From a virus, in IMG/VR virus record IMGVR_UViG_3300025276_000001, positions 50,100-114,099 of that record: 64,000 nt of DNA. One strand, written 5' to 3'. Position 1 is the stretch's first letter. Every line of letters starts with the position of its first letter. Positions 1 through 64,000 of this stretch are shown here, in pieces. The notes beneath the pieces were generated by a model. It searched no databases. It worked only from the letters and a program-made list of their open reading frames with translations, and was not told the origin of the DNA. The position numbers and the translations under genes were made by a program.

Positions 1-3000
1 TATCATTTAAAAGAAGTACAAAAGTTAAATGATTTAGCATACTTAGAACAACTTAAAGAACAAGATCCTTATTTAGATAACAATCATCTTTTAAATAATG
101 AAGCCTTTAAGCAATTATCAAATGACAATCAACAAAGAATATTAAGAATAGCGGGAACTGCAGTTGGTAAGATTAATGCTACTGAAGAAGAAATTAATGA
201 TAACATATCTGGTATATCTTCAAGATCTACATATGGTAACTTTACTCCTCAAGAGTTTGCACTTAATTTAATAAACTCTTATACCGGATTACTAAATACT
301 AAATCAGGAAAGGTAAAGTTTGTAGAATACAAAGATGGTAGAACTGGTAAAATGGTTAGGGTAGCATTAACTGCAAGCCTAATAAGAGTTTTAGAATCAT
401 CAAATACTGGAGATCTAATGTACATGCCGGTTGTTAATGCTGTAAGGTATGCAAGTGGTGACAGAGGATCAAGTGTGTTAACTGATGATGTACTTGTAGC
501 TTTTACTAATTCTATAAAGACAGAGTATACACGTATACAAAGAGAAAGGTCTGATGCTTCTAATAAAAATGATGTAGTAGGTTATAACAAAACAGAATTT
601 AATGAAGAGACTGGTGAAGAAATAATTGGTAGAGCATTTAAATTACATAACTCAGCATTATTATTAGATCCAACAGTTAAAGGTCAATTAGAAGAAATAG
701 CAAATAGATCTGAAAGTGTTTCATTTGAAGAAGCTTTAAAAGAATTAACTATAACACCTAAGCAATTTAGTAATCAACTTAATCAAATACTAGAAGCACA
801 GTTTACTGAATTTAAATCTGAACTTGATCAATTAAATATAAGCAGTGAATTAAGTTTCAATGTAAAAAATGGTTTAACTGCAGATGCTAAATTTAGTGAA
901 GCTGCTGAACTACTTAATTTAAAACAAGATAAAGATTATAACTTAAAGCAAATCTTTTTTAGTGACTGGGTAAATACAAAAGCTATTAATGAAATACTAT
1001 TAGGTGATCAAGCTGTAACATTAAAGAATGGTGTAGATGCAATTAAAAGAGCTAAAGCACAAAATGCAGCTACAGTAACTGCAGCAAGTGTTATTGCTGA
1101 TCCAACAGTAGGTGTAATGCATCCAAATCAAAACTTAAGTGCTTTTGTTTTTGAAGAACCAAGAGGTGAATCTTCACTTACAGGTAAATCAATTGATGAA
1201 GCTGATGCGCAAGCATACTACACTCTTAAAGGATTAAGGTATAGTGAGTTTGGTTTTGGTACATTAACTCCAATGCAAGCAGCATTAATTACAAGATTAG
1301 AACAAGGAGAAGACATTCCTTCTGAAGAAATATTTGGACAGGATGGTTTTGTATCTAATGGAAGCATGATCAATTCTAGAAAGCTAGTTTATGCAGATGG
1401 TAAAACATTTATTAAAATGTCTACGTTTGTGTTGATTCCTGCTTATACTTCTAATCCAGTTAGAGATGATAACGGAAACATTATTGACTGGGTGGCTAAG
1501 CCTAATAGAGTAGCTCTACACAATCTTAGAATGAAGATGGAGGCAGAAGAAGTTCTAACTGAAACAACGTCTATAGCGGCTCCCTTAAGTGCATTTAAAA
1601 TGCTTAAGCAGAACGTATCTTCTTTAGAAGAAATAGAAAATACTGATGATGTCTTTACTGAAAAACCTACTAAGTTAAAAGCTAAGTATCTTGGACTACA
1701 AGTTCCAGGTCCATCAAACAAAATGGAAATGGTTGATCCAACACAGATAAAAAACATAGTTACATCAGAACAGAAAGATGACACACCTATACCAGGAATG
1801 CAAATGAATGGTAAAACTATGACTGTTGGTGATGTAAGAAGAGAATACAATAAAGCTACTAGTCAACGTTTTGAATTGAAGTTTAAAAATAAAAGAAATT
1901 TGACTTTTAGTTTTGAATCAGCAATGAATGAATTAAGCATATCTAAAAAGGTTGGAGCAATAACTCCTAACCTAATGGCATTTTTAAAATTTGCTCAGAG
2001 TGGTTTAAAATCATCTCAATCAAGTAGTAATCAATTAGAATTCTTTAGTACAAAAGATGGAGAGCAACAATATGATTTAAATAATCCTATTACTATAAAT
2101 AACTTTGAGAGTTTATTTTTAAACTATTTAAGTAAAGGAACACTTGCTGAGAAAATACCTGGGCATAGTCTTGTATTAGTATCTGACTTTGGAAGTAATA
2201 TATACAGAAGAGTATTTAGCTTTGATGAAAATGGTATTCCTGATAGATCAGTAGTAATAAGACAAAAAGAATGGGAAAGCTCAACAGGTATAAACTCTAG
2301 TGTAAATAATACAATTCAAAATTCTACACAAATAGATGGTCAACCAACTTGGAAAGAAGTTAAAGTACCCGCAGAAGGTGTAGTAATTCTTGACCGTTTA
2401 AGATCAGCTGTAAAAGAATATGATAGTAAAGGAGTAGCAACAGGACTTAGGTATACAGAAATGATGATGCCTTCTCACTATGCTGATGTAATGGATATGA
2501 TTGAGAATGATCCAAGTGCATCTATACCAGATGTGATTGCTAAGATGTTTGCAATACGTATACCATCTCAAGATAATCATTCAACTATAAATAGTAAGTT
2601 GGTAGACTTTATGCCTGCAATCTATGGTTCAGTAGGTATGTATTCAAGAGAACTGGTAGAGATATCAGGAGCGGATTTTGATATTGATAAAGTGTTTAGT
2701 CAAATAAAAGAATGGTACATAAAGAACAATGAGTTTGTTGAGTATGGTAAGACTACTAATGAACGTGAAGCATATGAAAACTATATTGAGTATGTAAAAA
2801 TAAAAGTTAGTAGAAAAGGAACAATATACAATGAAGCATACCAACTAAAAGATTCAGACAATCAATCAATTAGAGAAGGTAACCCTTCAGCGGAAGTTGT
2901 ATCTGATGAATTAGGGCCAGTATATGATCCAGCTATTACTGCATTAGAGATGTTAGGTTTACCAATATCATTTGAACAATATAAAGAATACAAAAATAAA

Positions 3001-5841
3001 AACGGTGAACCTTATGAAGCACCACACAGTAATAAAATTTTAGATTATAAGTATGCTCTGATGGGTAATACAGCAGTAACTGAAGAAGCTTTAGTTGGAG
3101 AACTTCCAATATCATATACTCCGGCAAGTCTAGATATTCTTGAAGATATATGGAAAGAGTTTAGTGATGAGACAGAAGATAGTTCTACTAGATCTGAGTA
3201 TCTAGTTAAGCGTTCTAGAGAAGATAACATTGATATAGATAACTTATTAGGTAAGATAAAAGCTTTTGCTGCAAATAAAGGTGCGGCCATTGGTGCAGTT
3301 GTTTCTCCTAATCAAGCATTGAGTTTACTAACAGAATATAAAATTCCTTTGGGAGGTATAAATGCTCCGGTAATTGAAATAGATGGGGTTACCTTTAATA
3401 GTTTTGAATACTTAAGAGAAAGATTAGCGGATGGTAAACTAGGATTAAGAAAACAAGATATCATTTCTTCTCTGATAACAATGGCAACAGATAATGCTAA
3501 AGAAAGATTAGTTGCTAAACTAGGCCTAAACAAAGAAGCGTTAGCTTTAGTTACAAATATGGTTGCATTAGGTATGCCTATAAAGACTGCTCTACTGTTA
3601 ATCAATCAACCGTTTATTCAGGACATTTATACTGAAGCAATAAATAAAAAAGAGAAGACTGATCCGGGAGTAGATAGTTTGGTTAAGGCACTACTAAGTG
3701 ATAAGAAATATAAGGATCTTCAAATGGTAGATGTTACATCAGGTATGATGCGTGAAGGTTTGGATGTTGAATTATCTGATGCACAAACAATGTCTATCCT
3801 TCTTACTTTCCAAGAAGCATTAAAGGTCTCTAAGTTTACAAAAAACATGAGAGCTGTTTCTGATTTAACAAATGGTTTAGGAAAAGATATTGCAAGTGTA
3901 AACTACAAGAGAGAACAAATGGATTTATTGTTTGAAGAAAATGCAATAATGGATCTTTCACCTATCTATAAAAGTGATACATGGCAGTCTAAATACTTAG
4001 AGGTTTTTGATCAGATATATGATGAGTTGTTGCCTGCTACTTTCTTAAGTGCAAGTCCACAGTTTACAGATATTATGGATGAGTTATTAAAAAGTATTGA
4101 CACACAGAAAATGGAATTTAATTCTGAAGTTCAATCTAAGATTTCTAAAGATTTATTATCATATATAACAATTAAAGCATATCAAAACAATGTAGGTAAT
4201 GGAACAACAGCTTCTATTGCTAATTTAAATAATGACTTTTTATATCCATCTGGTAAAAACTCTATCAATAATATAGTAGAGAACTTAAGACTAACAGAAG
4301 CTGGAAAGAATAACTTCTTTTTAGATACGTTTGCTTTAAGTATTCCGGCAAGTGATAAAAGTAACTTTAGTGGAATGAATCTTTTAATGGCTAATACATT
4401 TAGAAGTTTAAATGCATCACAGAAAGTTGATTTACAAACGTCATTTGCTAAATTGTATGGGTCATTAGAAACTAAAGATGATGCATTATCAATCATTAAT
4501 TATATGATGGTGAAGGATGGTCTTCAGTTATCCTATGGTACATTACTAGAAGCAATATCTCCATTTACAATGAGCTCATATTTAGATCATATAGCAACTG
4601 CTAACTTAGCATTGCGTGATAGTTCTGATTCTAAAATGAATGAAGTTTTTGGAATGACACTAGAAGAAATGAAAACAGACTTTAGAGATGGTTACTTACA
4701 GTCTAATATAAATAATGCTTTGCTTAATACTTTCTCAAGCGCAAACAAAGATGTAAATGTAAAAGATGATGTTGTAAGTGTTAAACTTACAAGTCAACTA
4801 GTTACTAAGGATGTTAACTACATCAGAATAAAAACTATTTCAGGTGATACAGCTTTCTATAAGACATATAAGGTAAATGAAGATTTATCTAATAAAGATG
4901 TACGTACTTTTGAATTGGTTGATACATATGGATCCAACCAACAGAACGGAATAGGTTTTATGTTTGGGCCAAGATCAACATATGCTGAGGTAAGAAACAC
5001 AATTACTGAGCTACATAAAGATCCTATTGAAAGTAATAATCAGTATTCACAAACTGAAGATAGTGATTTATCTCAAAAAGAAAGAGATGTTGAAAAAGTA
5101 ATACAACAAGCTGATGAAGTTGAAATAGTGATTGGATCAGCTAGACAAGGTGGAACAAAAGTAGAAGTAGATGGTAAAAATGTAGCAGATGTAAAACCTG
5201 TTACTGAACAACCTTCTTTTAGAACTATTACATATACACCAACTGGAAAACCTAAACAAGAGTATACTATTGATGGTGATAGAATACTTAATAAAAAAGG
5301 TATTGAGGTTTTTAAATCAATGAGTAAAGACAGACTTAAGATATTTGCTAATCTAGCTATTAAGGAAGGTAGAGCTAAGGTTGTTACATATAGAGGTAAC
5401 AGTTATGTAGTTAATGACAAGAATCAAATAATGTCAGTGCGTACTGGTTTAGAAATGAAGTGGGAGGAAAACAATGGTAATAGAATTGCAGTGTTAAACC
5501 TAGCACAAGATCCACAGAGTATGAACAGACAAGAGTTTGAAGATGCATCTGAGGAAGTTGCAGATGAGTATACTCCTGGTGCTCTATACGGTGCTGCTCT
5601 CCTAGACAATCAAATGACATTGGAGTTTGAAGCAGAAGATAGCGTTAAGCTAACAGAGTTTTGGGATAATGAAGTTGAAAAATATCCAGAAAAAAAGGCT
5701 ATTTTTGCTAATAACAAAATGCCTACTTATAGCAGCATGGTTATGTTTTATAACACACAGAAATTAAAAGGATTCTTTCAAGGAACTGCAGAACAAAGTT
5801 CAGAAGAGGAGTTTATGGAATCATTAAAATGTTTAAGATAA
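1..5841 (+). CDS. Virion RNA polymerase, giant single chain, 5'-truncated by window edge
   Basis: The frame is open from base 1, so the first ATG at 352 is internal and the true start lies upstream. 1946 residues are visible. A DFDID motif at 2674-2688 (visible residues 892-896), preceded by SGA, matches the Mg-binding aspartates of the two-barrel RNA polymerase in crAss-like phage phi14:2 gp66, which is packaged in the virion and injected to transcribe early genes. Length and position, just before a second giant protein, fit that family (gp66 is about 2180 aa). Some crAss-like phages split this enzyme over several genes; here it is one chain. The next gene starts 7 bases downstream, so the two are probably co-transcribed and co-packaged. 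RNA polymerase identity rests on the motif, size and context; I cannot see other conserved blocks with certainty. Confidence 0.85.
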   Translation, partial: YHLKEVQKLNDLAYLEQLKEQDPYLDNNHLLNNEAFKQLSNDNQQRILRIAGTAVGKINATEEEINDNISGISSRSTYGNFTPQEFALNLINSYTGLLNTKSGKVKFVEYKDGRTGKMVRVALTASLIRVLESSNTGDLMYMPVVNAVRYASGDRGSSVLTDDVLVAFTNSIKTEYTRIQRERSDASNKNDVVGYNKTEFNEETGEEIIGRAFKLHNSALLLDPTVKGQLEEIANRSESVSFEEALKELTITPKQFSNQLNQILEAQFTEFKSELDQLNISSELSFNVKNGLTADAKFSEAAELLNLKQDKDYNLKQIFFSDWVNTKAINEILLGDQAVTLKNGVDAIKRAKAQNAATVTAASVIADPTVGVMHPNQNLSAFVFEEPRGESSLTGKSIDEADAQAYYTLKGLRYSEFGFGTLTPMQAALITRLEQGEDIPSEEIFGQDGFVSNGSMINSRKLVYADGKTFIKMSTFVLIPAYTSNPVRDDNGNIIDWVAKPNRVALHNLRMKMEAEEVLTETTSIAAPLSAFKMLKQNVSSLEEIENTDDVFTEKPTKLKAKYLGLQVPGPSNKMEMVDPTQIKNIVTSEQKDDTPIPGMQMNGKTMTVGDVRREYNKATSQRFELKFKNKRNLTFSFESAMNELSISKKVGAITPNLMAFLKFAQSGLKSSQSSSNQLEFFSTKDGEQQYDLNNPITINNFESLFLNYLSKGTLAEKIPGHSLVLVSDFGSNIYRRVFSFDENGIPDRSVVIRQKEWESSTGINSSVNNTIQNSTQIDGQPTWKEVKVPAEGVVILDRLRSAVKEYDSKGVATGLRYTEMMMPSHYADVMDMIENDPSASIPDVIAKMFAIRIPSQDNHSTINSKLVDFMPAIYGSVGMYSRELVEISGADFDIDKVFSQIKEWYIKNNEFVEYGKTTNEREAYENYIEYVKIKVSRKGTIYNEAYQLKDSDNQSIREGNPSAEVVSDELGPVYDPAITALEMLGLPISFEQYKEYKNKNGEPYEAPHSNKILDYKYALMGNTAVTEEALVGELPISYTPASLDILEDIWKEFSDETEDSSTRSEYLVKRSREDNIDIDNLLGKIKAFAANKGAAIGAVVSPNQALSLLTEYKIPLGGINAPVIEIDGVTFNSFEYLRERLADGKLGLRKQDIISSLITMATDNAKERLVAKLGLNKEALALVTNMVALGMPIKTALLLINQPFIQDIYTEAINKKEKTDPGVDSLVKALLSDKKYKDLQMVDVTSGMMREGLDVELSDAQTMSILLTFQEALKVSKFTKNMRAVSDLTNGLGKDIASVNYKREQMDLLFEENAIMDLSPIYKSDTWQSKYLEVFDQIYDELLPATFLSASPQFTDIMDELLKSIDTQKMEFNSEVQSKISKDLLSYITIKAYQNNVGNGTTASIANLNNDFLYPSGKNSINNIVENLRLTEAGKNNFFLDTFALSIPASDKSNFSGMNLLMANTFRSLNASQKVDLQTSFAKLYGSLETKDDALSIINYMMVKDGLQLSYGTLLEAISPFTMSSYLDHIATANLALRDSSDSKMNEVFGMTLEEMKTDFRDGYLQSNINNALLNTFSSANKDVNVKDDVVSVKLTSQLVTKDVNYIRIKTISGDTAFYKTYKVNEDLSNKDVRTFELVDTYGSNQQNGIGFMFGPRSTYAEVRNTITELHKDPIESNNQYSQTEDSDLSQKERDVEKVIQQADEVEIVIGSARQGGTKVEVDGKNVADVKPVTEQPSFRTITYTPTGKPKQEYTIDGDRILNKKGIEVFKSMSKDRLKIFANLAIKEGRAKVVTYRGNSYVVNDKNQIMSVRTGLEMKWEENNGNRIAVLNLAQDPQSMNRQEFEDASEEVADEYTPGALYGAALLDNQMTLEFEAEDSVKLTEFWDNEVEKYPEKKAIFANNKMPTYSSMVMFYNTQKLKGFFQGTAEQSSEEEFMESLKCLR

Positions 5842-5848
5842 AATAGAT

Positions 5849-8800
5849 ATGGCAAAATGTCCCAACGTAAATGCAGCAGAGTACAAAGCACTGCAAGCAG
5901 TTTATAAAACTGAAATTGAAACAAACAGTATTATTAATTCTTGGCAGAACGCTAATGAAAGTGATAATTTTCCAACAGCTGTTCAGGCGGCAAAGTTTGT
6001 TAAAACTACAAAGGCTGTCTATGCACTTAAACAAAAGCAGTTTGGTGAAAGTGTTATCAGTAACTTAGTTAATAAGAAACTAATCCACATGTTTAATGGA
6101 AACTATCTTGTTAATGTTGCATACCCAGGTACACAAGAATATAATGCGCAAGCTGTCAAGGATAATTTAAAAGCTATATATAAGTATTTAGATATTAATA
6201 AAATTCCTTTAGAGACTATTGACTTTGCTGCAACAGATAAAACATTTAAAGTAACAATGCTTAATAATGTTTTTACACCTAAAGATATATTAGAATCTAC
6301 ACGTGGGTGGGATACTTCTAGATCACAAAAGGTTGTAGGCCATCTTAAAAGAATGTTTCCGGGGGTTGAGGTAAGATTAGTATCAGTTAAAGAAGCTAAA
6401 AGAATACATGATGGTTTACCAGCATGGAGAAAAACATCAGGTAGCTTTGCTAATGTAAATTCATTTTACTATGATCAAGTAGCTTATTTAGTTAAAGGAA
6501 GAGTAACAAATGAAACAGCAATAGAAGAGATGCTTCATCCATTCATTGATGCTATTAAGGTAGACAATGAATCTTTATTTAATAACTTACTTGAAGAAGC
6601 TAAAGTAAACTTTCCAGAAATGGTTCAGCAGATTACTGAAGCTTATAATAATAAGAGAAACTTTAATGACTTAGATAGAAACTTAGAAATAGTAACACAA
6701 GCATTAACAAGACATTTTAATAATGAATATGAATCACAACCTACTAATTCTTTTTTAAAGTTAATTCAAGATGCATTAGAATGGTTTAAGAGTGTTATAG
6801 AAAACTTACATGAATATGTTACTGGTAATCCTTTGCCTGTTTCTGCTATAAGTAAGAATGCAACGTTTACTGATATTGCTAAATTATTAAATACAGAAGG
6901 TATTAGGTTTAAGTTAGAAAAAAGAGCAAGTGCAAAACTTAGATATTCTTTTACTCCAGAAGTACAAAGTATTTTACAAGGTGCACGTTCTGTTGCTAAC
7001 GGTATTCAGCTAGAAATACTAAATAAGATGTTTGGTATAGCTGAAAAAGATAGTAGAAATAATGATAGGTTATATGCTAATGCGGCTGAGCCAACTGATG
7101 CAGGTCCTAGAATAGTATTCAATCAAAAGGATCACACTTATATAGATGTCAATAATCCTAATGGTCAGGTGTATGCTTCTGCAACAACTGCAATAAAAGG
7201 AAAACTTAGTAATAAAGAAGGTGAAGCAATCATTAGAAGAGATGAAGCACTACAAGCTTTAAGTGATAAAGGTCAAAAGCCTAATGCTAAATTTACTGAG
7301 AAATATAAAAAAGAAATTGCTAATGGAAAAGCAGATGACATCCAAAAAGAAAAAGATGTTAAGCTTAACCTAGATCTGGGTAATGATGTTGACATGATTG
7401 TTGAGTCAATAGTTAAATTAATGAATGGCTATGAAGGAAACATTAATACTGAATTAGAAAAGGCTATGGATAGCATGGCTGTACTTAGCCGTGATCAAGC
7501 AAGAGAATTTTTTGGTGCAATGAAAGTTGCAATAAGAGACTTTATGCCTATTGATGGAATAGCTCTTTCTCAAGTAGTTGTATATGATGAAGCAACAAAA
7601 CTTGCTGGTACTGCAGATTTAGTTATAATTGATAGGAATGGTAAGATTAGAATATTTGATTTAAAGACTAGTAAGAATTCTATAGAGAAGAAAATTTCAT
7701 TATCTCAAAGTGCAGGTAGAAGAGGTTTAGGAAGTTATGAATTTAGTGAATGGACTTTACCAGCTGATAGTAGGTTAAGAAGTGAGAGTAAAGAAAAGAT
7801 AGGTAGAGAAGTAACTAAGTTGAGTACAAAGGGTCAACATAATTTACAAGTAAATCTTTACAGAAGAATGTTTGAGAACATGGGCTTCTCAGTTTATGAA
7901 GGTTCATTTGCAGCATCTACATTTCATGTTCAATTGGATATAGCTAATAAAGGTGAAAAACAAGAGTATAAAGGAACTTGGGATTATGAGGGTAAAGTAG
8001 ATCATTATGAAACTAATATATCTGAAAATAGTGTTTATGTAGACATGCTTATTCCGGCTACTGTTGATAACAGAAACAAGAAAAAACTTGATGCTAAACT
8101 TGCAGAACAACCTGAAGCTCCATATAGAGGAGATCAAGATAAAATGGCTCAAGAAGAAATTGAATCTACTGTTGAGGAAGAAGTAGCACAAGCATTATAT
8201 CCAGAAATGAATACAGTATTTGGTGCGTTAGAATCTTATAGTACTGCATTAGATCAAGCACAAAGAGGAGACCTAAATACTAAGAAAGTATATTCTAAAC
8301 GTTCTAAAGAACAAAGGTTATTGGACATTGCAAAATTACAAGCATATATTACTAGTGGTATTAGCAGAGGTCCTAAAGCACAATCAAAGATCTATACTGG
8401 ATTATTAAGTAATGCTTTAAAAGACATAAGAGAGTTTACTGATTATGTTACTGATCCTAATAATGTAACAGGTGATCCTGAATACATTGGTTTTGTATTA
8501 AACTTTAATAGATTCCTTGCAACTTATGAACCTTTATATGCAATAGAAGGGTCTAAGGAATTAAATGCAACACAACAACAGTTGGTGTTAAATTTAAAAT
8601 TAGAAGTTGATAAATTAATTGGTGGTACTAGATTAGTCTCAGAAGGTAGAGAGGGTATTATCAATGATGCAATTTTTAATTATGTAAAAGAAACAGTAAG
8701 ACTTAGATCATCTAAACAATTTGGTGTAGAAGGTAGTGGGTTTACTGAAGCTGATTTAATTAAAGAATTAACTATAGTTAATGATATCCCTGGTATTGAT

Positions 8801-11800
8801 TTACAAACCAGAGACATGGATACTTCTACAGATACTTTACTTGCTGTAGTAGCTAAGATATACAAATCACAAAAACAACTTTTACTAGACAGGATTCAGT
8901 ATAGAGAAAAAGTAATTAGAACTGCAGGTAATAAAGTATTAATGCTTAGCGGTACTAATAAAGAAAATGCATATAATTATATGCAAAACTTTAATGAGGA
9001 TGGAACACGTAATGGTACTTATGTTAAACCTATTGGTAGTAAGTTTTATGACAAACAAAAAGAACTAAGAGCTGCAACTAGAGATGCTGATAATGTACCA
9101 TATACTTATTTCAATATAAGTGATAAGAACCAAGCATCTGAAGAAGAGCTGGAATACAATATAGATTTAGCAAATAAAAAAAGAGCTGCATCTCAGTTTG
9201 GATTTGCTGAAAGAGTTAATGAAAACGGACAAAGAATTGATGGAGAATACTATTCATATAACCAAGAGTTTATTGATGCAAGAAATAAATTTGAATACTT
9301 TGTAAGTAATGATGCATATGAAGGACGTTGGTTTAAAAAACAAAGAGTTGATAGTGTAGAGTTTAATGCTTATGAAGCTAGATACTATAACATTACCAAA
9401 TATAATCAAGCACTTAGAAATCCTAATGGTGAAGCTACTGGTGTAATCATGCAAGGTGTTGATGGAAGGTTTGTTAAACCGGAGTATAAAGATAAGAATC
9501 AGTTTAGACTAGACAAAGAAGGTAATAGGATAGAAGATTTACGTAGTGATAAATACAAAGCAATATTTGATCCTGCTAAAACTGATGCATTGTCAATAGC
9601 ACAAAGAGAGTTTTATGTTTTATATGTAAAATTCTTTGAAGAAGAGTTGCTTAGAATGTTGCCTGATAACGTTAGGCAATCAATGCTAGGAAAGAACCCT
9701 GTTGTAAAAAGCAATCTTTTAGATGATCTTAAAAATAGACCAAGTATAGTTTCTAGAATGTATGCAAGTAGTGTTAGAGGAGTTAAGAATTTATTCCAAG
9801 AAACTTCTGTACAAAAAGCTGTTCTGCTTGATGAGGTGGGTGACATAACTAATAGTCTACCTATTTTTATGGTAGGAAGCCCAAGGAAAGAAGGGGATAT
9901 GGAAGCTGTAGAAGCAAAAATAATAATCCTTGAAGAGAAGTATAAAAAGAATACTGTTAATAGAGAAACTTATAAAAGTCAGTTAGCAGTATTAACTGGT
10001 GAATTAGCAAAAATAAGAAGTAGACCTTTAGCAAGTGAGCTGAGTGGAGATCTAGCAACAAGTTTAATAAAGTTTAGTGCAATGGCAGAGCACTATGAAG
10101 TTATGGGTCAAATAGAAGATACCTTAACTGCAATACAAAGAGTAGTTAATAATAGACAGTATGAACCGTCTGATGTTAATACAAAATTTGTAGGGCGTGG
10201 ACAGAACTTAATAAATAAAGCTAAGAAACAAGTTGACGCAGCTGTTAGTGGTGTTGAACAAAGTGGATCAGTTGGATTTAAAAAAGAAACAAGTGGTGAT
10301 TCTAATACTGTAAGAAGATTAAGAAAGTATATGTCAATGGTATACTATGATAATGAATTAATCACAAAAGGTGCAGTAGATAAAATAGCTGATCTTTTAA
10401 TTCAACAATCTTCTCTTGCTTATGTAGCCTTTAATCCTTTTGGTAACTTTAATAACTACCTTATGGGTAGGATTAACAACAACATTGAGATGTTGGGTGG
10501 TAGATTCTTTAGTAAGAAAAACTTTCTTAGAGCGGGTGGTGAGTGGAATAAGCAAGCTATAACCGGCCTTGTTGAAAGAACTGGTTCTGGACTTAGAGAT
10601 TTAGCTGATGTATCCACTGCAGGTCTAGCAGGTATTGGTAAGTCTAATTATGATCCTGACTTTGCAAATAATAAGTATGAAGCATTCACACAGCTTCTAA
10701 GAATGATGGATGATTCTACAGACATACGTGAATCTGGTAAAGACTCAGATGGTAAAAGCATATGGGAAAGGTTTAAAGAATGGGGTTATGTAATGCAAGA
10801 TGCTGCAGAGTACAATGTACAAAGTAGAGTAGGTATTGCTATGATCATGGATACTAATTTAATAGATGAAGCAACAGGAGAAACATTATCTATGTATGAT
10901 GCATTTAACTTTAATGCTAAAACTAAAGAGTTAGATTTAGAAAGTGGTAAATGGTCAGTATTAAACAAAGACGGATCTACTCAAGAATACAATGATGCAT
11001 TCAGATATGACTTAAGAAATAAAATTAGAGAAGTCAACAAACAAATTCATGGTAACTACGCTGCAGAAGATAGAATGGTTATTCAATCACATACGCTTGG
11101 TAATTTAGCTGCTCAGTTTCATAAGTGGGTTGCTCCGGCAATTAGAGCTAGATTCCAAACAGAATACTTTGATGAAAATCTTGGATGGATGGAAGGTAGA
11201 TATAAATCTTGGTTTAAGTTTTTGGCTTTCTATTTTAAGAATGTAGTAGAAGCTAAGGGTAACATGAAAGAACTTACTGAAACCTTCTTAAAAGAACAAG
11301 ACGGTTATGATGGTAAAGGTGGTCAAGCGGATCAAAAGGGTAAAAATAGACTTTTTGGATTCTATAGAACAATGGGTGAGATGTCTATTATAGCTGGAGT
11401 ATTTTTAACTAATCAACTTTTAGCAGGTTTATTAGAAGGAGATGATGATGATAGTGATACTGAAAAAAGAATTAAAAACTTAACTAAGTATCAAGGAGAT
11501 AGACTGTATAAGGAATTAGTATTATTTGCTGTTGTTTTACCAGCATCAATGGAACAGATATTTCAAATGGCTAAGTCACCAATTGCTACTACAAGAACAA
11601 TGGGTGAATTAGGTCAAGCTTTAAGTATGACAATATGGACACCATATGAATTAATTACAAAAGGTAAAGAAGGTTATGAGGCAAACTCAGAATACGTATA
11701 TCAAAACAATCCTAATAAAGGACAGTGGAAACTAGGGAAAGAATGGAAAGATGTTATTCCAATTCTATATACTATACAGAAATGGAAGAATGCTCTTAAA

Positions 11801-11824
11801 CTAGATAAGTTCTGGATTAAATAA
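5849..11824 (+). CDS. Giant virion/ejection protein with embedded PD-(D/E)XK nuclease domain
   Basis: This 1991-residue protein follows the virion RNA polymerase with a 7-base gap. In crAss-like phages such giant proteins are virion cargo that leaves with the DNA. Around residues 420-720 there is a PD-(D/E)XK nuclease-like domain: it opens with an F-x4-H-x-Y segment, then GTAD (D590) and IFDLKT (D604, K606), then a Q-rich helix region. The rest is long helical, polar sequence of unknown role. Near residues 1850-1870 a hydrophobic stretch precedes an acidic GDDDDSD run, and another hydrophobic stretch follows, which could serve membrane passage. The nuclease domain resembles the free-standing nuclease at 54526-55338. 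Possible roles are host DNA degradation on entry or processing of phage DNA; neither is shown by sequence. Structural role is inferred from family context. Confidence 0.7.
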   Translation: MAKCPNVNAAEYKALQAVYKTEIETNSIINSWQNANESDNFPTAVQAAKFVKTTKAVYALKQKQFGESVISNLVNKKLIHMFNGNYLVNVAYPGTQEYNAQAVKDNLKAIYKYLDINKIPLETIDFAATDKTFKVTMLNNVFTPKDILESTRGWDTSRSQKVVGHLKRMFPGVEVRLVSVKEAKRIHDGLPAWRKTSGSFANVNSFYYDQVAYLVKGRVTNETAIEEMLHPFIDAIKVDNESLFNNLLEEAKVNFPEMVQQITEAYNNKRNFNDLDRNLEIVTQALTRHFNNEYESQPTNSFLKLIQDALEWFKSVIENLHEYVTGNPLPVSAISKNATFTDIAKLLNTEGIRFKLEKRASAKLRYSFTPEVQSILQGARSVANGIQLEILNKMFGIAEKDSRNNDRLYANAAEPTDAGPRIVFNQKDHTYIDVNNPNGQVYASATTAIKGKLSNKEGEAIIRRDEALQALSDKGQKPNAKFTEKYKKEIANGKADDIQKEKDVKLNLDLGNDVDMIVESIVKLMNGYEGNINTELEKAMDSMAVLSRDQAREFFGAMKVAIRDFMPIDGIALSQVVVYDEATKLAGTADLVIIDRNGKIRIFDLKTSKNSIEKKISLSQSAGRRGLGSYEFSEWTLPADSRLRSESKEKIGREVTKLSTKGQHNLQVNLYRRMFENMGFSVYEGSFAASTFHVQLDIANKGEKQEYKGTWDYEGKVDHYETNISENSVYVDMLIPATVDNRNKKKLDAKLAEQPEAPYRGDQDKMAQEEIESTVEEEVAQALYPEMNTVFGALESYSTALDQAQRGDLNTKKVYSKRSKEQRLLDIAKLQAYITSGISRGPKAQSKIYTGLLSNALKDIREFTDYVTDPNNVTGDPEYIGFVLNFNRFLATYEPLYAIEGSKELNATQQQLVLNLKLEVDKLIGGTRLVSEGREGIINDAIFNYVKETVRLRSSKQFGVEGSGFTEADLIKELTIVNDIPGIDLQTRDMDTSTDTLLAVVAKIYKSQKQLLLDRIQYREKVIRTAGNKVLMLSGTNKENAYNYMQNFNEDGTRNGTYVKPIGSKFYDKQKELRAATRDADNVPYTYFNISDKNQASEEELEYNIDLANKKRAASQFGFAERVNENGQRIDGEYYSYNQEFIDARNKFEYFVSNDAYEGRWFKKQRVDSVEFNAYEARYYNITKYNQALRNPNGEATGVIMQGVDGRFVKPEYKDKNQFRLDKEGNRIEDLRSDKYKAIFDPAKTDALSIAQREFYVLYVKFFEEELLRMLPDNVRQSMLGKNPVVKSNLLDDLKNRPSIVSRMYASSVRGVKNLFQETSVQKAVLLDEVGDITNSLPIFMVGSPRKEGDMEAVEAKIIILEEKYKKNTVNRETYKSQLAVLTGELAKIRSRPLASELSGDLATSLIKFSAMAEHYEVMGQIEDTLTAIQRVVNNRQYEPSDVNTKFVGRGQNLINKAKKQVDAAVSGVEQSGSVGFKKETSGDSNTVRRLRKYMSMVYYDNELITKGAVDKIADLLIQQSSLAYVAFNPFGNFNNYLMGRINNNIEMLGGRFFSKKNFLRAGGEWNKQAITGLVERTGSGLRDLADVSTAGLAGIGKSNYDPDFANNKYEAFTQLLRMMDDSTDIRESGKDSDGKSIWERFKEWGYVMQDAAEYNVQSRVGIAMIMDTNLIDEATGETLSMYDAFNFNAKTKELDLESGKWSVLNKDGSTQEYNDAFRYDLRNKIREVNKQIHGNYAAEDRMVIQSHTLGNLAAQFHKWVAPAIRARFQTEYFDENLGWMEGRYKSWFKFLAFYFKNVVEAKGNMKELTETFLKEQDGYDGKGGQADQKGKNRLFGFYRTMGEMSIIAGVFLTNQLLAGLLEGDDDDSDTEKRIKNLTKYQGDRLYKELVLFAVVLPASMEQIFQMAKSPIATTRTMGELGQALSMTIWTPYELITKGKEGYEANSEYVYQNNPNKGQWKLGKEWKDVIPILYTIQKWKNALKLDKFWIK

Positions 11825-11924
11825 TTTAGACAAATTTACATAGAAAAATCTTCTAAGTTTAAATAAGAATGACTATATTATTGTATAAACCTACAGTAGT
11901 ATAGTCATAACTTAATACTTGTAT
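11825..11924 (+). promoter_or_regulatory. Intergenic spacer with perfect 9-bp inverted repeat
   Basis: The 100-base gap after the giant genes contains ATGACTATA (11869-11877) and its exact complement TATAGTCAT (11900-11908) with a 22-base loop. The loop includes TTGTATA, which resembles a motif seen upstream of other plus-strand blocks. It may be an RNA hairpin that ends or trims the giant-gene transcript, or a control site for the envelope genes. There is no clear T-run after it, so a classic terminator is unlikely. Confidence 0.3.
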
Positions 11925-13139
11925 ATGAAAAAAATTATTGTCTTTTTACTTTTATCATTATTTATAACAAGTAATGTATCTGCACAAGGAAAGTTCTTTA
12001 GTGGTTTATATAAGGACTTTTTAAAATACGGTACCGTATACGGTGCTGGAGATATTTCTAATTCCATTGAAGCTGCAGAGCCCACTTACTTTGTAAGAAC
12101 AGGCCAAGACGGCAGTCTATATTCCATTCCTGTTGTGGTTGATAATACTCCTAATTATCCCTTTGATTATAGATACGGAATTGGTATTAGAAAGTTAGCT
12201 AGATTTAGTTATGAAAGAAAGCCTAAAAACTTTTATGACGGAACAGAAAATCAGCTAGCATTTTCAGCACCAACATCTGCTTTCAAAGGTTTAGAATATC
12301 AAATACATTTTGAGAAGGAGAGATGGAGAGGGGAGAATTTTACAAACCACCATTTATTTGTAAAGCACACTGGTAAATATCATATTTTTAAAGTTCAAAG
12401 TAGAGAGGTAGATAAAATCAATTTAGAATTCTTTTCAATTGAAGCTAGAGCTAGGTTACCACTTGGTGAGAAGTTTTCAATATCAGCAGGAGTTATAGCA
12501 CGTGGACACGAAAGAGCATATGGTTATAACCCAATAGAGATATGGTTAAATGAAACTACAGAATATATAAACCCAGATGGTACAACTGAGGAGTTTCCAA
12601 CTAACCCTTGGTATACTTTAGGATTCTTATATGGTTATTCTGATCACTTCACAACTTCTACTGATGCTGCTACAGGAGAAGAAACTCAAGACTGGATTTG
12701 GAAAGATGCTGATGGAAACATAGTAGCACATACTGATTTAGAGTTTAGAGAAAATATATTTACTGACTTAATGAATAGGTACAATGGAGAACAATGGGAG
12801 CTCTTAGATCCTTGGGTAGAGATTGCTCCTATTATAGGTGCTGATTTTTATCATTATAAAGGTAACTTTTGGTTACATGCATATGCTAATTATATATTAC
12901 CAATGCACAGATATATAAAAGGTGATGAAGACTTTTCATACCTAAACAGAAACAACTACGGTGCAGGAGGTTTAAATCCAGAGTCTGAATTAGAACAATG
13001 GAATGATTATTCTGCTGGACTTAGTTTTGGATTTAAAGTAAATAAAAGCTTAGGGGTTTTTGTACAGGGAGAATACTCTAAGATGTGGGATAGTGAATTA
13101 TATCAGACTACATTTGGTCTTAATTATACATTTAGATAG
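11925..13139 (+). CDS. Secreted, outer-membrane beta-barrel-like protein
   Basis: The ATG at 11925 is the likely start (404 aa); a TTG two codons earlier is less convincing. Residues 1-20 form a signal peptide (two Lys, hydrophobic core, cleavage after VSA). The mature chain has many alternating aromatic/polar segments, and the last ~90 residues look like transmembrane beta-strands, ending in FGLNYTFR, similar to the C-terminal strand of outer-membrane barrels. That predicts export to the host outer membrane. I do not recognise a family. It heads a four-gene plus-strand group of envelope-directed proteins placed right after the injected giant proteins. Possible jobs are blocking superinfection, altering the receptor, or helping lysis; all are inference. 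Confidence 0.6.
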   Translation: MKKIIVFLLLSLFITSNVSAQGKFFSGLYKDFLKYGTVYGAGDISNSIEAAEPTYFVRTGQDGSLYSIPVVVDNTPNYPFDYRYGIGIRKLARFSYERKPKNFYDGTENQLAFSAPTSAFKGLEYQIHFEKERWRGENFTNHHLFVKHTGKYHIFKVQSREVDKINLEFFSIEARARLPLGEKFSISAGVIARGHERAYGYNPIEIWLNETTEYINPDGTTEEFPTNPWYTLGFLYGYSDHFTTSTDAATGEETQDWIWKDADGNIVAHTDLEFRENIFTDLMNRYNGEQWELLDPWVEIAPIIGADFYHYKGNFWLHAYANYILPMHRYIKGDEDFSYLNRNNYGAGGLNPESELEQWNDYSAGLSFGFKVNKSLGVFVQGEYSKMWDSELYQTTFGLNYTFR

Positions 13140-13141
13140 AT

Positions 13142-13855
13142 ATGAGAACGTTAATTATTTTTATGATAGTATTATTAAGTAGTTGTTCTACTTATAAAGT
13201 AAGTACAATGGGTCACGATCCAGAATACAGTCTTAATCTACCTGATAATATAACGATTGATACCCTTAACTATAGACAATTACAGTGGAAGCTTAGAACA
13301 GACTTTAACTTTAGATATGATTTTGCAGTCTATGCAATGAATCAGCCATTTAATTATAGGTTTGGTAGATACAATAGATTTGGTATGTTTAATCCTCAAT
13401 ATAGTAGCACACAGTATTGGATGAATTGGGCATTTGGAAATACTAATTTTAATATGTGGGACAACTGGGGTTACCCATATAGTAATAACTATGTATGGAA
13501 TGGATGGAGTAATGGATATGGATATAATGCATGGCACCAATTTGGTGGAATTTATGGTAGAAGAATGTCTATACAAGATAGGCGAGGTATAGCTGCTATG
13601 GGAAATTCAAGAATATCTAGAGAAACGACTGCTGTTATTCATGGTAATAACAATACTAGAGTGAGAGTAAAAAGAACTAATGTTAAACCAAAAGTAGTAA
13701 TTAGAAACAAACCTATAAAAGTATATAAGCCTATACCTTTTAGAAATAATTCAATTCCAATTAACAATACTAGAAGTAATAGAGTAGTACGTAACAACAA
13801 TAATAATAGTACAGTAATTAAAACAGTAAGTAGGAACCCTACTAAAAATCAATAA
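13142..13855 (+). CDS. Putative lipoprotein rich in Tyr, Trp and Asn
   Basis: 237 residues with a lipoprotein signal: hydrophobic residues 4-12, then LSSC with Cys15 as the lipidation site. Residues ~70-140 are unusually rich in Trp, Tyr, Asn and Gly, and the C-terminal ~90 residues are basic and Asn/Arg/Val rich. It starts 2 bases after the beta-barrel-like gene and is surely co-expressed. The product should be anchored in the host envelope. No family recognised. Phage lipoproteins often act in superinfection exclusion or as outer spanins; the composition does not resemble a typical spanin, so the role stays open. Confidence 0.6.
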   Translation: MRTLIIFMIVLLSSCSTYKVSTMGHDPEYSLNLPDNITIDTLNYRQLQWKLRTDFNFRYDFAVYAMNQPFNYRFGRYNRFGMFNPQYSSTQYWMNWAFGNTNFNMWDNWGYPYSNNYVWNGWSNGYGYNAWHQFGGIYGRRMSIQDRRGIAAMGNSRISRETTAVIHGNNNTRVRVKRTNVKPKVVIRNKPIKVYKPIPFRNNSIPINNTRSNRVVRNNNNNSTVIKTVSRNPTKNQ

Positions 13856-13860
13856 TAATA

Positions 13861-14145
13861 ATGGCCCAGGAGATAGGAGAAGGAACTAAAGTAACTTTAG
13901 ATCTAAAGACAATAGGAATGATAGTAGGCTTTACAGTTTCATTATCATCAATGTATTTTATACTACAAGCAGATATTGCTCAAGCAATGGTTTTACCAAA
14001 ACCAAGTATAGAAAGAGTTGAGTATGATCTGAAAGATGAACTAATTAGACAAACAATTATGGACACTCAAGAAGATGTTGATGCCATATTAGAAAAAATG
14101 GATAAAATGGAAGAGCGTATGTATGAGCTCATGAAAGGTAAATAG
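13861..14145 (+). CDS. Small membrane protein with C-terminal coiled coil
   Basis: 94 residues. Residues ~16-40 form one hydrophobic transmembrane segment; the C-terminal 40 residues are charged, with heptad-like spacing (EDVDAILEKMDKMEERM). This layout fits an anchored coiled-coil protein, for example an inner spanin or holin accessory, but no family is recognised. It lies 5 bases after the lipoprotein gene and 2 bases before the thioredoxin-like gene, inside the envelope group. Confidence 0.6.
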   Translation: MAQEIGEGTKVTLDLKTIGMIVGFTVSLSSMYFILQADIAQAMVLPKPSIERVEYDLKDELIRQTIMDTQEDVDAILEKMDKMEERMYELMKGK

Positions 14146-14147
14146 CA

Positions 14148-14564
14148 ATGAAAAAATTAATTTTTGTATTCATATTATTAGTGTGGAGTCAGTTACTTCA
14201 TGGCCAATCATGGATTGATGATACTAATTTTGGTGATACTATAGCTGATAATTCTACATTTGATGATACTAAAAGCATTATCATAATAGAGTTTTATGCA
14301 GATTTTAACAAACAAAATGCTTTCCATGAATGGGAAAAATTGGATGAAATAGATGGTGTTAAATATTTCAGATGTGATATTACAAAAGCTCCTTCTGCTA
14401 AGAAAGAGTATAGGATCAGAATGGTTCCTACAATACTAATCTTTTCAGAAGGAGAAGCTTTTATAAAATTTAAGGCCAAGGCAGGACTAGACTTACTATG
14501 TCCAGTAGACTTACCTAAAATGCTTAGAGCAATAGAAGTAGTTAAGAGAGAATCACAATTCTAA
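14148..14564 (+). CDS. Secreted thioredoxin-fold protein lacking the redox CxxC
   Basis: 138 residues with a signal peptide (residues 1-19). The mature part has the thioredoxin order beta-strand IIIIEFYAD, helix, strand, then a cis-Pro loop VPTILIF (P94). Where thioredoxins carry WCGPC, this protein has FNKQN (residues 53-57), so both active-site cysteines are missing and it cannot be a normal disulfide exchanger. A binding or chaperone role in the periplasm is possible. It ends the envelope group; its TAA stop (14562-14564) overlaps the TAG stop of nrdA (14561-14563) on the other strand. The fold call is from strand pattern and cis-Pro only. Confidence 0.55.
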   Translation: MKKLIFVFILLVWSQLLHGQSWIDDTNFGDTIADNSTFDDTKSIIIIEFYADFNKQNAFHEWEKLDEIDGVKYFRCDITKAPSAKKEYRIRMVPTILIFSEGEAFIKFKAKAGLDLLCPVDLPKMLRAIEVVKRESQF

Positions 14565-16186
14565 CCTTCACAACTAGAACACTCTAGAATATTCCTTGCA
14601 AAATCTTGAGCAGAACTTTTACTAAATTGATAGTATAAAGTTTTAACCCCTTCTTCCCAAGCGTACATATATAGTTTATTTATATCTTTAGCAGAGACGG
14701 ATGGGTCAATCATTAAGTTTAATGACTGAGACTGGTCAATATGTTTTTGTCTTTGTGCTGCTTGCAATACAATCTCTTTAGGAGATATTTCAACAAAAGA
14801 TTTAAACACTTCTTTATTAGGAAAATCTAAGTGTTGAACTGAACCATCCTTTTTAAGAATACCTTTCCAGATAGCCGGGGTGTTCAAACCATGCTTTTCT
14901 AATTGAGTTTCTAAGAAAGGATTCTTATATACTGTTTTAGACTTAGCAAGATCTTTTATAAAGTAATTAGACTTAATAGGTTCAATACCCATACTCACAG
15001 CTCCGTGAATGAACGAACTAGATTTAGTTGGAGCAATTGCCATTAGAGTTGTGTTAGCGTAACCATCCCTAATAGATCTATAACCATACTCTTTATTTAA
15101 TTCTCTTGATGCTATTTCACTTCTGTCTTTAAGTGTTCTAAATATTTCACTGTTTAAACCTTTAGCCTGTAGTGAGTCAAACTCAATAAGCTTAGATTGA
15201 AATAATGAATGGTAACCCATAACACCTAGGCCAACAGCTCTGTGATTTTTTGCAAAATTATAAGCTCTCTTCATACCGGGCATTGTTTCAGCCTTAATAA
15301 TAAACTCATCCATTACAGCATTAAGAAAATAGACATATGTTTCTACAGCATCTGTTTCTTTAATCTCATCCCAGTGTAACAGGTTGATAGATCCTAAGCA
15401 ACAAACAAAAGAATTATAACTATCTGTAGGTAATTGTATTTCAGAACATAGATTTGAAGCAGTGATATCTAATCCTAACTCTTTATAAGGAGAATTGTTA
15501 TTAGAGTTATCTTTAAACATTATGTAAGGAAAACCAAATTCACTTCTGTTTTGAATAATCTTGGCCCAAATTTTACGTTTGCTTTTGTCCCCAGCTTTCA
15601 TATCTTCCATCCACTGGTCAGTAACAGTAACACCATACTGTAGATTTTGTATTGGATTACCTTCTGTTCCAATATCTAAAAACTCTAAAATATCTGCATG
15701 CTCTACAGGTAAGTATACAGCACATGCTCCACGCCTAGCTTCAGATTGTTTACAAACATCTACTACCGTATCATATATCTTAGCATAATGAATTGGTCCA
15801 TCTGCAAATCCTCCTGTAGAAATAGGTGCACCTCTTTCTCTAATGTTTCCCAAGTAACCAGAAGTTCCACCTCCATACTTAGACATCATTCCAATTTCAC
15901 GGCCAGCATTTAATATACTGTCCAAGTTGTCATCTATATTAGATCCGTAACAACTGATAGGTAATCCTTTTGCTTTACCAAAGTTAATCCACACCGGGGT
16001 TGACAAAGAGTAATACCCTTTGGCCATATAGTGTTCAAACTTTTCTGCAAATCCTTTTATATTCAAATACTTTTCTGCCTTAATAGCAATGTCTTTGATT
16101 CTTTGTTCAGGGGTCTCTGTAATATATCCCCTTGATAAAAATGTACGGCTGTCTTCATTTAGCCAGTAGTAGTTATTATACTCCAT
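14561..16186 (-). CDS. nrdA: Ribonucleotide reductase class I, large subunit
   Basis: 541 residues; reduces ribonucleotides to deoxyribonucleotides with the small subunit encoded just upstream. Catalytic features are present: C79 (ISCYG), NLCSE with N245, C247, E249, a second cysteine of the redox pair at C262/C263, the Tyr pair in TLYYQ, and a C-terminal CSSCEG tail that passes electrons from a thioredoxin or glutaredoxin. The N-terminal ATP-cone found in many NrdA proteins is missing, which usually means loss of dATP feedback inhibition. This suits a phage needing high dNTP. It lies 12 bases downstream of nrdB on the minus strand and converges on the envelope operon with overlapping stop codons. 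Confidence 0.93.
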   Translation of the reverse strand: MEYNNYYWLNEDSRTFLSRGYITETPEQRIKDIAIKAEKYLNIKGFAEKFEHYMAKGYYSLSTPVWINFGKAKGLPISCYGSNIDDNLDSILNAGREIGMMSKYGGGTSGYLGNIRERGAPISTGGFADGPIHYAKIYDTVVDVCKQSEARRGACAVYLPVEHADILEFLDIGTEGNPIQNLQYGVTVTDQWMEDMKAGDKSKRKIWAKIIQNRSEFGFPYIMFKDNSNNNSPYKELGLDITASNLCSEIQLPTDSYNSFVCCLGSINLLHWDEIKETDAVETYVYFLNAVMDEFIIKAETMPGMKRAYNFAKNHRAVGLGVMGYHSLFQSKLIEFDSLQAKGLNSEIFRTLKDRSEIASRELNKEYGYRSIRDGYANTTLMAIAPTKSSSFIHGAVSMGIEPIKSNYFIKDLAKSKTVYKNPFLETQLEKHGLNTPAIWKGILKKDGSVQHLDFPNKEVFKSFVEISPKEIVLQAAQRQKHIDQSQSLNLMIDPSVSAKDINKLYMYAWEEGVKTLYYQFSKSSAQDFARNILECSSCEG

Positions 16187-16198
16187 AATTAGTTGGTT

Positions 16199-17182
16199 TT
16201 AAAATAAGTCATCTTCTGTAATGCTCTTGCTTTTCTTGTTGTAGTCTACACTCTTTTTGTAAAAGAAGTCTCCTTCTTTGGTTCCTAATATCTCTATATC
16301 AAACCACTCAGTAGATTCTAATAGTTTTAAGTCAACTTGAAAGATTGGTTTCATACCTATCTTTTCTAGTGAGTTGTTGAATCTATTCTTAATAAAATGT
16401 TGTATTGTATTTTGTGGTAAAAAGCTAAGTTCACCTTGTTCAAAGATCCAGTCTAGTATACCACACTCAGCTCTATAAGCTTTTCTACATGCAGAATAAA
16501 TTAACTCCTCAAACTCTTCATCAAACCACTCAGGGTTTTCTTTTTTAATGATATTAATAAGTTCAGCTCCAAAGTTACCATGGATATCTTCTTCTTTTGA
16601 TGTGGCTTCTACAACGTTAGATATGCCTTTAAAGACATTCTTTTCCTTATTAAAGCTCATCATAATTAAGAATTGACTAAACAAACTTACATGCTCTATA
16701 AATAAAGAAAACAATAATACAGATTTAGTATACATCTTATTGTCTTTAGAGCGTGTACCATCCAGGTACTTTTTTAAGTACTTAAGTCTACCGGCAATAG
16801 CAGGCACTTCAATAACACTTTGAAATTCTTTTTCAAGTCCAAGTATCCTAAGCAACCTGGCGTAAGCATCTTTATGTCTTACTTCTGATTCTGCAAATGT
16901 CATTCCAACATCTCCAACTTCTGTAATTGGCATTCTTTTATAAAGATCTGCCCAAAAGGTTTTTACATTAACTTCTATTTGTGCAATAGCAAGCATTGTT
17001 TTTTTAATAACATCACGTTCCTGAGAACTGATAGTTACTTTAAAATCTTGTATATCTTCTGTAAAATTAAACTCTGTGTCAATCCAATAGGAATGTCTGA
17101 TAGCATCTTTATATGCTAGGAGTTGAGGGTATTCATAAGGTAAAATATTGACTCTGGGTTTAAAAATGTTTTTTGCTTTCAT
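16199..17182 (-). CDS. nrdB: Ribonucleotide reductase class I, small subunit
   Basis: 327 residues. It houses the di-metal centre and radical used by NrdA. Ligands can be placed by spacing: E70, E100, H103, E163, E198, H201. The radical tyrosine is Y107, four residues after H103 as in E. coli (H118/Y122). The first ligand is Glu rather than the Asp of E. coli (D84). The C-terminal tail ends in an acidic/hydrophobic EDDLF, the usual type of contact with the large subunit. It precedes nrdA with a 12-base gap, so the two are one transcript. A hairpin separates it from the small gene upstream. Confidence 0.93.
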   Translation of the reverse strand: MKAKNIFKPRVNILPYEYPQLLAYKDAIRHSYWIDTEFNFTEDIQDFKVTISSQERDVIKKTMLAIAQIEVNVKTFWADLYKRMPITEVGDVGMTFAESEVRHKDAYARLLRILGLEKEFQSVIEVPAIAGRLKYLKKYLDGTRSKDNKMYTKSVLLFSLFIEHVSLFSQFLIMMSFNKEKNVFKGISNVVEATSKEEDIHGNFGAELINIIKKENPEWFDEEFEELIYSACRKAYRAECGILDWIFEQGELSFLPQNTIQHFIKNRFNNSLEKIGMKPIFQVDLKLLESTEWFDIEILGTKEGDFFYKKSVDYNKKSKSITEDDLF

Positions 17183-17211
17183 GTAGATTAAATTTGTTTG
17201 AAGATATAAAA

Positions 17212-17237
17212 GCTGTACCTCCGGTAGGAAATACAGC
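17212..17237 (-). terminator. Hairpin with T-run between the 62-aa gene and nrdB
   Basis: On the minus strand GCTGTA...TACAGC (outer 6 bp) plus CCT/AGG (inner 3 bp) forms a bulged stem, followed by TTTTATAT. It could end the small upstream transcript or attenuate read-through into nrdB. Confidence 0.4.
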
Positions 17238-17274
17238 CTATATCAATGTAAGAAAATTTTACTAGATTAAAAAA

Positions 17275-17463
17275 TTATGTAATCATATTTACATAACTAA
17301 TTGTAAAAAATATCAAACCAATTTCAACACCTAAAACTTTACGGTATTCATCATCCTCACACAGGACTTCACAATTGATTGATTTTATGCCAAATAGAGT
17401 CTCTGTTGGGAGAATTTCTATAGCTATTTTATTTTTAAAAACTAAAGGATTTACTTTTTCCAT
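17275..17463 (-). CDS. Small protein of unknown function upstream of nrdB
   Basis: 62 residues, start ATG at 17463. The sequence begins polar (MEKVNP) and ends with a hydrophobic stretch (VLGVEIGLIFFTISYVN), perhaps one membrane segment. It is the first gene after the minus-strand TATATTTG box at 17500-17507 and precedes nrdB. No family recognised. Confidence 0.5.
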   Translation of the reverse strand: MEKVNPLVFKNKIAIEILPTETLFGIKSINCEVLCEDDEYRKVLGVEIGLIFFTISYVNMIT

Positions 17464-17499
17464 GTTTGGTTTTTTTGTATATTATTATAGTATACGATG

Positions 17500-17515
17500 C
17501 AAATATAGCAAATTT
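17500..17515 (-). promoter_or_regulatory. Bacteroidota-type promoter element (TATATTTG), shared with 41971-41986
   Basis: On the minus strand the sequence is AAATTTGCTATATTTG, containing the -7 consensus TAnnTTTG. The identical 16 bases stand before the DnaA-like gene at 41947. It lies 37 bases upstream of the 62-aa gene and probably drives the RNR cluster through the host RNA polymerase. Confidence 0.5.
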
Positions 17516-17622
17516 ACTATTTTTAATATGTGGTTTGTTAATTTAATTGATTAAAGAATGATAAGGCAAGACTTGCTTAAGTTATTAGAAATTTGTATAT
17601 TAATAGTATAAAGTATATAATT

Positions 17623-17784
17623 ATGATTAAAAAATTCTTCTGTTTGTTATGGTGTTGTAGTCTACAAGATGTATGGCAGTACTTATGGTCTAAGACTGAG
17701 GTAGATGAAAAGGTTATTAAAGTAGTTAAGGAAACTAAATCAAGAGCTAAAGCTGTTAAAAAAGCAGTTAAAGGCAAAAAATAA
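17623..17784 (+). CDS. Small basic protein
   Basis: 53 residues from ATG 17623 (an in-frame TTG at 17593 would add ten residues but is unlikely). The N-terminus is hydrophobic with a Cys pair (FFCLLWCCSL); the C-terminal half is Lys/Val/Ala-rich and basic. First gene of the plus-strand fibre block, downstream of two TTTGTATATT-type motifs. Unknown function. Confidence 0.45.
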   Translation: MIKKFFCLLWCCSLQDVWQYLWSKTEVDEKVIKVVKETKSRAKAVKKAVKGKK

Positions 17785-17791
17785 AATCAAA

Positions 17792-17917
17792 ATGATGAAA
17801 AAGATATGTTTGTTTATTAGGTGGGTAACATTTGGTAAAGTGTGTTTAGGACACTGCAAATGGGATATTTGTACTAATACAGAATCTTGTAGTTGTAACG
17901 ATTGTAATTGTAAATAA
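17792..17917 (+). CDS. Cysteine-rich microprotein
   Basis: 41 residues, ATG 17792 (or 17795), stop TAA at 17915. Eight cysteines lie in 41 residues; the tail reads CSCNDCNCK. The spacing suggests metal binding or a disulfide-rich fold. It sits 7 bases after the previous gene and 1 base before the next, so it fits an operon of tiny genes. Coding is inferred from compact spacing and composition only. Confidence 0.4.
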   Translation: MMKKICLFIRWVTFGKVCLGHCKWDICTNTESCSCNDCNCK

Positions 17918-17918
17918 T

Positions 17919-18062
17919 ATGGATTGGCAATTAGAGATGGCTTTTCACTGGCCACATGATAGATGTGCTTTAGGTTGGGAAACAATTGCTCCTGATCCTG
18001 AACATAATTATCATACGATCAAAGTATACTTAATTATACTCACGCTTACATTAGATATTTAA
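17919..18062 (+). CDS. Small protein of unknown function
   Basis: 47 residues, start ATG 17919, stop TAA 18060. The N-terminal part is polar with Trp, His and Cys (HWPHDRCALGW); the C-terminal 16 residues are hydrophobic (VYLIILTLTLDI), possibly a short membrane segment. It fills the gap between the Cys-rich microprotein and the 80-aa basic gene, 4 bases before the latter. Confidence 0.4.
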   Translation: MDWQLEMAFHWPHDRCALGWETIAPDPEHNYHTIKVYLIILTLTLDI

Positions 18063-18066
18063 TAAA

Positions 18067-18309
18067 ATGAAAAGACAAGGTTTACAACGTCCAAAGATGA
18101 CAAAACAAAAAGCCAAGCTAATGTGTAAACGGGCTGGTGGAGAACTTGATGACATCATGTATGGATCTATGGTTGAAAAAATGACCAAAGGTGGTACTGC
18201 TAAACGTAATGTATATAGTGCTGAAACCGGAAGAGAGTCTATGCAAGAATATAATCTTGGTGGCGGAACCCACAACACATATAGTGGTAAAAGAAAAAAG
18301 AAAAAATGA
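18067..18309 (+). CDS. Small basic, Gly-rich protein (probable minor virion component)
   Basis: 80 residues, strongly basic, with a Gly-rich segment (NLGGGTH) and a Lys run at the C-terminus. Its stop overlaps the start of the fibre-like gene (ATGA at 18306). Composition and place inside a fibre/holin block suggest a structural or DNA-associated role. No family recognised. Confidence 0.6.
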   Translation: MKRQGLQRPKMTKQKAKLMCKRAGGELDDIMYGSMVEKMTKGGTAKRNVYSAETGRESMQEYNLGGGTHNTYSGKRKKKK

Positions 18310-19379
18310 ACATTCTAACTGACATACTAAGTTTATTCAGACGTAAGAAATTTGTAAAAGCAGCACTTCCAAATGATGTTATAGTTTTAGGCCTTAATGA
18401 AGAGCCTGATATGACTGGTGTTGCATCACCTATACCTTATAAAAGTGTTAGGTTAATCAAAGTAAAAGATTTTAAAATTGCTGCTGAACACTGTGATCAT
18501 GTTAATGTTCCAACAGTACCAGGTGCAAATACCGGTGCTGTATATCAAAAAACTGCAGTAGATAAAGAAACTGAAAAGTGTACGGTTAGTTTCCGTACAT
18601 TAAAGTCATTAAGTACTAACCTTACTATTGGTCCATCATCAGACAATGATTATGTAGAGTTTACAACTACAGGAGAACCAAACACTGCTGCAAATGTAGG
18701 ATCAGGAAAAGGTGTTTGGAAAGATAAAGTTGGGGAGACTCTTAATTTTAAGTCATTAGTAGAAGGAAGTGGTATTACGATAGCTGAAAGTTTAAATGAA
18801 ATAACTATTACATCTACAGGTGGAGGCGGTATAACATCTGTAACAAATTCAATATCCGCTGGATCTACAACACCTCTAACTGGTTCTATAGCTGGAAGTG
18901 TACTTACTTTAACGTCAAATGTGTATGGAGGTGGCACCAAAGTTGGGTATGTACCTTCCGGTTCAGCCGGAGAATCAAAGGTTTTCTTAGATGGAACAGG
19001 AACTTGGAGAGAACCATCATATACAGTATTGCCTAGTGTAGCATATAATGAATATGCCGCATTAGTTTCACAAACAGGAACAGGTGATCCTACTTTAATA
19101 GTATTAGAATCAGGTATATCAGTAGGTGGTACAACAGTAGTTATAGCAGGTACATATACTAATGTAGGAACATGTACTTTTACATTTACCCCAAACATAC
19201 CAGATGCAGATAAAGTTGTAATTGCTGTAACAGAAACACAGAAAAATGCTCCGTGTTTATTTAATGTCATTAATGTAACAACTTCTGGTTTTCAAATTAT
19301 ACAACATTTTGGTTCTGAAGTTACACAATCAAATGGTTTGTTATTTAAGACACCATTACTAATAAAATTATATAATTAA
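18306..19379 (+). CDS. Fibre-type virion protein 1 with shared N-terminal anchor
   Basis: 357 residues. The first ~55 residues (ILTDILSLFRRKK, then a short linker and a LIKVKDF segment) resemble the starts of the proteins at 19389 and 21372, so they probably bind the same virion site. A middle region contains Gly/Thr/Ser-rich beta repeats (GGGITSVTNSIS, FLDGTGTW) like those in the 837-aa fibre. The C-terminal ~120 residues look like a compact beta-domain, a candidate receptor-binding tip. Likely a head or tail fibre. Confidence 0.65.
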   Translation: MNILTDILSLFRRKKFVKAALPNDVIVLGLNEEPDMTGVASPIPYKSVRLIKVKDFKIAAEHCDHVNVPTVPGANTGAVYQKTAVDKETEKCTVSFRTLKSLSTNLTIGPSSDNDYVEFTTTGEPNTAANVGSGKGVWKDKVGETLNFKSLVEGSGITIAESLNEITITSTGGGGITSVTNSISAGSTTPLTGSIAGSVLTLTSNVYGGGTKVGYVPSGSAGESKVFLDGTGTWREPSYTVLPSVAYNEYAALVSQTGTGDPTLIVLESGISVGGTTVVIAGTYTNVGTCTFTFTPNIPDADKVVIAVTETQKNAPCLFNVINVTTSGFQIIQHFGSEVTQSNGLLFKTPLLIKLYN

Positions 19380-19388
19380 AACAAAGTT

Positions 19389-20033
19389 ATGAGCAATATA
19401 TTACAAGACATGTTAGGAATGCTTACTAGGAAAAAAGTAGCAACTCCAAAGTCAGATGATTATTTAGTTGTTTCCAGGTATGCAGATCCACAACAAGTAC
19501 TTAAACCTTTACCTAAGATCAATACAGAATTGATTACATTAAAGGCATTAAAAACATTTGTTAATGTAGGTGGAGCAGATGAATATGTTAATGCAGCAAC
19601 TTTTGATGGAGCTACGGACTTATTAACTCTAACTAGAGTAGGAGGAACTGCTATTACAGTAGATATGGACCGTAAGGATACTAAAGAATTTGTAAACTTT
19701 ACTGCCTTAACTGTTGCAACTGGTGCTACTACAGTAATAAATACTAATTCACCAGGTCAATTATTTCTTGTTGCTAGAACAGGAGAAGATGGAACAGGAA
19801 CACTTCAGTTACCCCCGGCAGCTGGAACAGAGAATTGGCAATACAGAAAAATAACTATTACAACTAATGGTTCAACTTCAGCAGCTAAACCAATTACACT
19901 TGATGCACAAGGATCTGAAACAATTAATGGTGGAGCTAATCTAGTGTTAGATAAGGTATATGCATCAGTAACAATTTGGTCTGATGGTACTAATTGGATT
20001 GTACTTTCATCATCTCAAGTAGCAGCTGTATAA
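19389..20033 (+). CDS. Fibre-type or decoration virion protein 2 with shared anchor
   Basis: 214 residues. Residues 1-55 match the anchor shared with its neighbours (NILQDMLGMLTRKK ... LITLKAL). The rest is beta-rich (repeated Thr/Gly/Asn, GTLQLPPAAG, SDGTNWIVL) and could be a knob or decoration domain. It has no long repeats, so it is a short member of the set. It lies 9 bases after fibre protein 1. Confidence 0.6.
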   Translation: MSNILQDMLGMLTRKKVATPKSDDYLVVSRYADPQQVLKPLPKINTELITLKALKTFVNVGGADEYVNAATFDGATDLLTLTRVGGTAITVDMDRKDTKEFVNFTALTVATGATTVINTNSPGQLFLVARTGEDGTGTLQLPPAAGTENWQYRKITITTNGSTSAAKPITLDAQGSETINGGANLVLDKVYASVTIWSDGTNWIVLSSSQVAAV

Positions 20034-20043
20034 ATAATATATT

Positions 20044-20445
20044 ATGAGCGGAATTTTAAGTAAAATATTTTCAGGAGGAGCAACTAAGTTAGTTGAAGGA
20101 ATAGGTGGTGTCTTAGATAACCTTATTACTTCTAAAGATGAAAAGTTAGCCGCTGAATTAAAGATAAAAGAACTAGTCTCAAAGTATGAGACAGACATGG
20201 AGAAAGAAATATCAGCACGTTGGAATGCAGATATGAATTCTGATAGTTGGTTAAGTAAAAATGTAAGACCTATTATATTAATATTCCTAGTAGTATCAAC
20301 AGTACTATTAGTTTTTATTGATGCAGGAGTAATTGCATTTGATGTTAAAGCTTCTTGGGTAGATCTATTACAGTTAGTCTTAATTACTGTAATTGGTGCA
20401 TACTTTGGTGGTAGGTCATTAGAAAAAAGAAATAAAAAACAATAA
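20044..20445 (+). CDS. Holin, 3TM type
   Basis: 133 residues with an N-terminal amphipathic Gly-rich part, a charged middle (KELVSKYETDMEKEI), then SDSWLSKNVRP followed by two clear membrane segments (~77-100 and ~107-122) and a basic tail. The W-x3-D-x3-SDSWL...RP pattern and layout match the 3TM holin family of phages and gene-transfer agents. It should permeabilise the inner membrane so that the amidase at 52483-53400 reaches peptidoglycan. Confidence 0.75.
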   Translation: MSGILSKIFSGGATKLVEGIGGVLDNLITSKDEKLAAELKIKELVSKYETDMEKEISARWNADMNSDSWLSKNVRPIILIFLVVSTVLLVFIDAGVIAFDVKASWVDLLQLVLITVIGAYFGGRSLEKRNKKQ

Positions 20446-20476
20446 CAATAACAATAACAATTAAAATTTAGAAATT

Positions 20477-20746
20477 ATGCCAAATAATATGAAAAAAGCA
20501 GGAATTAAGTATGGAAACGGTGGTTCCAAAGCAATGAAAAAAAAGAACATGGGCGGTGGAGGATTCTCTTACGGAGATGGAGACATGCAAGAAGATCCAA
20601 GACAAGCAAACATGAGAGCTATGGCTGCAGGTGGTGGCTTAAAAGGCTTTATGGCTGGAGGTAGTGTTGTGGATGGAATGATTGAAAAGAAAGCTTACGG
20701 TGGTAACGCTGGAGATATAAGTAGATCTGCTAGTACTGATTATTAA
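20477..20746 (+). CDS. Small Gly/Met-rich virion-like protein
   Basis: 89 residues, with Gly runs, many Met and Lys (KKKNMGGGGFSYGDGDM, MRAMAAGGG). Low-complexity composition of this kind is common in small minor structural proteins. Upstream is a short AATAAC tandem repeat (20440-20460 region) acting as an A-rich leader. No family recognised. Confidence 0.55.
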   Translation: MPNNMKKAGIKYGNGGSKAMKKKNMGGGGFSYGDGDMQEDPRQANMRAMAAGGGLKGFMAGGSVVDGMIEKKAYGGNAGDISRSASTDY

Positions 20747-20766
20747 TTTTAAAAAAGCAAGAAATC

Positions 20767-21009
20767 ATGGGTAAAGCATCAAAGAAAGCTTCATTTCCTT
20801 TACAGGGTGAAGTATTCAAAAGGGAAACAACTAACGGTTATTATAACCCAACTACAATCCCGGCTAAAATACAAGCTAAGAAAAATGCAACAGCAACAGC
20901 AACTAGAGAAAGGTTAGCTGCAGCAGGTTTTCAAGCTAAACAAATAACAACTAGAGCAACTGAACCAGAACAATCAGCTGCATTTAAAAACGGATACCGT
21001 AATTCATAA
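20767..21009 (+). CDS. Small basic protein of unknown function
   Basis: 80 residues, basic, Ala/Thr/Lys-rich (KKNATATATRERLAAAG), ending NGYRNS. It lies between the Gly-rich gene and the 114-aa beta protein in the same strand with short gaps, so probably a minor virion or assembly protein. Confidence 0.55.
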   Translation: MGKASKKASFPLQGEVFKRETTNGYYNPTTIPAKIQAKKNATATATRERLAAAGFQAKQITTRATEPEQSAAFKNGYRNS

Positions 21010-21014
21010 ATAAA

Positions 21015-21359
21015 ATGGCTCAATTAACTGCTCAAAAAATAGTACAAGCTGGCCTTAAGCCTGCTTATGCTGCTGCTACTGCAGCTGGTGATACACTGAT
21101 TAATACTGGTATACAATTTTTTCATGTTAAGAATGGAAGCGGGGTATCAGTAACTGCATCAGTAACACCTGTAGTTACAACTTACTTAGATGTTGACTTA
21201 GGTCTCTTAGTAAAAGAAACTGCAAAATTAGTACTAGCAGCAGGAACAAGTGGATTTTTAGGTCCATTTGAAGTTGATGCTTTTAATAGCCCTACGGGAA
21301 CAATAGAACTTGAATATACTGCGGCAACAACTGTTACAGTAGCAGCATTATATATATAA
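21015..21359 (+). CDS. Putative capsid decoration-like protein
   Basis: 114 residues, beta-rich, neutral. The order 'KIVQAGLKPAYAAA ... FFHVKNGSG ... GFLGPFEVDAFN ... GTIELEYT' resembles small phage head-surface proteins with a jelly-roll or Ig-like fold. It stands between fibre-type genes. The functional label is an analogy, not a confirmed family match. Confidence 0.5.
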   Translation: MAQLTAQKIVQAGLKPAYAAATAAGDTLINTGIQFFHVKNGSGVSVTASVTPVVTTYLDVDLGLLVKETAKLVLAAGTSGFLGPFEVDAFNSPTGTIELEYTAATTVTVAALYI

Positions 21360-21371
21360 AAACAAAAAATT

Positions 21372-23885
21372 ATGAGTGTATTTATACAAGAGGTTTTAGG
21401 TCTCTTAACAAACGGAAAAAGAAAAGATAGTCTTAAACTTAAATCTGATTATATTGAATTAGGTAGGTTAAAGGATAGTTCTTTGAATACTGGATCAAGT
21501 TATAGTCCAAAAATGGATCCTTATGTTATGAGGCTTGATGATTTTGTAGCGGCTTTGCCGGGTGGTACAGATACAACTTATTTATTACAAAGTGCACAAT
21601 CTGGAGACAACGTTGCTATTACACTTAATGCATCAGCAGGAACAGATTCTGTACTTACACTTAGACCTGGAACAAATGTTACATTATCAGATAATGGTTC
21701 AGGTCAAATTACTATAAACTCTACTGCAGGCGGAGCAGGGACTGTAACAAGCGTTGGTCTTGTAGTGCCTACTGGTTTTACAGTAATTAATTCTCCAATC
21801 ACAGCTTCAGGAGTTATGACAATTGAAGGAGCTGGTACAGTAGCACAATATATAGATGGTACTGGTGGACTGACTACGTTTCCAACTATTCCTGCAGTTC
21901 CTTTTACTAGTTTAACTACTAATGGATCAGGAGCAGCTACTTTAGCATCAGGAGTATTAAATGTACCTACACCAGATTTAATTACAGGTTCTGGAAGTGC
22001 TAAGCAAATGGCTATGTGGACTGCAACTAAAGAATTATCAGATGCAGCTCCTGTAGCAATGATACAAAATGGAGCTCCAGGTGCAACAGCAGTTTTAACT
22101 ATTGGTACTGATGATACAGAAACAGTAATAGTTGAATCAACAATTAGTCTTCAAGGAGGAGTAAAAGATGAAGTAAGTAGTTTAGGGACATCTGGTATGG
22201 TTCTTACAAGTACAGGTTCAAAGGCTAGATGGCAAACTATACCTGCAGCGGGTGTAACATCTATAGTAGCAGGAACAAATGTAACAATATCTCCAGTAGC
22301 AGGAACAGGTGCTGTAACTATAAATGCTACAGCAAGTGGAAGCGGAACAGTTACTACAGTAAGTTCAACAACCGCAGGAGATGCTTTAGATGTAGCTGTT
22401 ACAAATGCATCAACCACTCCAGCTTTAGCTTTTACATTTGCAGGAGCAACAACAGAGTATATTAACGGTGAAGGTAATTTAATTACTTTCCCGGCAAGTT
22501 CTGCAGGAACTGTTACAAGTGTAGCATCATTAACATTAGGTACATCAGGAACTGATTTAACTAGTACAGTAGCAAACGGAACCACTGCTGCGGTTATTAC
22601 ATTAAATGTACCAACAGCATCAGCAACAAACCGTGGTGCACTATCAGCAGCGGATTGGACAACTTTTAATAGTAAAGGAAATGGAACTGTAACTACAGTA
22701 TCATCTAGTTTTGCAGGAACAGCATTCACATCAACCGTTACTAATGCTTCAACTGCTCCGGCAATTGCAATCACTGCAAACGGAGCAAATACTGATTATG
22801 TAAATGGAGCAGGTGATTTTATAGCTTTAAGTACATTGCCTGCTACTAATGCATCAGGAGCAGACACACAAGTACAATACAATAATAGTGGAGCTTTTGG
22901 AGCAGGATCATTCTTTACTACAAACAAAACAAGTAAAGTAGATATTATATATGAATTAGGTTTAGTAGGTGATGGAACAAATCAAGGTTTATTAAAACTT
23001 TATTGTGAAGCAGGAACTCCACACTATGTAGGACTTAAAGGGCCTTTACATTCAGGTGGTAGTAGTTATACATTACAACTACCTAATACTTTACCTAACG
23101 TAGCTAATCAAATACTAGAATCAAATGCTGCAGGTACTTTATCTTGGGTAAATACACCAGTTGGTAGTGTAACAAGTGTTGGATTAACAATGCCAGCAGC
23201 TTTTGCAGTTGCAAGTTCACCAATAACTTCAAGTGGAACAATAACAGTATCAGGAGCAGGAGCAACAACACAATATATAGACGGAACAGGAGCGTTACAA
23301 ACATTCCCTACAATTCCAGCAGCTTATACTGGTTGGAATTTAACTGGAGATTTAGGTAGTGCACAAACAATTACAACAGGTAATACTGCATTAATAGCAG
23401 GGGGTGTTGGTTTAACATCAACAGCATCTGCAACAGATACATTAACTATTAATTTAGATAACACAGCAGTAACTCCTGGGACTTATGAAAATCCTAGTAT
23501 TGTTGTTGATGCACAAGGTAGAATTACATCAGCAGCAAGTGGAACAGGAGTAGTATACTTATCTTATGTTGCTACATGGACTGATCTTAAAGGAACCGGT
23601 ATTGTTGTAACTGAAATGTCTAATGATACAGGATTAACTTTTGCATGGGCCAATGATAGTGCAGGTGGATATACTATAACTCCAAGTGCAGTTTTAGGAG
23701 GTTATAAAAGTGCTTGGGTAATGGTTAACGGTAGTGGTGGAACTAGAGAAAATAGATCAGAAGTTTTCTTTGTAGAAGTTGTTGGTGGTAAAGTTAGTCT
23801 TGAAAATGTAAGACAAGACTTTATAAGATCAAACGTCTCAGTTAATGCTGGTAATATTGAAATAAGATATTATAAAGCAGAATAA
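21372..23885 (+). CDS. Large fibre protein with repeats and shared anchor (protein 3)
   Basis: 837 residues. Residues 1-60 are the anchor shared with the two other fibre-type proteins. The body is built from Gly/Thr/Ser/Ala beta repeats with GTVTSV motifs and a repeated ~40-residue module: SPITASG...QYIDGTGGLTTFP near residues 143-175 and SPITSSG...QYIDGTGALQTFP near residues 615-650. The last ~110 residues (from LSYVATWTDLKG) are different and likely form the tip. Trimeric fibre used for adsorption is the best guess. The gene ends at a strong bidirectional hairpin. Confidence 0.75.
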   Translation: MSVFIQEVLGLLTNGKRKDSLKLKSDYIELGRLKDSSLNTGSSYSPKMDPYVMRLDDFVAALPGGTDTTYLLQSAQSGDNVAITLNASAGTDSVLTLRPGTNVTLSDNGSGQITINSTAGGAGTVTSVGLVVPTGFTVINSPITASGVMTIEGAGTVAQYIDGTGGLTTFPTIPAVPFTSLTTNGSGAATLASGVLNVPTPDLITGSGSAKQMAMWTATKELSDAAPVAMIQNGAPGATAVLTIGTDDTETVIVESTISLQGGVKDEVSSLGTSGMVLTSTGSKARWQTIPAAGVTSIVAGTNVTISPVAGTGAVTINATASGSGTVTTVSSTTAGDALDVAVTNASTTPALAFTFAGATTEYINGEGNLITFPASSAGTVTSVASLTLGTSGTDLTSTVANGTTAAVITLNVPTASATNRGALSAADWTTFNSKGNGTVTTVSSSFAGTAFTSTVTNASTAPAIAITANGANTDYVNGAGDFIALSTLPATNASGADTQVQYNNSGAFGAGSFFTTNKTSKVDIIYELGLVGDGTNQGLLKLYCEAGTPHYVGLKGPLHSGGSSYTLQLPNTLPNVANQILESNAAGTLSWVNTPVGSVTSVGLTMPAAFAVASSPITSSGTITVSGAGATTQYIDGTGALQTFPTIPAAYTGWNLTGDLGSAQTITTGNTALIAGGVGLTSTASATDTLTINLDNTAVTPGTYENPSIVVDAQGRITSAASGTGVVYLSYVATWTDLKGTGIVVTEMSNDTGLTFAWANDSAGGYTITPSAVLGGYKSAWVMVNGSGGTRENRSEVFFVEVVGGKVSLENVRQDFIRSNVSVNAGNIEIRYYKAE

Positions 23886-23892
23886 TATAAGA

Positions 23893-23927
23893 AAGTGTCC
23901 AGTTGATGGTTGATTAACTGGACACTT
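23893..23927. terminator. Bidirectional terminator hairpin between convergent blocks
   Basis: AAGTGTCCAGTT (23893-23904) and AACTGGACACTT (23916-23927) are perfect 12-bp complements; the stem can extend 3 bp inward to a 5-base loop. It lies 8 bases after the fibre stop and 8 bases after the stop of the convergent DUF1599 gene, so it should stop both transcripts. Confidence 0.85.
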
Positions 23928-23934
23928 AAACTTA

Positions 23935-24279
23935 TTATTTACCCCATTTATTACGGTTAACTAACATAGCTATAATACTATAGTTAGCAAGATCAATCCA
24001 AGAATCTTCTAAAGACTCATTGTAACCTTTCTTTTTATTCCAAAGTAAGTTTTGTATACGTGATATCTTATCATTCATACGAAACCATAAGCCTTGATGG
24101 CTAAACATCTTGTTACTATCTATTGATAGATCTCTACCTATAGCAATGTTATTAGGACCATAGTCCATTTGTTTGCTACAGAATAACTCAAGTTGTTCCT
24201 TTTGTATAGATTTAAATGCTTCTACTGTTTCAGGATACAATTGACTGCACGCTGATACTACTAATTGTTTTTTTTCCAT
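23935..24279 (-). CDS. DUF1599 / nucleotide-modification-associated domain 1 protein
   Basis: 114 residues from MEKKQ at 24279; a longer frame to 24345 runs into groEL and is unlikely. The pattern CSKQMDYGPNNI ... MNDKISRIQNLL ... ESLEDSWIDLANYSIIAM is typical of DUF1599 (Nmad1), a small helical family found in phages and tied by genome context to modified nucleotides. Exact chemistry is unknown. It is the last gene of the minus block, 37 bases after groEL. Confidence 0.75.
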   Translation of the reverse strand: MEKKQLVVSACSQLYPETVEAFKSIQKEQLELFCSKQMDYGPNNIAIGRDLSIDSNKMFSHQGLWFRMNDKISRIQNLLWNKKKGYNESLEDSWIDLANYSIIAMLVNRNKWGK

Positions 24280-24316
24280 TTTTTTGAAGGCCAAATTACT
24301 ACTATATTTCCACCCA

Positions 24317-26076
<1,760 letters not shown>

Positions 26077-26157
26077 TTAAAATGGTTCATCAGACTTATT
26101 TGTTACTATATAAGCACCTATTAGTATGATTAGTAAAGCTACCATTATGTTTACCAT
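26077..26157 (-). CDS. Tiny single-span membrane peptide
   Basis: 26 residues, ATG at 26157 directly after the TAG stop of the DUF932 gene, ending in KSDEPF. Residues 2-19 (VNIMVALLIILIGAYIVT) are hydrophobic enough for one membrane span. Coding is suggested by immediate adjacency and clean composition only. Confidence 0.35.
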   Translation of the reverse strand: MVNIMVALLIILIGAYIVTNKSDEPF

Positions 26158-27066
26158 CTAGTTACTGTATGTATCAAATGCAAGTTGACCTTCTGTAATT
26201 TCTTGGTCTATTTCTATTGCCACTCCTTCTAATACATCATGTTCAATGTCTTTATGATCAAACTCCGGGTCCATTGTAATTGCAAAGTCATTTATGTTTA
26301 CTTCACTAAAACTCTTTGGTCCTGCAGTAACAACCTGCGTCATCATAAAATCATGAAAGTCTTGACTATCCTGCATCCAGTCTCTTGGAGGAGATACTTT
26401 TAATGAATGAGTAACATGATTGTAAAACGCCCATGCATTATCATCATTACATCCATAGTCAAATGAAGCCTTCTTCATCTCTTTCTTAATAGTAGATACT
26501 TGTGTTGGTGTAATTATCTCATCATCAGCAAACAATCTTCCTAATAACTCAGACTGTTGAAGGTTTGATAAGGTAATACCTCTCAATGCATCTCTATCAT
26601 TTAAGATACGTGTGTAATGCTTTTCACCATTTTTAATTTGATTACTTAATTGCATTACAATATCATGGCCTGCTGATCCGGTGTGCTTTCTTTTGAAGTT
26701 CATCATATCTCCACACATCATACCATTACTACATACCATTACATATGCACCAATTGCACATTGAAATCTTGTACTCTTGTCATAAGAGTTTGTCCAGGCA
26801 AACATCATTCCTAATTCAGTCTCATTGTTGATTTGATCATCAGTTGACTGTGTAGGGTAAATATGATATATGCCCTGTGCTACTTGGGCATTCATGTTTG
26901 CTCTATATACTTCTTTACGGATAGTGAAACCACTATCCTCCAATAAATTTTTTGTGTTCTCTATCACGTCTTTATGTGATACCACTGTATAGCTCTTACC
27001 ATGGTTAGGTAAGGGTTGGTTTTCTAAAAATACTTGTGTTGTTTCTGTTGCTCTTTTGTAGCGCAT
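26158..27066 (-). CDS. DUF932 family protein
   Basis: 302 residues. The segment FQCAIGAYVMVCSNGMMCG followed by H-T-G-S is characteristic of DUF932, a phage- and plasmid-borne family often encoded with replication genes; molecular function is not established. The C-terminus is acidic. It follows the MazG gene after a 53-base gap that contains a possible promoter, so it may begin its own transcript with the tiny membrane peptide and groEL. Confidence 0.7.
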   Translation of the reverse strand: MRYKRATETTQVFLENQPLPNHGKSYTVVSHKDVIENTKNLLEDSGFTIRKEVYRANMNAQVAQGIYHIYPTQSTDDQINNETELGMMFAWTNSYDKSTRFQCAIGAYVMVCSNGMMCGDMMNFKRKHTGSAGHDIVMQLSNQIKNGEKHYTRILNDRDALRGITLSNLQQSELLGRLFADDEIITPTQVSTIKKEMKKASFDYGCNDDNAWAFYNHVTHSLKVSPPRDWMQDSQDFHDFMMTQVVTAGPKSFSEVNINDFAITMDPEFDHKDIEHDVLEGVAIEIDQEITEGQLAFDTYSN

Positions 27067-27085
27067 AGTTTAAACTTTAATAGTG

Positions 27086-27117
27086 TAAAGATAATAAATT
27101 TAAATGGTTTACACAAA
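27086..27117 (-). promoter_or_regulatory. Possible Bacteroidota promoter before the DUF932 gene
   Basis: On the minus strand TTTG (27117-27114) and TATCTTTA (27093-27086) are 20 bases apart, close to the -33/-7 pattern TTTG...TAnnTTTG. The -7 box differs in its last base. The start codon is at 27066. Confidence 0.35.
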
Positions 27118-27119
27118 GA

Positions 27120-27431
27120 TTATCTATCTTTAACAAACGTACCATTTATCATTCTACCGGTTCTTTTGCTTATAACATTATAAGCTGCTGTCAAACATGA
27201 TTCTAGAGAAACATTTTGCATTTTAGCTTGGATAATTAACGTTACCATTATATCACCCATAGCATCTACAATCTCATCTCTATCTTCATTATTGATAGCT
27301 GCACATAACTCTGTGCATTCTTCCATAGTCTTCAAAGCTTGCGCCATTGGGCTAGCTTTAGACATTATACCTTTTTCATGTGCCCATTCTTCAACAGCAC
27401 ATTCTAACTCATAATAATCCTTTGTCTTCAT
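27120..27431 (-). CDS. MazG-like nucleoside triphosphate pyrophosphohydrolase
   Basis: 103 residues. The metal-binding acid pattern of the all-alpha NTP pyrophosphatases is visible: E38-x-x-E41 (EECTEL) and E53-x-x-D56 with D60 (DEIVDAMGD). These enzymes hydrolyse (d)NTPs to monophosphates; phage versions may remove unwanted nucleotides or lower (p)ppGpp. It lies 1 base after the polymerase gene start side, in the same operon as DNA polymerase. Confidence 0.8.
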   Translation of the reverse strand: MKTKDYYELECAVEEWAHEKGIMSKASPMAQALKTMEECTELCAAINNEDRDEIVDAMGDIMVTLIIQAKMQNVSLESCLTAAYNVISKRTGRMINGTFVKDR

Positions 27432-27432
27432 T

Positions 27433-29424
27433 TTAAAATAATTTTAATTGGTTTGATGATACATTTATAATACCATTTATCTCTTCTTCTATGGCTTCCA
27501 GATAATACTTTTTATCAATGTTATAGTCTTCCCACTTAGGTTTGATTTTCATATCATTAAACACTACCTGTAACCATCTACCGGCTTCAAGTTGTATTTC
27601 TCTTTTATCTAACTTATGAACTTTAACCATCTTTACTCCTGATTTAGATATATAATATCTATTGATCTTTTGTAAATCATCTTCTGCAAAAATACCATTT
27701 TTAATCTGCCTTGCAACTTGTTTCCATTCTCCTTTAGATTTACCACCTATACAATAATCCAATATGTTTTTATTTGTATCAAGATATTCCTGCGGGAGTA
27801 TATTATGTACAAAGTATTGGTAGATTGCCTTTGGTATAACTAATTTAGATTTGTTTTTATGCAATTGTAGATCATGAAAATCAAATCTACCTTTTAACTT
27901 TACTGGAGCAAAACTAAACTTATCACCTTCTACTTTAAATAGATAGTGAGGATTAGCTTCTTTAATTTCTCTCCATTTTGTAATGTCTACGTTTACATAT
28001 TTGTTTATACCTATGTAATTATTGACATCACCTAAAATTAACTTTTGATATTCATCATGTTCTAAGTTCAGATTGGTAGTTACTTGCCATTCTTCACATA
28101 TCTTCATGTACTCATCATAATAAGCTTTAGGAATCACAGTCTCTACACCGTCAGTGTTTTGCAATAAAGCAATTGCACCTGGTATTCTTTCCATAATTTG
28201 TTCATAAAGCATCATTAGAGTAAGTTGACCATTGATAGTGATCTTCATACATAACTCTGGATCATAAAAGAAGCTGTTCTCATCATTACTAAGGCCAAAA
28301 GTTGAATTAAGTATAATCTTATATACATAGTTCATTGGATTGCTCTTAGGTATCTTCTTACGCTCTTCAAAGAACCATTCATATTGGTTACAGAATTCTT
28401 CTTTAGGGAAGTGTCCTGGTGACCACTTGTTCTTTATAGCAAGATTAGGATAAAAACTAGTAACATCTGATGACATAATCATCATATCTTCTTCCGGTTC
28501 ATACACTCCTTTACTAGCAGCACCATGTACACCACCTAAACCAAAATGTGTCTTTACATTTTTATAGTCAATGTGATATTTGAAGCTGCCTTTTAAAGCA
28601 AGCGCATTAACTTCTAAAGCTTTAAACCTGTCAAGTAACACGTTAAACTCAGGAGATGTAAACTTAATATAAGGAAGTATAATATCCTTCACTTTAATAG
28701 TGTCCCTATAAGTTCTCATTTGTTTGAGATCTCTTTTAGGTATATTCAGTTTCTTAGTAAGGAAGTAACCAAATACTTCTTTACTTATCCTTGGTTCTGA
28801 TGCACTAAACAAGTTAACACCATACTCTTTAGTAAGTTCTTTTCTTAATTTTATCTGTGATTTAGATCTGTTGTAGATTTCCTTTGTTGACTTAACATCA
28901 TTAACGCAGTATTCTAGTATAATATCTATTTCTGATTGTTTATCTATTAATGTCTCATGATGAATTGGCATATCAATAATGTTTTGCCAATCCATACTAT
29001 ACTGTATCCACTTTAAGCTAGAACGCTTAGCAGGATTATCCCAGTGATGCATTTTAAATACATCTATTTGACCCATTTTCATTTTCCACTGAGGATAATC
29101 ACTAAATTCTTTCTTATTTGACTTTGTGATACATCTTTGAGCATATGTATAGATAATAGCTGCTATTTCACAGCCACTTAGATTCTTCCATAAAAAATGG
29201 TTATCTAATATATAATGAGTGACCTGCGCATCAAATGCTAATCCGTTGTAGGATATATGCCACTCTTTGTTTTTTATGTTATCTTCTAAGAAATTAATAA
29301 ACCTTGGTAAATCATTTTGCAGGTCATGAATTACAAAAATCTCAGTCTCCTGAGTGTTGTAATGTTCAAATACTCCTGTAAAACAATTAGCCAATGTCTC
29401 ATAATCCATTACCCAATGTCTCAT
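27433..29424 (-). CDS. DNA polymerase, family B
   Basis: 663 residues, the phage replicase. The 3'-5' exonuclease motifs are MDYET (D7, E9), YNGLAFDAQ (D65) and YCVNDV (Y172, D176). Polymerase motifs are SDVTSFYPNLA (motif A, D320), YKIILNSTFG (motif B, K369) and QNTDG (motif C, D425). Motif C has NTD instead of the usual DTD; the retained Asp is the one that binds metal. Length and the helicase/primase set match crAss-like phages that use PolB. A terminator lies just upstream, so it may start a transcript together with mazG. Confidence 0.93.
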   Translation of the reverse strand: MRHWVMDYETLANCFTGVFEHYNTQETEIFVIHDLQNDLPRFINFLEDNIKNKEWHISYNGLAFDAQVTHYILDNHFLWKNLSGCEIAAIIYTYAQRCITKSNKKEFSDYPQWKMKMGQIDVFKMHHWDNPAKRSSLKWIQYSMDWQNIIDMPIHHETLIDKQSEIDIILEYCVNDVKSTKEIYNRSKSQIKLRKELTKEYGVNLFSASEPRISKEVFGYFLTKKLNIPKRDLKQMRTYRDTIKVKDIILPYIKFTSPEFNVLLDRFKALEVNALALKGSFKYHIDYKNVKTHFGLGGVHGAASKGVYEPEEDMMIMSSDVTSFYPNLAIKNKWSPGHFPKEEFCNQYEWFFEERKKIPKSNPMNYVYKIILNSTFGLSNDENSFFYDPELCMKITINGQLTLMMLYEQIMERIPGAIALLQNTDGVETVIPKAYYDEYMKICEEWQVTTNLNLEHDEYQKLILGDVNNYIGINKYVNVDITKWREIKEANPHYLFKVEGDKFSFAPVKLKGRFDFHDLQLHKNKSKLVIPKAIYQYFVHNILPQEYLDTNKNILDYCIGGKSKGEWKQVARQIKNGIFAEDDLQKINRYYISKSGVKMVKVHKLDKREIQLEAGRWLQVVFNDMKIKPKWEDYNIDKKYYLEAIEEEINGIINVSSNQLKLF

Positions 29425-29445
29425 ATAGTTTTATGTTTTAGAGCC

Positions 29446-29476
29446 AAAAAAAACCTCCGTCAAGAGGCTTTCTTTT
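29446..29476 (-). terminator. Rho-independent terminator upstream of DNA polymerase
   Basis: On the minus strand AAAGCCTC-TTGACG-GAGGTTTTTTTT: a 4-bp GC stem extended by A/T pairs around one mismatch, followed by eight T. It should end the transcript of the 139-aa gene. Confidence 0.65.
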
Positions 29477-29503
29477 TTAAAGTCAATAAGTATATTTCTA
29501 GCT

Positions 29504-29923
29504 TTACTGACCTGGTACTATAAGTTTAGATACTTTAGTTTCTTCTACATCAACAAAGAATTCTTCAACTGAAAAGTCTTCTGCATTTACTGCAAACATA
29601 TGAATGAAAGTGTCAATATCTTTTCTATCATTTAAATAAAACTCAGAAAATGTATCTACAAGCCTTCTTTCTTCCTTAACAGTCTTACCTGTCTGTGGGT
29701 TTGGAGCTTTTAATTTTTGTGGTTGACCTGATTCATCTAGTTTAGGAACCATGTGGTAAGATTGTTTCATAACCTTACTGATTACAGCTAAGATGCTTGA
29801 TGATGGATCAAACATAGCTTCTACATATGGTGAGTCATTGCTCACTGGTATTAAAGTAAAGGATTTTACACCTCTGAAACTAGAATTAACTAGCATCATA
29901 TTTTGTCCTATTGGTTTTGACAT
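29504..29923 (-). CDS. Conserved-looking hypothetical protein upstream of PolB
   Basis: 139 residues, no signal or membrane segment. Mixed alpha/beta: an N-terminal beta-rich part (MMLVNSSFRGVKSFTLIPV), a central helix (SSILAVISKVMKQSYHMVP), a polar loop and an acidic C-terminal half. It has its own candidate promoter (29944-29951) and its own terminator, so it may be expressed separately at a high level. No family recognised. Confidence 0.6.
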   Translation of the reverse strand: MSKPIGQNMMLVNSSFRGVKSFTLIPVSNDSPYVEAMFDPSSSILAVISKVMKQSYHMVPKLDESGQPQKLKAPNPQTGKTVKEERRLVDTFSEFYLNDRKDIDTFIHMFAVNAEDFSVEEFFVDVEETKVSKLIVPGQ

Positions 29924-29934
29924 AATGTTCTTTT

Positions 29935-30513
29935 TTATTTTTCCAAATATATGGAGTTCTTTATTAATAGACTATTTAATATTTCATTATTTTCATGAAA
30001 TGTTTCTTTATCTAAATCTGGTATACTGCATACTTCATATACACTAATTATATATTCTATCTCTACTCCTAATGCTTCTGCATAATCTTCATGCGCATCA
30101 TCAGGTGATAAGAAGGAAGTAATATAGTGTAACATGTTACCTGCTGAACTAAAGAAATCCAAGATTGTTATCTTAGACTCTAAACTGAATTGAGAATAGC
30201 TGCCCTTTATAAATCTATTGAAATCATTCTTATAACTTGTAAAGTCAAATATAAATAAATGTTTGTTGTTTCCAAGATCCATATACTTATGAAATAATTT
30301 ATGACTTTTTAAGTATCTATCACAGAATGCTATAAACTTATCTGTTTTCTTAGCATGGTATTCACATAACAACATGTGTTCTCCTGCAGCATATACATGC
30401 TCCCAACAAACATAAGTTTGTATGGGAACATAAGCAATGCCTTTTCTAAGTTTTAACAGAGGGTAAAGAAAAACTTTACTCTTTTGAAAATAGTCTGTGT
30501 ACACTCCTTCCAT
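29935..30513 (-). CDS. Hypothetical protein
   Basis: 192 residues, mostly helical, with many aromatic residues in the first half (MEGVYTDYFQKS, YVCWEHVYAAGEHM). It has no signal peptide and no motif I can name. It follows the exonuclease-like gene by 1 base and is therefore in the same transcript. A role in replication or recombination is only suggested by neighbours. Confidence 0.6.
   Translation of the reverse strand: MEGVYTDYFQKSKVFLYPLLKLRKGIAYVPIQTYVCWEHVYAAGEHMLLCEYHAKKTDKFIAFCDRYLKSHKLFHKYMDLGNNKHLFIFDFTSYKNDFNRFIKGSYSQFSLESKITILDFFSSAGNMLHYITSFLSPDDAHEDYAEALGVEIEYIISVYEVCSIPDLDKETFHENNEILNSLLIKNSIYLEK
29944..29951 (-). promoter_or_regulatory. Bacteroidota -7 box (TATATTTG) before the 139-aa gene
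   Basis: TATATTTG on the minus strand, 20 bases before the ATG at 29923 and inside the end of the upstream gene. A matching -33 box is not obvious. Confidence 0.4.
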
Positions 30514-30514
30514 A

Positions 30515-31501
30515 TTATAATTTAATGTTTCCTACTAGAAAATCATAAGGTAGCTGATAGTTTCTTTCTTTATAATGATAGCTTGCAACTTTTATAACTC
30601 CCTCAAGACCATCAGCCCAACCAGCTAAAGTCTCATCAGTAACATCAAATACATAAACTTGTTTGTATGTATCTATTACTACAAACTTAAATTTAATACT
30701 GTACTCTTCTGCTTTATCACCTAACGTATCATAAACTAATTTACAATATATAGCCGCTTGCAGCCAGTAATTATAAAAGTCTATAGTCTCCCGGAAATCA
30801 GAAATAGTTTTACCTGTAGTCTTAAGGTCACAGATAACAACTTCTTTCTTATCATGGTTTACTTTATAGAAATCTATATAACCATGTAATCCAAAATCAT
30901 TGCCTGCTAGTTCAGACTTTAGATAATCTTCTGCATGAGTCTCTATTGGATCTAATTCAAAGTCTGTTTTCTGTTCAGTAAATAAAGACATTACATCTTT
31001 GTTTTCTTTTATAGTCTCAACCATTTCTGTACACTTAGCAACAGTATCTTGATCTACAACATCAACGTTTGTATTAGATAAGAACTTCCAATAAGGTGCA
31101 TTATCCTCAGTAATAACTTTCTTTAGTCTTTGTTCATCTGTTTTAAGAGACTGGAAAAGATTTAAAGTTTTTAATGATTCTAAGGCCTGTATCTCACATA
31201 GATCTAATGTTTCTGCATTAGTATGAATAGACATGTCTTTCATTACTTTTCTAATATTATCACTTGGTGCTTTACCAGGTATAATATTAAACTTTTCAGC
31301 TACTTTCTCTGGTTCAAACAATAAGCAATGTACAAGCTTTCCTTCTACAAGGTGTTTGTCTGTTCTGACTTCACGGTCAAACAGTATATATTCTTTATAA
31401 AATAAAGATGGTGAAAACAATAATTTATTCAAAGAAGAGTAACTAAAACAAAAGTCTTTTTTTGCATAGAATACTTCTTCTTTACTCTGGTTTTTTTTCA
31501 T
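30515..31501 (-). CDS. PD-(D/E)XK exonuclease (RecE/exonuclease VIII-like)
   Basis: 328 residues. The N-terminal YSSLNKLLFSPSLFY and GKLVHCLLFEPE segments are typical of the exonuclease VIII-like PDDEXK family. Catalytic residues can be placed as D210 (GYIDF), D225 and K227 (ICDLKT), with a later Q-x3-Y (LQAAIY). Such enzymes resect double-stranded ends to feed single-strand annealing, and a Sak4-like ATPase and an SSB-like protein are encoded in the same block. A nuclease for host DNA breakdown is the alternative. Confidence 0.8.
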   Translation of the reverse strand: MKKNQSKEEVFYAKKDFCFSYSSLNKLLFSPSLFYKEYILFDREVRTDKHLVEGKLVHCLLFEPEKVAEKFNIIPGKAPSDNIRKVMKDMSIHTNAETLDLCEIQALESLKTLNLFQSLKTDEQRLKKVITEDNAPYWKFLSNTNVDVVDQDTVAKCTEMVETIKENKDVMSLFTEQKTDFELDPIETHAEDYLKSELAGNDFGLHGYIDFYKVNHDKKEVVICDLKTTGKTISDFRETIDFYNYWLQAAIYCKLVYDTLGDKAEEYSIKFKFVVIDTYKQVYVFDVTDETLAGWADGLEGVIKVASYHYKERNYQLPYDFLVGNIKL

Positions 31502-31643
31502 TAGATTTAATTAAGTTATCAATTATGTCTAGCTGCTGCTGAAGTTTTTGGATTTGTAATTTAACTTCATTTGACGGAGCTTTCTGTTTATATAGTAAAA
31601 TTGTCTCTGATATCACTTTCTTCATGTCTGATTTCTTGCTCAT
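31482..31643 (-). CDS. Small coiled-coil protein overlapping both neighbours
   Basis: 53 residues if started at 31643 (a second ATG at 31625 would give 47). The C-terminal half is a heptad-like helix (VKLQIQKLQQQLDIIDNL). It overlaps the end of the 401-aa gene by 56 bases (38 with the later start) and the start of the exonuclease by 20, all on one strand. This bridges the only gap in that operon stretch. Coding is plausible but not certain. Confidence 0.45.
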   Translation of the reverse strand: MSKKSDMKKVISETILLYKQKAPSNEVKLQIQKLQQQLDIIDNLIKSNEKKPE

Positions 31644-32793
31644 CTGTTTCTTTTTTAATTATGTTATCTGTTAATGTATCTTTTAATTTTACACTATCCA
31701 AGCTAATAGAGAAAACATTAGCATTATTACCACCTATATCACGTAAAACTTCATGGTATAACTTTTCTCTAGTGTTGTCTAATGCAAACTTAGTTAATTT
31801 TTTATCTTCAATTAGACATTCTATGTAGTTATTATAAGCATATATCATTGTAGCATTACATCCGCCTTGATACTTCTTAAGCCTTTTTCTTAAAGCTTTA
31901 ACATTAACCGTATTCCAATTACTGGTGTCTTTTAACCAATCAAAATACCAGTAAAACACATGAGATACAATATCAAAAGACTTATCAATATTACAGTTAG
32001 CAAGCATTTCTAATGCTAGGGTCCTGTTCTCTTTACCATCATTTTTTACCATTTTAACTATGGTGTCAAGTTCAGTATTTTCTAGCACTGCTAATTGTTC
32101 ATCTATTATATTAATAATATCTGTATCATAAACAATTATTGCTTTAGAATTTACAATATTATTGTAATTTACTACATTAACTTGATGAAGTATAATATCT
32201 CTACTATTAGTATCATCACTTACAAAGAGTTTTTCCTTTAACACTTGAAAAACATTTCTAAGATTATCTTCTGCAGTACTATTACGACTGTAATTATAAG
32301 GAAAATCAAGTTTAATCATAGCATCTGGCCCCATATCATGAAGCATTTCTCTACACTTTGATAATCCACTTTCTGATATAAAATCTTTTTCTTTGGCCTC
32401 TTGTAAGAGTTTTATCAAAAGACTTACTTTAACAGAAGTATTCCATTCATAATCAAATAAGTTATCAAATAGTTGATCTGATACTACATTTATATCTGCT
32501 TTATTAATATCTCTTATGACTTTACAATTATACTTTTCCTTTAGTAAATCCACCTTTTGTCTAGGTAGATCTAATTTAGGAAACCTATACAAAGTTTTGT
32601 CTTGTACAGTGAAAGCTTTAGCAGGTGTAAAAGATATACCTAACTTTGCTTTATCTTTATCATCTAAGTTATAATTATCACTACTACCCATCCAATAGCC
32701 TTTAGATTCATGATTAAAAGCATTATCATTTAACTTACCATTTATGAATGTCTCAGTATTAATACTTATGGATACGTTATATTTTTTCTTCAT
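31588..32793 (-). CDS. MoxR/VWA-operon protein, paralogue B
   Basis: 401 residues, related to the gene before it (32777-33838). Both share a block around LYRFPKLDLPRQKVDLLKEKY...NKADI followed by a helix with LLIKLL, and a later block GKENRTLALEMLANCNI...W...LRKRLKK that aligns with GDENKAMAAKIIPCIDY...W...WLKES in the paralogue. No known domain identified. The gene overlaps its paralogue by 17 bases. As part of an ATPase-metallopeptidase operon it may be a substrate-recognition or adaptor subunit. Confidence 0.65.
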   Translation of the reverse strand: MKKKYNVSISINTETFINGKLNDNAFNHESKGYWMGSSDNYNLDDKDKAKLGISFTPAKAFTVQDKTLYRFPKLDLPRQKVDLLKEKYNCKVIRDINKADINVVSDQLFDNLFDYEWNTSVKVSLLIKLLQEAKEKDFISESGLSKCREMLHDMGPDAMIKLDFPYNYSRNSTAEDNLRNVFQVLKEKLFVSDDTNSRDIILHQVNVVNYNNIVNSKAIIVYDTDIINIIDEQLAVLENTELDTIVKMVKNDGKENRTLALEMLANCNIDKSFDIVSHVFYWYFDWLKDTSNWNTVNVKALRKRLKKYQGGCNATMIYAYNNYIECLIEDKKLTKFALDNTREKLYHEVLRDIGGNNANVFSISLDSVKLKDTLTDNIIKKETDEQEIRHEESDIRDNFTI

Positions 32794-33838
32794 TAGTTTT
32801 TGTTTTATTAGTTAAATACTGTAAGTATTCTTTTTTTACAGATACTTTAAATGTATAAAGATCTCTATTTTGTATCCTTATCTCTTGTCTTACTATAGGT
32901 TCTAAGTATTTAAAAGTTGTTTGACACAATTCTTTTTTCTTTTCTAACCATAGTATCATGCCTTGTGCAGACAATCTAGTGAACTGATCAAAGTTTGATT
33001 CTTTTAACCAAAACTGGATATCTTTGTCTCTATTATAATTCCACATGTTATTCTCACAATCCTGAGCAAATTGCCACAGTAAATGATAGTTCTTTGTATA
33101 ATCTATACAAGGAATAATCTTAGCAGCCATAGCTTTATTCTCATCACCATAAGCATTTAACTGTTTCTTTAAATCAACCAGCAACTCTTCATCCATAATC
33201 ATCTTTGTAGATGAACTATGTAATACAGTTTCTGGATCTATAACACTTACTTCAGTAGTATCAATTATATGCGCTAGATTAAGAGCCATACCTGTAATCA
33301 TCCACTCATCATAAAGACTGGTAATTATATTAAAATCATAATATCTGATATTCTCAGTTATCTTAGATGTTAATATTACATTACCGTGCTTCTTAATAAG
33401 TTGATTAATAGGACTAGTAGAGCTTGTTGCTCCATCAGTAGTTTCATAGTTCCATAACTTTGCTAACATTATAGAAGTCATTATTGGATCAGCATTTTCA
33501 AACCTTCTTTCAATACCCTCATGACCTACTATAAGATCTGCTTTAGTGTAATCATTTGTAACGGTAATACCATGCTCTTTTAAAGCAGCTTTTAATCTAT
33601 CTTGTGATACTTCACATCTAGGTAAAATGAATGCTTTCTTTTTTGTTATAAACGTACTCCCTGATTCAGTTGGTACTGATAAAGACCTTGTTATTTTTTC
33701 ATATGTTGTTTGGTCTTGAGTACACAATACATCTTCTACTACAGAACCAACAAGAACTCCCATTAAAGGAGCTCCTGCTAGATCATAATAGTTTAATGCA
33801 GTAGTATCAAAACTTTGATAAACTGATTTATTTGCCAT
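32777..33838 (-). CDS. MoxR/VWA-operon protein, paralogue A
   Basis: 353 residues; see shared blocks with 31588-32793. The N-terminal part differs from its paralogue; the middle contains AFILPRCEVSQDRLKAALKEH and KADLIVG, a Rossmann-like beta-alpha-beta pattern. It starts 1 base after the stop of the ATPase gene, so tight coupling is likely. Function unknown. Confidence 0.65.
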   Translation of the reverse strand: MANKSVYQSFDTTALNYYDLAGAPLMGVLVGSVVEDVLCTQDQTTYEKITRSLSVPTESGSTFITKKKAFILPRCEVSQDRLKAALKEHGITVTNDYTKADLIVGHEGIERRFENADPIMTSIMLAKLWNYETTDGATSSTSPINQLIKKHGNVILTSKITENIRYYDFNIITSLYDEWMITGMALNLAHIIDTTEVSVIDPETVLHSSSTKMIMDEELLVDLKKQLNAYGDENKAMAAKIIPCIDYTKNYHLLWQFAQDCENNMWNYNRDKDIQFWLKESNFDQFTRLSAQGMILWLEKKKELCQTTFKYLEPIVRQEIRIQNRDLYTFKVSVKKEYLQYLTNKTKTNEEKI

Positions 33839-33839
33839 T

Positions 33840-35117
33840 CTATTTCATTGTCATTTTGATGATATCTGGATTCATCATCAATTTATTAAACTTAGATTTA
33901 TTACCATTAAAGATGGTTCTTATAACTAGATACTTAAGATCATTTGTAAAGTAATCTTTGGTAGCTAATGATTGTAACCTGTCTGTAATTTTAGCTGATA
34001 TAGTATTTTCTTTAGAATACACTACAGCAAAATTGGCCAAACGTGTTGCTAAAGTAGCAGCAATATCTGCCCGGTACGTGTCATCTTTACCAATACAACT
34101 ACGTAATTCACCTAGGATGTATGATTCACTTTCATGAGTTAATAGATCTTTTGGTGAAACTAACTTATCAAGTTTGTTATTAATAAATGTAGTAAACATA
34201 GAAGCAAATGCATCTCCAACTGAACCTTCACCAATCATTTGTATTAATGATAAGTTATCTTCAAACTTCTCAAAACTTGATATTGAATTAAAGAATGTTG
34301 TAATTGATCTTGCATTAGTTTCTTGTGTTACTAATTCCGGGTGTAGCAACAAGAAGTTAATACATCTTGAATCTATGCCAGCACCTTCCGCCCACTCAGC
34401 CCATACATTAACATCAAACTTAAGATTAGCAGTTACATATCTAGTTTTCTGTGCACTATCTACACTGTTAACCATATAGTCTCCGTTGTCTGGATTTGCT
34501 GTTAGCATAATATGCCAGTCTTTTGGTAATTTCCATGAGATGTAAGTCTGACGGTCTATTAATTCCATAACTGCCTGTATAAAACGTGTATCAGCTCTAT
34601 TCCAGTCATCTAGTAATAATATACCACCCTCTTTAGCATCCGCAATCCATTCCGGTGCACAATAAGACATTCTGTTCTTACCTGTCATTTTGTATCCATT
34701 CTTTAGATACTCTTGTACAGCAAGTTCATCTACCCACATACCAACTTTCTTAGTAATAGTAGCAGGCATTTTAGCTAGATCAGCTGATGCTGATGCTCTT
34801 TGTGCTGCAGTATAGTTAAGATCATCAATCTTTTTCTTAGGGTTAGCAATTGTTTTTTCCTTGAACATTTGAAATTGTCTTACAGGAAACCCTACTAGGT
34901 CACCTAACTCTTCTATCTGTGCAAGATTTAGTTTAACAAATTTTAGTTTGTTTTCTTCAGCTAATTCAACAATAGTAGAAGTTTTACCAATCCCTGATTC
35001 ACCCACTACCTCTATAGAGACAGGAGCTTTATTATTCTCTTGTAAATACCTATTATTTCTTATAATATGATTTACAAATCCTTTTAATTCTGTTACATTT
35101 AAATTTACTTGAGCCAT
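33840..35117 (-). CDS. MoxR-like AAA+ ATPase
   Basis: 425 residues. Walker A is GESGIGKT (39-46), Walker B is ILLLDDWNRA with the MoxR-type pattern followed by Q..MELIDRQ, and sensor 1 is MLTANPDNGDY. MoxR-type ATPases usually act with VWA-domain partners to remodel or mature protein complexes; such a partner is the next gene upstream (35123). The C-terminal part is helical. It starts just after the metallopeptidase gene with a 5-base gap. Confidence 0.85.
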   Translation of the reverse strand: MAQVNLNVTELKGFVNHIIRNNRYLQENNKAPVSIEVVGESGIGKTSTIVELAEENKLKFVKLNLAQIEELGDLVGFPVRQFQMFKEKTIANPKKKIDDLNYTAAQRASASADLAKMPATITKKVGMWVDELAVQEYLKNGYKMTGKNRMSYCAPEWIADAKEGGILLLDDWNRADTRFIQAVMELIDRQTYISWKLPKDWHIMLTANPDNGDYMVNSVDSAQKTRYVTANLKFDVNVWAEWAEGAGIDSRCINFLLLHPELVTQETNARSITTFFNSISSFEKFEDNLSLIQMIGEGSVGDAFASMFTTFINNKLDKLVSPKDLLTHESESYILGELRSCIGKDDTYRADIAATLATRLANFAVVYSKENTISAKITDRLQSLATKDYFTNDLKYLVIRTIFNGNKSKFNKLMMNPDIIKMTMK

Positions 35118-35122
35118 TTTTC

Positions 35123-36286
35123 TTAATTTAATTTGATTACTTGTCCTGGTAATTCATCATTCACTTCTGATATACTGCTTAAACACCATAAGGTATTATT
35201 TGGGCAGTTCTCAGGTGGATATGCTTCACCATCTGTTAGATATATAAGGGCAGTATATTTCCCTTTGTGTTCATTAAAATAGTCTATAACTGGTTGGAAG
35301 CTAGTCCCACCTCTACCGTGTATTTCCCAATCTTTTTTAGGATTGAATTCTTCCACAGTTCTTAATTGAGTATCACATTGTGCAACTGATATCTTATGAC
35401 CTGTTTTAGTCATGTGAGATAATTCACTAAAGAATTCTTGCAACTCATCATTGTTTACAGATCCTGAAGTATCTACACCTACTAATATGTGATTTTTAAA
35501 CTTAATCTTTAAGCCTGGGCTAGCGGAGTAACGTTTGTTATACTTACGTCTTAGTTTCTTTGTATAAACTACACTTGAGTTACCTACAAATCTTCTTAGA
35601 TATTGTTTCCAATCAAACTTAGCAGGTTCTATATGAAAGAGTCTTTCTATTAACTCTTTAAATTCACCCGGTATGTTACCTTGTTTTTTAACTGTTTGTT
35701 CTGCAGCCTCCTTAAGTTGATGTTCTACTTGTTTTTCTAATAATTTCTTATCAGGTTCTGACATGCCGTCAAATTCATCCCAAGTAGTATGATCATACTC
35801 AGTTTCTCCATTCATCTTATCCATTAGGTTATCTAATGAAGGACATGTTCCATCTTTCTGTCCTTGTTCCAAAAGATTGTAATATACTTTTGTACCTGCC
35901 TTACTAGGAAGATTTAGTTCTGGAAAACTTGACAATAATAAACCACCTTCTGGTAATCTATCACTGGATATATATTGATTAATCTCTAAATCAGCAGCTA
36001 TATTAAATAACTTATGATCTGAATAAAGATCTCTCATGATTAAATGTCCAAATGCTATGTGCAACAGTTCATGTTTGATTAACCCTACTCTGTGGAGTAA
36101 TGGTAATCCTTCATAAAACTCTGGATTTATAGTTAACTGCATACCAATACCTTGCTTGCTTACACCTGCTGTAGGTATTTGTAAACTAAACTTCTTATTG
36201 ATACCAATCAAAAAGAGCCCGTAAAAGGGCTCATCTAAAATTAGGTCTTTAGTTGTCTTAGCAACTAAGTCTTGTATGTTCTTCAT
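35123..36286 (-). CDS. VWA-like metallopeptidase-domain protein (DUF2201-type)
   Basis: 387 residues with two parts. The first has a zincin motif, HELLHIAFGH (H72, E73, H76; H81 may be the third ligand). The second is VWA-like with a metal-ion site VDTSGS (271-276). This pairing fits the DUF2201 putative metallopeptidase/VWA family, commonly encoded next to MoxR ATPases. It may bind or cleave a target after ATPase action. Both active sites look intact. Confidence 0.82.
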   Translation of the reverse strand: MKNIQDLVAKTTKDLILDEPFYGLFLIGINKKFSLQIPTAGVSKQGIGMQLTINPEFYEGLPLLHRVGLIKHELLHIAFGHLIMRDLYSDHKLFNIAADLEINQYISSDRLPEGGLLLSSFPELNLPSKAGTKVYYNLLEQGQKDGTCPSLDNLMDKMNGETEYDHTTWDEFDGMSEPDKKLLEKQVEHQLKEAAEQTVKKQGNIPGEFKELIERLFHIEPAKFDWKQYLRRFVGNSSVVYTKKLRRKYNKRYSASPGLKIKFKNHILVGVDTSGSVNNDELQEFFSELSHMTKTGHKISVAQCDTQLRTVEEFNPKKDWEIHGRGGTSFQPVIDYFNEHKGKYTALIYLTDGEAYPPENCPNNTLWCLSSISEVNDELPGQVIKLN

Positions 36287-36291
36287 ATTTT

Positions 36292-36609
36292 CTAAGTCCT
36301 CATGATTAGTATAAGTATTTGTTTATAGATATGTTTGTTTCCGTTTCTTTTGATTTCACTGTAGATGTTCCTACTAAGCAATTTTTGATAAGTATAAACA
36401 AGACCAGGATCTCCCGGCCAGTAGTTAGTCCACTTAATAAACCTTTTCCTGTTAATACCTTGTAATGATTTAACAAGCAATAGATCTAATAGAGCTTTGT
36501 CATTATACATTAAGTTATCTAAATTGTTAATAGCAATATAATAATCTTCATCTACACCATTCAATAATTTCCTTAATGATAGGAACTCATCAATTGTGAT
36601 GTTACTCAT
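36292..36609 (-). CDS. Hypothetical protein
   Basis: 105 residues. Basic, helical, with a central IKWTNYWPGDPGLVYTYQKLL segment and a hydrophobic C-terminal end. It overlaps the resolvase gene by 8 bases and lies 5 bases before the VWA gene. No family recognised. Confidence 0.55.
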   Translation of the reverse strand: MSNITIDEFLSLRKLLNGVDEDYYIAINNLDNLMYNDKALLDLLLVKSLQGINRKRFIKWTNYWPGDPGLVYTYQKLLSRNIYSEIKRNGNKHIYKQILILIMRT

Positions 36610-36973
36610 CCTTAAGTATTTCTATCCATACACCCGGATTCTCCTTATCATAAGAGTACTGTTCAAAGGCAGGTAAAATAAATTCTGCATTATCATCTTC
36701 AATCCATCCTGCTTTAACCATATCATCTTGCACTGTTTGTGCTGGATTTATATAGTCAAACTTATGACGACTGCCTCTGATAAATTCAAAAGATATTTTT
36801 GCTGGTAGTGAATGTTTAGCTAGCTCAGCTTTAAACTCATCTGCATATTGTGCATAATAGTCTTTAGCTACTTTTCTATAATTCATTACAGCTTTACTAG
36901 CTATAAAGTATTTACCTGTCCATCTACGGCCATTCTTACTGCTGGGCACTGAGCCCGGTATAAACCATTTCAT
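36602..36973 (-). CDS. RusA-like Holliday junction resolvase
   Basis: 123 residues from MKWFIPG at 36973; a longer frame to 37069 runs back into the primase gene and is less likely. The pattern IPGSVPSSKNGRR, then KFDYINPAQTVQDDMVKAGWIEDDNAEF, matches the RusA fold with acidic residues D73, D83/D84, D93/D94. It should resolve branched replication or recombination DNA before packaging. It sits between primase and MoxR-operon genes. Confidence 0.75.
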   Translation of the reverse strand: MKWFIPGSVPSSKNGRRWTGKYFIASKAVMNYRKVAKDYYAQYADEFKAELAKHSLPAKISFEFIRGSRHKFDYINPAQTVQDDMVKAGWIEDDNAEFILPAFEQYSYDKENPGVWIEILKDE

Positions 36974-36975
36974 AT

Positions 36976-37953
36976 TTATTGTTTTAGTGTTTCCTTTAGT
37001 AAAGGTTTTAACATAGCATGAACTATATCTAAACCATGCAACTTCATAGCATCTGATATGTCTTTGCATATAGTTGGTACAAAACCGTTGATTTTATATG
37101 CATTAGCATATCTTTCTACAGCTTTGAGGCCAGCCTCATCATTATCAAAAAGAGTAATTACTTTTTTGTACTTCTTCTTTAAGTGTTCAATGACATATGG
37201 TTTAATAATAGTGTTCTCACTATCAGGTGCTACAACTTCTATATTGTATCCCATTCCTTTTAAACATAATGCATCTTTTAATGATGAACATATTACTAAA
37301 TAGGGTTGATTAAATTTTAATTGATCATATCCTTGAAGGTGAGGTTTGACTTTATGAAATTTATGCTTGCTACTCTTAGGTTGATATACTTTATATATAT
37401 CACCTGATTTATCAAAGTAACCATAAAGGCCAGTCCCTTCTATCTTCAATGCTTTAACTTGATCCGCCTCTGACTTAACTAAATTATAATATTCTATGGG
37501 TTTAACATTGTATTCTGTTAATATAGACATGCCAATTCTAAATGATAACCAAAACTTACTATCATCTTGATTCCATGGCCTAACTTTTACAAAGTCTACT
37601 TCCCACTTAGCTTCTGGTTTAAAATTTATCTCTTCAAATCCTTCTGTCTTGACATGTAGATTGTAATCTTTTACAATTCTCATAGCCGCAGCAGGGTATT
37701 CTAGATTAAACATTAACTTTACCAGGTCAACTTTATTACCATTCTTGCCTGTAGAGAAATCTTTAAACTTATATTGATTTATGTTTTTATCTACATAAAT
37801 ACAAAAGCTTGGTGTTTTCTCATTAGGGTTAAATACAGAAGTTAGCTTTATATCCTGACCAGTTAGTTTCTCTGGTAGGTTCAAATAATACTGAAATACC
37901 CAATAACTAGGTATGTCAGATTCTTCAAGAACTAAATTTTTTGTATTAAACAT
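36976..37953 (-). CDS. DnaG-like DNA primase with Toprim domain
   Basis: 325 residues from MFNTKN at 37953; the 12-residue longer start lies over the upstream terminator. The N-terminal half resembles the CHC2 primase fold (NPNEKTPSFCIYV...YKFKDFSTG) but without the zinc cysteines. The C-terminal half is Toprim, with LVICSSLKDALCL and FDNDEAG (about 270-275) as the metal site. The usual Glu of the first Toprim motif appears to be Ser in CSSLKD. It makes primers for the DnaB/PolB machinery and overlaps no gene after trimming (2-base gap to rusA). Confidence 0.82.
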   Translation of the reverse strand: MFNTKNLVLEESDIPSYWVFQYYLNLPEKLTGQDIKLTSVFNPNEKTPSFCIYVDKNINQYKFKDFSTGKNGNKVDLVKLMFNLEYPAAAMRIVKDYNLHVKTEGFEEINFKPEAKWEVDFVKVRPWNQDDSKFWLSFRIGMSILTEYNVKPIEYYNLVKSEADQVKALKIEGTGLYGYFDKSGDIYKVYQPKSSKHKFHKVKPHLQGYDQLKFNQPYLVICSSLKDALCLKGMGYNIEVVAPDSENTIIKPYVIEHLKKKYKKVITLFDNDEAGLKAVERYANAYKINGFVPTICKDISDAMKLHGLDIVHAMLKPLLKETLKQ

Positions 37954-37969
37954 AAATGCCAAATTAAAT

Positions 37970-38000
37970 AAAAAAAAGGAGCTGACCATAAGCCAACTCC
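37970..38000 (-). terminator. Strong Rho-independent terminator
   Basis: Minus strand: GGAGTTGGC, loop TTATG, GTCAGCTCC (9 pairs including two G-U), followed by eight T. It lies between the SSB-like gene stop and the primase start, so the primase transcript must start after it or depend on read-through. Confidence 0.8.
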
Positions 38001-38020
38001 CTTAATTTTATATCAATTAT

Positions 38021-38695
38021 TTACAAATCAAAATCATCACCTGCTGTCTTAGCCGGTTCAAACTGATTTGTTTCTACTACAGCTTTCTTAACTGTAGGTC
38101 TGTAATGATTCTTATCATTAGGATTATATGCAATCAACCTAGAATTTTCTACTCCCAAAGCCTCAAGAGGAATTCCTGCTTTGCTCATCTTTGGTAGGTA
38201 TAAATCATTGTTCACATAACCTTCTTTGTTTTCCCACTCACGTGATCCTAAGCACATGTTTACAAATCCTGTATTAGATAGTACACCATTACAAGCAGTC
38301 ATAAACTCTTCAATAGTATTTGCTTTAATAGCATCCAACTCAGTTCTCTTACCAATTTGCTCTGATAAATATATCATTGCTTTCATAACTTCAGTATCTC
38401 TACTAATTTCAGCACCACTTGCTAATATTGCATCTTTGTATGGGTATGGAGAGAATCTTACTCTACCAACTTGACCTGCATAACGTGGGCTGTTTGGGTT
38501 ATTTGCATCTAATAAAAATCCTTGAAATTCACCTTCTACTGGCTCACTTTCTATATGTAACATAATATTAAATGCATCCATATCATATGGTGTTACATCA
38601 AACGTTACTGAATTGATCTTTACTACATGATTTCCTGGACCAATTACTGGTTTTTCTTTACCGCTTCCGGCTGACATTCCGCTAGTACTTAACAT
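38021..38695 (-). CDS. Putative ssDNA-binding protein (SSB-like)
   Basis: 224 residues. Beta-rich N-terminal ~100 residues (NHVVKINSVTFDV ... FNIMLHIESEPVEG), a helical middle, a Lys/Pro-containing linker and an acidic tip ending AGDDFDL that resembles the protein-interaction tip of SSBs. It lies next to a Sak4-like ATPase, as SSB genes often do. The OB fold itself is inferred from pattern and neighbours, so the call is tentative. Confidence 0.5.
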   Translation of the reverse strand: MLSTSGMSAGSGKEKPVIGPGNHVVKINSVTFDVTPYDMDAFNIMLHIESEPVEGEFQGFLLDANNPNSPRYAGQVGRVRFSPYPYKDAILASGAEISRDTEVMKAMIYLSEQIGKRTELDAIKANTIEEFMTACNGVLSNTGFVNMCLGSREWENKEGYVNNDLYLPKMSKAGIPLEALGVENSRLIAYNPNDKNHYRPTVKKAVVETNQFEPAKTAGDDFDL

Positions 38696-38722
38696 AATTT
38701 TTGTTTTTTAATGGTTTATTAA

Positions 38723-39406
38723 TTATTCTTCATATTTTTTAATACAGTCTTTTACATACTGCAGGTTGTTTGGAATGAAGAAATCTTCAAACATACCTTG
38801 AGGTGATTTACATGTGTTCTCTCCATTGTTTTGAGTCTCAAAACCATATTCAAGTTCACCATCATCATTTTTATTTACTTTCCCAAATAATACAATTGAA
38901 AATAGGCCTTCCAAAGTTAAAGTATTATCTATCATTTTACCTATAGTTTTAGCTTTGATTTTTCTATTTCCATTGATATCAGTTGAATCTTCTGAGTGAG
39001 TTAAGAAGATTACAGTTAAGTCATCTCTTAAATCTTTAGGCAACTTTGCCACCATGGCAAGGTTAGCTGCAATTTGAGTAAACTTATCATAACCTTTCTC
39101 TGTGGCTCTATCAAAATATTCAAAAGAACTCATATACTGCCAATCATCAACAACTAATGTTTTGATTGTTGGCCTTTTCTGATCTACATGATTTATTGCT
39201 TTTATAATACCTGCCGCAGAAGATGCTGAGGCCAAGTTACCCTGTGGATTATCCTTACTTATTAATGTGTAATTCTTTTTCCAACCCTTAAATGGTAAAG
39301 GCTTATTAGCTATGTTTATAATGAATGTTTCATCTGGATTTAAATTTCTAATTGCAGTTGACTTACCAGTTCCTGAGTCAGCAATGATTAATACACTTTG
39401 TGCCAT
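38723..39406 (-). CDS. RecA-fold ATPase, Sak4-like
   Basis: 227 residues. Walker A ADSGTGKST (9-17), Walker B TLVVDDWQYM, then LTVIFLTHSED as a sensor-like strand. This one-domain ATPase pattern matches the phage Sak4/AAA_24 group, involved in single-strand annealing or recombination with SSB. The SSB-like gene follows 27 bases downstream. Confidence 0.78.
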   Translation of the reverse strand: MAQSVLIIADSGTGKSTAIRNLNPDETFIINIANKPLPFKGWKKNYTLISKDNPQGNLASASSAAGIIKAINHVDQKRPTIKTLVVDDWQYMSSFEYFDRATEKGYDKFTQIAANLAMVAKLPKDLRDDLTVIFLTHSEDSTDINGNRKIKAKTIGKMIDNTLTLEGLFSIVLFGKVNKNDDGELEYGFETQNNGENTCKSPQGMFEDFFIPNNLQYVKDCIKKYEE

Positions 39407-39410
39407 TTTA

Positions 39411-39968
39411 CTATCTATATTTAGTTATTACTTTAGTTAATGTTATTAAGGTTTGATTTATTTCTTCTAATTTATCTACAAGTGCTGTTGATGGTGTTTC
39501 ATCTGGATCAGTCAAACTAAATAGATCTGTAACTTTACCTATTACTTTAGCTGTAGTCTCTTCTCCTTTAGGTGATAAACCTGCTTTTAAACTAGCAATA
39601 TAACCTCTACTGGTTACATCATTAATGACTTTCAATTCACTAACCGGTATCATATGTCTTTGAAATCCTGAATTTGAAGTAATAAGTTCATACTCTGATT
39701 TCCAGTGTGGATTGTAGTTTAGTAAATACAATGTTCTTTTAGGATCTTCAGAAACATAATCTATAGATACAAACTCTGTATATATATCTTCTTCTTTTTC
39801 CATTTCACTAGGAAAGAAACTAACATGTAATTCATCCTTACCAGAAGGTCTGTATGCCATCTTAGGAATGTATAATGCATTTATCTTACCTTCTTTTTGA
39901 AAGTAATCTTCATGCTCCTCTTTTAAAGTAGAGACTCTTTGCTTGCGCACTGCAGTTGTTATTGCCAT
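39411..39968 (-). CDS. Hypothetical protein in recombination cluster
   Basis: 185 residues, beta-rich in the middle (NALYIPKMAYRPSGKDELHVSFFP) and with a helical C-terminal tail (LVDKLEEINQTLITLTKVI) likely to self-associate. It has a 4-base gap to the Sak4-like gene. Unknown function, possibly an accessory of the recombination set. Confidence 0.6.
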   Translation of the reverse strand: MAITTAVRKQRVSTLKEEHEDYFQKEGKINALYIPKMAYRPSGKDELHVSFFPSEMEKEEDIYTEFVSIDYVSEDPKRTLYLLNYNPHWKSEYELITSNSGFQRHMIPVSELKVINDVTSRGYIASLKAGLSPKGEETTAKVIGKVTDLFSLTDPDETPSTALVDKLEEINQTLITLTKVITKYR

Positions 39969-39985
39969 AATTTAAATTATTATTA

Positions 39986-40942
39986 TTAACGTCTTTCCTG
40001 TTGACCAGGGGTTTGCATTTCTTCTATCATCATTTGTTCAAACTTTGCTTTGAAGAAACTCATACGTGCATCACCATTTCTAGCTTTTAGAAAGTGTAAC
40101 ACTAATGTTCTATCATTTTCTATGATATATCTGTCAGGTCCATAGAACCTAATCTTTTGTTTAGCAGGTCTATTAATACCAATCAACATATCTGCATGCT
40201 GTAACATAGCATCTGAGCCAAATATATCTGATTCAAGTATATAGTTACCATACTTACCATCTATTGCTCTATCTGGGCTATCAATATTTCTATTAAGCTG
40301 TGATAGTGCAATAAACAAACAAGGATAGTCTCTCTTACATTGTGTAAAGAACTCACCTAACTCAAACATCATATCTAATGTATTATTTTGATAGGGTGCT
40401 CTCTTTACTAACATAGTATGATCTAAAGTGATCATAGTCTTCTTGCCTTTATGCATGTCCATATATACATCAATCTGCTCACGCATTTGATTTACTGTTA
40501 ATGGAGTACTAATTATATCCACTGGATTCTTAACTCTTTCTTTAGCATACTGGTGACATGTGTTAAGCACATCCGGTTGTAAAGTACTACCAGCACTACA
40601 CAACTCTTTGTATGTTTTACCTGTAAAAGAACTAAATTCTCTAATAGCTGAGGTTCTACCCACCATCTCAAATTGAAATTCTAATACTCTAAAGTCATCA
40701 TTAGGGTTCAATGCAAATGATTCCCTAATAATCTGATCTTTTATTAATGTCTTACCTGAACCAGGTCTTCCACCAATAACAGTTAATGTATTCCATTCTA
40801 AACCATCAGTAGCAGCATCATTAAATTTAGGCCATGGAGTATAGATAGATTTCTCTTGTCCATTCTGTCTGGCATGCATATATTTTAATGCTTCATTAAA
40901 GGCAGCATATTGACCTACCCATCTTTCTTTTGGTTTACTCAT
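39986..40942 (-). CDS. Replicative DNA helicase, DnaB type (C-terminal motor)
   Basis: 318 residues, only the SF4 RecA-like motor without the usual DnaB N-terminal collar. Motifs: GGRPGSGKT (57-65), EFQFEM, MITLDH, LFIALSQLNR, and an arginine-rich end. It unwinds DNA ahead of PolB. Its start overlaps the stop of the winged-helix gene by one base, so loader and helicase may be made together. Confidence 0.9.
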   Translation of the reverse strand: MSKPKERWVGQYAAFNEALKYMHARQNGQEKSIYTPWPKFNDAATDGLEWNTLTVIGGRPGSGKTLIKDQIIRESFALNPNDDFRVLEFQFEMVGRTSAIREFSSFTGKTYKELCSAGSTLQPDVLNTCHQYAKERVKNPVDIISTPLTVNQMREQIDVYMDMHKGKKTMITLDHTMLVKRAPYQNNTLDMMFELGEFFTQCKRDYPCLFIALSQLNRNIDSPDRAIDGKYGNYILESDIFGSDAMLQHADMLIGINRPAKQKIRFYGPDRYIIENDRTLVLHFLKARNGDARMSFFKAKFEQMMIEEMQTPGQQERR

Positions 40943-41532
40943 TAGACTACTTTTTCTTTAAAGGTTTTTTCTTCAGTGTCTATGCCGTCTCTGATCATAT
41001 CACAGTAGTCAGCTAGGGTAGAAGACTTAACCCTATGTTTATCTTGCTTGCAAATAAAGTACTGACTGGTTTGCATATACATATACTCTGCATCCCTGTA
41101 CTCATTTACATACATCTTAGTAGCATTAATAACATCTTGCCACTCATAATCATATGTTTCAAAGAACCATCTAAATGATTCTGATAACATTTTAACATTA
41201 ACTCTTGCAGGTTTACCGCTAGGTAGCCTTGTATTAGGAAATGTTTCTCTATAGATATTTATCTTCTCAGAGAAGTCTTTACCCATTAATTGGATATCAG
41301 TTTTCTTCTTTGCTTTTATAAAATAGTTATCTAAGTGTGCTATAAAAGCTTTTGATTGAGGTGTGAGTTTATATATTTTCTCTTCCTTAATCAAAAACCC
41401 TAAGTCTACAAGTTCATCAAGCTGTACATCAATTTTTGACAGTACTGCTGTCTTCTGTTTTATTCCAAATAGAAGATAGGCCTGATTTGGTGTCAGTTTG
41501 TTCTTTAATATTTTCTGGAAGATTTCCCACAT
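40942..41532 (-). CDS. Winged-helix-like protein, possible helicase loader
   Basis: 196 residues. The N-terminal 60 residues look like a winged helix (PNQAYLLFGIKQK ... LDELVDLGFLIKEEKIYKLT), the C-terminal part is helical and aromatic-rich. It is directly upstream of the DnaB gene and overlaps the DnaA-like gene by 104 bases in another frame. Helicase loader or initiator is a context guess. Confidence 0.55.
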   Translation of the reverse strand: MWEIFQKILKNKLTPNQAYLLFGIKQKTAVLSKIDVQLDELVDLGFLIKEEKIYKLTPQSKAFIAHLDNYFIKAKKKTDIQLMGKDFSEKINIYRETFPNTRLPSGKPARVNVKMLSESFRWFFETYDYEWQDVINATKMYVNEYRDAEYMYMQTSQYFICKQDKHRVKSSTLADYCDMIRDGIDTEEKTFKEKVV

Positions 41533-41947
41533 ATTCTCTGATTTGTTTAGTAATGTTACAATGTGCGTTAATAGTTAATGCATCTTTTTGAACAAAGTTA
41601 TTTTCTATTGTTTTAATAGACCATATTATTGTTGCATGATTTCTACCAATGCTGTTTCCTATGGTGCTTTTTCTGTGCCCTTCTTTAAAAGCAAAGAAAG
41701 CCATAAGCTGAGTATAAACTAAATACTCCCTTCTTCTTAGTTGAACATGTAAGCTTTTAATATACCTAAACTCTGGTTCATTAGCATGCAATGCTCTTAT
41801 AACACAGTTGTGTAGGACCTCTAAACTTAACTTAAAACCTGTTTGTTCTTCTGTTAAAATATGTAAGGATACACCGTGCTTCTTGTAGAAACGAGTCTTA
41901 AACTCTTGTATGTCTACCTGCTGTGTAAGGTATTGAATATTAGTCAT
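41429..41947 (-). CDS. DnaA domain-IV-like DNA-binding protein
   Basis: 172 residues. Residues ~70-120 match the DnaA C-terminal DNA-binding helix-turn-helix: YTQLMAFFAFKEGHRKSTIG, then GRNHATI (101-107) followed by IKTIEN, equivalent to the DnaA-box recognition signature GRDHSTV. There is no AAA+ ATPase domain. It could bind DnaA-box-like sites on phage or host DNA, either to start replication or to interfere with host DnaA. It is the first gene of the helicase transcript, with a TATATTTG promoter box 24 bases upstream. Confidence 0.7.
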   Translation of the reverse strand: MTNIQYLTQQVDIQEFKTRFYKKHGVSLHILTEEQTGFKLSLEVLHNCVIRALHANEPEFRYIKSLHVQLRRREYLVYTQLMAFFAFKEGHRKSTIGNSIGRNHATIIWSIKTIENNFVQKDALTINAHCNITKQIREYVGNLPENIKEQTDTKSGLSSIWNKTEDSSTVKN

Positions 41948-41970
41948 TTAGTGTTGGTTTGTGGGGTTTA

Positions 41971-42001
41971 CAAATATAGCAAATTTTACCATATTATACA
42001 A
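41971..42001 (-). promoter_or_regulatory. Bacteroidota-type promoter for the replication operon
   Basis: Minus strand: TTG (42001-41999), 20 bases, TATATTTG (41978-41971). The 16 bases AAATTTGCTATATTTG (41986-41971) also stand before the RNR cluster at 17500-17515. A transcript would start close to the ATG at 41947. Confidence 0.55.
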
Positions 42002-42672
42002 GATTTACCTTGTCTTTCTAATTCATCATTTACTTTGCCAAATATATTATCAGCCTTCCAAGTGCCACCATTATATGCTGCTGCAGCCGGGTGTGGACAC
42101 TTTAATATTCTTTGTCCTGGTATAACTAACTGCCAAGATTCTGCTTTCCTACCCATTAATATAAATATGATATCCTTATCTATCTTATTAATAGATTCAA
42201 ATATATATTCTGTAAATGGTTTCCATATAGCATAATGGGATCCAATCTTGTTAACTTCACAAGTCTGAGCTGTATTAATAAGCAATACACCTTGGTTAGC
42301 CCAACGTCTTAAATCACTATCATATCCTCCTTGCATGCCATATAACTCTTTAAAAATATACCTAAGAGATGGTTGAGGTTTCTCAGTGTTAGAACAACTA
42401 AATGCTATTCCATCTGCAACACCTAATTGTGGATAAGGATCTTGTCCTACTACTACTACTTTAAGATCTGATAGGTTTGTTTCTTTAAATGCATTGAATG
42501 CATCCTTTAACCTAGGAGTAAATCTTCTATTTTGTTCTACTAATCTTATTAGTGTATCAGTTATATTATCAAACTCTTTGCTATCTAAGAAAGGGTTTAA
42601 TATTTTGTGCCATCCTGATGACTCAAGGTCCTCCTTAAGAGTTTCCTTGATTAAATCTATTTTATCTTGCAT
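41986..42672 (-). CDS. ung: Uracil-DNA glycosylase, family 1
   Basis: 228 residues. Catalytic water-activating loop GQDPYP (76-81, D78), uracil-binding FSCSN region, and the minor-groove loop HPAAAAY with H194. It excises uracil from DNA. UDG is a common component of crAss-like replication blocks. It starts 34 bases from a divergent plus-strand gene and its stop is 38 bases upstream of the DnaA-like gene start. Confidence 0.93.
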   Translation of the reverse strand: MQDKIDLIKETLKEDLESSGWHKILNPFLDSKEFDNITDTLIRLVEQNRRFTPRLKDAFNAFKETNLSDLKVVVVGQDPYPQLGVADGIAFSCSNTEKPQPSLRYIFKELYGMQGGYDSDLRRWANQGVLLINTAQTCEVNKIGSHYAIWKPFTEYIFESINKIDKDIIFILMGRKAESWQLVIPGQRILKCPHPAAAAYNGGTWKADNIFGKVNDELERQGKSCIIW

Positions 42673-42675
42673 ATT

Positions 42676-42688
42676 TTTGCTATCTTTG
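42676..42688 (+). promoter_or_regulatory. Promoter-like element TTTGCTATCTTTG
   Basis: It contains TATCTTTG, a match to the -7 box TAnnTTTG, and shares TTTGCTATnTTTG with the minus-strand promoters at 17500 and 41971. The ATG of the plus-strand gene follows 19 bases later. Confidence 0.5.
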
Positions 42689-42706
42689 TATTATAAATTA
42701 TTTATT

Positions 42707-43144
42707 ATGGCTGAAGAACAGAAACAACACGAAACTGAAACTTATGATTTTACTAAAAATATCACTGATATTGAAGTAAGTCCTGCGTTTATTATAGGTT
42801 TACAAAGAATTTGTAATCAGTTAATTGTTAGTAAGCCAGAAAGGGGTGCTGAAATGCCAGCTATCTTCAAAAAGTTTGAAAAGATAGTGCACTACTATGG
42901 TAATAAAGATGAATATGAGGAAGAGCCTGTAGTAGAATTAGATGTCTTTGAATCTGATATCTATACTTTGTTTTCTCTTATTCAGTTGTTTAAGCATAAA
43001 GCTAAAGAACAAGGTCTTCAGGTATTAACTGAGACTAATGTTACTAAAGTAGAAATGCAAGAACTAGCTAAGATAGTTGAAGCAGGTGGTGACGCTACTG
43101 AAAAAATTAGAGAGCTGAATGCTAAAATGACTGTTGTTAAATAG
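42707..43144 (+). CDS. Lone plus-strand gene in the replication block, unknown function
   Basis: 145 residues from ATG 42707 (the frame runs further back over ung but the promoter supports this start). Acidic N-terminus, then helical segments (SPAFIIGLQRICNQLIV, DIYTLFSLIQLFKHKAKEQG) and a C-terminal helix. No family recognised. It has its own promoter and abuts the convergent minus gene at 43145 with no spacer. Being flipped in a minus block suggests separate timing of expression. Confidence 0.65.
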   Translation: MAEEQKQHETETYDFTKNITDIEVSPAFIIGLQRICNQLIVSKPERGAEMPAIFKKFEKIVHYYGNKDEYEEEPVVELDVFESDIYTLFSLIQLFKHKAKEQGLQVLTETNVTKVEMQELAKIVEAGGDATEKIRELNAKMTVVK

Positions 43145-43528
43145 TTATCTTAGATTCATATTACTAAAGTCTCCAATTTCTACACATGCTTGTATAACTA
43201 AGTTTAATTCTTCTTTATCACAATCTCCAAAAGACTTGCAATATTCTTGCTTGTCTCTTACAAAACATAAACCTGAAGCTCTTTTAACTGCTAGTTTAGC
43301 TTCTTCAAATGTATAGCCAATTTCTTGTGCTATCTCTCTGATCATTGCATGTATCCTAGCTAACTGAGGATTACTGCCTTTATCACCGCTCACTCCTATA
43401 AAGATCTCTAATTTAGAGTCATCAGGTAACTGATTCAGAAACTTTTTAAACTTAGTTCCTGTAGCTTTTATAGGGAAATGTAATTCTCCATCTTTAATAG
43501 ATGCTTTTACAAATAGGTTATCTTTCAT
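43145..43528 (-). CDS. Small protein, possibly NinB-like
   Basis: 127 residues. Beta-rich start (FVKASIKDGELHFP...FKKFLNQLPDDSKLEIFIGV), then SNPQLARIHAMIREIAQEIGYTFEEAK, an order seen in small phage NinB-like recombination proteins (where a Q/N-K-Y or similar segment precedes the helix). The match is weak. It follows the 23-aa reading frame with an overlap. Confidence 0.45.
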   Translation of the reverse strand: MKDNLFVKASIKDGELHFPIKATGTKFKKFLNQLPDDSKLEIFIGVSGDKGSNPQLARIHAMIREIAQEIGYTFEEAKLAVKRASGLCFVRDKQEYCKSFGDCDKEELNLVIQACVEIGDFSNMNLR

Positions 43529-43589
43529 ATACTACTATTACGTGGGTTCCTGGTTGTTCATCACCTGGGTCTGATATTATTATAGTCAT
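43518..43589 (-). CDS. Tiny coupled reading frame
   Basis: 23 residues (MTIIISDPGDEQPGTH and so on). Its ATG overlaps the TGA of the 65-aa gene as ATGA and its end overlaps the next gene start by 11 bases. This is the only content in that gap. Could be a leader peptide; coding is uncertain. Confidence 0.3.
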   Translation of the reverse strand: MTIIISDPGDEQPGTHVIVVYER

Positions 43590-43783
43590 AATTGTGATAT
43601 AAATTTAGTGAGGTAGTTAACTACCCATGTTATTACTGGCCATGCAAATACTACTACCATACATCCAATACCAAATAACATAGTGAACATACATCCTTTA
43701 TATTTTTTAGTAATTTTAGCATCTTCATAAGATTCTAAATCTTTTAACTCTTTAGCTCTTTTGTGAAATTCAGTATTTTTCAT
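43586..43783 (-). CDS. Small membrane protein
   Basis: 65 residues. A charged N-terminal 30 residues (KELKDLESYEDAKITKKYKG) precede a long hydrophobic span (CMFTMLFGIGCMVVVFAWPVITWVV). One or two membrane passes. Its start overlaps the 51-aa gene by 14 bases. Unknown function. Confidence 0.5.
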   Translation of the reverse strand: MKNTEFHKRAKELKDLESYEDAKITKKYKGCMFTMLFGIGCMVVVFAWPVITWVVNYLTKFISQL

Positions 43784-43925
43784 ATCCTCTGTTTTTTATA
43801 TCCCATGCATCACGGTAGTCTGGGTCATGTGGATCTAACTCTAAGCTAGATCTATCATGTACCCATTTACCACTAATGTAAACATAGGTCCTGTTATTAA
43901 TTATTTTACTTATTCTATCACTCAT
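43770..43925 (-). CDS. Small hypothetical protein
   Basis: 51 residues, ATG 43925, TGA 43770-43772. Sequence includes YVYISGKWVHD and LDPHDPDYRDAWD, polar and aromatic. It overlaps the preceding gene end by 8 bases and the following start by 14, consistent with translational coupling. Confidence 0.5.
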   Translation of the reverse strand: MSDRISKIINNRTYVYISGKWVHDRSSLELDPHDPDYRDAWDIKNRGYEKY

Positions 43926-44169
43926 AACTTTCTAGTATTTCTTCTTCTATATCATACTGGTTAACTATGTCTAGAGGAAGTATATCAACCATTACATCAT
44001 TATTATTTCTATCCTTTAATAATGAGTATGCTGCAGTAATTTCTACACTAGGAGCTATACCAGGTGTTCCTGGGTCTCCATTAGATTCTGTCCACACTTC
44101 TGCTTCACCTGGATCATAAGTATAAACTACATCTAGTTCTATACCATCCATATCATATGTAAACTCCAT
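43918..44169 (-). CDS. Acidic hypothetical protein
   Basis: 83 residues, very acidic, beta-like start (EFTYDMDGIELDVVYTYDPGEAEV) and helical end. Acidic small phage proteins sometimes mimic DNA or bind host proteins, but nothing specific is recognised here. It has a 1-base gap to the zinc-ribbon gene. Confidence 0.5.
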   Translation of the reverse strand: MEFTYDMDGIELDVVYTYDPGEAEVWTESNGDPGTPGIAPSVEITAAYSLLKDRNNNDVMVDILPLDIVNQYDIEEEILESYE

Positions 44170-44170
44170 A

Positions 44171-44407
44171 TTATAAGAATCTTAGTGCTGATCCTACATA
44201 AACAAATTGTTGCTCACACTCTAAACATTTAGCATTACCTTCATTACGTAATAATGATGGTTGATTACAATTGGGACAAGGTGTATCACCTTCAGTAATA
44301 TATTCTTCTATTGCACGCCTAGATAAACCATGTATCATTGCGTCATGGGTACCTTTGTACTCTAATTCCTCCTGCTGTTCTATGAACAATTCTTTCATCC
44401 TTCCCAT
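44171..44407 (-). CDS. Small zinc-ribbon protein
   Basis: 78 residues. An N-terminal helical part with Gln/Glu precedes a four-cysteine zinc ribbon: CPNC ... CLEC in the C-terminal half. Its ATG overlaps the stop of the preceding small membrane gene by one base (TAATG). Likely nucleic-acid or protein binding. Confidence 0.6.
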   Translation of the reverse strand: MGRMKELFIEQQEELEYKGTHDAMIHGLSRRAIEEYITEGDTPCPNCNQPSLLRNEGNAKCLECEQQFVYVGSALRFL

Positions 44408-44568
44408 TATAGTATTCTTTTAAGTTTATCAGTTTTGTGATTAAGCATGTCTCTGCATGTCATTTGATTGATCTGTCTCTTAATGTTTCTTTTGCCAGAT
44501 TTAATTCCTAGTTGATAGGCAGCTATAGTTGTTATAGTTGTTATAATTCCTAATATTAATATTTCCAT
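44407..44568 (-). CDS. Small N-anchored membrane protein
   Basis: 53 residues, ATG 44568. Residues 2-20 are hydrophobic (EILILGIITTITTIAAYQL), followed by a basic cytoplasmic part. It lies 2 bases after the SF2 helicase stop and overlaps the zinc-ribbon start. Confidence 0.5.
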   Translation of the reverse strand: MEILILGIITTITTIAAYQLGIKSGKRNIKRQINQMTCRDMLNHKTDKLKRIL

Positions 44569-44570
44569 TT

Positions 44571-45689
44571 TTAGTTTTTTAGTGGGTTATGGTATTTAAC
44601 TTTTGTTGGGTCAAAGTCTTTAAGTGCATTTTGCACCCATACTTCATCTTGTGTGCCTATGTAACATAATATGTGACATATTGCTGTATCACTTGGATTT
44701 AGCCTAAGCAGTCTTCCAATTCTTTGTGATGACTTTCTTTCATTACCATATGCATGCATAATGATACCTTGCTTAAGGTTGGGTATTGTTACACCTTCAC
44801 TTAATTGTAGTACACATGATAGCCTATCTATTCTTCCATCAGAGAACAACTCAAGGTTATCTTCTGATTGTGGATTCTTAGAATGGTAGCTATGCTTGCA
44901 TAATTTGTCTGCCTGTTTCTGAGTATTTGCAAATATAATACACTTAGTACCAAGACTTTTAGCTAATGACTTAGCATACAACTCTTTGGTATTGTATTCC
45001 ATAATTGCTCTCATCCTCATAATAGAAGCAAACTGTTTCTGTTTAGGTGTCTGTGCTTCAGCAACTCTACTAGATACATAATTATAATCTTTTTGTTCTG
45101 TAGTATACCAATGTCCCCCGGCTTTTGTCTTCTTCTTTAAAGCTGGTATTTTTGATAAAACTAACTGATGAACTATAATTTTATAATTATTTAATATGTT
45201 AGAGTCTGTTGCTTGATCTACAGAAAACTTAAACTTCATTGGACAATACTTTCTAACCATTAGGCCCTTAGTTGAGCTTTCATCTTTAGGAGGTGTGCCT
45301 GTTAATCCAAGTATCCTACCTTTAAATACTGATAAAAATGCATCATGATTAGGTAGTAAACTATGACATTCATCTAAATAGACAACATCATACTCTGTAG
45401 GTTTATGTTTATTGATGGACAAGTAAGTTGTAAACGTTATATGTTTAACTAAACTTTGTAAGTTCATCTTTTCTAACTCATCTATCCAAGATTGAGCTAC
45501 AGAATGTTTTGGTATAACAACTAAAGCTTCTACTAATGGGTTATAACAATACTGTAAATGTTGTATTGCTATTCTAGTTTTACCTACACCCATAGAAATG
45601 CCAAGTCCACATCTTTTATTTGCTATTGCAATGTCTAATGCTTTTTTTTGTATTACATCTCTGCTAGTTTCAGAATTATGTGGTGCCAT
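44571..45689 (-). CDS. SF2 helicase (SNF2/DEAD-like)
   Basis: 372 residues with the two-lobe SF2 layout: MGVGKTR (33-39, motif I), LDECHS (motif II, 105-110), LGLTGTPP (motif III), CIIFANTQKQADK (start of lobe 2), and QRIGRLLRL (motif VI). Crassvirales commonly encode such a helicase. Role in replication, repair or transcription cannot be separated by sequence. Confidence 0.85.
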   Translation of the reverse strand: MAPHNSETSRDVIQKKALDIAIANKRCGLGISMGVGKTRIAIQHLQYCYNPLVEALVVIPKHSVAQSWIDELEKMNLQSLVKHITFTTYLSINKHKPTEYDVVYLDECHSLLPNHDAFLSVFKGRILGLTGTPPKDESSTKGLMVRKYCPMKFKFSVDQATDSNILNNYKIIVHQLVLSKIPALKKKTKAGGHWYTTEQKDYNYVSSRVAEAQTPKQKQFASIMRMRAIMEYNTKELYAKSLAKSLGTKCIIFANTQKQADKLCKHSYHSKNPQSEDNLELFSDGRIDRLSCVLQLSEGVTIPNLKQGIIMHAYGNERKSSQRIGRLLRLNPSDTAICHILCYIGTQDEVWVQNALKDFDPTKVKYHNPLKN

Positions 45690-45763
45690 AGTGTTATTGT
45701 TATTATTAAGATTATTGTATAAACTACTAATATTAGTAACTTATCTTTTTTGTTATTTTTCAT
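45653..45763 (-). CDS. Tiny membrane peptide before the SF2 helicase
   Basis: 36 residues; its ATG overlaps the TGA of the HNH gene (ATGA at 45760). A hydrophobic span (LLILVVYTIILIITITL) follows a Lys/Asn start. It overlaps the helicase start by 37 bases in another frame. Confidence 0.35.
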   Translation of the reverse strand: MKNNKKDKLLILVVYTIILIITITLWHHIILKLAEM

Positions 45764-46164
45764 ATTCTATCTGTAGATAAACCTAGTTCTTTAGCTTCTT
45801 GTGGATGTTCTTCTATATATGTATGACAAGTTCTACATACTGATAACCAAGTACTTACCACTAGGTAATATTCACCACGTCCTTTCTTGTGGTGCACATC
45901 TGTTGAGCCACCTGAACAACAAGGCAAAGCTGCTTGACACATTGTGTTGGCTTCCATAAACTTCTTCCTAAGTTTAGTGTAAGCTTGATCAAGTACCAGC
46001 ATTTTCTTTGACTTCTTGTTGATTGGTTTCCTCTGTAGTGGTTTAGTAGATGGTTCTTTAGATCTATACCAGCAATTCTTGCAATAGCGGTTCCCTTTAT
46101 CATTTTTCCAGATAAATTGTTCCGTATTGCAATTATTACATAGCTTTTTTTTCTGTTGAATCAT
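45760..46164 (-). CDS. HNH-type endonuclease with N-terminal zinc finger
   Basis: 134 residues. N-terminal C9-x2-C12...C28-x2-C31 zinc finger; then CQAALPCC, DVHHKKGRG (H91, H92) and VCRTCHTYIEEHP, the pattern of small HNH proteins that recognise and cut DNA. It could be a recombination nuclease or a free-standing homing-like nuclease. Overlaps the previous gene by 4 bases. Confidence 0.7.
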   Translation of the reverse strand: MIQQKKKLCNNCNTEQFIWKNDKGNRYCKNCWYRSKEPSTKPLQRKPINKKSKKMLVLDQAYTKLRKKFMEANTMCQAALPCCSGGSTDVHHKKGRGEYYLVVSTWLSVCRTCHTYIEEHPQEAKELGLSTDRI

Positions 46165-46703
46165 ACTTTAAGCAATTGTTGATTTTCATTAGGCTTTAAA
46201 GTTAAATAGTTCTTGGGTAATAACCCTTTGGACATGAATAATAATATTACGTCCTCATATTCTATATTTAACTGCTTAAATGTCATCATGTTATTGTAAT
46301 CATCTAACGTTTCAGTTGCCGGTATGGAGAGTATAAACTCTACTGTTGGGCCCTTGAATGTTCTCTTGAAGTAATCATTAACTTTTTTGTTGCAGATCAT
46401 TTGTTTCCAAGCATTAATTTCTCTCTGAGACCTTTTCCAGACCTTAGAGATGCGTCTTTTCTTATCCCAGTGTAACTTCTCTACTTCTTCTTTGCTATAA
46501 ACGTTGAGTCCATGCAACACTCTCTTAAATAAGAAATGCTGATAGGAGTTTAACTTTGTATATTCAAAAGAATTTGTTATGGAGGTTGGATGTAACTGAT
46601 ATTCTTTCAGTACACCTAGATAGTGGTAGCGTTGAAGTTGCTTAGATAATAAAGATTGGCTTTGAGATTGATTTAGTTTTGTTATTTGTTCTTGAGATAG
46701 CAT
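46161..46703 (-). CDS. Hypothetical protein, start uncertain
   Basis: 180 residues from ATG 46703 (a start at 46775 adds 24 residues). Basic, Gln/Ser-rich N-terminus; a WDKKRRISKVWKRSQREINAW segment suggests nucleic-acid contact; the C-terminal 60 residues are helical. No family recognised. Confidence 0.55.
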   Translation of the reverse strand: MLSQEQITKLNQSQSQSLLSKQLQRYHYLGVLKEYQLHPTSITNSFEYTKLNSYQHFLFKRVLHGLNVYSKEEVEKLHWDKKRRISKVWKRSQREINAWKQMICNKKVNDYFKRTFKGPTVEFILSIPATETLDDYNNMMTFKQLNIEYEDVILLFMSKGLLPKNYLTLKPNENQQLLKV

Positions 46704-46786
46704 ATGGCATGTGGTATTAAGTTTAGTGATAAGTAATTTGTAATAAAAATGAGTGAGGTGACAACATTGACCCATTTGTCTTTAAT

Positions 46787-46803
46787 TCCCTGTAGGGAAG
46801 CCT
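46787..46803 (-). terminator. Small palindromic hairpin after the acidic-tail gene
   Basis: TTCCCT-GT-AGGGAA is a near-perfect short palindrome in the 46704-46826 gap. It may be a weak terminator or processing site; no T-run is obvious. Confidence 0.25.
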
Positions 46804-46826
46804 CAAGCATTCTTTAGAATTTATTG

Positions 46827-47393
46827 TTATAGAGTGAATTCTTCTTCAGTCTCTTCAACTAACTCTTCCACAACATCAGATACTTCATCAGTTATGTTAC
46901 CATCTTCATCACCGTCATCCATACCAAATGCTTCAGTTGGTGTTGCGGTTACTTTCTCTTCTACTTTATTATCAGAACTATTAGCATCTTTAATGGCTTG
47001 ACCATTGTTATGTGCTAATGATACATCTTGAGCTGTTGTATCAGCTACAAAGAATGTTTTCCTATAAATAGGTTGTCCGTCAATACAGCATATGATACCA
47101 GTATCACCTGCTTTCTTTAAATCTCTATCAGGATCATTTGTACTAAATGGCTCTAATTGTTCTTTAAAGATAATTTTACCAGGTAATGAATCCATTGATT
47201 CAAAGCCTATTTCTTGTAAGTCTTCTAGTCTACCTTGTAATAATGCGCTTAGGTTTGATTTCTTTACCCAACCACCATTACCAAATGTAGTTCTAGTTTG
47301 TGTTAGTCTTACATGACCATATTCAGAATTTGTGTTTGATTGGCGTACAACATTTCCCATGTCATCCGCTTGGATGTTTACTTTACTTTGCAT
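46827..47393 (-). CDS. Protein with long acidic C-terminal tail
   Basis: 188 residues. The first ~110 residues are beta-rich and basic to neutral (GHVRLTQTRTTFGNGGWVKK ... PGKIIF); the last 60 are strongly acidic and end EEEFTL, recalling SSB-type interaction tips. A nucleic-acid-binding role is possible. No family recognised. Confidence 0.55.
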   Translation of the reverse strand: MQSKVNIQADDMGNVVRQSNTNSEYGHVRLTQTRTTFGNGGWVKKSNLSALLQGRLEDLQEIGFESMDSLPGKIIFKEQLEPFSTNDPDRDLKKAGDTGIICCIDGQPIYRKTFFVADTTAQDVSLAHNNGQAIKDANSSDNKVEEKVTATPTEAFGMDDGDEDGNITDEVSDVVEELVEETEEEFTL

Positions 47394-47443
47394 AATAAAT
47401 TGTTTTTGTGTGAATTAATAAAATTGTGTGATGTGTCTAAGTA

Positions 47444-47707
47444 TTAGACATCATCAGAGTGAAAATACGGGTCATCTAGTTTTTCAAAGGACTCTATTTC
47501 ATCAAGTGCAGGTTCTTCTTCCTCTTCATTAGGAAATTCATCTGCTTTACCTGTTGCTACTGAGTACTTATTATAGAATGGATCACCCACTTCTTTGGTA
47601 TATGCTGAACTTAAACCGTTGAGGTCCTTGATCTCTTCATCAGAAAGAGACAAGTACTGTTCAACTGAACATTCAATTATTCTACCATTGGGCAATTGTA
47701 TTATCAT
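47444..47707 (-). CDS. Acidic hypothetical protein
   Basis: 87 residues. A short N-terminal segment (IIQLPNGRIIECSVEQYLSL) resembles a small folded core; the C-terminal half is acidic and disordered-looking. It has a candidate TATTTTTG box 24 bases upstream (47731-47738). Confidence 0.5.
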   Translation of the reverse strand: MIIQLPNGRIIECSVEQYLSLSDEEIKDLNGLSSAYTKEVGDPFYNKYSVATGKADEFPNEEEEEPALDEIESFEKLDDPYFHSDDV

Positions 47708-47730
47708 TTTATTTTGCTAAGTAAGTTTAA

Positions 47731-47738
47731 CAAAAATA
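47731..47738 (-). promoter_or_regulatory. Possible -7 box (TATTTTTG)
   Basis: Minus-strand TATTTTTG fits TAnnTTTG and lies 24 bases before the ATG at 47707. A matching -33 box was not identified. Confidence 0.3.
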
Positions 47739-47821
47739 TGATAATTAATTACTATTTGGTTATAATCTCCAGATCATTTGCTTAAATACAGAATTGAGTC
47801 TGCATATATATAGCTAACGTG

Positions 47822-48079
47822 CTATTTTATTATTAGCTTATTGCCTACTCTTTTTATATAGTCTTTACTTTTTAGTTCTTTAATCAACCTATTGATAGTT
47901 CTTTCACTAACGTTTAAGTCATTGGACAATGTTGATATAGAAGGAAAGCTAGACCTATTCTTATTTGAATAACATGCTAAGGCAGAATATAATCCCTTAG
48001 CTGATATAGATAATTCCGGAGCAAGAATTATATCACGTGATACAATCCCAAACCTATACTGGATCTTCTCTTGTGACAT
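47822..48079 (-). CDS. HTH_36-type DNA-binding protein
   Basis: 85 residues. RFGIVSRDIILAPELSISAKGLYSAL then FPSISTLSNDLNVSERTINRLIKELKSKDYI is the classic helix-turn-helix 36 order found in phage replication or regulatory proteins. Likely a transcription or replication regulator of the early block. Confidence 0.75.
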   Translation of the reverse strand: MSQEKIQYRFGIVSRDIILAPELSISAKGLYSALACYSNKNRSSFPSISTLSNDLNVSERTINRLIKELKSKDYIKRVGNKLIIK

Positions 48080-48275
48080 GCTTGCTCATTAAGCGCAATA
48101 GTGCAACATTATGGTCCATCTCTTCAGTAAGCATTTTGTCATCTAATTCAAATTTAATTGACATGTGCTTTCCAAAGTTCCAGATTTTACCATTAGGTGT
48201 TTTATCTATTGCTCTTTTTAACTGCAACCATTGCTTCATCTCAGCTTTTAATTGCTCCATACTAAGTTGTGCCAT
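48054..48275 (-). CDS. Small hypothetical protein
   Basis: 73 residues, helical N-terminus (SMEQLKAEMKQWLQLKRAID), then a short beta pair (GKHMSIKFEL). It overlaps the HTH gene start by 26 bases and lies 2 bases after the next gene's stop, so it belongs to the same transcript. Confidence 0.5.
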   Translation of the reverse strand: MAQLSMEQLKAEMKQWLQLKRAIDKTPNGKIWNFGKHMSIKFELDDKMLTEEMDHNVALLRLMSKHVTREDPV

Positions 48276-48277
48276 GG

Positions 48278-48835
48278 TTATAGTGTTGGGTGTTCCGGAT
48301 TCTGTTCTTCACTATTGTTTTCTTCTTCAACAATATTATCTAGAAACTCTAGTGCTATTTGTTGAGTATTGAATTCAGGTAGTTCAGATGGATCTATAAT
48401 TGTTAGGTCAAAGGTTTTAATAGTATCCTCTTTCTGCCTAACATCATTGTCCTCCCATACATAGAAGTTAACCTTCATAGTATTATAATAAGGATTGAAG
48501 TCATCACTGTTACTCCATGAACCATCTGCTATTACAGTACCATATATATAGCCATCTGCATTCATTAGTCCTTTGTCCATCATCATATCCTTATCATAAA
48601 CTGATGAGTAAGGTGATGGTTGGTGTTTAACAGTATCACCCATTTGAATAGGTATGTGTTCCTCCTTTATTAAAATGATTGATAGTAGAGCACTGATTGA
48701 ATGCTCTGGAAGAGTAGCCAGCAGGTCTAGGACATGCTTAAGGTTTCTCTTGTCTCCTAAGTTATCTTTATTAATAAGATTGCTTAAAAGATCTTTAACA
48801 GCTGTTTCAGCTATCACATAATTTGGTTTTGCCAT
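48278..48835 (-). CDS. Hypothetical protein
   Basis: 185 residues. Helical first 60 residues (YVIAETAVKDLLSNLI ... LDLLATLPEHSISALLSIILI), a middle beta part, and an acidic Glu/Asn-rich tail. It follows a non-coding region rich in inverted repeats. No family recognised. Confidence 0.55.
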   Translation of the reverse strand: MAKPNYVIAETAVKDLLSNLINKDNLGDKRNLKHVLDLLATLPEHSISALLSIILIKEEHIPIQMGDTVKHQPSPYSSVYDKDMMMDKGLMNADGYIYGTVIADGSWSNSDDFNPYYNTMKVNFYVWEDNDVRQKEDTIKTFDLTIIDPSELPEFNTQQIALEFLDNIVEEENNSEEQNPEHPTL

Positions 48836-48943
48836 TGTTATTGTTTTATAGGATTATTAAATTAAAAGATACGGTGGCCTAACCTATTACGATTAGAACC
48901 ACCTTATCCTGGTTACCACTTATCTTAACCAAAGTCATAGCCT

Positions 48944-49012
48944 CAACACCTAGTGTTATTATAGTATATAATTACTGGTGTTGTTAGTGCGCCACTGATG
49001 GCACTATTTTTT
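48944..49012 (+). ncRNA. Inverted repeats and T-run, possible small RNA
   Basis: Two stems in the 168-base gap 48836-49003: CAACACC/GGTGTTG (48944-48950 with 48977-48983, plus AGT/ACT) and TAGTGC/GCACTA (48985-48990 with 49001-49006) followed by TTTTTT. Read on the plus strand the second is terminator-like, yet no plus gene precedes it. A small plus-strand RNA is a possibility. Confidence 0.25.
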
Positions 49013-49360
49013 AAACTTCTTGTTTACTTTTATCTCAATTACCAAGAATGGTAAGAGTATCATGATCTGTGGTCTCATCCTGTTTTGATCATAGCCTATT
49101 GCTAATCCTATTACAGGTACTACCTCAAAATCTATATCAGGTAGTAGCTTTGTCTTAGACATTACACCACTATAGAATATAGCATTGAAGATAGTTAATA
49201 ATAATATAATTACCATTGCAGTTACAAACAACGGAAAGTCATTTGCTATAAGGTCAGTCTTAGGACTTGAGATCATTAATGTTACTACTGTTATACTTAC
49301 TACGAGTGGTAGTATGATTACGAACAATAGTTTGATTGCGTACTTGAGTATTTTTTTCAT
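49004..49360 (-). CDS. Membrane protein
   Basis: 118 residues with about three hydrophobic spans (IKLLFVIILPLVVSITVVTLMI; FVTAMVIILLLTIFNAIF; a weaker one near GLAIGYD and MILLPFLVIEI) and a Lys-rich tail. Early membrane proteins of phages often block superinfection or alter host physiology, but no family is recognised. Confidence 0.55.
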   Translation of the reverse strand: MKKILKYAIKLLFVIILPLVVSITVVTLMISSPKTDLIANDFPLFVTAMVIILLLTIFNAIFYSGVMSKTKLLPDIDFEVVPVIGLAIGYDQNRMRPQIMILLPFLVIEIKVNKKFKK

Positions 49361-49380
49361 TTTTGTTTTATTTAAGTGGT

Positions 49381-49662
49381 TTAGTCATAACTCCGTGAGT
49401 AAGCTAGATAGCCTACTACATCCTGGTCATTAACTTCTATTAGATTATGTTCATGTGCTAGATACCTTAACGGTGCATTATTACCCAACTCTTCTATGAG
49501 TTCAGATATTAATGGACTATTAGTTTCATTACGTTTGACTACGAAATGTTTGTGACCAGTAAATAGGTTCACACTGTCTGGATCTACACATGGGTAAATT
49601 GTACAAGCTATTTTAGTCTTGTACTGGATAAAGCTTTCAGGCTTTAAAATGTTTATGTTCAT
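49381..49662 (-). CDS. Hypothetical protein
   Basis: 93 residues, mixed alpha/beta (NINILKPESFIQYKTKIACTIYPC ... SPLISELIEELG). No motif recognised. It lies 20 bases before the membrane-protein gene and follows the long non-coding stretch. Confidence 0.5.
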   Translation of the reverse strand: MNINILKPESFIQYKTKIACTIYPCVDPDSVNLFTGHKHFVVKRNETNSPLISELIEELGNNAPLRYLAHEHNLIEVNDQDVVGYLAYSRSYD

Positions 49663-50108
49663 GGTTATTTAATTTAAGTGGTGATTTGCAATATTGCGGG
49701 TAATGTTATACTATTCCTATAGAGAGAGAGACAACAAGCTATTATGTTATTGTCATGAGTATATCTATTGTATTGTTGCTAGCGTTAGCTATGTTTAACT
49801 ATTATGAGCACAATAATAACTAGAGTGGTAATAAGTGGGTATATGTGGTGTATGAGACCACCTATTCACATTGTTACACACACTTGAATATAAATTGTTT
49901 TTATTGTGCTTTAATTACTATTTTACTAGTAACACGTGTAATATATAGCTGGGGAGCAGAGAAAGAGAACGACCGCAGGGAGAGAAGCTGACAGAGCAGA
50001 CCAATAGACTAAGTTAGTGCTGTCTTACTTAAATTAAGCATGACAACGAGTAACAATGCTAGCTGATGTTATAATAAGAGGAGAGTTGTTACACCCTCCT
50101 CATTATAG
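49663..50108. other. 446-base mostly non-coding region, candidate origin or control region
   Basis: Contents: a purine-rich, GC-richer stretch at about 49948-50010; a 13-bp repeat TAGCTGGGGAGCA (49946-49958) seen again at 50502-50514; a hairpin GTGGT...ACCAC (49845-49861); CTATTCACA (49862-49870), one base from the DnaA-box form TTATTCACA; and the stem GACAG...CTGTC around 50000-50030. One 22-residue reading frame (49755-49823, plus strand, MSISIVLLLALAMFNYYEHNNN without support) also occurs. No tRNA signature is visible. Confidence 0.4.
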
Positions 50109-50438
50109 TTATACAGCCTCAACCCATACTAAGGTTGTTGGCTCTTTAGTCTCCATGTCAAGAACATAGTTCTCAGTCATTTGGAATCCCTCAAGCTCAG
50201 CACCTACATCATACGTTTGCTGAATAGCAGCAATAGTTGGATGGTCAGCTCTCATAGTCTCATTTGTTTCAGGGTCTATCAAAGATAGGACGCCAAATAC
50301 AATGTTAGATTGAGATCTTGTTGCCACTGGCATTCCAGCCAGTGAAGATTTTTTGTTTGCCAGAGGAGCAGATGATACAATCACTGTTGCACTGTTTCTA
50401 CTCTTGTTGATGTTTACTTTTCTAAAGAATACACTCAT
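50109..50438 (-). CDS. Hypothetical protein isolated in the control region
   Basis: 109 residues, beta-rich (VFFRKVNINKSRNSATVIVSS ... SNIVFGVLSLID), neutral to acidic C-terminus. It is flanked on both sides by non-coding DNA and by the two copies of the 13-bp repeat. This isolation suggests a separately and strongly expressed early gene. No family recognised. Confidence 0.55.
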   Translation of the reverse strand: MSVFFRKVNINKSRNSATVIVSSAPLANKKSSLAGMPVATRSQSNIVFGVLSLIDPETNETMRADHPTIAAIQQTYDVGAELEGFQMTENYVLDMETKEPTTLVWVEAV

Positions 50439-50463
50439 AATAATAATATAAATTAAGTTAAAC

Positions 50464-50514
50464 GAGGAATCACTTACGGGGGGTCACCCTGCCTCAATAA
50501 TTAGCTGGGGAGCA
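50464..50514 (-). promoter_or_regulatory. GC-rich structured leader upstream of the 109-aa gene
   Basis: GAGG (50464-50467)/CCTC (50492-50495) enclosing GGG-TCA-CCC (50481-50489) forms a nested hairpin; the 13-bp repeat TAGCTGGGGAGCA follows at 50502-50514. The GC content is strikingly higher than the flanks. As it lies in the 5' leader it may be a regulatory RNA structure. Confidence 0.35.
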
Positions 50515-50557
50515 AACTCATAGGACCTCTCAAGCACTTAAAACACATATTTTTTTG

Positions 50558-50634
50558 GTAGGCAAAATTTTTTTTTGTGTCCCGTTACTTTTTCAATTTG
50601 TTTATATTTTGTATATTGAAATATAGAAGCCTAC
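50558..50634 (+). promoter_or_regulatory. Strand-switch promoter region with inverted repeat
   Basis: GTAGGC (50558-50563) and GCCTAC (50629-50634) flank a T-run, TTTG (50597-50600) and TTTGTATATTGAAATATAG (50608-50626). The plus-strand late block begins 15 bases later. The motif resembles copies at 17474 and 17592. Confidence 0.4.
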
Positions 50635-50648
50635 TTAAAAAAAACAAC

Positions 50649-50972
50649 ATGAGCAATTATAATGAAGACAAGGATGGGTATGATCCTATGGATGAGATAA
50701 AACAAAATGAGTTGGATGAAATAATATTAGATGATGCATTTAATAATTCATATAGGATTCTAATGAAGGAGTTAACATTTGTAGATGTTCTAGACAATGC
50801 AGATGACAGTGCAAGAGATGCAGTACTAGCGTTTGATCCTGATGCCGGTCCTAAGTTAAGTGACTTAGAGAATATGATAAGTTGGTTTATTGAGACAGAG
50901 GAGTATGAGAAGTGTGCAAGATTAAAAGTAGTAATGAATAATAAGTATCCTGATAGCGTATTAGTAGAATAG
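50649..50972 (+). CDS. Acidic hypothetical protein, first gene of the late block
   Basis: 107 residues from ATG 50649; upstream in-frame codons lie inside the promoter region. Acidic, helical, many Asp/Glu (YNEDKDGYDPMDEIKQNELDEI). No family recognised. A-rich leader AAAAAAAACAAC precedes the start. Confidence 0.6.
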   Translation: MSNYNEDKDGYDPMDEIKQNELDEIILDDAFNNSYRILMKELTFVDVLDNADDSARDAVLAFDPDAGPKLSDLENMISWFIETEEYEKCARLKVVMNNKYPDSVLVE

Positions 50973-50977
50973 ATTGT

Positions 50978-51283
50978 ATGGCAACTAAAAAAATAATTAA
51001 AGAATTTAAAGATGCAGACCCAAAAGAAATATGGGGAGCAATAATAGAAAACTTTTTCTTTGGATTCAGTGGGGCCATTATTGTTCCATTCATTGCATTG
51101 AGGATTGACATAGCTGTATTGATTGGGTACATGTGTCATTACTTCTATATCAGTAAAGTAATTAATAGACCAAAGTATGTAACTAGTTTGGCAAAGTTTA
51201 TTTTGTTTCCTATCCCTACAGCATTGGGAGGATTTTCAGGATATAAGATAGCTTATTTAGTATCACAGTATTTAACACAATAG
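50978..51283 (+). CDS. Membrane protein, possible holin or accessory
   Basis: 101 residues. Two to three hydrophobic spans (FFFGFSGAIIVPFIAL; IAVLIGYMCHYFYI; FILFPIPTALGGFSGY). It lies upstream of the endolysin by about 1.2 kb in the same strand, so a lysis role is possible, but another holin is already present at 20044. Confidence 0.55.
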   Translation: MATKKIIKEFKDADPKEIWGAIIENFFFGFSGAIIVPFIALRIDIAVLIGYMCHYFYISKVINRPKYVTSLAKFILFPIPTALGGFSGYKIAYLVSQYLTQ

Positions 51284-51286
51284 ACA

Positions 51287-51418
51287 ATGGCAAAAAAAGT
51301 AACATGGACATACGGAGGGAAGAAGTATAGCGGGACCTTTATTAGGGAAACTAAAACGCACACATATGCTAGAACTTCCAACGGTAAAGTCAAAACAATA
51401 AAAAAGAAAAAGAAATGA
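51287..51418 (+). CDS. Tiny basic protein A
   Basis: 43 residues, ATG 51287, TGA 51416-51418. Lys/Thr-rich with an aromatic core (VTWTYGGKKYSGTF) and a Lys run at the end. Overlaps the next start as ATGA. Very basic small proteins in this position are likely DNA-associated virion components. Confidence 0.5.
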   Translation: MAKKVTWTYGGKKYSGTFIRETKTHTYARTSNGKVKTIKKKKK

Positions 51419-51582
51419 AAGGAGTAAAACACTATTTAAAAAACGGGACTGAATGGACAGGTACTAGTCATAAAATGTCTAATGGTAAATTACACACTGG
51501 TAAGACACATACTAAAACTAGTAAGCCTTTAGTTCATATGAAAGACTTATCTAAAACAGCTAAAGCTAAAGCTAAGAAATAA
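51415..51582 (+). CDS. Tiny basic protein B
   Basis: 55 residues, ATG 51415, TAA 51580-51582. Lys/Thr/His-rich (NGTEWTGTSHKMSNGKLHTGK), similar in style to protein A (both have a G-T-x and S-N-G-K segment), ending in an Ala/Lys helix. Its stop overlaps the next ATG (TAATG). Confidence 0.5.
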   Translation: MKGVKHYLKNGTEWTGTSHKMSNGKLHTGKTHTKTSKPLVHMKDLSKTAKAKAKK

Positions 51583-51836
51583 TGGCAACACCTAGAAAAG
51601 GAAAAGCAAAAGTCAAAGTAACTGCATCTGGAAAGAAAGTAAGTTACGGACAAGCGGGTAATGCAAAAGGAGGAGGACCTAGAGTAAAACCAGGAACATC
51701 TAAAGGAGACAGCTATTGTGCTAGAAGTTTAGGTATTAAGAAAAGAGTATCAGCTAAAAAAAGAAATGATCCTAACACACCAAACAATTTATCCCGTAAG
51801 AGATGGAAATGTTCTGGAGCTAAATCACGGAAATAA
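51582..51836 (+). CDS. Small basic protein with conserved GDSYCARS...NNLSRKRWKC signature
   Basis: 84 residues. Ends with GDSYCARSLGIKKR...NDPNTPNNLSRKRWKCSG, a signature I associate with a small phage family (DUF6321, recalled, not checked) that recurs in Bacteroidota phages. Two Cys may bind metal. Strongly basic, so DNA or RNA contact is likely. Confidence 0.6.
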   Translation: MATPRKGKAKVKVTASGKKVSYGQAGNAKGGGPRVKPGTSKGDSYCARSLGIKKRVSAKKRNDPNTPNNLSRKRWKCSGAKSRK

Positions 51837-52084
51837 TGACTGAAGCAGCAATAAGCCAACTTGGATTTAAAAGAGTCCACATCAACACAGATAATTTTAC
51901 TGAACATGATTCCTATTACTATTATGTATATAAAATAGGGAACTTGGAATTCACTAGCAATTCAAGTAATGACTTATCAGATGGATCGTGGTACACCGAA
52001 CTATTTGAAAGTGGTATAAGATTTCATAAATCTACTGAACTTAAAACCGTAATAGACTTATTAGAATACAATAAAATTTTTTAA
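51836..52084 (+). CDS. Hypothetical protein
   Basis: 82 residues, aromatic and polar (YYYYVYKIGNLEFTSN), acidic overall. Overlaps the previous stop by one base. No family recognised. Confidence 0.5.
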   Translation: MTEAAISQLGFKRVHINTDNFTEHDSYYYYVYKIGNLEFTSNSSNDLSDGSWYTELFESGIRFHKSTELKTVIDLLEYNKIF

Positions 52085-52121
52085 AGTACGGCATAAACTT
52101 TTTTTATTTAAACTTTATACA

Positions 52122-52129
52122 TATATTTG
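52122..52129 (+). promoter_or_regulatory. Bacteroidota -7 box (TATATTTG) before the endolysin genes
   Basis: TATATTTG in the 72-base gap 52085-52156, 27 bases before the ATG at 52157. Upstream is a T-rich run rather than a clean TTTG. Confidence 0.45.
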
Positions 52130-52156
52130 TCTATTGTTTAACTTAAAAAATTTATA

Positions 52157-52471
52157 ATGTCAAATCAAAAAATCAACCCTAGTCTAGATCAAAAAGAACC
52201 TGAATTGAGTAAGGAAGAACTTACAGCAAGAAGGGAAGAAATCACTGCATTTTACAAAGACAACATTAAACACTTAGAGGTTCAAGCTGAGTATGAGATG
52301 TTATTATCTACTATTGAGAAAGCTAGGGCAGAAAGAATGCAAGCTCAAATGTTTATGTCTCAAACTTATGCTGACCAAAAAGAAGGTAAAGGTGGAGTAG
52401 CTCCTGATTCAGAAGAAGCAGTGGCATTTAAACAAGCTATGGAGAACGCAGCAAAGAATATTGATAACTAA
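52157..52471 (+). CDS. Helical hypothetical protein upstream of the endolysin
   Basis: 104 residues, highly charged and helical (EELTARREEITAFYKDNIKHLEVQAEYEML ... AKAQMFM-like Met/Gln helix). It could be a coiled-coil structural protein. It lies 11 bases before the endolysin. Confidence 0.6.
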   Translation: MSNQKINPSLDQKEPELSKEELTARREEITAFYKDNIKHLEVQAEYEMLLSTIEKARAERMQAQMFMSQTYADQKEGKGGVAPDSEEAVAFKQAMENAAKNIDN

Positions 52472-52482
52472 AACTCAATATT

Positions 52483-53400
52483 ATGCTAATTAAAAAAGGA
52501 GACAACAGTCTTAATGTAAAACATCTACAGCAAAAATTAGGTTTAAAAGATGATGGTATCTTTGGTAGAAATACTGAAAAGGCTGTTATTAGATATCAAC
52601 TATCTAAGTCCCTGAGAGTTACAGGTATAGTAGATAGTGAAATGTGGGTATTACTTTTTAATGCTAAAGCTGGTGCACTAGAAGCAATAGATGAAGACAC
52701 AGATACACAAGGACAATACTATAGAACTTCATATGATCAATTGATTCATAAACATTATTTACCTAAAGGAGAATATATAGCAGGACCAATAGAGAATGAA
52801 TATATTTTTTTACACCATACAGCAGGATGGCATAATCCATACAACTGTATTGATCAATGGGGTAGAGATAGTAGAGGAAGAGTAGCTACTGAATTTGTTT
52901 TAGGTGGTAAAAATCACAAAGATGGTTCTAGTGAATTTGATGGTGTAATGGTACAAGCATTTCCAGAAGGAGGATATGGATGGCACTTAGGTAGAACACA
53001 ATCAGGTTGGATGAATAGACATTCTGTTGGTTTAGAGATTTGTTCTTTTGGTCAATTAGATAGTGATAAGAAAACTTACATAGGTACTACTCCATGTGAG
53101 GAAGAAATAGCAACACTGAAAGAACCATTTAAAGGAAGCCTTTATTACCATAAGTATTCAGATGCACAAATCAAAGCAACTGAAAAGTGGATTAGGTATG
53201 TAGGTGAAAGAGATGGTATTGATGTTAGAATAGGTTTAAAACAATTTATTCAAAAGCATGGACCAATTAAAGGTTTTGGATTTCAAATGGATGCTTGTTT
53301 AGGAAACGTAAAAGGATTATTAACTCATACTAATGTTAGACAGGATAAATCTGATTGTTATCCAGACCCTGACTTTGTAGATATGATCTTAAGTTTATAA
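52483..53400 (+). CDS. Endolysin: peptidoglycan-binding plus N-acetylmuramoyl-L-alanine amidase
   Basis: 305 residues. Residues ~1-65 are a PG_binding_1 repeat (GDNSLNVKHLQQKLGLKDDGIFG...TEKAV). The amidase_2 domain follows with FLHHTAGWH (H111/H112), a GYGWHLG segment, and the C-terminal LTHTNVRQDKSDCYPDP with H282 and C292; one His of HHTAG, H282 and C292 fit the zinc site. It cleaves the amide bond between muramic acid and the peptide, lysing the cell once the holin opens the membrane. No signal peptide is visible. Confidence 0.88.
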   Translation: MLIKKGDNSLNVKHLQQKLGLKDDGIFGRNTEKAVIRYQLSKSLRVTGIVDSEMWVLLFNAKAGALEAIDEDTDTQGQYYRTSYDQLIHKHYLPKGEYIAGPIENEYIFLHHTAGWHNPYNCIDQWGRDSRGRVATEFVLGGKNHKDGSSEFDGVMVQAFPEGGYGWHLGRTQSGWMNRHSVGLEICSFGQLDSDKKTYIGTTPCEEEIATLKEPFKGSLYYHKYSDAQIKATEKWIRYVGERDGIDVRIGLKQFIQKHGPIKGFGFQMDACLGNVKGLLTHTNVRQDKSDCYPDPDFVDMILSL

Positions 53401-53402
53401 TT

Positions 53403-53774
53403 ATGGCAATAGTAAATAAAGTAGATTTAAAACTTAAAGTAAATATTAATACAACCATTAAATATCAGATAGTAAGCTTTTGTTTTTTTGAAAATATACT
53501 CATTAGTAATTCTGACTTAGAGTTCTTAGCAGCATTAGCTAAGAATCCTGAGATAGAAATATCTAAGTTTTGTATTATGTTGACTGAATTAAATATTTTT
53601 AAAAGTTCACAGTCAGCTAGAAATGCAATTTCAAAAGCAGAAAAGAAAAACTTAGTTACTAAAACTGGTAATAATAAAAAGACTATAGTATTAAACAATG
53701 CTATAAATATTCAAAAAGATGGATTGGTGTTATTAGATTATAAAATTTTAGGAAGTGAATCCAAAGAAGCATAG
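53403..53774 (+). CDS. Hypothetical protein of crAss-like block
   Basis: 123 residues with a helical middle (DLEFLAALAKNPEIEISKFCIMLTELNIFKS-SQSARNAISKAEKK) that looks like a winged-helix-type region and a beta-like tail. It recurs with IHF in crAss-like phages by my memory of gene order. Overlaps the IHF-like gene by 20 bases. Unknown function. Confidence 0.55.
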   Translation: MAIVNKVDLKLKVNINTTIKYQIVSFCFFENILISNSDLEFLAALAKNPEIEISKFCIMLTELNIFKSSQSARNAISKAEKKNLVTKTGNNKKTIVLNNAINIQKDGLVLLDYKILGSESKEA

Positions 53775-54117
53775 GGAATTTAAAAATGGTATAGCAGAAG
53801 AAGTGGGAGTACATCAACAAGTAGTAGATGACTTTATTACTTTTTATTATGCTAAGCTAAGAAATAAACTTTCTCACTTGGACTTTCCAAGAATTAATGT
53901 AGAAGGTTTGGGTATGTTTGAACTGAGGAAAGGTAAACTTGAATCAGCTATCAAGAAAAACAAAAGCATGTTGGGAAACATAGCTAAAAGAACTTACAAT
54001 GGTTATGCTAAAAGTGAAGGTATAACTGAGAACATCAAGGAGATGAGTAAGGCTCTTGAACAAATTGAGACGGATAAACTAAACAGAATAGCATTTAAAA
54101 AGAAAAGAAATGAGTAA
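53755..54117 (+). CDS. IHF/HU-like DNA-bending protein
   Basis: 120 residues. Starts with GTG at 53755, within the previous gene. IAEEVGVHQQVVDDFI then FYYAKLRNKLSHLDFPRINVEGLGMFEL matches the IHF-like family of crAss phages (HU fold: helix pair, beta arms). It probably bends DNA in replication or packaging. The C-terminal tail is basic. Overlaps the next gene by 8 bases. Confidence 0.8.
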   Translation: MNPKKHREFKNGIAEEVGVHQQVVDDFITFYYAKLRNKLSHLDFPRINVEGLGMFELRKGKLESAIKKNKSMLGNIAKRTYNGYAKSEGITENIKEMSKALEQIETDKLNRIAFKKKRNE

Positions 54118-54445
54118 ACCTTGGTCAAAATATTTACAAGCATTTAAGAATGCTGATCAAATTGCTGATGGAATAAAAAATAAGCTATTTAAAAAAGAAC
54201 ATGTTGAAGCTATATTTACTGATAGATGGCAGATATGTGTTAACTGTTCTGAATTGGATCTTAAAGGTGAAAATTGTTTAGCTCCTGGAACTCAACCTTG
54301 TTGTTCTGATTGCGGATGCAGTTTAGAATTTAAATTAAGATCATTATCTTCAGAATGTCCTAAAGGTAAATGGTCATTAATAACAAGTGAAGAAGAAGAA
54401 ACTTTAATTAATCAACAAATAGAAAACAATGGGAATTCAAATTAA
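54110..54445 (+). CDS. Cys-rich zinc-binding protein
   Basis: 111 residues. Cysteines at CVNC, ENCLAPGTQPCCSDCGC and SSECPKG give up to two zinc sites in a rubredoxin-like arrangement. Unknown role, but it lies in the conserved IHF-nuclease-TerL run. Confidence 0.65.
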   Translation: MSKPWSKYLQAFKNADQIADGIKNKLFKKEHVEAIFTDRWQICVNCSELDLKGENCLAPGTQPCCSDCGCSLEFKLRSLSSECPKGKWSLITSEEEETLINQQIENNGNSN

Positions 54446-54521
54446 CTATGTATACAATGGAATAACAAGTAGCTTAAATACCAATCAAAGTGGAGGGTAT
54501 TGGTTTACTACAATAACTTAA
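54429..54521 (+). CDS. Tiny reading frame between zinc protein and nuclease
   Basis: 30 residues (MGIQINYVYNGITSSLN...), ATG 54429 overlapping the previous gene end by 17 bases, ending 4 bases before the nuclease. Polar, beta-like. Uncertain. Confidence 0.3.
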   Translation: MGIQINYVYNGITSSLNTNQSGGYWFTTIT

Positions 54522-54525
54522 GATT

Positions 54526-55338
54526 ATGGCAATATCATTTAAAGAAGAAGGTCACATTTATGAAAGTAATGACCAAGATCAAATTAATTGGACTAGCGTA
54601 ACATCATTTATAGGAATGTTTAAACCTAAATTTGATAGAGATGGTCAAGCTAAAAAATCTTCTAAGAACAAAAGATCTAAATGGCATGGTATGACTCCAA
54701 AAGAAATACTTACTGCTTGGGATAATGAAACTCAAAGAGCAATAAAATTAGGAAACTGGTATCATGATCAACGTGAAGCAGATATGTTAGACTTTAAAAC
54801 TATTGAAAGAAATGGTGTTGAAGTACCTATTATAAAACCTCTGATAACTGAAGAAGGAATTAAATTAGCTCCAGAACAAAAGCTTGATGAAGGTGTATAT
54901 CCGGAACATATGGTGTATCTTAAGTCTGTAAAGCTTTGTGGTCAAGCAGATTTAGTTGAAGTAGTTAATGGACATATTAATATTCATGATTATAAAACAA
55001 ATAAAGAAATAAAAGATAAAGGGTTTACTAATTGGGAAGGTATAACCAATAAACTTTATAAGCCTGTTAATCATTTAGATGATTGTAATCTTAAGCATTA
55101 TAACTTACAACTGAGTATTTATGCGTATATTATTAAGAAGCATAACCCCAAATTAAAAATTGGTAAACTAACAATTCAACATGTTAAGTTTGAAACAGTG
55201 GGTGAAGATAGTAATGGTTACCCTATTAGCAAAATAATTAATGGTGAACCAGTATTGCAAGAAGTAAAAATTTATGAACTACCGTATCTTAGAGATGAAG
55301 TTAATGCTCTAATGATTTGGTTAAAAGACAAAAAATAA
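54526..55338 (+). CDS. PD-(D/E)XK nuclease (crAss-like)
   Basis: 270 residues. FKEEGHIYESNDQDQINWTS then VTSFIG, CGQADLVE (D142), NIHDYKTN (D155, K157) and LQLSIYAY (Q-x3-Y-like). Such nucleases stand next to terminase in crAss-like genomes and may process DNA for packaging. The same opening F-x4-H-x-Y and GxAD...DxKT order occur in the giant protein at 5849-11824, so the two nuclease domains are probably related. Confidence 0.8.
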   Translation: MAISFKEEGHIYESNDQDQINWTSVTSFIGMFKPKFDRDGQAKKSSKNKRSKWHGMTPKEILTAWDNETQRAIKLGNWYHDQREADMLDFKTIERNGVEVPIIKPLITEEGIKLAPEQKLDEGVYPEHMVYLKSVKLCGQADLVEVVNGHINIHDYKTNKEIKDKGFTNWEGITNKLYKPVNHLDDCNLKHYNLQLSIYAYIIKKHNPKLKIGKLTIQHVKFETVGEDSNGYPISKIINGEPVLQEVKIYELPYLRDEVNALMIWLKDKK

Positions 55339-55628
55339 TGGCAACAGTAGTAAATTTAACACAAGTACAAATAGCAAATAACACTACAAATTCAGAACAA
55401 TATATAGTTGAGGATTCAACTACTATAGTTTCTTTAAATAGAGAAAATATTATTGGTGTAACAGATTACTGGGATTTTTTATGTAGAAATCTAGAATCAG
55501 GAGCTCCTACCCCAAGATATTTAAATGCTAGAATAGTATACTTATCTACATCAGTGCTACCAGCATTAGTTGTAAGTAATAGTAAATCATCAATTGTAGC
55601 ATTAATAGCACAAAACCAACCTACATGA
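55338..55628 (+). CDS. Hypothetical protein
   Basis: 96 residues from ATG 55338 (TAATG overlap with the nuclease stop). Beta-rich, neutral (TVVNLTQVQIANNTTNSEQYIVEDSTTIVSLN). Its stop overlaps the next start (ATGA). No family recognised. Confidence 0.55.
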   Translation: MATVVNLTQVQIANNTTNSEQYIVEDSTTIVSLNRENIIGVTDYWDFLCRNLESGAPTPRYLNARIVYLSTSVLPALVVSNSKSSIVALIAQNQPT

Positions 55629-56143
55629 TAGTTAGATTATTTGATATACAAAACAGCAAAGTAATTCCATCAGAACATTGCTATGCACTACCATTCTTAA
55701 AATCAATAATGACTGAGTATCCTGATACTTATATGCAAGTGTTTCAATACATTTTTTATATGAGTTGTCCTAACCCAGATTTAAATCCTTTCTTTAACTT
55801 ACCTGAACATGAGAAAGAAGATATTATTATTGAAGAAGTAGCATTAGAAGAGTCTCCTGAAGATGGAAAGATAAGATATGCACTAGATATGTGTAAGAAA
55901 ATGTATGAGACACCTACATACAGAGCATATGTGGGTATTAAATCTATGCTTGATAGATTGGCAAAGTATATGGAAGTTACTGCAATAGAACACGGGAGAG
56001 ACGGTAATATAAACTCAATGGTTAATGCGGCTGCAAAGTTTGAACAGATAAGACAATCCTATAAAGGAGCTTTTACAGATATGCAGAATGAACAAGAAAG
56101 TTCAGTGCGTGGTGGAGCAGGTCTTGCATATGATCAAGTGTAA
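55625..56143 (+). CDS. Hypothetical protein upstream of TerL (possible small terminase)
   Basis: 172 residues, helical (ALPFLKSIMTEYPDTYMQVFQYIFYM ... YRAYVGIKSMLDRLAKYMEV), with a hydrophobic core and a Gln/Gly tail. Crassvirales small terminase is not well defined; helical content and place before TerL make this a candidate only. Confidence 0.6.
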   Translation: MIVRLFDIQNSKVIPSEHCYALPFLKSIMTEYPDTYMQVFQYIFYMSCPNPDLNPFFNLPEHEKEDIIIEEVALEESPEDGKIRYALDMCKKMYETPTYRAYVGIKSMLDRLAKYMEVTAIEHGRDGNINSMVNAAAKFEQIRQSYKGAFTDMQNEQESSVRGGAGLAYDQV

Positions 56144-56295
56144 TGGATAAAAAACAAAGCCAATGGCATTTTTGCTATTGGGATGAACCAATATTTAATA
56201 AAGATAAACCAAAAATAAAAGAAAATGGCACAACAAGTAATACCAGTAGGGAAAAAGATTCTGATAAAACAAAAAAAAGCAGCAACAAAAACTAA
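56143..56295 (+). CDS. Small ORF overlapping groES start
   Basis: 50 residues, ATG 56143 overlaps the previous TAA by 1 base. Starts KQSQWHFCYWDEPIF and turns Lys/Ser/Asn-rich. It overlaps GroES by 71 bases in another frame. Coupled start suggests translation, but it may not be functional. Confidence 0.35.
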   Translation: MDKKQSQWHFCYWDEPIFNKDKPKIKENGTTSNTSREKDSDKTKKSSNKN

Positions 56296-56509
56296 ATCAG
56301 GTTTATATCTACCAGAAGCAGCACAAAAAAAAGAATATAAAGGTACTGTGGTAGGCTTAGGACAATCAGTAGAAGAAATAAAGATGGGTGATGTTGTTCA
56401 ATATACAGAACACTGTTTACCAACTAGAATGCAACATGATGGAGAAGAACATTTGCTTATCCAAGAAGGAGATGTATTTGCAATACTAGTTGATATAGCG
56501 GATGTATAA
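56225..56509 (+). CDS. groS: Co-chaperonin GroES (Cpn10)
   Basis: 94 residues, full length. IPVGKKILIKQKK at the N-terminus, mobile loop with KSGLYLPEAAQKK (GLYL replaces the usual GIVL), then KGTVVGLGQ and IKMGDVVQY are diagnostic for Cpn10. It should cap the GroEL encoded at 24317-25951. Unusually, the two are 30 kb apart in opposite blocks. It overlaps TerL by 8 bases and so is co-expressed with packaging genes. Confidence 0.93.
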   Translation: MAQQVIPVGKKILIKQKKAATKTKSGLYLPEAAQKKEYKGTVVGLGQSVEEIKMGDVVQYTEHCLPTRMQHDGEEHLLIQEGDVFAILVDIADV

Positions 56510-58688
56510 AGTTGTTCCTACATATAACAATGGAGTATGGGAAACAACTGAGTTTATAACTAAGGAAGATTTTATAGATTATATATTAAGTATATTTAGT
56601 GAGCCAGGAGAATATGGCTTTACTAAAGTGACTATAATGTTTAATGATGAAGCAAAAGCTTTTAATAAACAAGGATTCTATTGTAATAAACCATTTAGGT
56701 CTAAAGATTTTACTAATTATTGGGAAGATCAAAAGACTAAATGTAGAGAAGGAGTAATATATAAGGATGGTACTAAAAGTTTCTTCCTTACTAGAGATTA
56801 CTACATGTGGTTAAACTTTTTACCAATCTTTGATAAAGAAGAAAAAAAGTATGGTTTTGCAAAGGTTAGAGATGCCCAATATCACATGGCATTGTATGAA
56901 TTATTAGCAGAGTTAAACAATAAACATTCAGCAATACTTAAAAAACGTCAGATAGCTTCTTCATATTTTCATATGGGTAAGATTATTAATACTTACTGGT
57001 TTGAAGAGGGAAGTATCTGTAAGATTGGAGCATCATTAAAAGATTTTATTAATGATAAAGGATCTTGGAAGTTTTTAGATGAATATAAAACATTTCTTAA
57101 TGAGCATACTGCTTGGTATAGACCTAGCAATCCAGAGAAAGTATTACTATGGCAACAACAGATTGAAGTTAAAATAGATAACAGAAAAACAGCAAGAGGT
57201 CTTAAATCTAAAATACAGGGTGGTTCTTTTGAGAAGAATGCTACTACTGGGGTAGGGGGTCCATGTACATATTTCTTTCATGAGGAAGCAGGTATTGCTC
57301 CAAAGATGTCAGACACATATGAGTACTTACGTCCTGCAATGTCTTCTGGTATGATGACTACAGGTATGTTTATTGCTGCAGGATCAGTGGGGGATTTACA
57401 GCAATGTAATCCATTAAAAGAAATGATTTTAAATCCTAAAGCAAATGACATATATGCAGTAGAAACAAACTTGATGGATGCTGATGGTACAATAGGTATG
57501 GCAGGATTATTTATTCCTGAACAACATTCTATGCCGCCATTCATTGATGAGTATGGTAATTCACAAGTGCCAGAAGCAATTGAAGCAATAATACAAGAAA
57601 GAGCTGGTTGGAAAAATGAATTAAATGGGGAACAATTTCAATTAAGGATTTCTCAGAAACCAATGAATATTGCAGAAGCATTTGCATATAGAAAAGCTTC
57701 AATATTTCCACAAGGAATATTAACCAGACAACAAAAAAGAATTGAAGAAAAAGAATACCCTTATGAGTTAATAGAATTAGATAGAGATGAGAAAGGTATT
57801 TTTGCTAAAAGAACTAATAAACTTCCCATTACTAAATTCCCTGTAGATAAGAAACAAATTGATAAGACAGGTGTAATAGTAGTATGGGAAAGGCCAATAA
57901 AGAATCCAGAGTTTGGAGCATACTATGCTTCTATTGATCCAGTATCAGAAGGTAAAACAACAACGTCAGATTCATTATGTAGTATATTTGTATACAAGAA
58001 TGCAACAGAGGTTACTAGAACTACTGCTGCAGGAGATGTAGAACAATTCTTAGAAAAAGATAAAGTTGTTGCAGCTTGGTGTGGTAGATTTGATGATATC
58101 AATAAAACACATGAAAGGTTAGAGTTGATAATAGAATGGTTTAATGCTTGGACAATAGTAGAGAACAATATTTCTTTATTTATTCAGCATATGATAGCTA
58201 GAAAAAAACAAAGATACTTAGTACCTAAACAACAAATATTATTCTTAAAAGATTTAGGATCTAACAGAACTGTATATCAAGAATATGGATGGAAGAATAC
58301 TGGTACTTTATTTAAAAGCCATTTAATTTCTTATGCTATAGAATTTTTAAGAGAGGTTATTGATGAAGAAACTGATATCAATGGTGTTGTAACAAATCAA
58401 ACATTAGGTGTATCAAGAGTGCCAGATCCAATGCTTATAAAAGAAATGTTAGCATATTATCCTGGACTAAACGTGGATAGGCTGGTAGCATTTGGAGCAC
58501 TAGTTGCCTTTGTTAAAATACAACAGTCAAACAGGGGTTATTCAAAAAGACGTGAATCAGAGGGTAAATCTTTGGTAAATTCAGAAAAAATTGGTAAATT
58601 AAAGTATAGTCCGTTCAAAAATCTTGGACGTTCTAATACATCTAATAGTAATAGGCCTAAGCGGTCAGGTTTTAAAAATTATAAATAG
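56502..58688 (+). CDS. terL: Terminase large subunit
   Basis: 728 residues. ATPase: KKRQIASSYFHMGKI region, Walker B/catalytic YFFHEEAG (257-263). Nuclease: SIDPVSEG with D479, VENNISLFI and a final acidic region near VPDPMLI / NVDRLVAF. The motor cuts and pumps DNA into the prohead. Larger than typical TerL (about 500-600), as common in crAss-like phages. It overlaps groES and is 21 bases before the portal gene. Confidence 0.9.
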   Translation: MYKVVPTYNNGVWETTEFITKEDFIDYILSIFSEPGEYGFTKVTIMFNDEAKAFNKQGFYCNKPFRSKDFTNYWEDQKTKCREGVIYKDGTKSFFLTRDYYMWLNFLPIFDKEEKKYGFAKVRDAQYHMALYELLAELNNKHSAILKKRQIASSYFHMGKIINTYWFEEGSICKIGASLKDFINDKGSWKFLDEYKTFLNEHTAWYRPSNPEKVLLWQQQIEVKIDNRKTARGLKSKIQGGSFEKNATTGVGGPCTYFFHEEAGIAPKMSDTYEYLRPAMSSGMMTTGMFIAAGSVGDLQQCNPLKEMILNPKANDIYAVETNLMDADGTIGMAGLFIPEQHSMPPFIDEYGNSQVPEAIEAIIQERAGWKNELNGEQFQLRISQKPMNIAEAFAYRKASIFPQGILTRQQKRIEEKEYPYELIELDRDEKGIFAKRTNKLPITKFPVDKKQIDKTGVIVVWERPIKNPEFGAYYASIDPVSEGKTTTSDSLCSIFVYKNATEVTRTTAAGDVEQFLEKDKVVAAWCGRFDDINKTHERLELIIEWFNAWTIVENNISLFIQHMIARKKQRYLVPKQQILFLKDLGSNRTVYQEYGWKNTGTLFKSHLISYAIEFLREVIDEETDINGVVTNQTLGVSRVPDPMLIKEMLAYYPGLNVDRLVAFGALVAFVKIQQSNRGYSKRRESEGKSLVNSEKIGKLKYSPFKNLGRSNTSNSNRPKRSGFKNYK

Positions 58689-58709
58689 ACACAACTAAAC
58701 AAATCCGGA

Positions 58710-61466
58710 ATGAGAGTATTAAATGCAATGCAGTTAAAAAAAGGAGCTAAGGCAGAAGGAGGCCCTACATATTCTAGTTTAACTCAACCAATACAGTTTT
58801 TACCTACTTCAGAAAAAACTGATGATTGGGCAGCATGGAATTTAGATTGGTTAGAATTACAAGGTGTTGAGTTTTTAAAAACCAATGCACGTAGACTTTT
58901 AAAAAATTATAAACTTGCTAAAGGAATAATTGACAAATCAGATTACATTGTTGAAGAAGACAATGACTATAAAGAATTAATGGATGTTCTAACAAAGGAG
59001 AATGACTCTGCATTAGAACTTAAGTTTTACCCTATAGTACCTAATGTTATAAATGTATTAAGTGGTGAGTTTACTAAAAGATATAATAAAGTACAATTTA
59101 GAGCAGTAGATGATAAGTCATATAATGAAATGCTTGAGCAAAAGAAAGCTGAAGTAGAAGAAACATTATTAGGAGAAGCAGAAAGAGACTTAGTACAAAG
59201 AATGATAGAGATGGGTATGGACCCAGAATCTAAAGAAGCTAAAGAACAATTATCACCAGATAATTTAAAAACCCTACCTGAAATAGAAGATTACTTTAGT
59301 AAATCTTATAGAAGTAGTATAGAAGAATGGGCAACTCACCAATTAAATGTGGATGAGGAAAGATTCAAAATGCATGAACTAGAGGAAAGAGGCTTTAGAG
59401 ATATGCTTATTGCTGATAGAGAGTTTTGGCATTTCCGTATGTTAGAAGATGATTATGATGTAGAATTATGGAATCCAGTATTAACATTTTATCAGAAGTC
59501 TCCGGATCAAAGATACATTTCTGATTCAAACTATGTTGGTAAGGTAGATCTTATGACAGTATCAGATGTAGTGGATATGTATGGTTATTTAATGGATGAA
59601 AAACAATTATCATCATTACAAAGAATATATCCAGCACGTTCTGCACAGTATCAAGTAAATGGTTACCAAAATGATGGTGCATACTATGATGCTACAAGAT
59701 CACATGAATGGAATACAAATGCACCAGGCTTAGCATATAGACAGTACGCAAGTAATTACATGGCTGACCCTGCACGTGGAGGAGATATACTTTCAGAAAT
59801 TTTATCACAAAGTGAAGATTTAGAACAATGGGGAGATTCTAACTTATTAAGAGTATCTACTATCTATTGGAAAACTCAAAGAAAAGTTGGTCACTTAACT
59901 AAGATTGAATTTGATGGTGAAGTAACTCAAGAAATAATTGATGAGTCATTTAAGGTAACTGAAAAGCCTGTGTATGATACATCAATCTTTAAGAATAAAT
60001 CTAAAGATACATTATTACAAGGAGAACATATTGAATGGATATGGATTAATGAGACATGGGGTGGAGTTAAAGTAGGACCTAACGTTCCTGCAATGTGGCA
60101 AACAACTATGGATGATAATGTTAATCCTATATACTTAGGTATTAATAGAAACAAACCTGGAAGATTACCATTTCAGTTTAAAGGAGAAAATTCTTTATAT
60201 GGATGTAAGTTACCAGTTGAGGGAAGAGTATTCTCAGATAGAAATACTAGATCTACATCACTTGTAGATTTAATGAAAGCTTACCAAGTAGGTTATAACA
60301 TGGTGAATAATCAGATTGCTGATATCCTTATTGATGAATTAGGTACAGTAATTATGTTTGATCAAAATGCATTACCACGTCACTCAATGGGTGAAGACTG
60401 GGGTAAGAACAATTATGCTAAAGCATATACAGCTATGAAAGATTTTTCTATGCTGCCATTAGATACATCAATAACTAATACAGAAAACGCTACTAATTTT
60501 AATCACTACCAAACTCTAAACATGGAGCAGACTAGTAGATTAATGAGTAGAATTCAATTAGCTAATTACTTTAAACAACAATGTTTTGACTCAATAGGTA
60601 TTAATCCACAACGTTTAGGTGGAGCTGTATCTGCAGAGACTGCAACAGGAGTTGTAAATGCAATGCAACAATCATATGCACAAACAGAAATCTATTTTGT
60701 ACAACACTCTGATCATTTAATGCCAAGGGTACACCAAATGAGAACTGATCTTGCACAATTTTATAATAGTACTAATCCAAGTGTAAGATTGTCTTACATC
60801 TCTACAGAGGCTCAGAAGGTTAATTTTACTATAAATGGTACTGATCTATTACTTAGAGATTTTAATGTATTTGCAACTACTAAAACTAACCACAGAGCTA
60901 TTCTTGAACAACTAAAGCAAATGGCATTAACAAACAATACAACTGGTGCATCAATATATGAGCTAGGTAACATTGTTAAAGCAGATTCTATTTCAGAAGT
61001 AACTGATATATTAAAAGATTCAGAAGTAAGGGTAGAACAACAAAGAGCACAAGATATGCAACAGCAACGTCAGATGCAAGAGCAACAACTTCAAGCTAAA
61101 GCACAAGAAGAGCAAATGAAACTTCAAGCTGAGAATGCTGAGAATGAAAAAGACAGACAGAATAACATTGTCTTAGCAGAAATTAAGTCTGCTGGTTACG
61201 GATCTATGGTGGATATAAATGAAAATAAAGTATCTGATTATCAAGATGCTATGAAAGACATTAGAGAAACTACAAGATTTCAAGAGCAGACAAACATGAA
61301 GCGTGATGAACTAGCTCAAAAAGGATCAATGGAATCTGAAAGACTTAAGGTTGAAAGAGAGAAAATTGCTGCTACAAGAGATGTTGCTGCTAAAGATTTG
61401 CAGATAGCTAAAGTTAATAAAAACAAATATGATGTAGGTAATTCTAAAAAATCAGACAAGAAATAA
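58710..61466 (+). CDS. Portal protein
   Basis: 918 residues, between TerL and scaffold/MCP as expected. The central region has portal-like features (DLMKAYQVGYNMVNNQIADIL ... GINPQRLGGAVSAETATGVV). The C-terminal ~150 residues are a long Gln/Glu-rich coiled coil (QQQRQMQEQQLQAKAQ), which may form the portal barrel. It forms the dodecameric head entry. Confidence 0.85.
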   Translation: MRVLNAMQLKKGAKAEGGPTYSSLTQPIQFLPTSEKTDDWAAWNLDWLELQGVEFLKTNARRLLKNYKLAKGIIDKSDYIVEEDNDYKELMDVLTKENDSALELKFYPIVPNVINVLSGEFTKRYNKVQFRAVDDKSYNEMLEQKKAEVEETLLGEAERDLVQRMIEMGMDPESKEAKEQLSPDNLKTLPEIEDYFSKSYRSSIEEWATHQLNVDEERFKMHELEERGFRDMLIADREFWHFRMLEDDYDVELWNPVLTFYQKSPDQRYISDSNYVGKVDLMTVSDVVDMYGYLMDEKQLSSLQRIYPARSAQYQVNGYQNDGAYYDATRSHEWNTNAPGLAYRQYASNYMADPARGGDILSEILSQSEDLEQWGDSNLLRVSTIYWKTQRKVGHLTKIEFDGEVTQEIIDESFKVTEKPVYDTSIFKNKSKDTLLQGEHIEWIWINETWGGVKVGPNVPAMWQTTMDDNVNPIYLGINRNKPGRLPFQFKGENSLYGCKLPVEGRVFSDRNTRSTSLVDLMKAYQVGYNMVNNQIADILIDELGTVIMFDQNALPRHSMGEDWGKNNYAKAYTAMKDFSMLPLDTSITNTENATNFNHYQTLNMEQTSRLMSRIQLANYFKQQCFDSIGINPQRLGGAVSAETATGVVNAMQQSYAQTEIYFVQHSDHLMPRVHQMRTDLAQFYNSTNPSVRLSYISTEAQKVNFTINGTDLLLRDFNVFATTKTNHRAILEQLKQMALTNNTTGASIYELGNIVKADSISEVTDILKDSEVRVEQQRAQDMQQQRQMQEQQLQAKAQEEQMKLQAENAENEKDRQNNIVLAEIKSAGYGSMVDINENKVSDYQDAMKDIRETTRFQEQTNMKRDELAQKGSMESERLKVEREKIAATRDVAAKDLQIAKVNKNKYDVGNSKKSDKK

Positions 61467-61595
61467 TTGGCGTTAGCTATATACTGCAATAAACTTTACA
61501 TTTAACACAAATATTATAAGTTTAATATGTTGTATCATAGAAATACTTTTATTATATTGTATATATAAGGACTAAATATTAAAACCAACAATATT
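61467..61595 (+). promoter_or_regulatory. Intergenic leader before the scaffold gene
   Basis: 129 bases, AT-rich. Holds TATTGTATATATAAGG (61555-61570), similar to the plus-block TTTGTATATT motif, 26 bases before the start. A promoter for scaffold and capsid genes is likely given their high demand. Confidence 0.35.
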
Positions 61596-62912
61596 ATGAA
61601 CAACAATGACACTACTATGAAAAGTAACGTAGAGACCTTAGATGTAAATCTAGATGAGATATTCAATGGCGCACCAAGCGGCAATGATATTACGTTACCA
61701 GATGAAGCTCCAGTAAAACAAAACATTTTATCTGGGCTAAACAAAAAAGCTGACTTTTCATTTGCTGATACAGATGAAGATGGAGTAGACAACTTAGATA
61801 CAAAGGTTGAAGCTAAAGAAGAATCTACAGAAGAAGAAAAAGAAGCTACTGATACTCTTGATGAGATAGTAGGTAAAAAAGAAGCTACTGGTGAAGATGG
61901 TAAAGACATCTTAGATACTTTAGATGATGAGTCTGATGAAGACATAGAGAAGAAAGAAACTAGAGGTAGAAAATCTATCAATGGTATTTCTGATGTATTC
62001 AGTAAACTTATTAAAGCAGACAAAATTGTACCATTTGATGACGGAAAGGAATTAGATGATTACAGTGCTAAGGATTGGGAAGAATTAATTGAAGCTAACT
62101 TAGAAGAGAAAGCTAATCAAGTAAGACGTGAAACTCCTAAGCAGTTCTTTGCAAGCTTACCAGAAGAATTACAAGTTGCAGCAAGATATGTAGCAGATGG
62201 TGGAACTGACATAAAAGGATTATTCAATACTTTAGGTAGTGTAGAAGAAACAAAGTCACTTAGCATTAAATCTGAATCAGATCAAGAAACAATTATAAAA
62301 GAATATTTAGGTGCTACCGGATATGGATCAGTAGAAGAAATTGCTGAAGAGATTGAAATCTGGAAAGACTTAGGAAAGCTTGAAAAACAAGCTGCTAAGT
62401 TTAAGCCTAAGTTAGATAAGATGCAGGAAAAGATTGTACTTAAGAAACTTGAAGAACAAGACTTAAAGAAAAAACAACAAGATCAAGCATCTAAACAATA
62501 TATGTCAAACGTATATGAAACTCTTAAAGAAGGAAGTTTAGGAGATATTAAGGTTGACAGAAAAACACAAGCAATGTTGTATAATGGTTTAGTTCAACCT
62601 ACTTACCCATCAGTAAGTGGAAAGAACACTAACTTGTTAGGACATCTTTTAGAAAAGTATCAGTTTGTAGAACCAAACTACACGTTAATATCTGAAGCAC
62701 TATGGTTATTGCAAGATCCAGATGGATACAAAGCAAAAATCATGGACAAAGGAGCACAGAAAAGTGTTGAGTCAACAGTTAGGAAACTAAAGACAGCCTC
62801 AGCAGGAAATCAAACTGCAGCCTCATTAGGTGTTCAAGAACGTGAAGCAACTAAAAGAAAACCAGCAGGTAAGAAGTTACCAAGAACCAACAACATTTTT
62901 AAAAGAATTTAA
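61596..62912 (+). CDS. Putative scaffolding protein
   Basis: 438 residues, immediately before the capsid gene. The first ~130 are very acidic and disordered (EAKEESTEEEKEATDTLDEI), the middle is helical with long charged coiled coils (KLEKQAAKFKPKLDKMQEKIV), and the C-terminus is basic (TKRKPAGKKLPRT), the usual scaffold arrangement with a basic capsid-binding tail. Confidence 0.75.
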   Translation: MNNNDTTMKSNVETLDVNLDEIFNGAPSGNDITLPDEAPVKQNILSGLNKKADFSFADTDEDGVDNLDTKVEAKEESTEEEKEATDTLDEIVGKKEATGEDGKDILDTLDDESDEDIEKKETRGRKSINGISDVFSKLIKADKIVPFDDGKELDDYSAKDWEELIEANLEEKANQVRRETPKQFFASLPEELQVAARYVADGGTDIKGLFNTLGSVEETKSLSIKSESDQETIIKEYLGATGYGSVEEIAEEIEIWKDLGKLEKQAAKFKPKLDKMQEKIVLKKLEEQDLKKKQQDQASKQYMSNVYETLKEGSLGDIKVDRKTQAMLYNGLVQPTYPSVSGKNTNLLGHLLEKYQFVEPNYTLISEALWLLQDPDGYKAKIMDKGAQKSVESTVRKLKTASAGNQTAASLGVQEREATKRKPAGKKLPRTNNIFKRI

Positions 62913-62966
62913 ATAGAGAATTTAAATATAAACACAATTAATTATTAACAAAAACAAAGTAAAATT

Positions 62967-64000
62967 ATGGCAACTCCAGTATTAAATAATGGAATTTTCC
63001 TAAGAGATACAAGCTACAAAGCTAGTTCTCATGTTGATTCTTATCACCTAACCCAAATGCTTGGTAACGCTGAGCCTATGGATATGGGACCAGTTGATTT
63101 ATGGGCAATGACCCAAAAGGTAGAAATGCCTTTATATCAAATGGCTTCATTCGGTGGAAAGAATACAATCATGGTGGACAACGCACGTGGTGAGTACAAA
63201 TGGCAAACTCCAATTGCACAAGATCTTCCTTATATCGTTGCAGATATAGAGGCAGCTAATGCAACAAAAGGTGTAGATGGTACTACATTCAAAATTAAAA
63301 TTTCCAAAAGAACATTTGGTCATGGTGATATCATCACTTATGACAAGTACAATGGATTAGAACTTTACATCACGGCTGATGATATTATCCCAGCAGGTGA
63401 CGGTTTTATCTATACTGTTCAATTGGTAAACAACAACAACGCAGCTAGCTTAGATAATAAGTATTTAGCTAAAGGTACAAAGTTCTTCAGAAAAGGTTCT
63501 GCAAGAGGTGAGTACGGAGAGCGTTTTTCAGACATTGAAACTGGATCTGGTTTCCGTGAATTCTACAACTTTGTAGGAGGAGCAGAAGCACACGTTCATT
63601 ATTCAATTTCTTCAAGAGCAGACTTAATGATCAAAGGTGGATTAAACGCTGATGGTACTGTGCCTGTAACTGAAATCTGGAGAAACTTTAACACAGATCC
63701 AAATAATCCATCAGTACCTAGTATTGAAGGTTTAGTAGCAAACATGGGTAAATCAGGAGCTAGAGAAGCATTTGAAAATGGAACTCTTACAAGAACTTTC
63801 ATTACAAATATGGAAGCTGCTCACTTATCTAAAATTGCAACGGATATTGAAACTTACCTAATGTGGGGTAAAGGTGGTAGAATTAAACAAGATGGACCGG
63901 ATGATATTAGATTATCTGTAGGTTTATGGTCACAGTTAGATAACTCTTTCAAAAGAGTATATAACAAGTCATCATTTACTCTTGACATGTTTAAGTCTGA
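62967..64000 (+). CDS. Major capsid protein, truncated at window end
   Basis: 344 residues are visible from ATG 62967; the gene continues past base 64000. ATPVLNNGIFLRDTSYK...VDSYHLTQML at the N-terminus and a later GSARGEYGERFSD region, with an A-rich leader. Position after TerL, portal and scaffold gives the identity; the sequence is consistent with crAss-like HK97-fold capsids but I cannot confirm a specific family match. Confidence 0.85.
   Translation, partial: MATPVLNNGIFLRDTSYKASSHVDSYHLTQMLGNAEPMDMGPVDLWAMTQKVEMPLYQMASFGGKNTIMVDNARGEYKWQTPIAQDLPYIVADIEAANATKGVDGTTFKIKISKRTFGHGDIITYDKYNGLELYITADDIIPAGDGFIYTVQLVNNNNAASLDNKYLAKGTKFFRKGSARGEYGERFSDIETGSGFREFYNFVGGAEAHVHYSISSRADLMIKGGLNADGTVPVTEIWRNFNTDPNNPSVPSIEGLVANMGKSGAREAFENGTLTRTFITNMEAAHLSKIATDIETYLMWGKGGRIKQDGPDDIRLSVGLWSQLDNSFKRVYNKSSFTLDMFKS

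Follow-up and report, generated by a model that had tools for sequence, protein, structure and literature searches.

Motors of the MoxR class work with vWA partners to remodel target complexes (PMC7159879, PMC9976466). In the cellular pairs RavA-ViaA, NorQ-NorD and CbbQ-CbbO, a MoxR-class ATPase and its vWA co-factor act on a dedicated target (PMC9976466, PMC3893208, PMC4660213). Bacterial MoxR-vWA ternary conflict systems (VMAP, iSTAND, FtsH and beta-propeller types) add a characteristic third component whose helical part diverges, and their effector domains are fused C-terminally to the vWA (PMC7159879). In phages, N4 gp24 and gp25 are listed as Schitoviridae core proteins without an assigned function (PMC4193335, PMC7650795). 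Iyer et al. 2021 named the jumbo-phage pair and proposed that it acts in virion assembly; in group 2.2 jumbo phages it is viewed as a chaperone-cochaperone pair with an N-terminal metallopeptidase on the vWA protein, and only the pair is described (PMC7824862). No paper in the literature searched contains both 'crAss-like' and 'MoxR'. The MoxR/metallopeptidase-vWA pair, which is present in hundreds of sequenced phages with its job listed as unknown, is thus already known; new here is a third family, A/B/C, that accompanies it as a constant, multi-copy component at a replication-block site.

The window analysed is a 64,000-nt stretch, positions 50,100–114,099 of virus record IMGVR_UViG_3300025276_000001 (114,099 bases). 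The genes of the operon and their main features are:

30515..31501, minus strand: PD-(D/E)XK exonuclease (RecE-like), final gene of the conserved unit (phrog_412 exonuclease VIII, 3.9e-20)
31482..31643, minus strand: small coiled-coil-like protein of 53 aa between B and the exonuclease (9 distinct homologues)
31588..32793, minus strand: paralogue B, 401 aa, with the same architecture as A
31759..32100, minus strand: helical domain of B common to C and A, about residues 232-345; in many B proteins, this is where the profile of C matches
32777..33838, minus strand: paralogue A, 353 aa, a BRCT-like segment plus an alpha-helical C-terminal half
33497..33646, minus strand: tentative BRCT-like beta-alpha-beta-beta segment of A, about residues 65-114
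33840..35117, minus strand: MoxR-clade AAA+ ATPase, MoxR (N4 gp24 family; phrog_1297, 1.9e-34)
34980..35003, minus strand: Walker A motif GESGIGKT, MoxR residues 39-46 (98-100% conserved, 46 rows)
35123..36286, minus strand: metallopeptidase-vWA protein, VWA (N4 gp25 family; Pfam, PHROGs)
35459..35473, minus strand: MIDAS DxSxS motif (DTSGS), VWA residues 272-276
36059..36073, minus strand: HELLH zinc-binding motif, VWA residues 72-76
36292..36609, minus strand: C, 105 aa, a free-standing copy of the A/B C-terminal helical domain

Transcription runs from C through VWA, MoxR, A, B and the 53-aa frame to the exonuclease, and neighbouring genes overlap or lie no more than 5 nt apart throughout. 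VWA and MoxR are separated by 5 nt and MoxR and A by 1 nt; A and B overlap by 17 nt, B and the small frame by 56 nt. The initial annotation had described VWA, MoxR, two paralogues and a small frame as tightly packed at 31482-36286; all these ORFs are intact and lie on the minus strand, but C, upstream of VWA, and the exonuclease had been overlooked. The small coiled-coil frame is a genuine gene, with its homologues in the same slot, but it is restricted to some relatives. Promoter-like sites occur no more often than in shuffled sequence, so the operon boundaries rest on spacing and conservation. The operon lies within a replication/recombination block, with primase, RusA, Sak4 and DnaB on one flank and the exonuclease and PolB on the other; terminase and portal are on the opposite strand.

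VWA contains DUF2201_N (4.8e-17) and DUF2201 (6.9e-17), both above the Pfam cutoffs, and matches phrog_1314 at 2.1e-65 and 421 cultured phage records by tblastn, several of them Schitoviridae. Across 63 VWA rows, conservation is 100% for H72, E73 and H76 of the HELLH motif and for D, S and S of the DTSGS motif, in agreement with the intact motifs reported initially. In MoxR, for which profile searches place the AAA+ rings of midasin nearest among solved structures (1.6e-12), nearly all Walker A and Walker B (ILLLDD) residues are 98-100% conserved in 46 rows. HExxH also occurs in six other phage lineages, which keep the MIDAS and Walker motifs too. PHROG 1314 and many phage records label the VWA family 'HNH endonuclease', which disagrees with its DUF2201 domains.

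With DUF2201_N and DUF2201 in one protein, an adjacent MoxR whose profile recovers phage MoxR proteins, and intact motifs, the pair is of the N4 gp24/gp25 type. Thus, a pair that had been presented as one that could not be named belongs to a family that is core in Schitoviridae (PMC4193335, PMC7650795). Like the pair described here, N4 gp24/gp25 (PHROGs 1297 and 1314) combine MoxR with a zincin-vWA protein (DUF2201), adjacent or nearly so, and conserve HExxH, MIDAS and Walker A. In contrast, the Schitoviridae VWA is only about 25-29% identical, MoxR comes first there, and the phages tested have no A-like or B-like partner by profile. Neither A nor B matched cultured phages by tblastn, and the B profile matched nothing in nine whole phage genomes. 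Neighbours of the pair in Alteromonas AD45 (gp53), Moorella MTATph1 and Salmonella SP-076, and likewise in LIT1, S-TIM66, phage G, Thermus phiFa and Vibrio Va1, were considered as distant A/B proteins and rejected. RavA-ViaA, NorQ-NorD and CbbQ-CbbO differ from the present system in being cellular rather than phage-borne; to our knowledge they have neither a metallopeptidase domain nor an A/B/C family. The bacterial ternary systems resemble this locus in their third component, but here a zincin is N-terminal on the vWA, and no VMAP-C, iSTAND, FtsH or beta-propeller component was among the Pfam matches listed for 57 A and 57 B proteins (25 of 38 families for B).

A and B were initially called paralogues. 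Their relationship is barely visible pairwise (BLASTP 0.004) but clear between profiles (hhalign 96%, E 4.7e-9, 278 columns). The C profile matches those of B (E 2e-6, 89%) and A (3.4e-4, 38%), but not MoxR or VWA. Judged by these profile comparisons, A, B and C are homologous through the helical domain. In a FastTree phylogeny of 96 proteins, for which the alignment is weak at such divergence, all 30 A split from all 35 B with support 0.999, and 27 of 31 single-copy A/B proteins fall outside the A clade. The A/B/C family has nothing above cutoff in Pfam, PHROGs, NCBIfam or PADLOC; for A in particular, no Pfam family reached the cutoff and no PHROG was informative.

AlphaFold2 models A and B with confidence (pLDDT 88.6 and 86.5, respectively), yet neither model has a whole-fold PDB match at E 0.001 and neither full-length profile has a credible match in the PDB. 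The best PDB match of the A model in Foldseek is the PARP-1 BRCT (prob 0.96, E 0.17), and BRCT domains recur in the structure match lists of both A and B over the same stretch (about residues 65-105); of the complete beta-alpha-beta-beta-alpha-beta-alpha fold, the structural match covers a 41-47 residue core only. In a sub-profile of this stretch built from A and B, PARP-1 BRCT accounts for the best two of three PDB matches with E <=10 (0.019 and 0.031). A matches Pfam BRCT at 0.024, under the cutoff, and 12 of 57 A proteins match it weakly, at best at 0.0083. All these matches are below conventional significance, and we tentatively suggest that A and B may carry a BRCT-like segment. Residues 242-297 of B weakly match the HEAT-type DNA_alkylation family (E 0.11). 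By fold, A also matches four phage proteins at E 8e-8 to 8e-7 and 8-12% identity (A0A8S5QMV2, A0A8S5TL70, A0A8S5TKB2 and A0A6J5LXR8); one of these belongs to a crAss-like virus, and two come from the same phage, ctz6O13.

Linkage was assessed in 122 distinct operons with full flanks, located via operon genes. VWA, MoxR and the exonuclease are kept in all 122, a linkage that exceeds chance, and C is present in 118. Two A/B genes are found in 101 operons and one in the other 21. The exonuclease is always downstream, with a median overlap of 8 nt with B, which overlaps its start in most relatives. VWA and MoxR stand further apart in roughly one operon in seven, where the gap mostly holds a conserved ~128-aa protein (MGRYYxGDIEGKF...), as in L054:6874-7260 and L154:9607-9975.

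The operon genes themselves had served to locate the 122 loci, and relatives were therefore sampled via their terminase as well. MoxR is present in 7 of 16 such contigs; the nine MoxR-less contigs stop short of its expected site, ~21 kb upstream of the terminase, and thus all contigs that are long enough (7/7) carry it. A was found in five of these seven, and the other two end at MoxR. Occurrence of the paralogues outside any MoxR context had been named at the outset as evidence against a joint system; in the terminase sample, A is absent from the MoxR-less contigs. The operon therefore appears to be core rather than patchy in this clade.

A search with MoxR of 84,980 bacterial and archaeal species genomes returned six loci. 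Three of these are phage contigs that were binned with bacteria, as shown by the phage gene block they carry, including DnaB, primase or PolB wherever the contig extends that far; at the remaining three, MoxR+VWA pairs of 32-34% identity lack A, B and C. This bears out the proposal of a phage-specific version.

On the combined matches of TerL, PolB and the neighbouring exonuclease, the phage is a relative of Crassvirales. Its large terminase is of the crass type, with crAss-like genomes as the top listed matches (25% identity). PolB matches include Cellulophaga phage phi14:2, a Crassvirales member, and the exonuclease beside the operon matches PD-(D/E)XK exonucleases of gut crAss-like phages. 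The portal, which matches Pfam P22_portal at 8.9e-5, under the family cutoff, was counted as P22-like. We infer a marine or aquatic origin and a Bacteroidota host for this phage; the A/B/C operon would then be an added core module for the aquatic branch of Crassvirales.

Divergence differs sharply across the block. Mean pairwise identity among 73 representatives is 0.80 for DnaB, 0.79 for MoxR and Sak4, 0.70 for VWA, 0.68 for PolB and 0.56 for the exonuclease, but only 0.42 for A, 0.28 for B and 0.26 for C, the lowest values in the replication block. MoxR is among its best-conserved genes, on a par with the replication core. Target-specifying adaptors would be expected to diverge, as A, B and C do, beside a constant motor; weak constraint could instead explain the fast divergence.

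We give roughly even chances to a model in which the operon encodes an ATP-driven, proteolysis-capable remodelling machine with A, B and C as dedicated adaptors. MoxR would form an AAA+ ring. A client peptide would be held at the MIDAS site of the vWA domain of VWA, whose N-terminal zincin domain would be able to cut the client. A, B and C would bind the client and dock it on the motor, with A and B making additional contacts to it via the BRCT-like segment, and the A/B duplication would let one motor serve two clients or a two-sided complex. The operon is probably expressed early. The pair of paralogues is not a requirement, as certain lineages carry only one A/B gene; C, too, is missing from a few. 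The proposed MoxR/vWA-type remodelling system holds, and the duplicated partner is a plausible specificity factor. A bolder version, in which A, B and C form an undescribed adaptor family of a multi-client system acting through the BRCT-like segment on phage or host replication or repair complexes, is possible but less likely than not. If true, A/B/C with MoxR/vWA would be a phage counterpart of the bacterial ternary systems. Diverging partners that constantly accompany a motor offer a handle on its target.

The most likely target is a protein complex at the phage replication/recombination centre, as suggested by the location of the operon among primase, Sak4, DnaB, the exonuclease and PolB; because gut crAss-like exonucleases occur without the operon, only its position ties it to recombination. 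A host complex comes close behind, given the divergence of A, B and C and the cassette replacement in gut relatives. The same observations, that no genes of the block diverge more than A, B and C beside a constant motor and that gut Crassvirales hold different cassettes between primase and exonuclease, would suit host takeover, in which the motor would take apart or cleave a host complex whose variable protein is recognised by the quickly evolving A, B and C. However, A/B/C resemble no known host-takeover or defence proteins and the operon appears core rather than patchy, and we consider host takeover rather unlikely.

Location also bears on virion assembly or maturation, in which structural proteins would be chaperoned and cut, as proposed for the jumbo-phage and Acidianus two-tailed virus pairs. 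This role has been published for the identical domain pair (PMC7824862), the pair lies near virion genes and Hsp20 in cyanophage S-TIM66, and an N4-like roseophage encodes some of its virion proteins close to the gp24/25 homologues (PMC4193335). In the present phage, however, the operon is embedded among replication/recombination genes on the strand opposite terminase and portal, which disfavours the virion maturation raised initially and makes such a role improbable. In another reading, A and B would be DNA-binding recombination scaffolds (BRCT-like plus HEAT-like) that work with the exonuclease and Sak4 and are merely co-transcribed with MoxR and VWA. The BRCT-like segment, the weak DNA_alkylation-type match and the overlap of B with the exonuclease start are consistent with scaffolds; yet both domain matches are sub-threshold, and C, beside VWA on the far side, means that the A/B/C family brackets the motor, not the exonuclease. 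We accord this reading a similarly low probability. An ordinary accessory gene cluster with no joint function is very improbable, as order and spacing are kept across the 122 distinct operons despite identities below 30% for B and C.

Several other features of these genomes were noted alongside the operon. In gut crAss-like phages (L234 and L235; cr111_1 and cr108_1), the primase-exonuclease stretch holds a metalloprotease and ThiF in one and an ATP-grasp/amidotransferase in the other, which suggests that it is a variable slot; the cassette proteins of cr111_1 and cr108_1 were rejected as A/B, MoxR or VWA. Two giant ORFs lie adjacent on the plus strand of the window, 352-5841 (1829 aa), without a PHROG or Pfam match, and 5849-11824 (1991 aa), whose sole match is a weak Pfam PD-(D/E)XK; the DxDGD motif is absent, so no RNA polymerase identity was assigned to them. 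Near the replication block, the phage also encodes a GroEL-type chaperonin (24317-25951, minus strand; phrog_5725, 8.9e-171).
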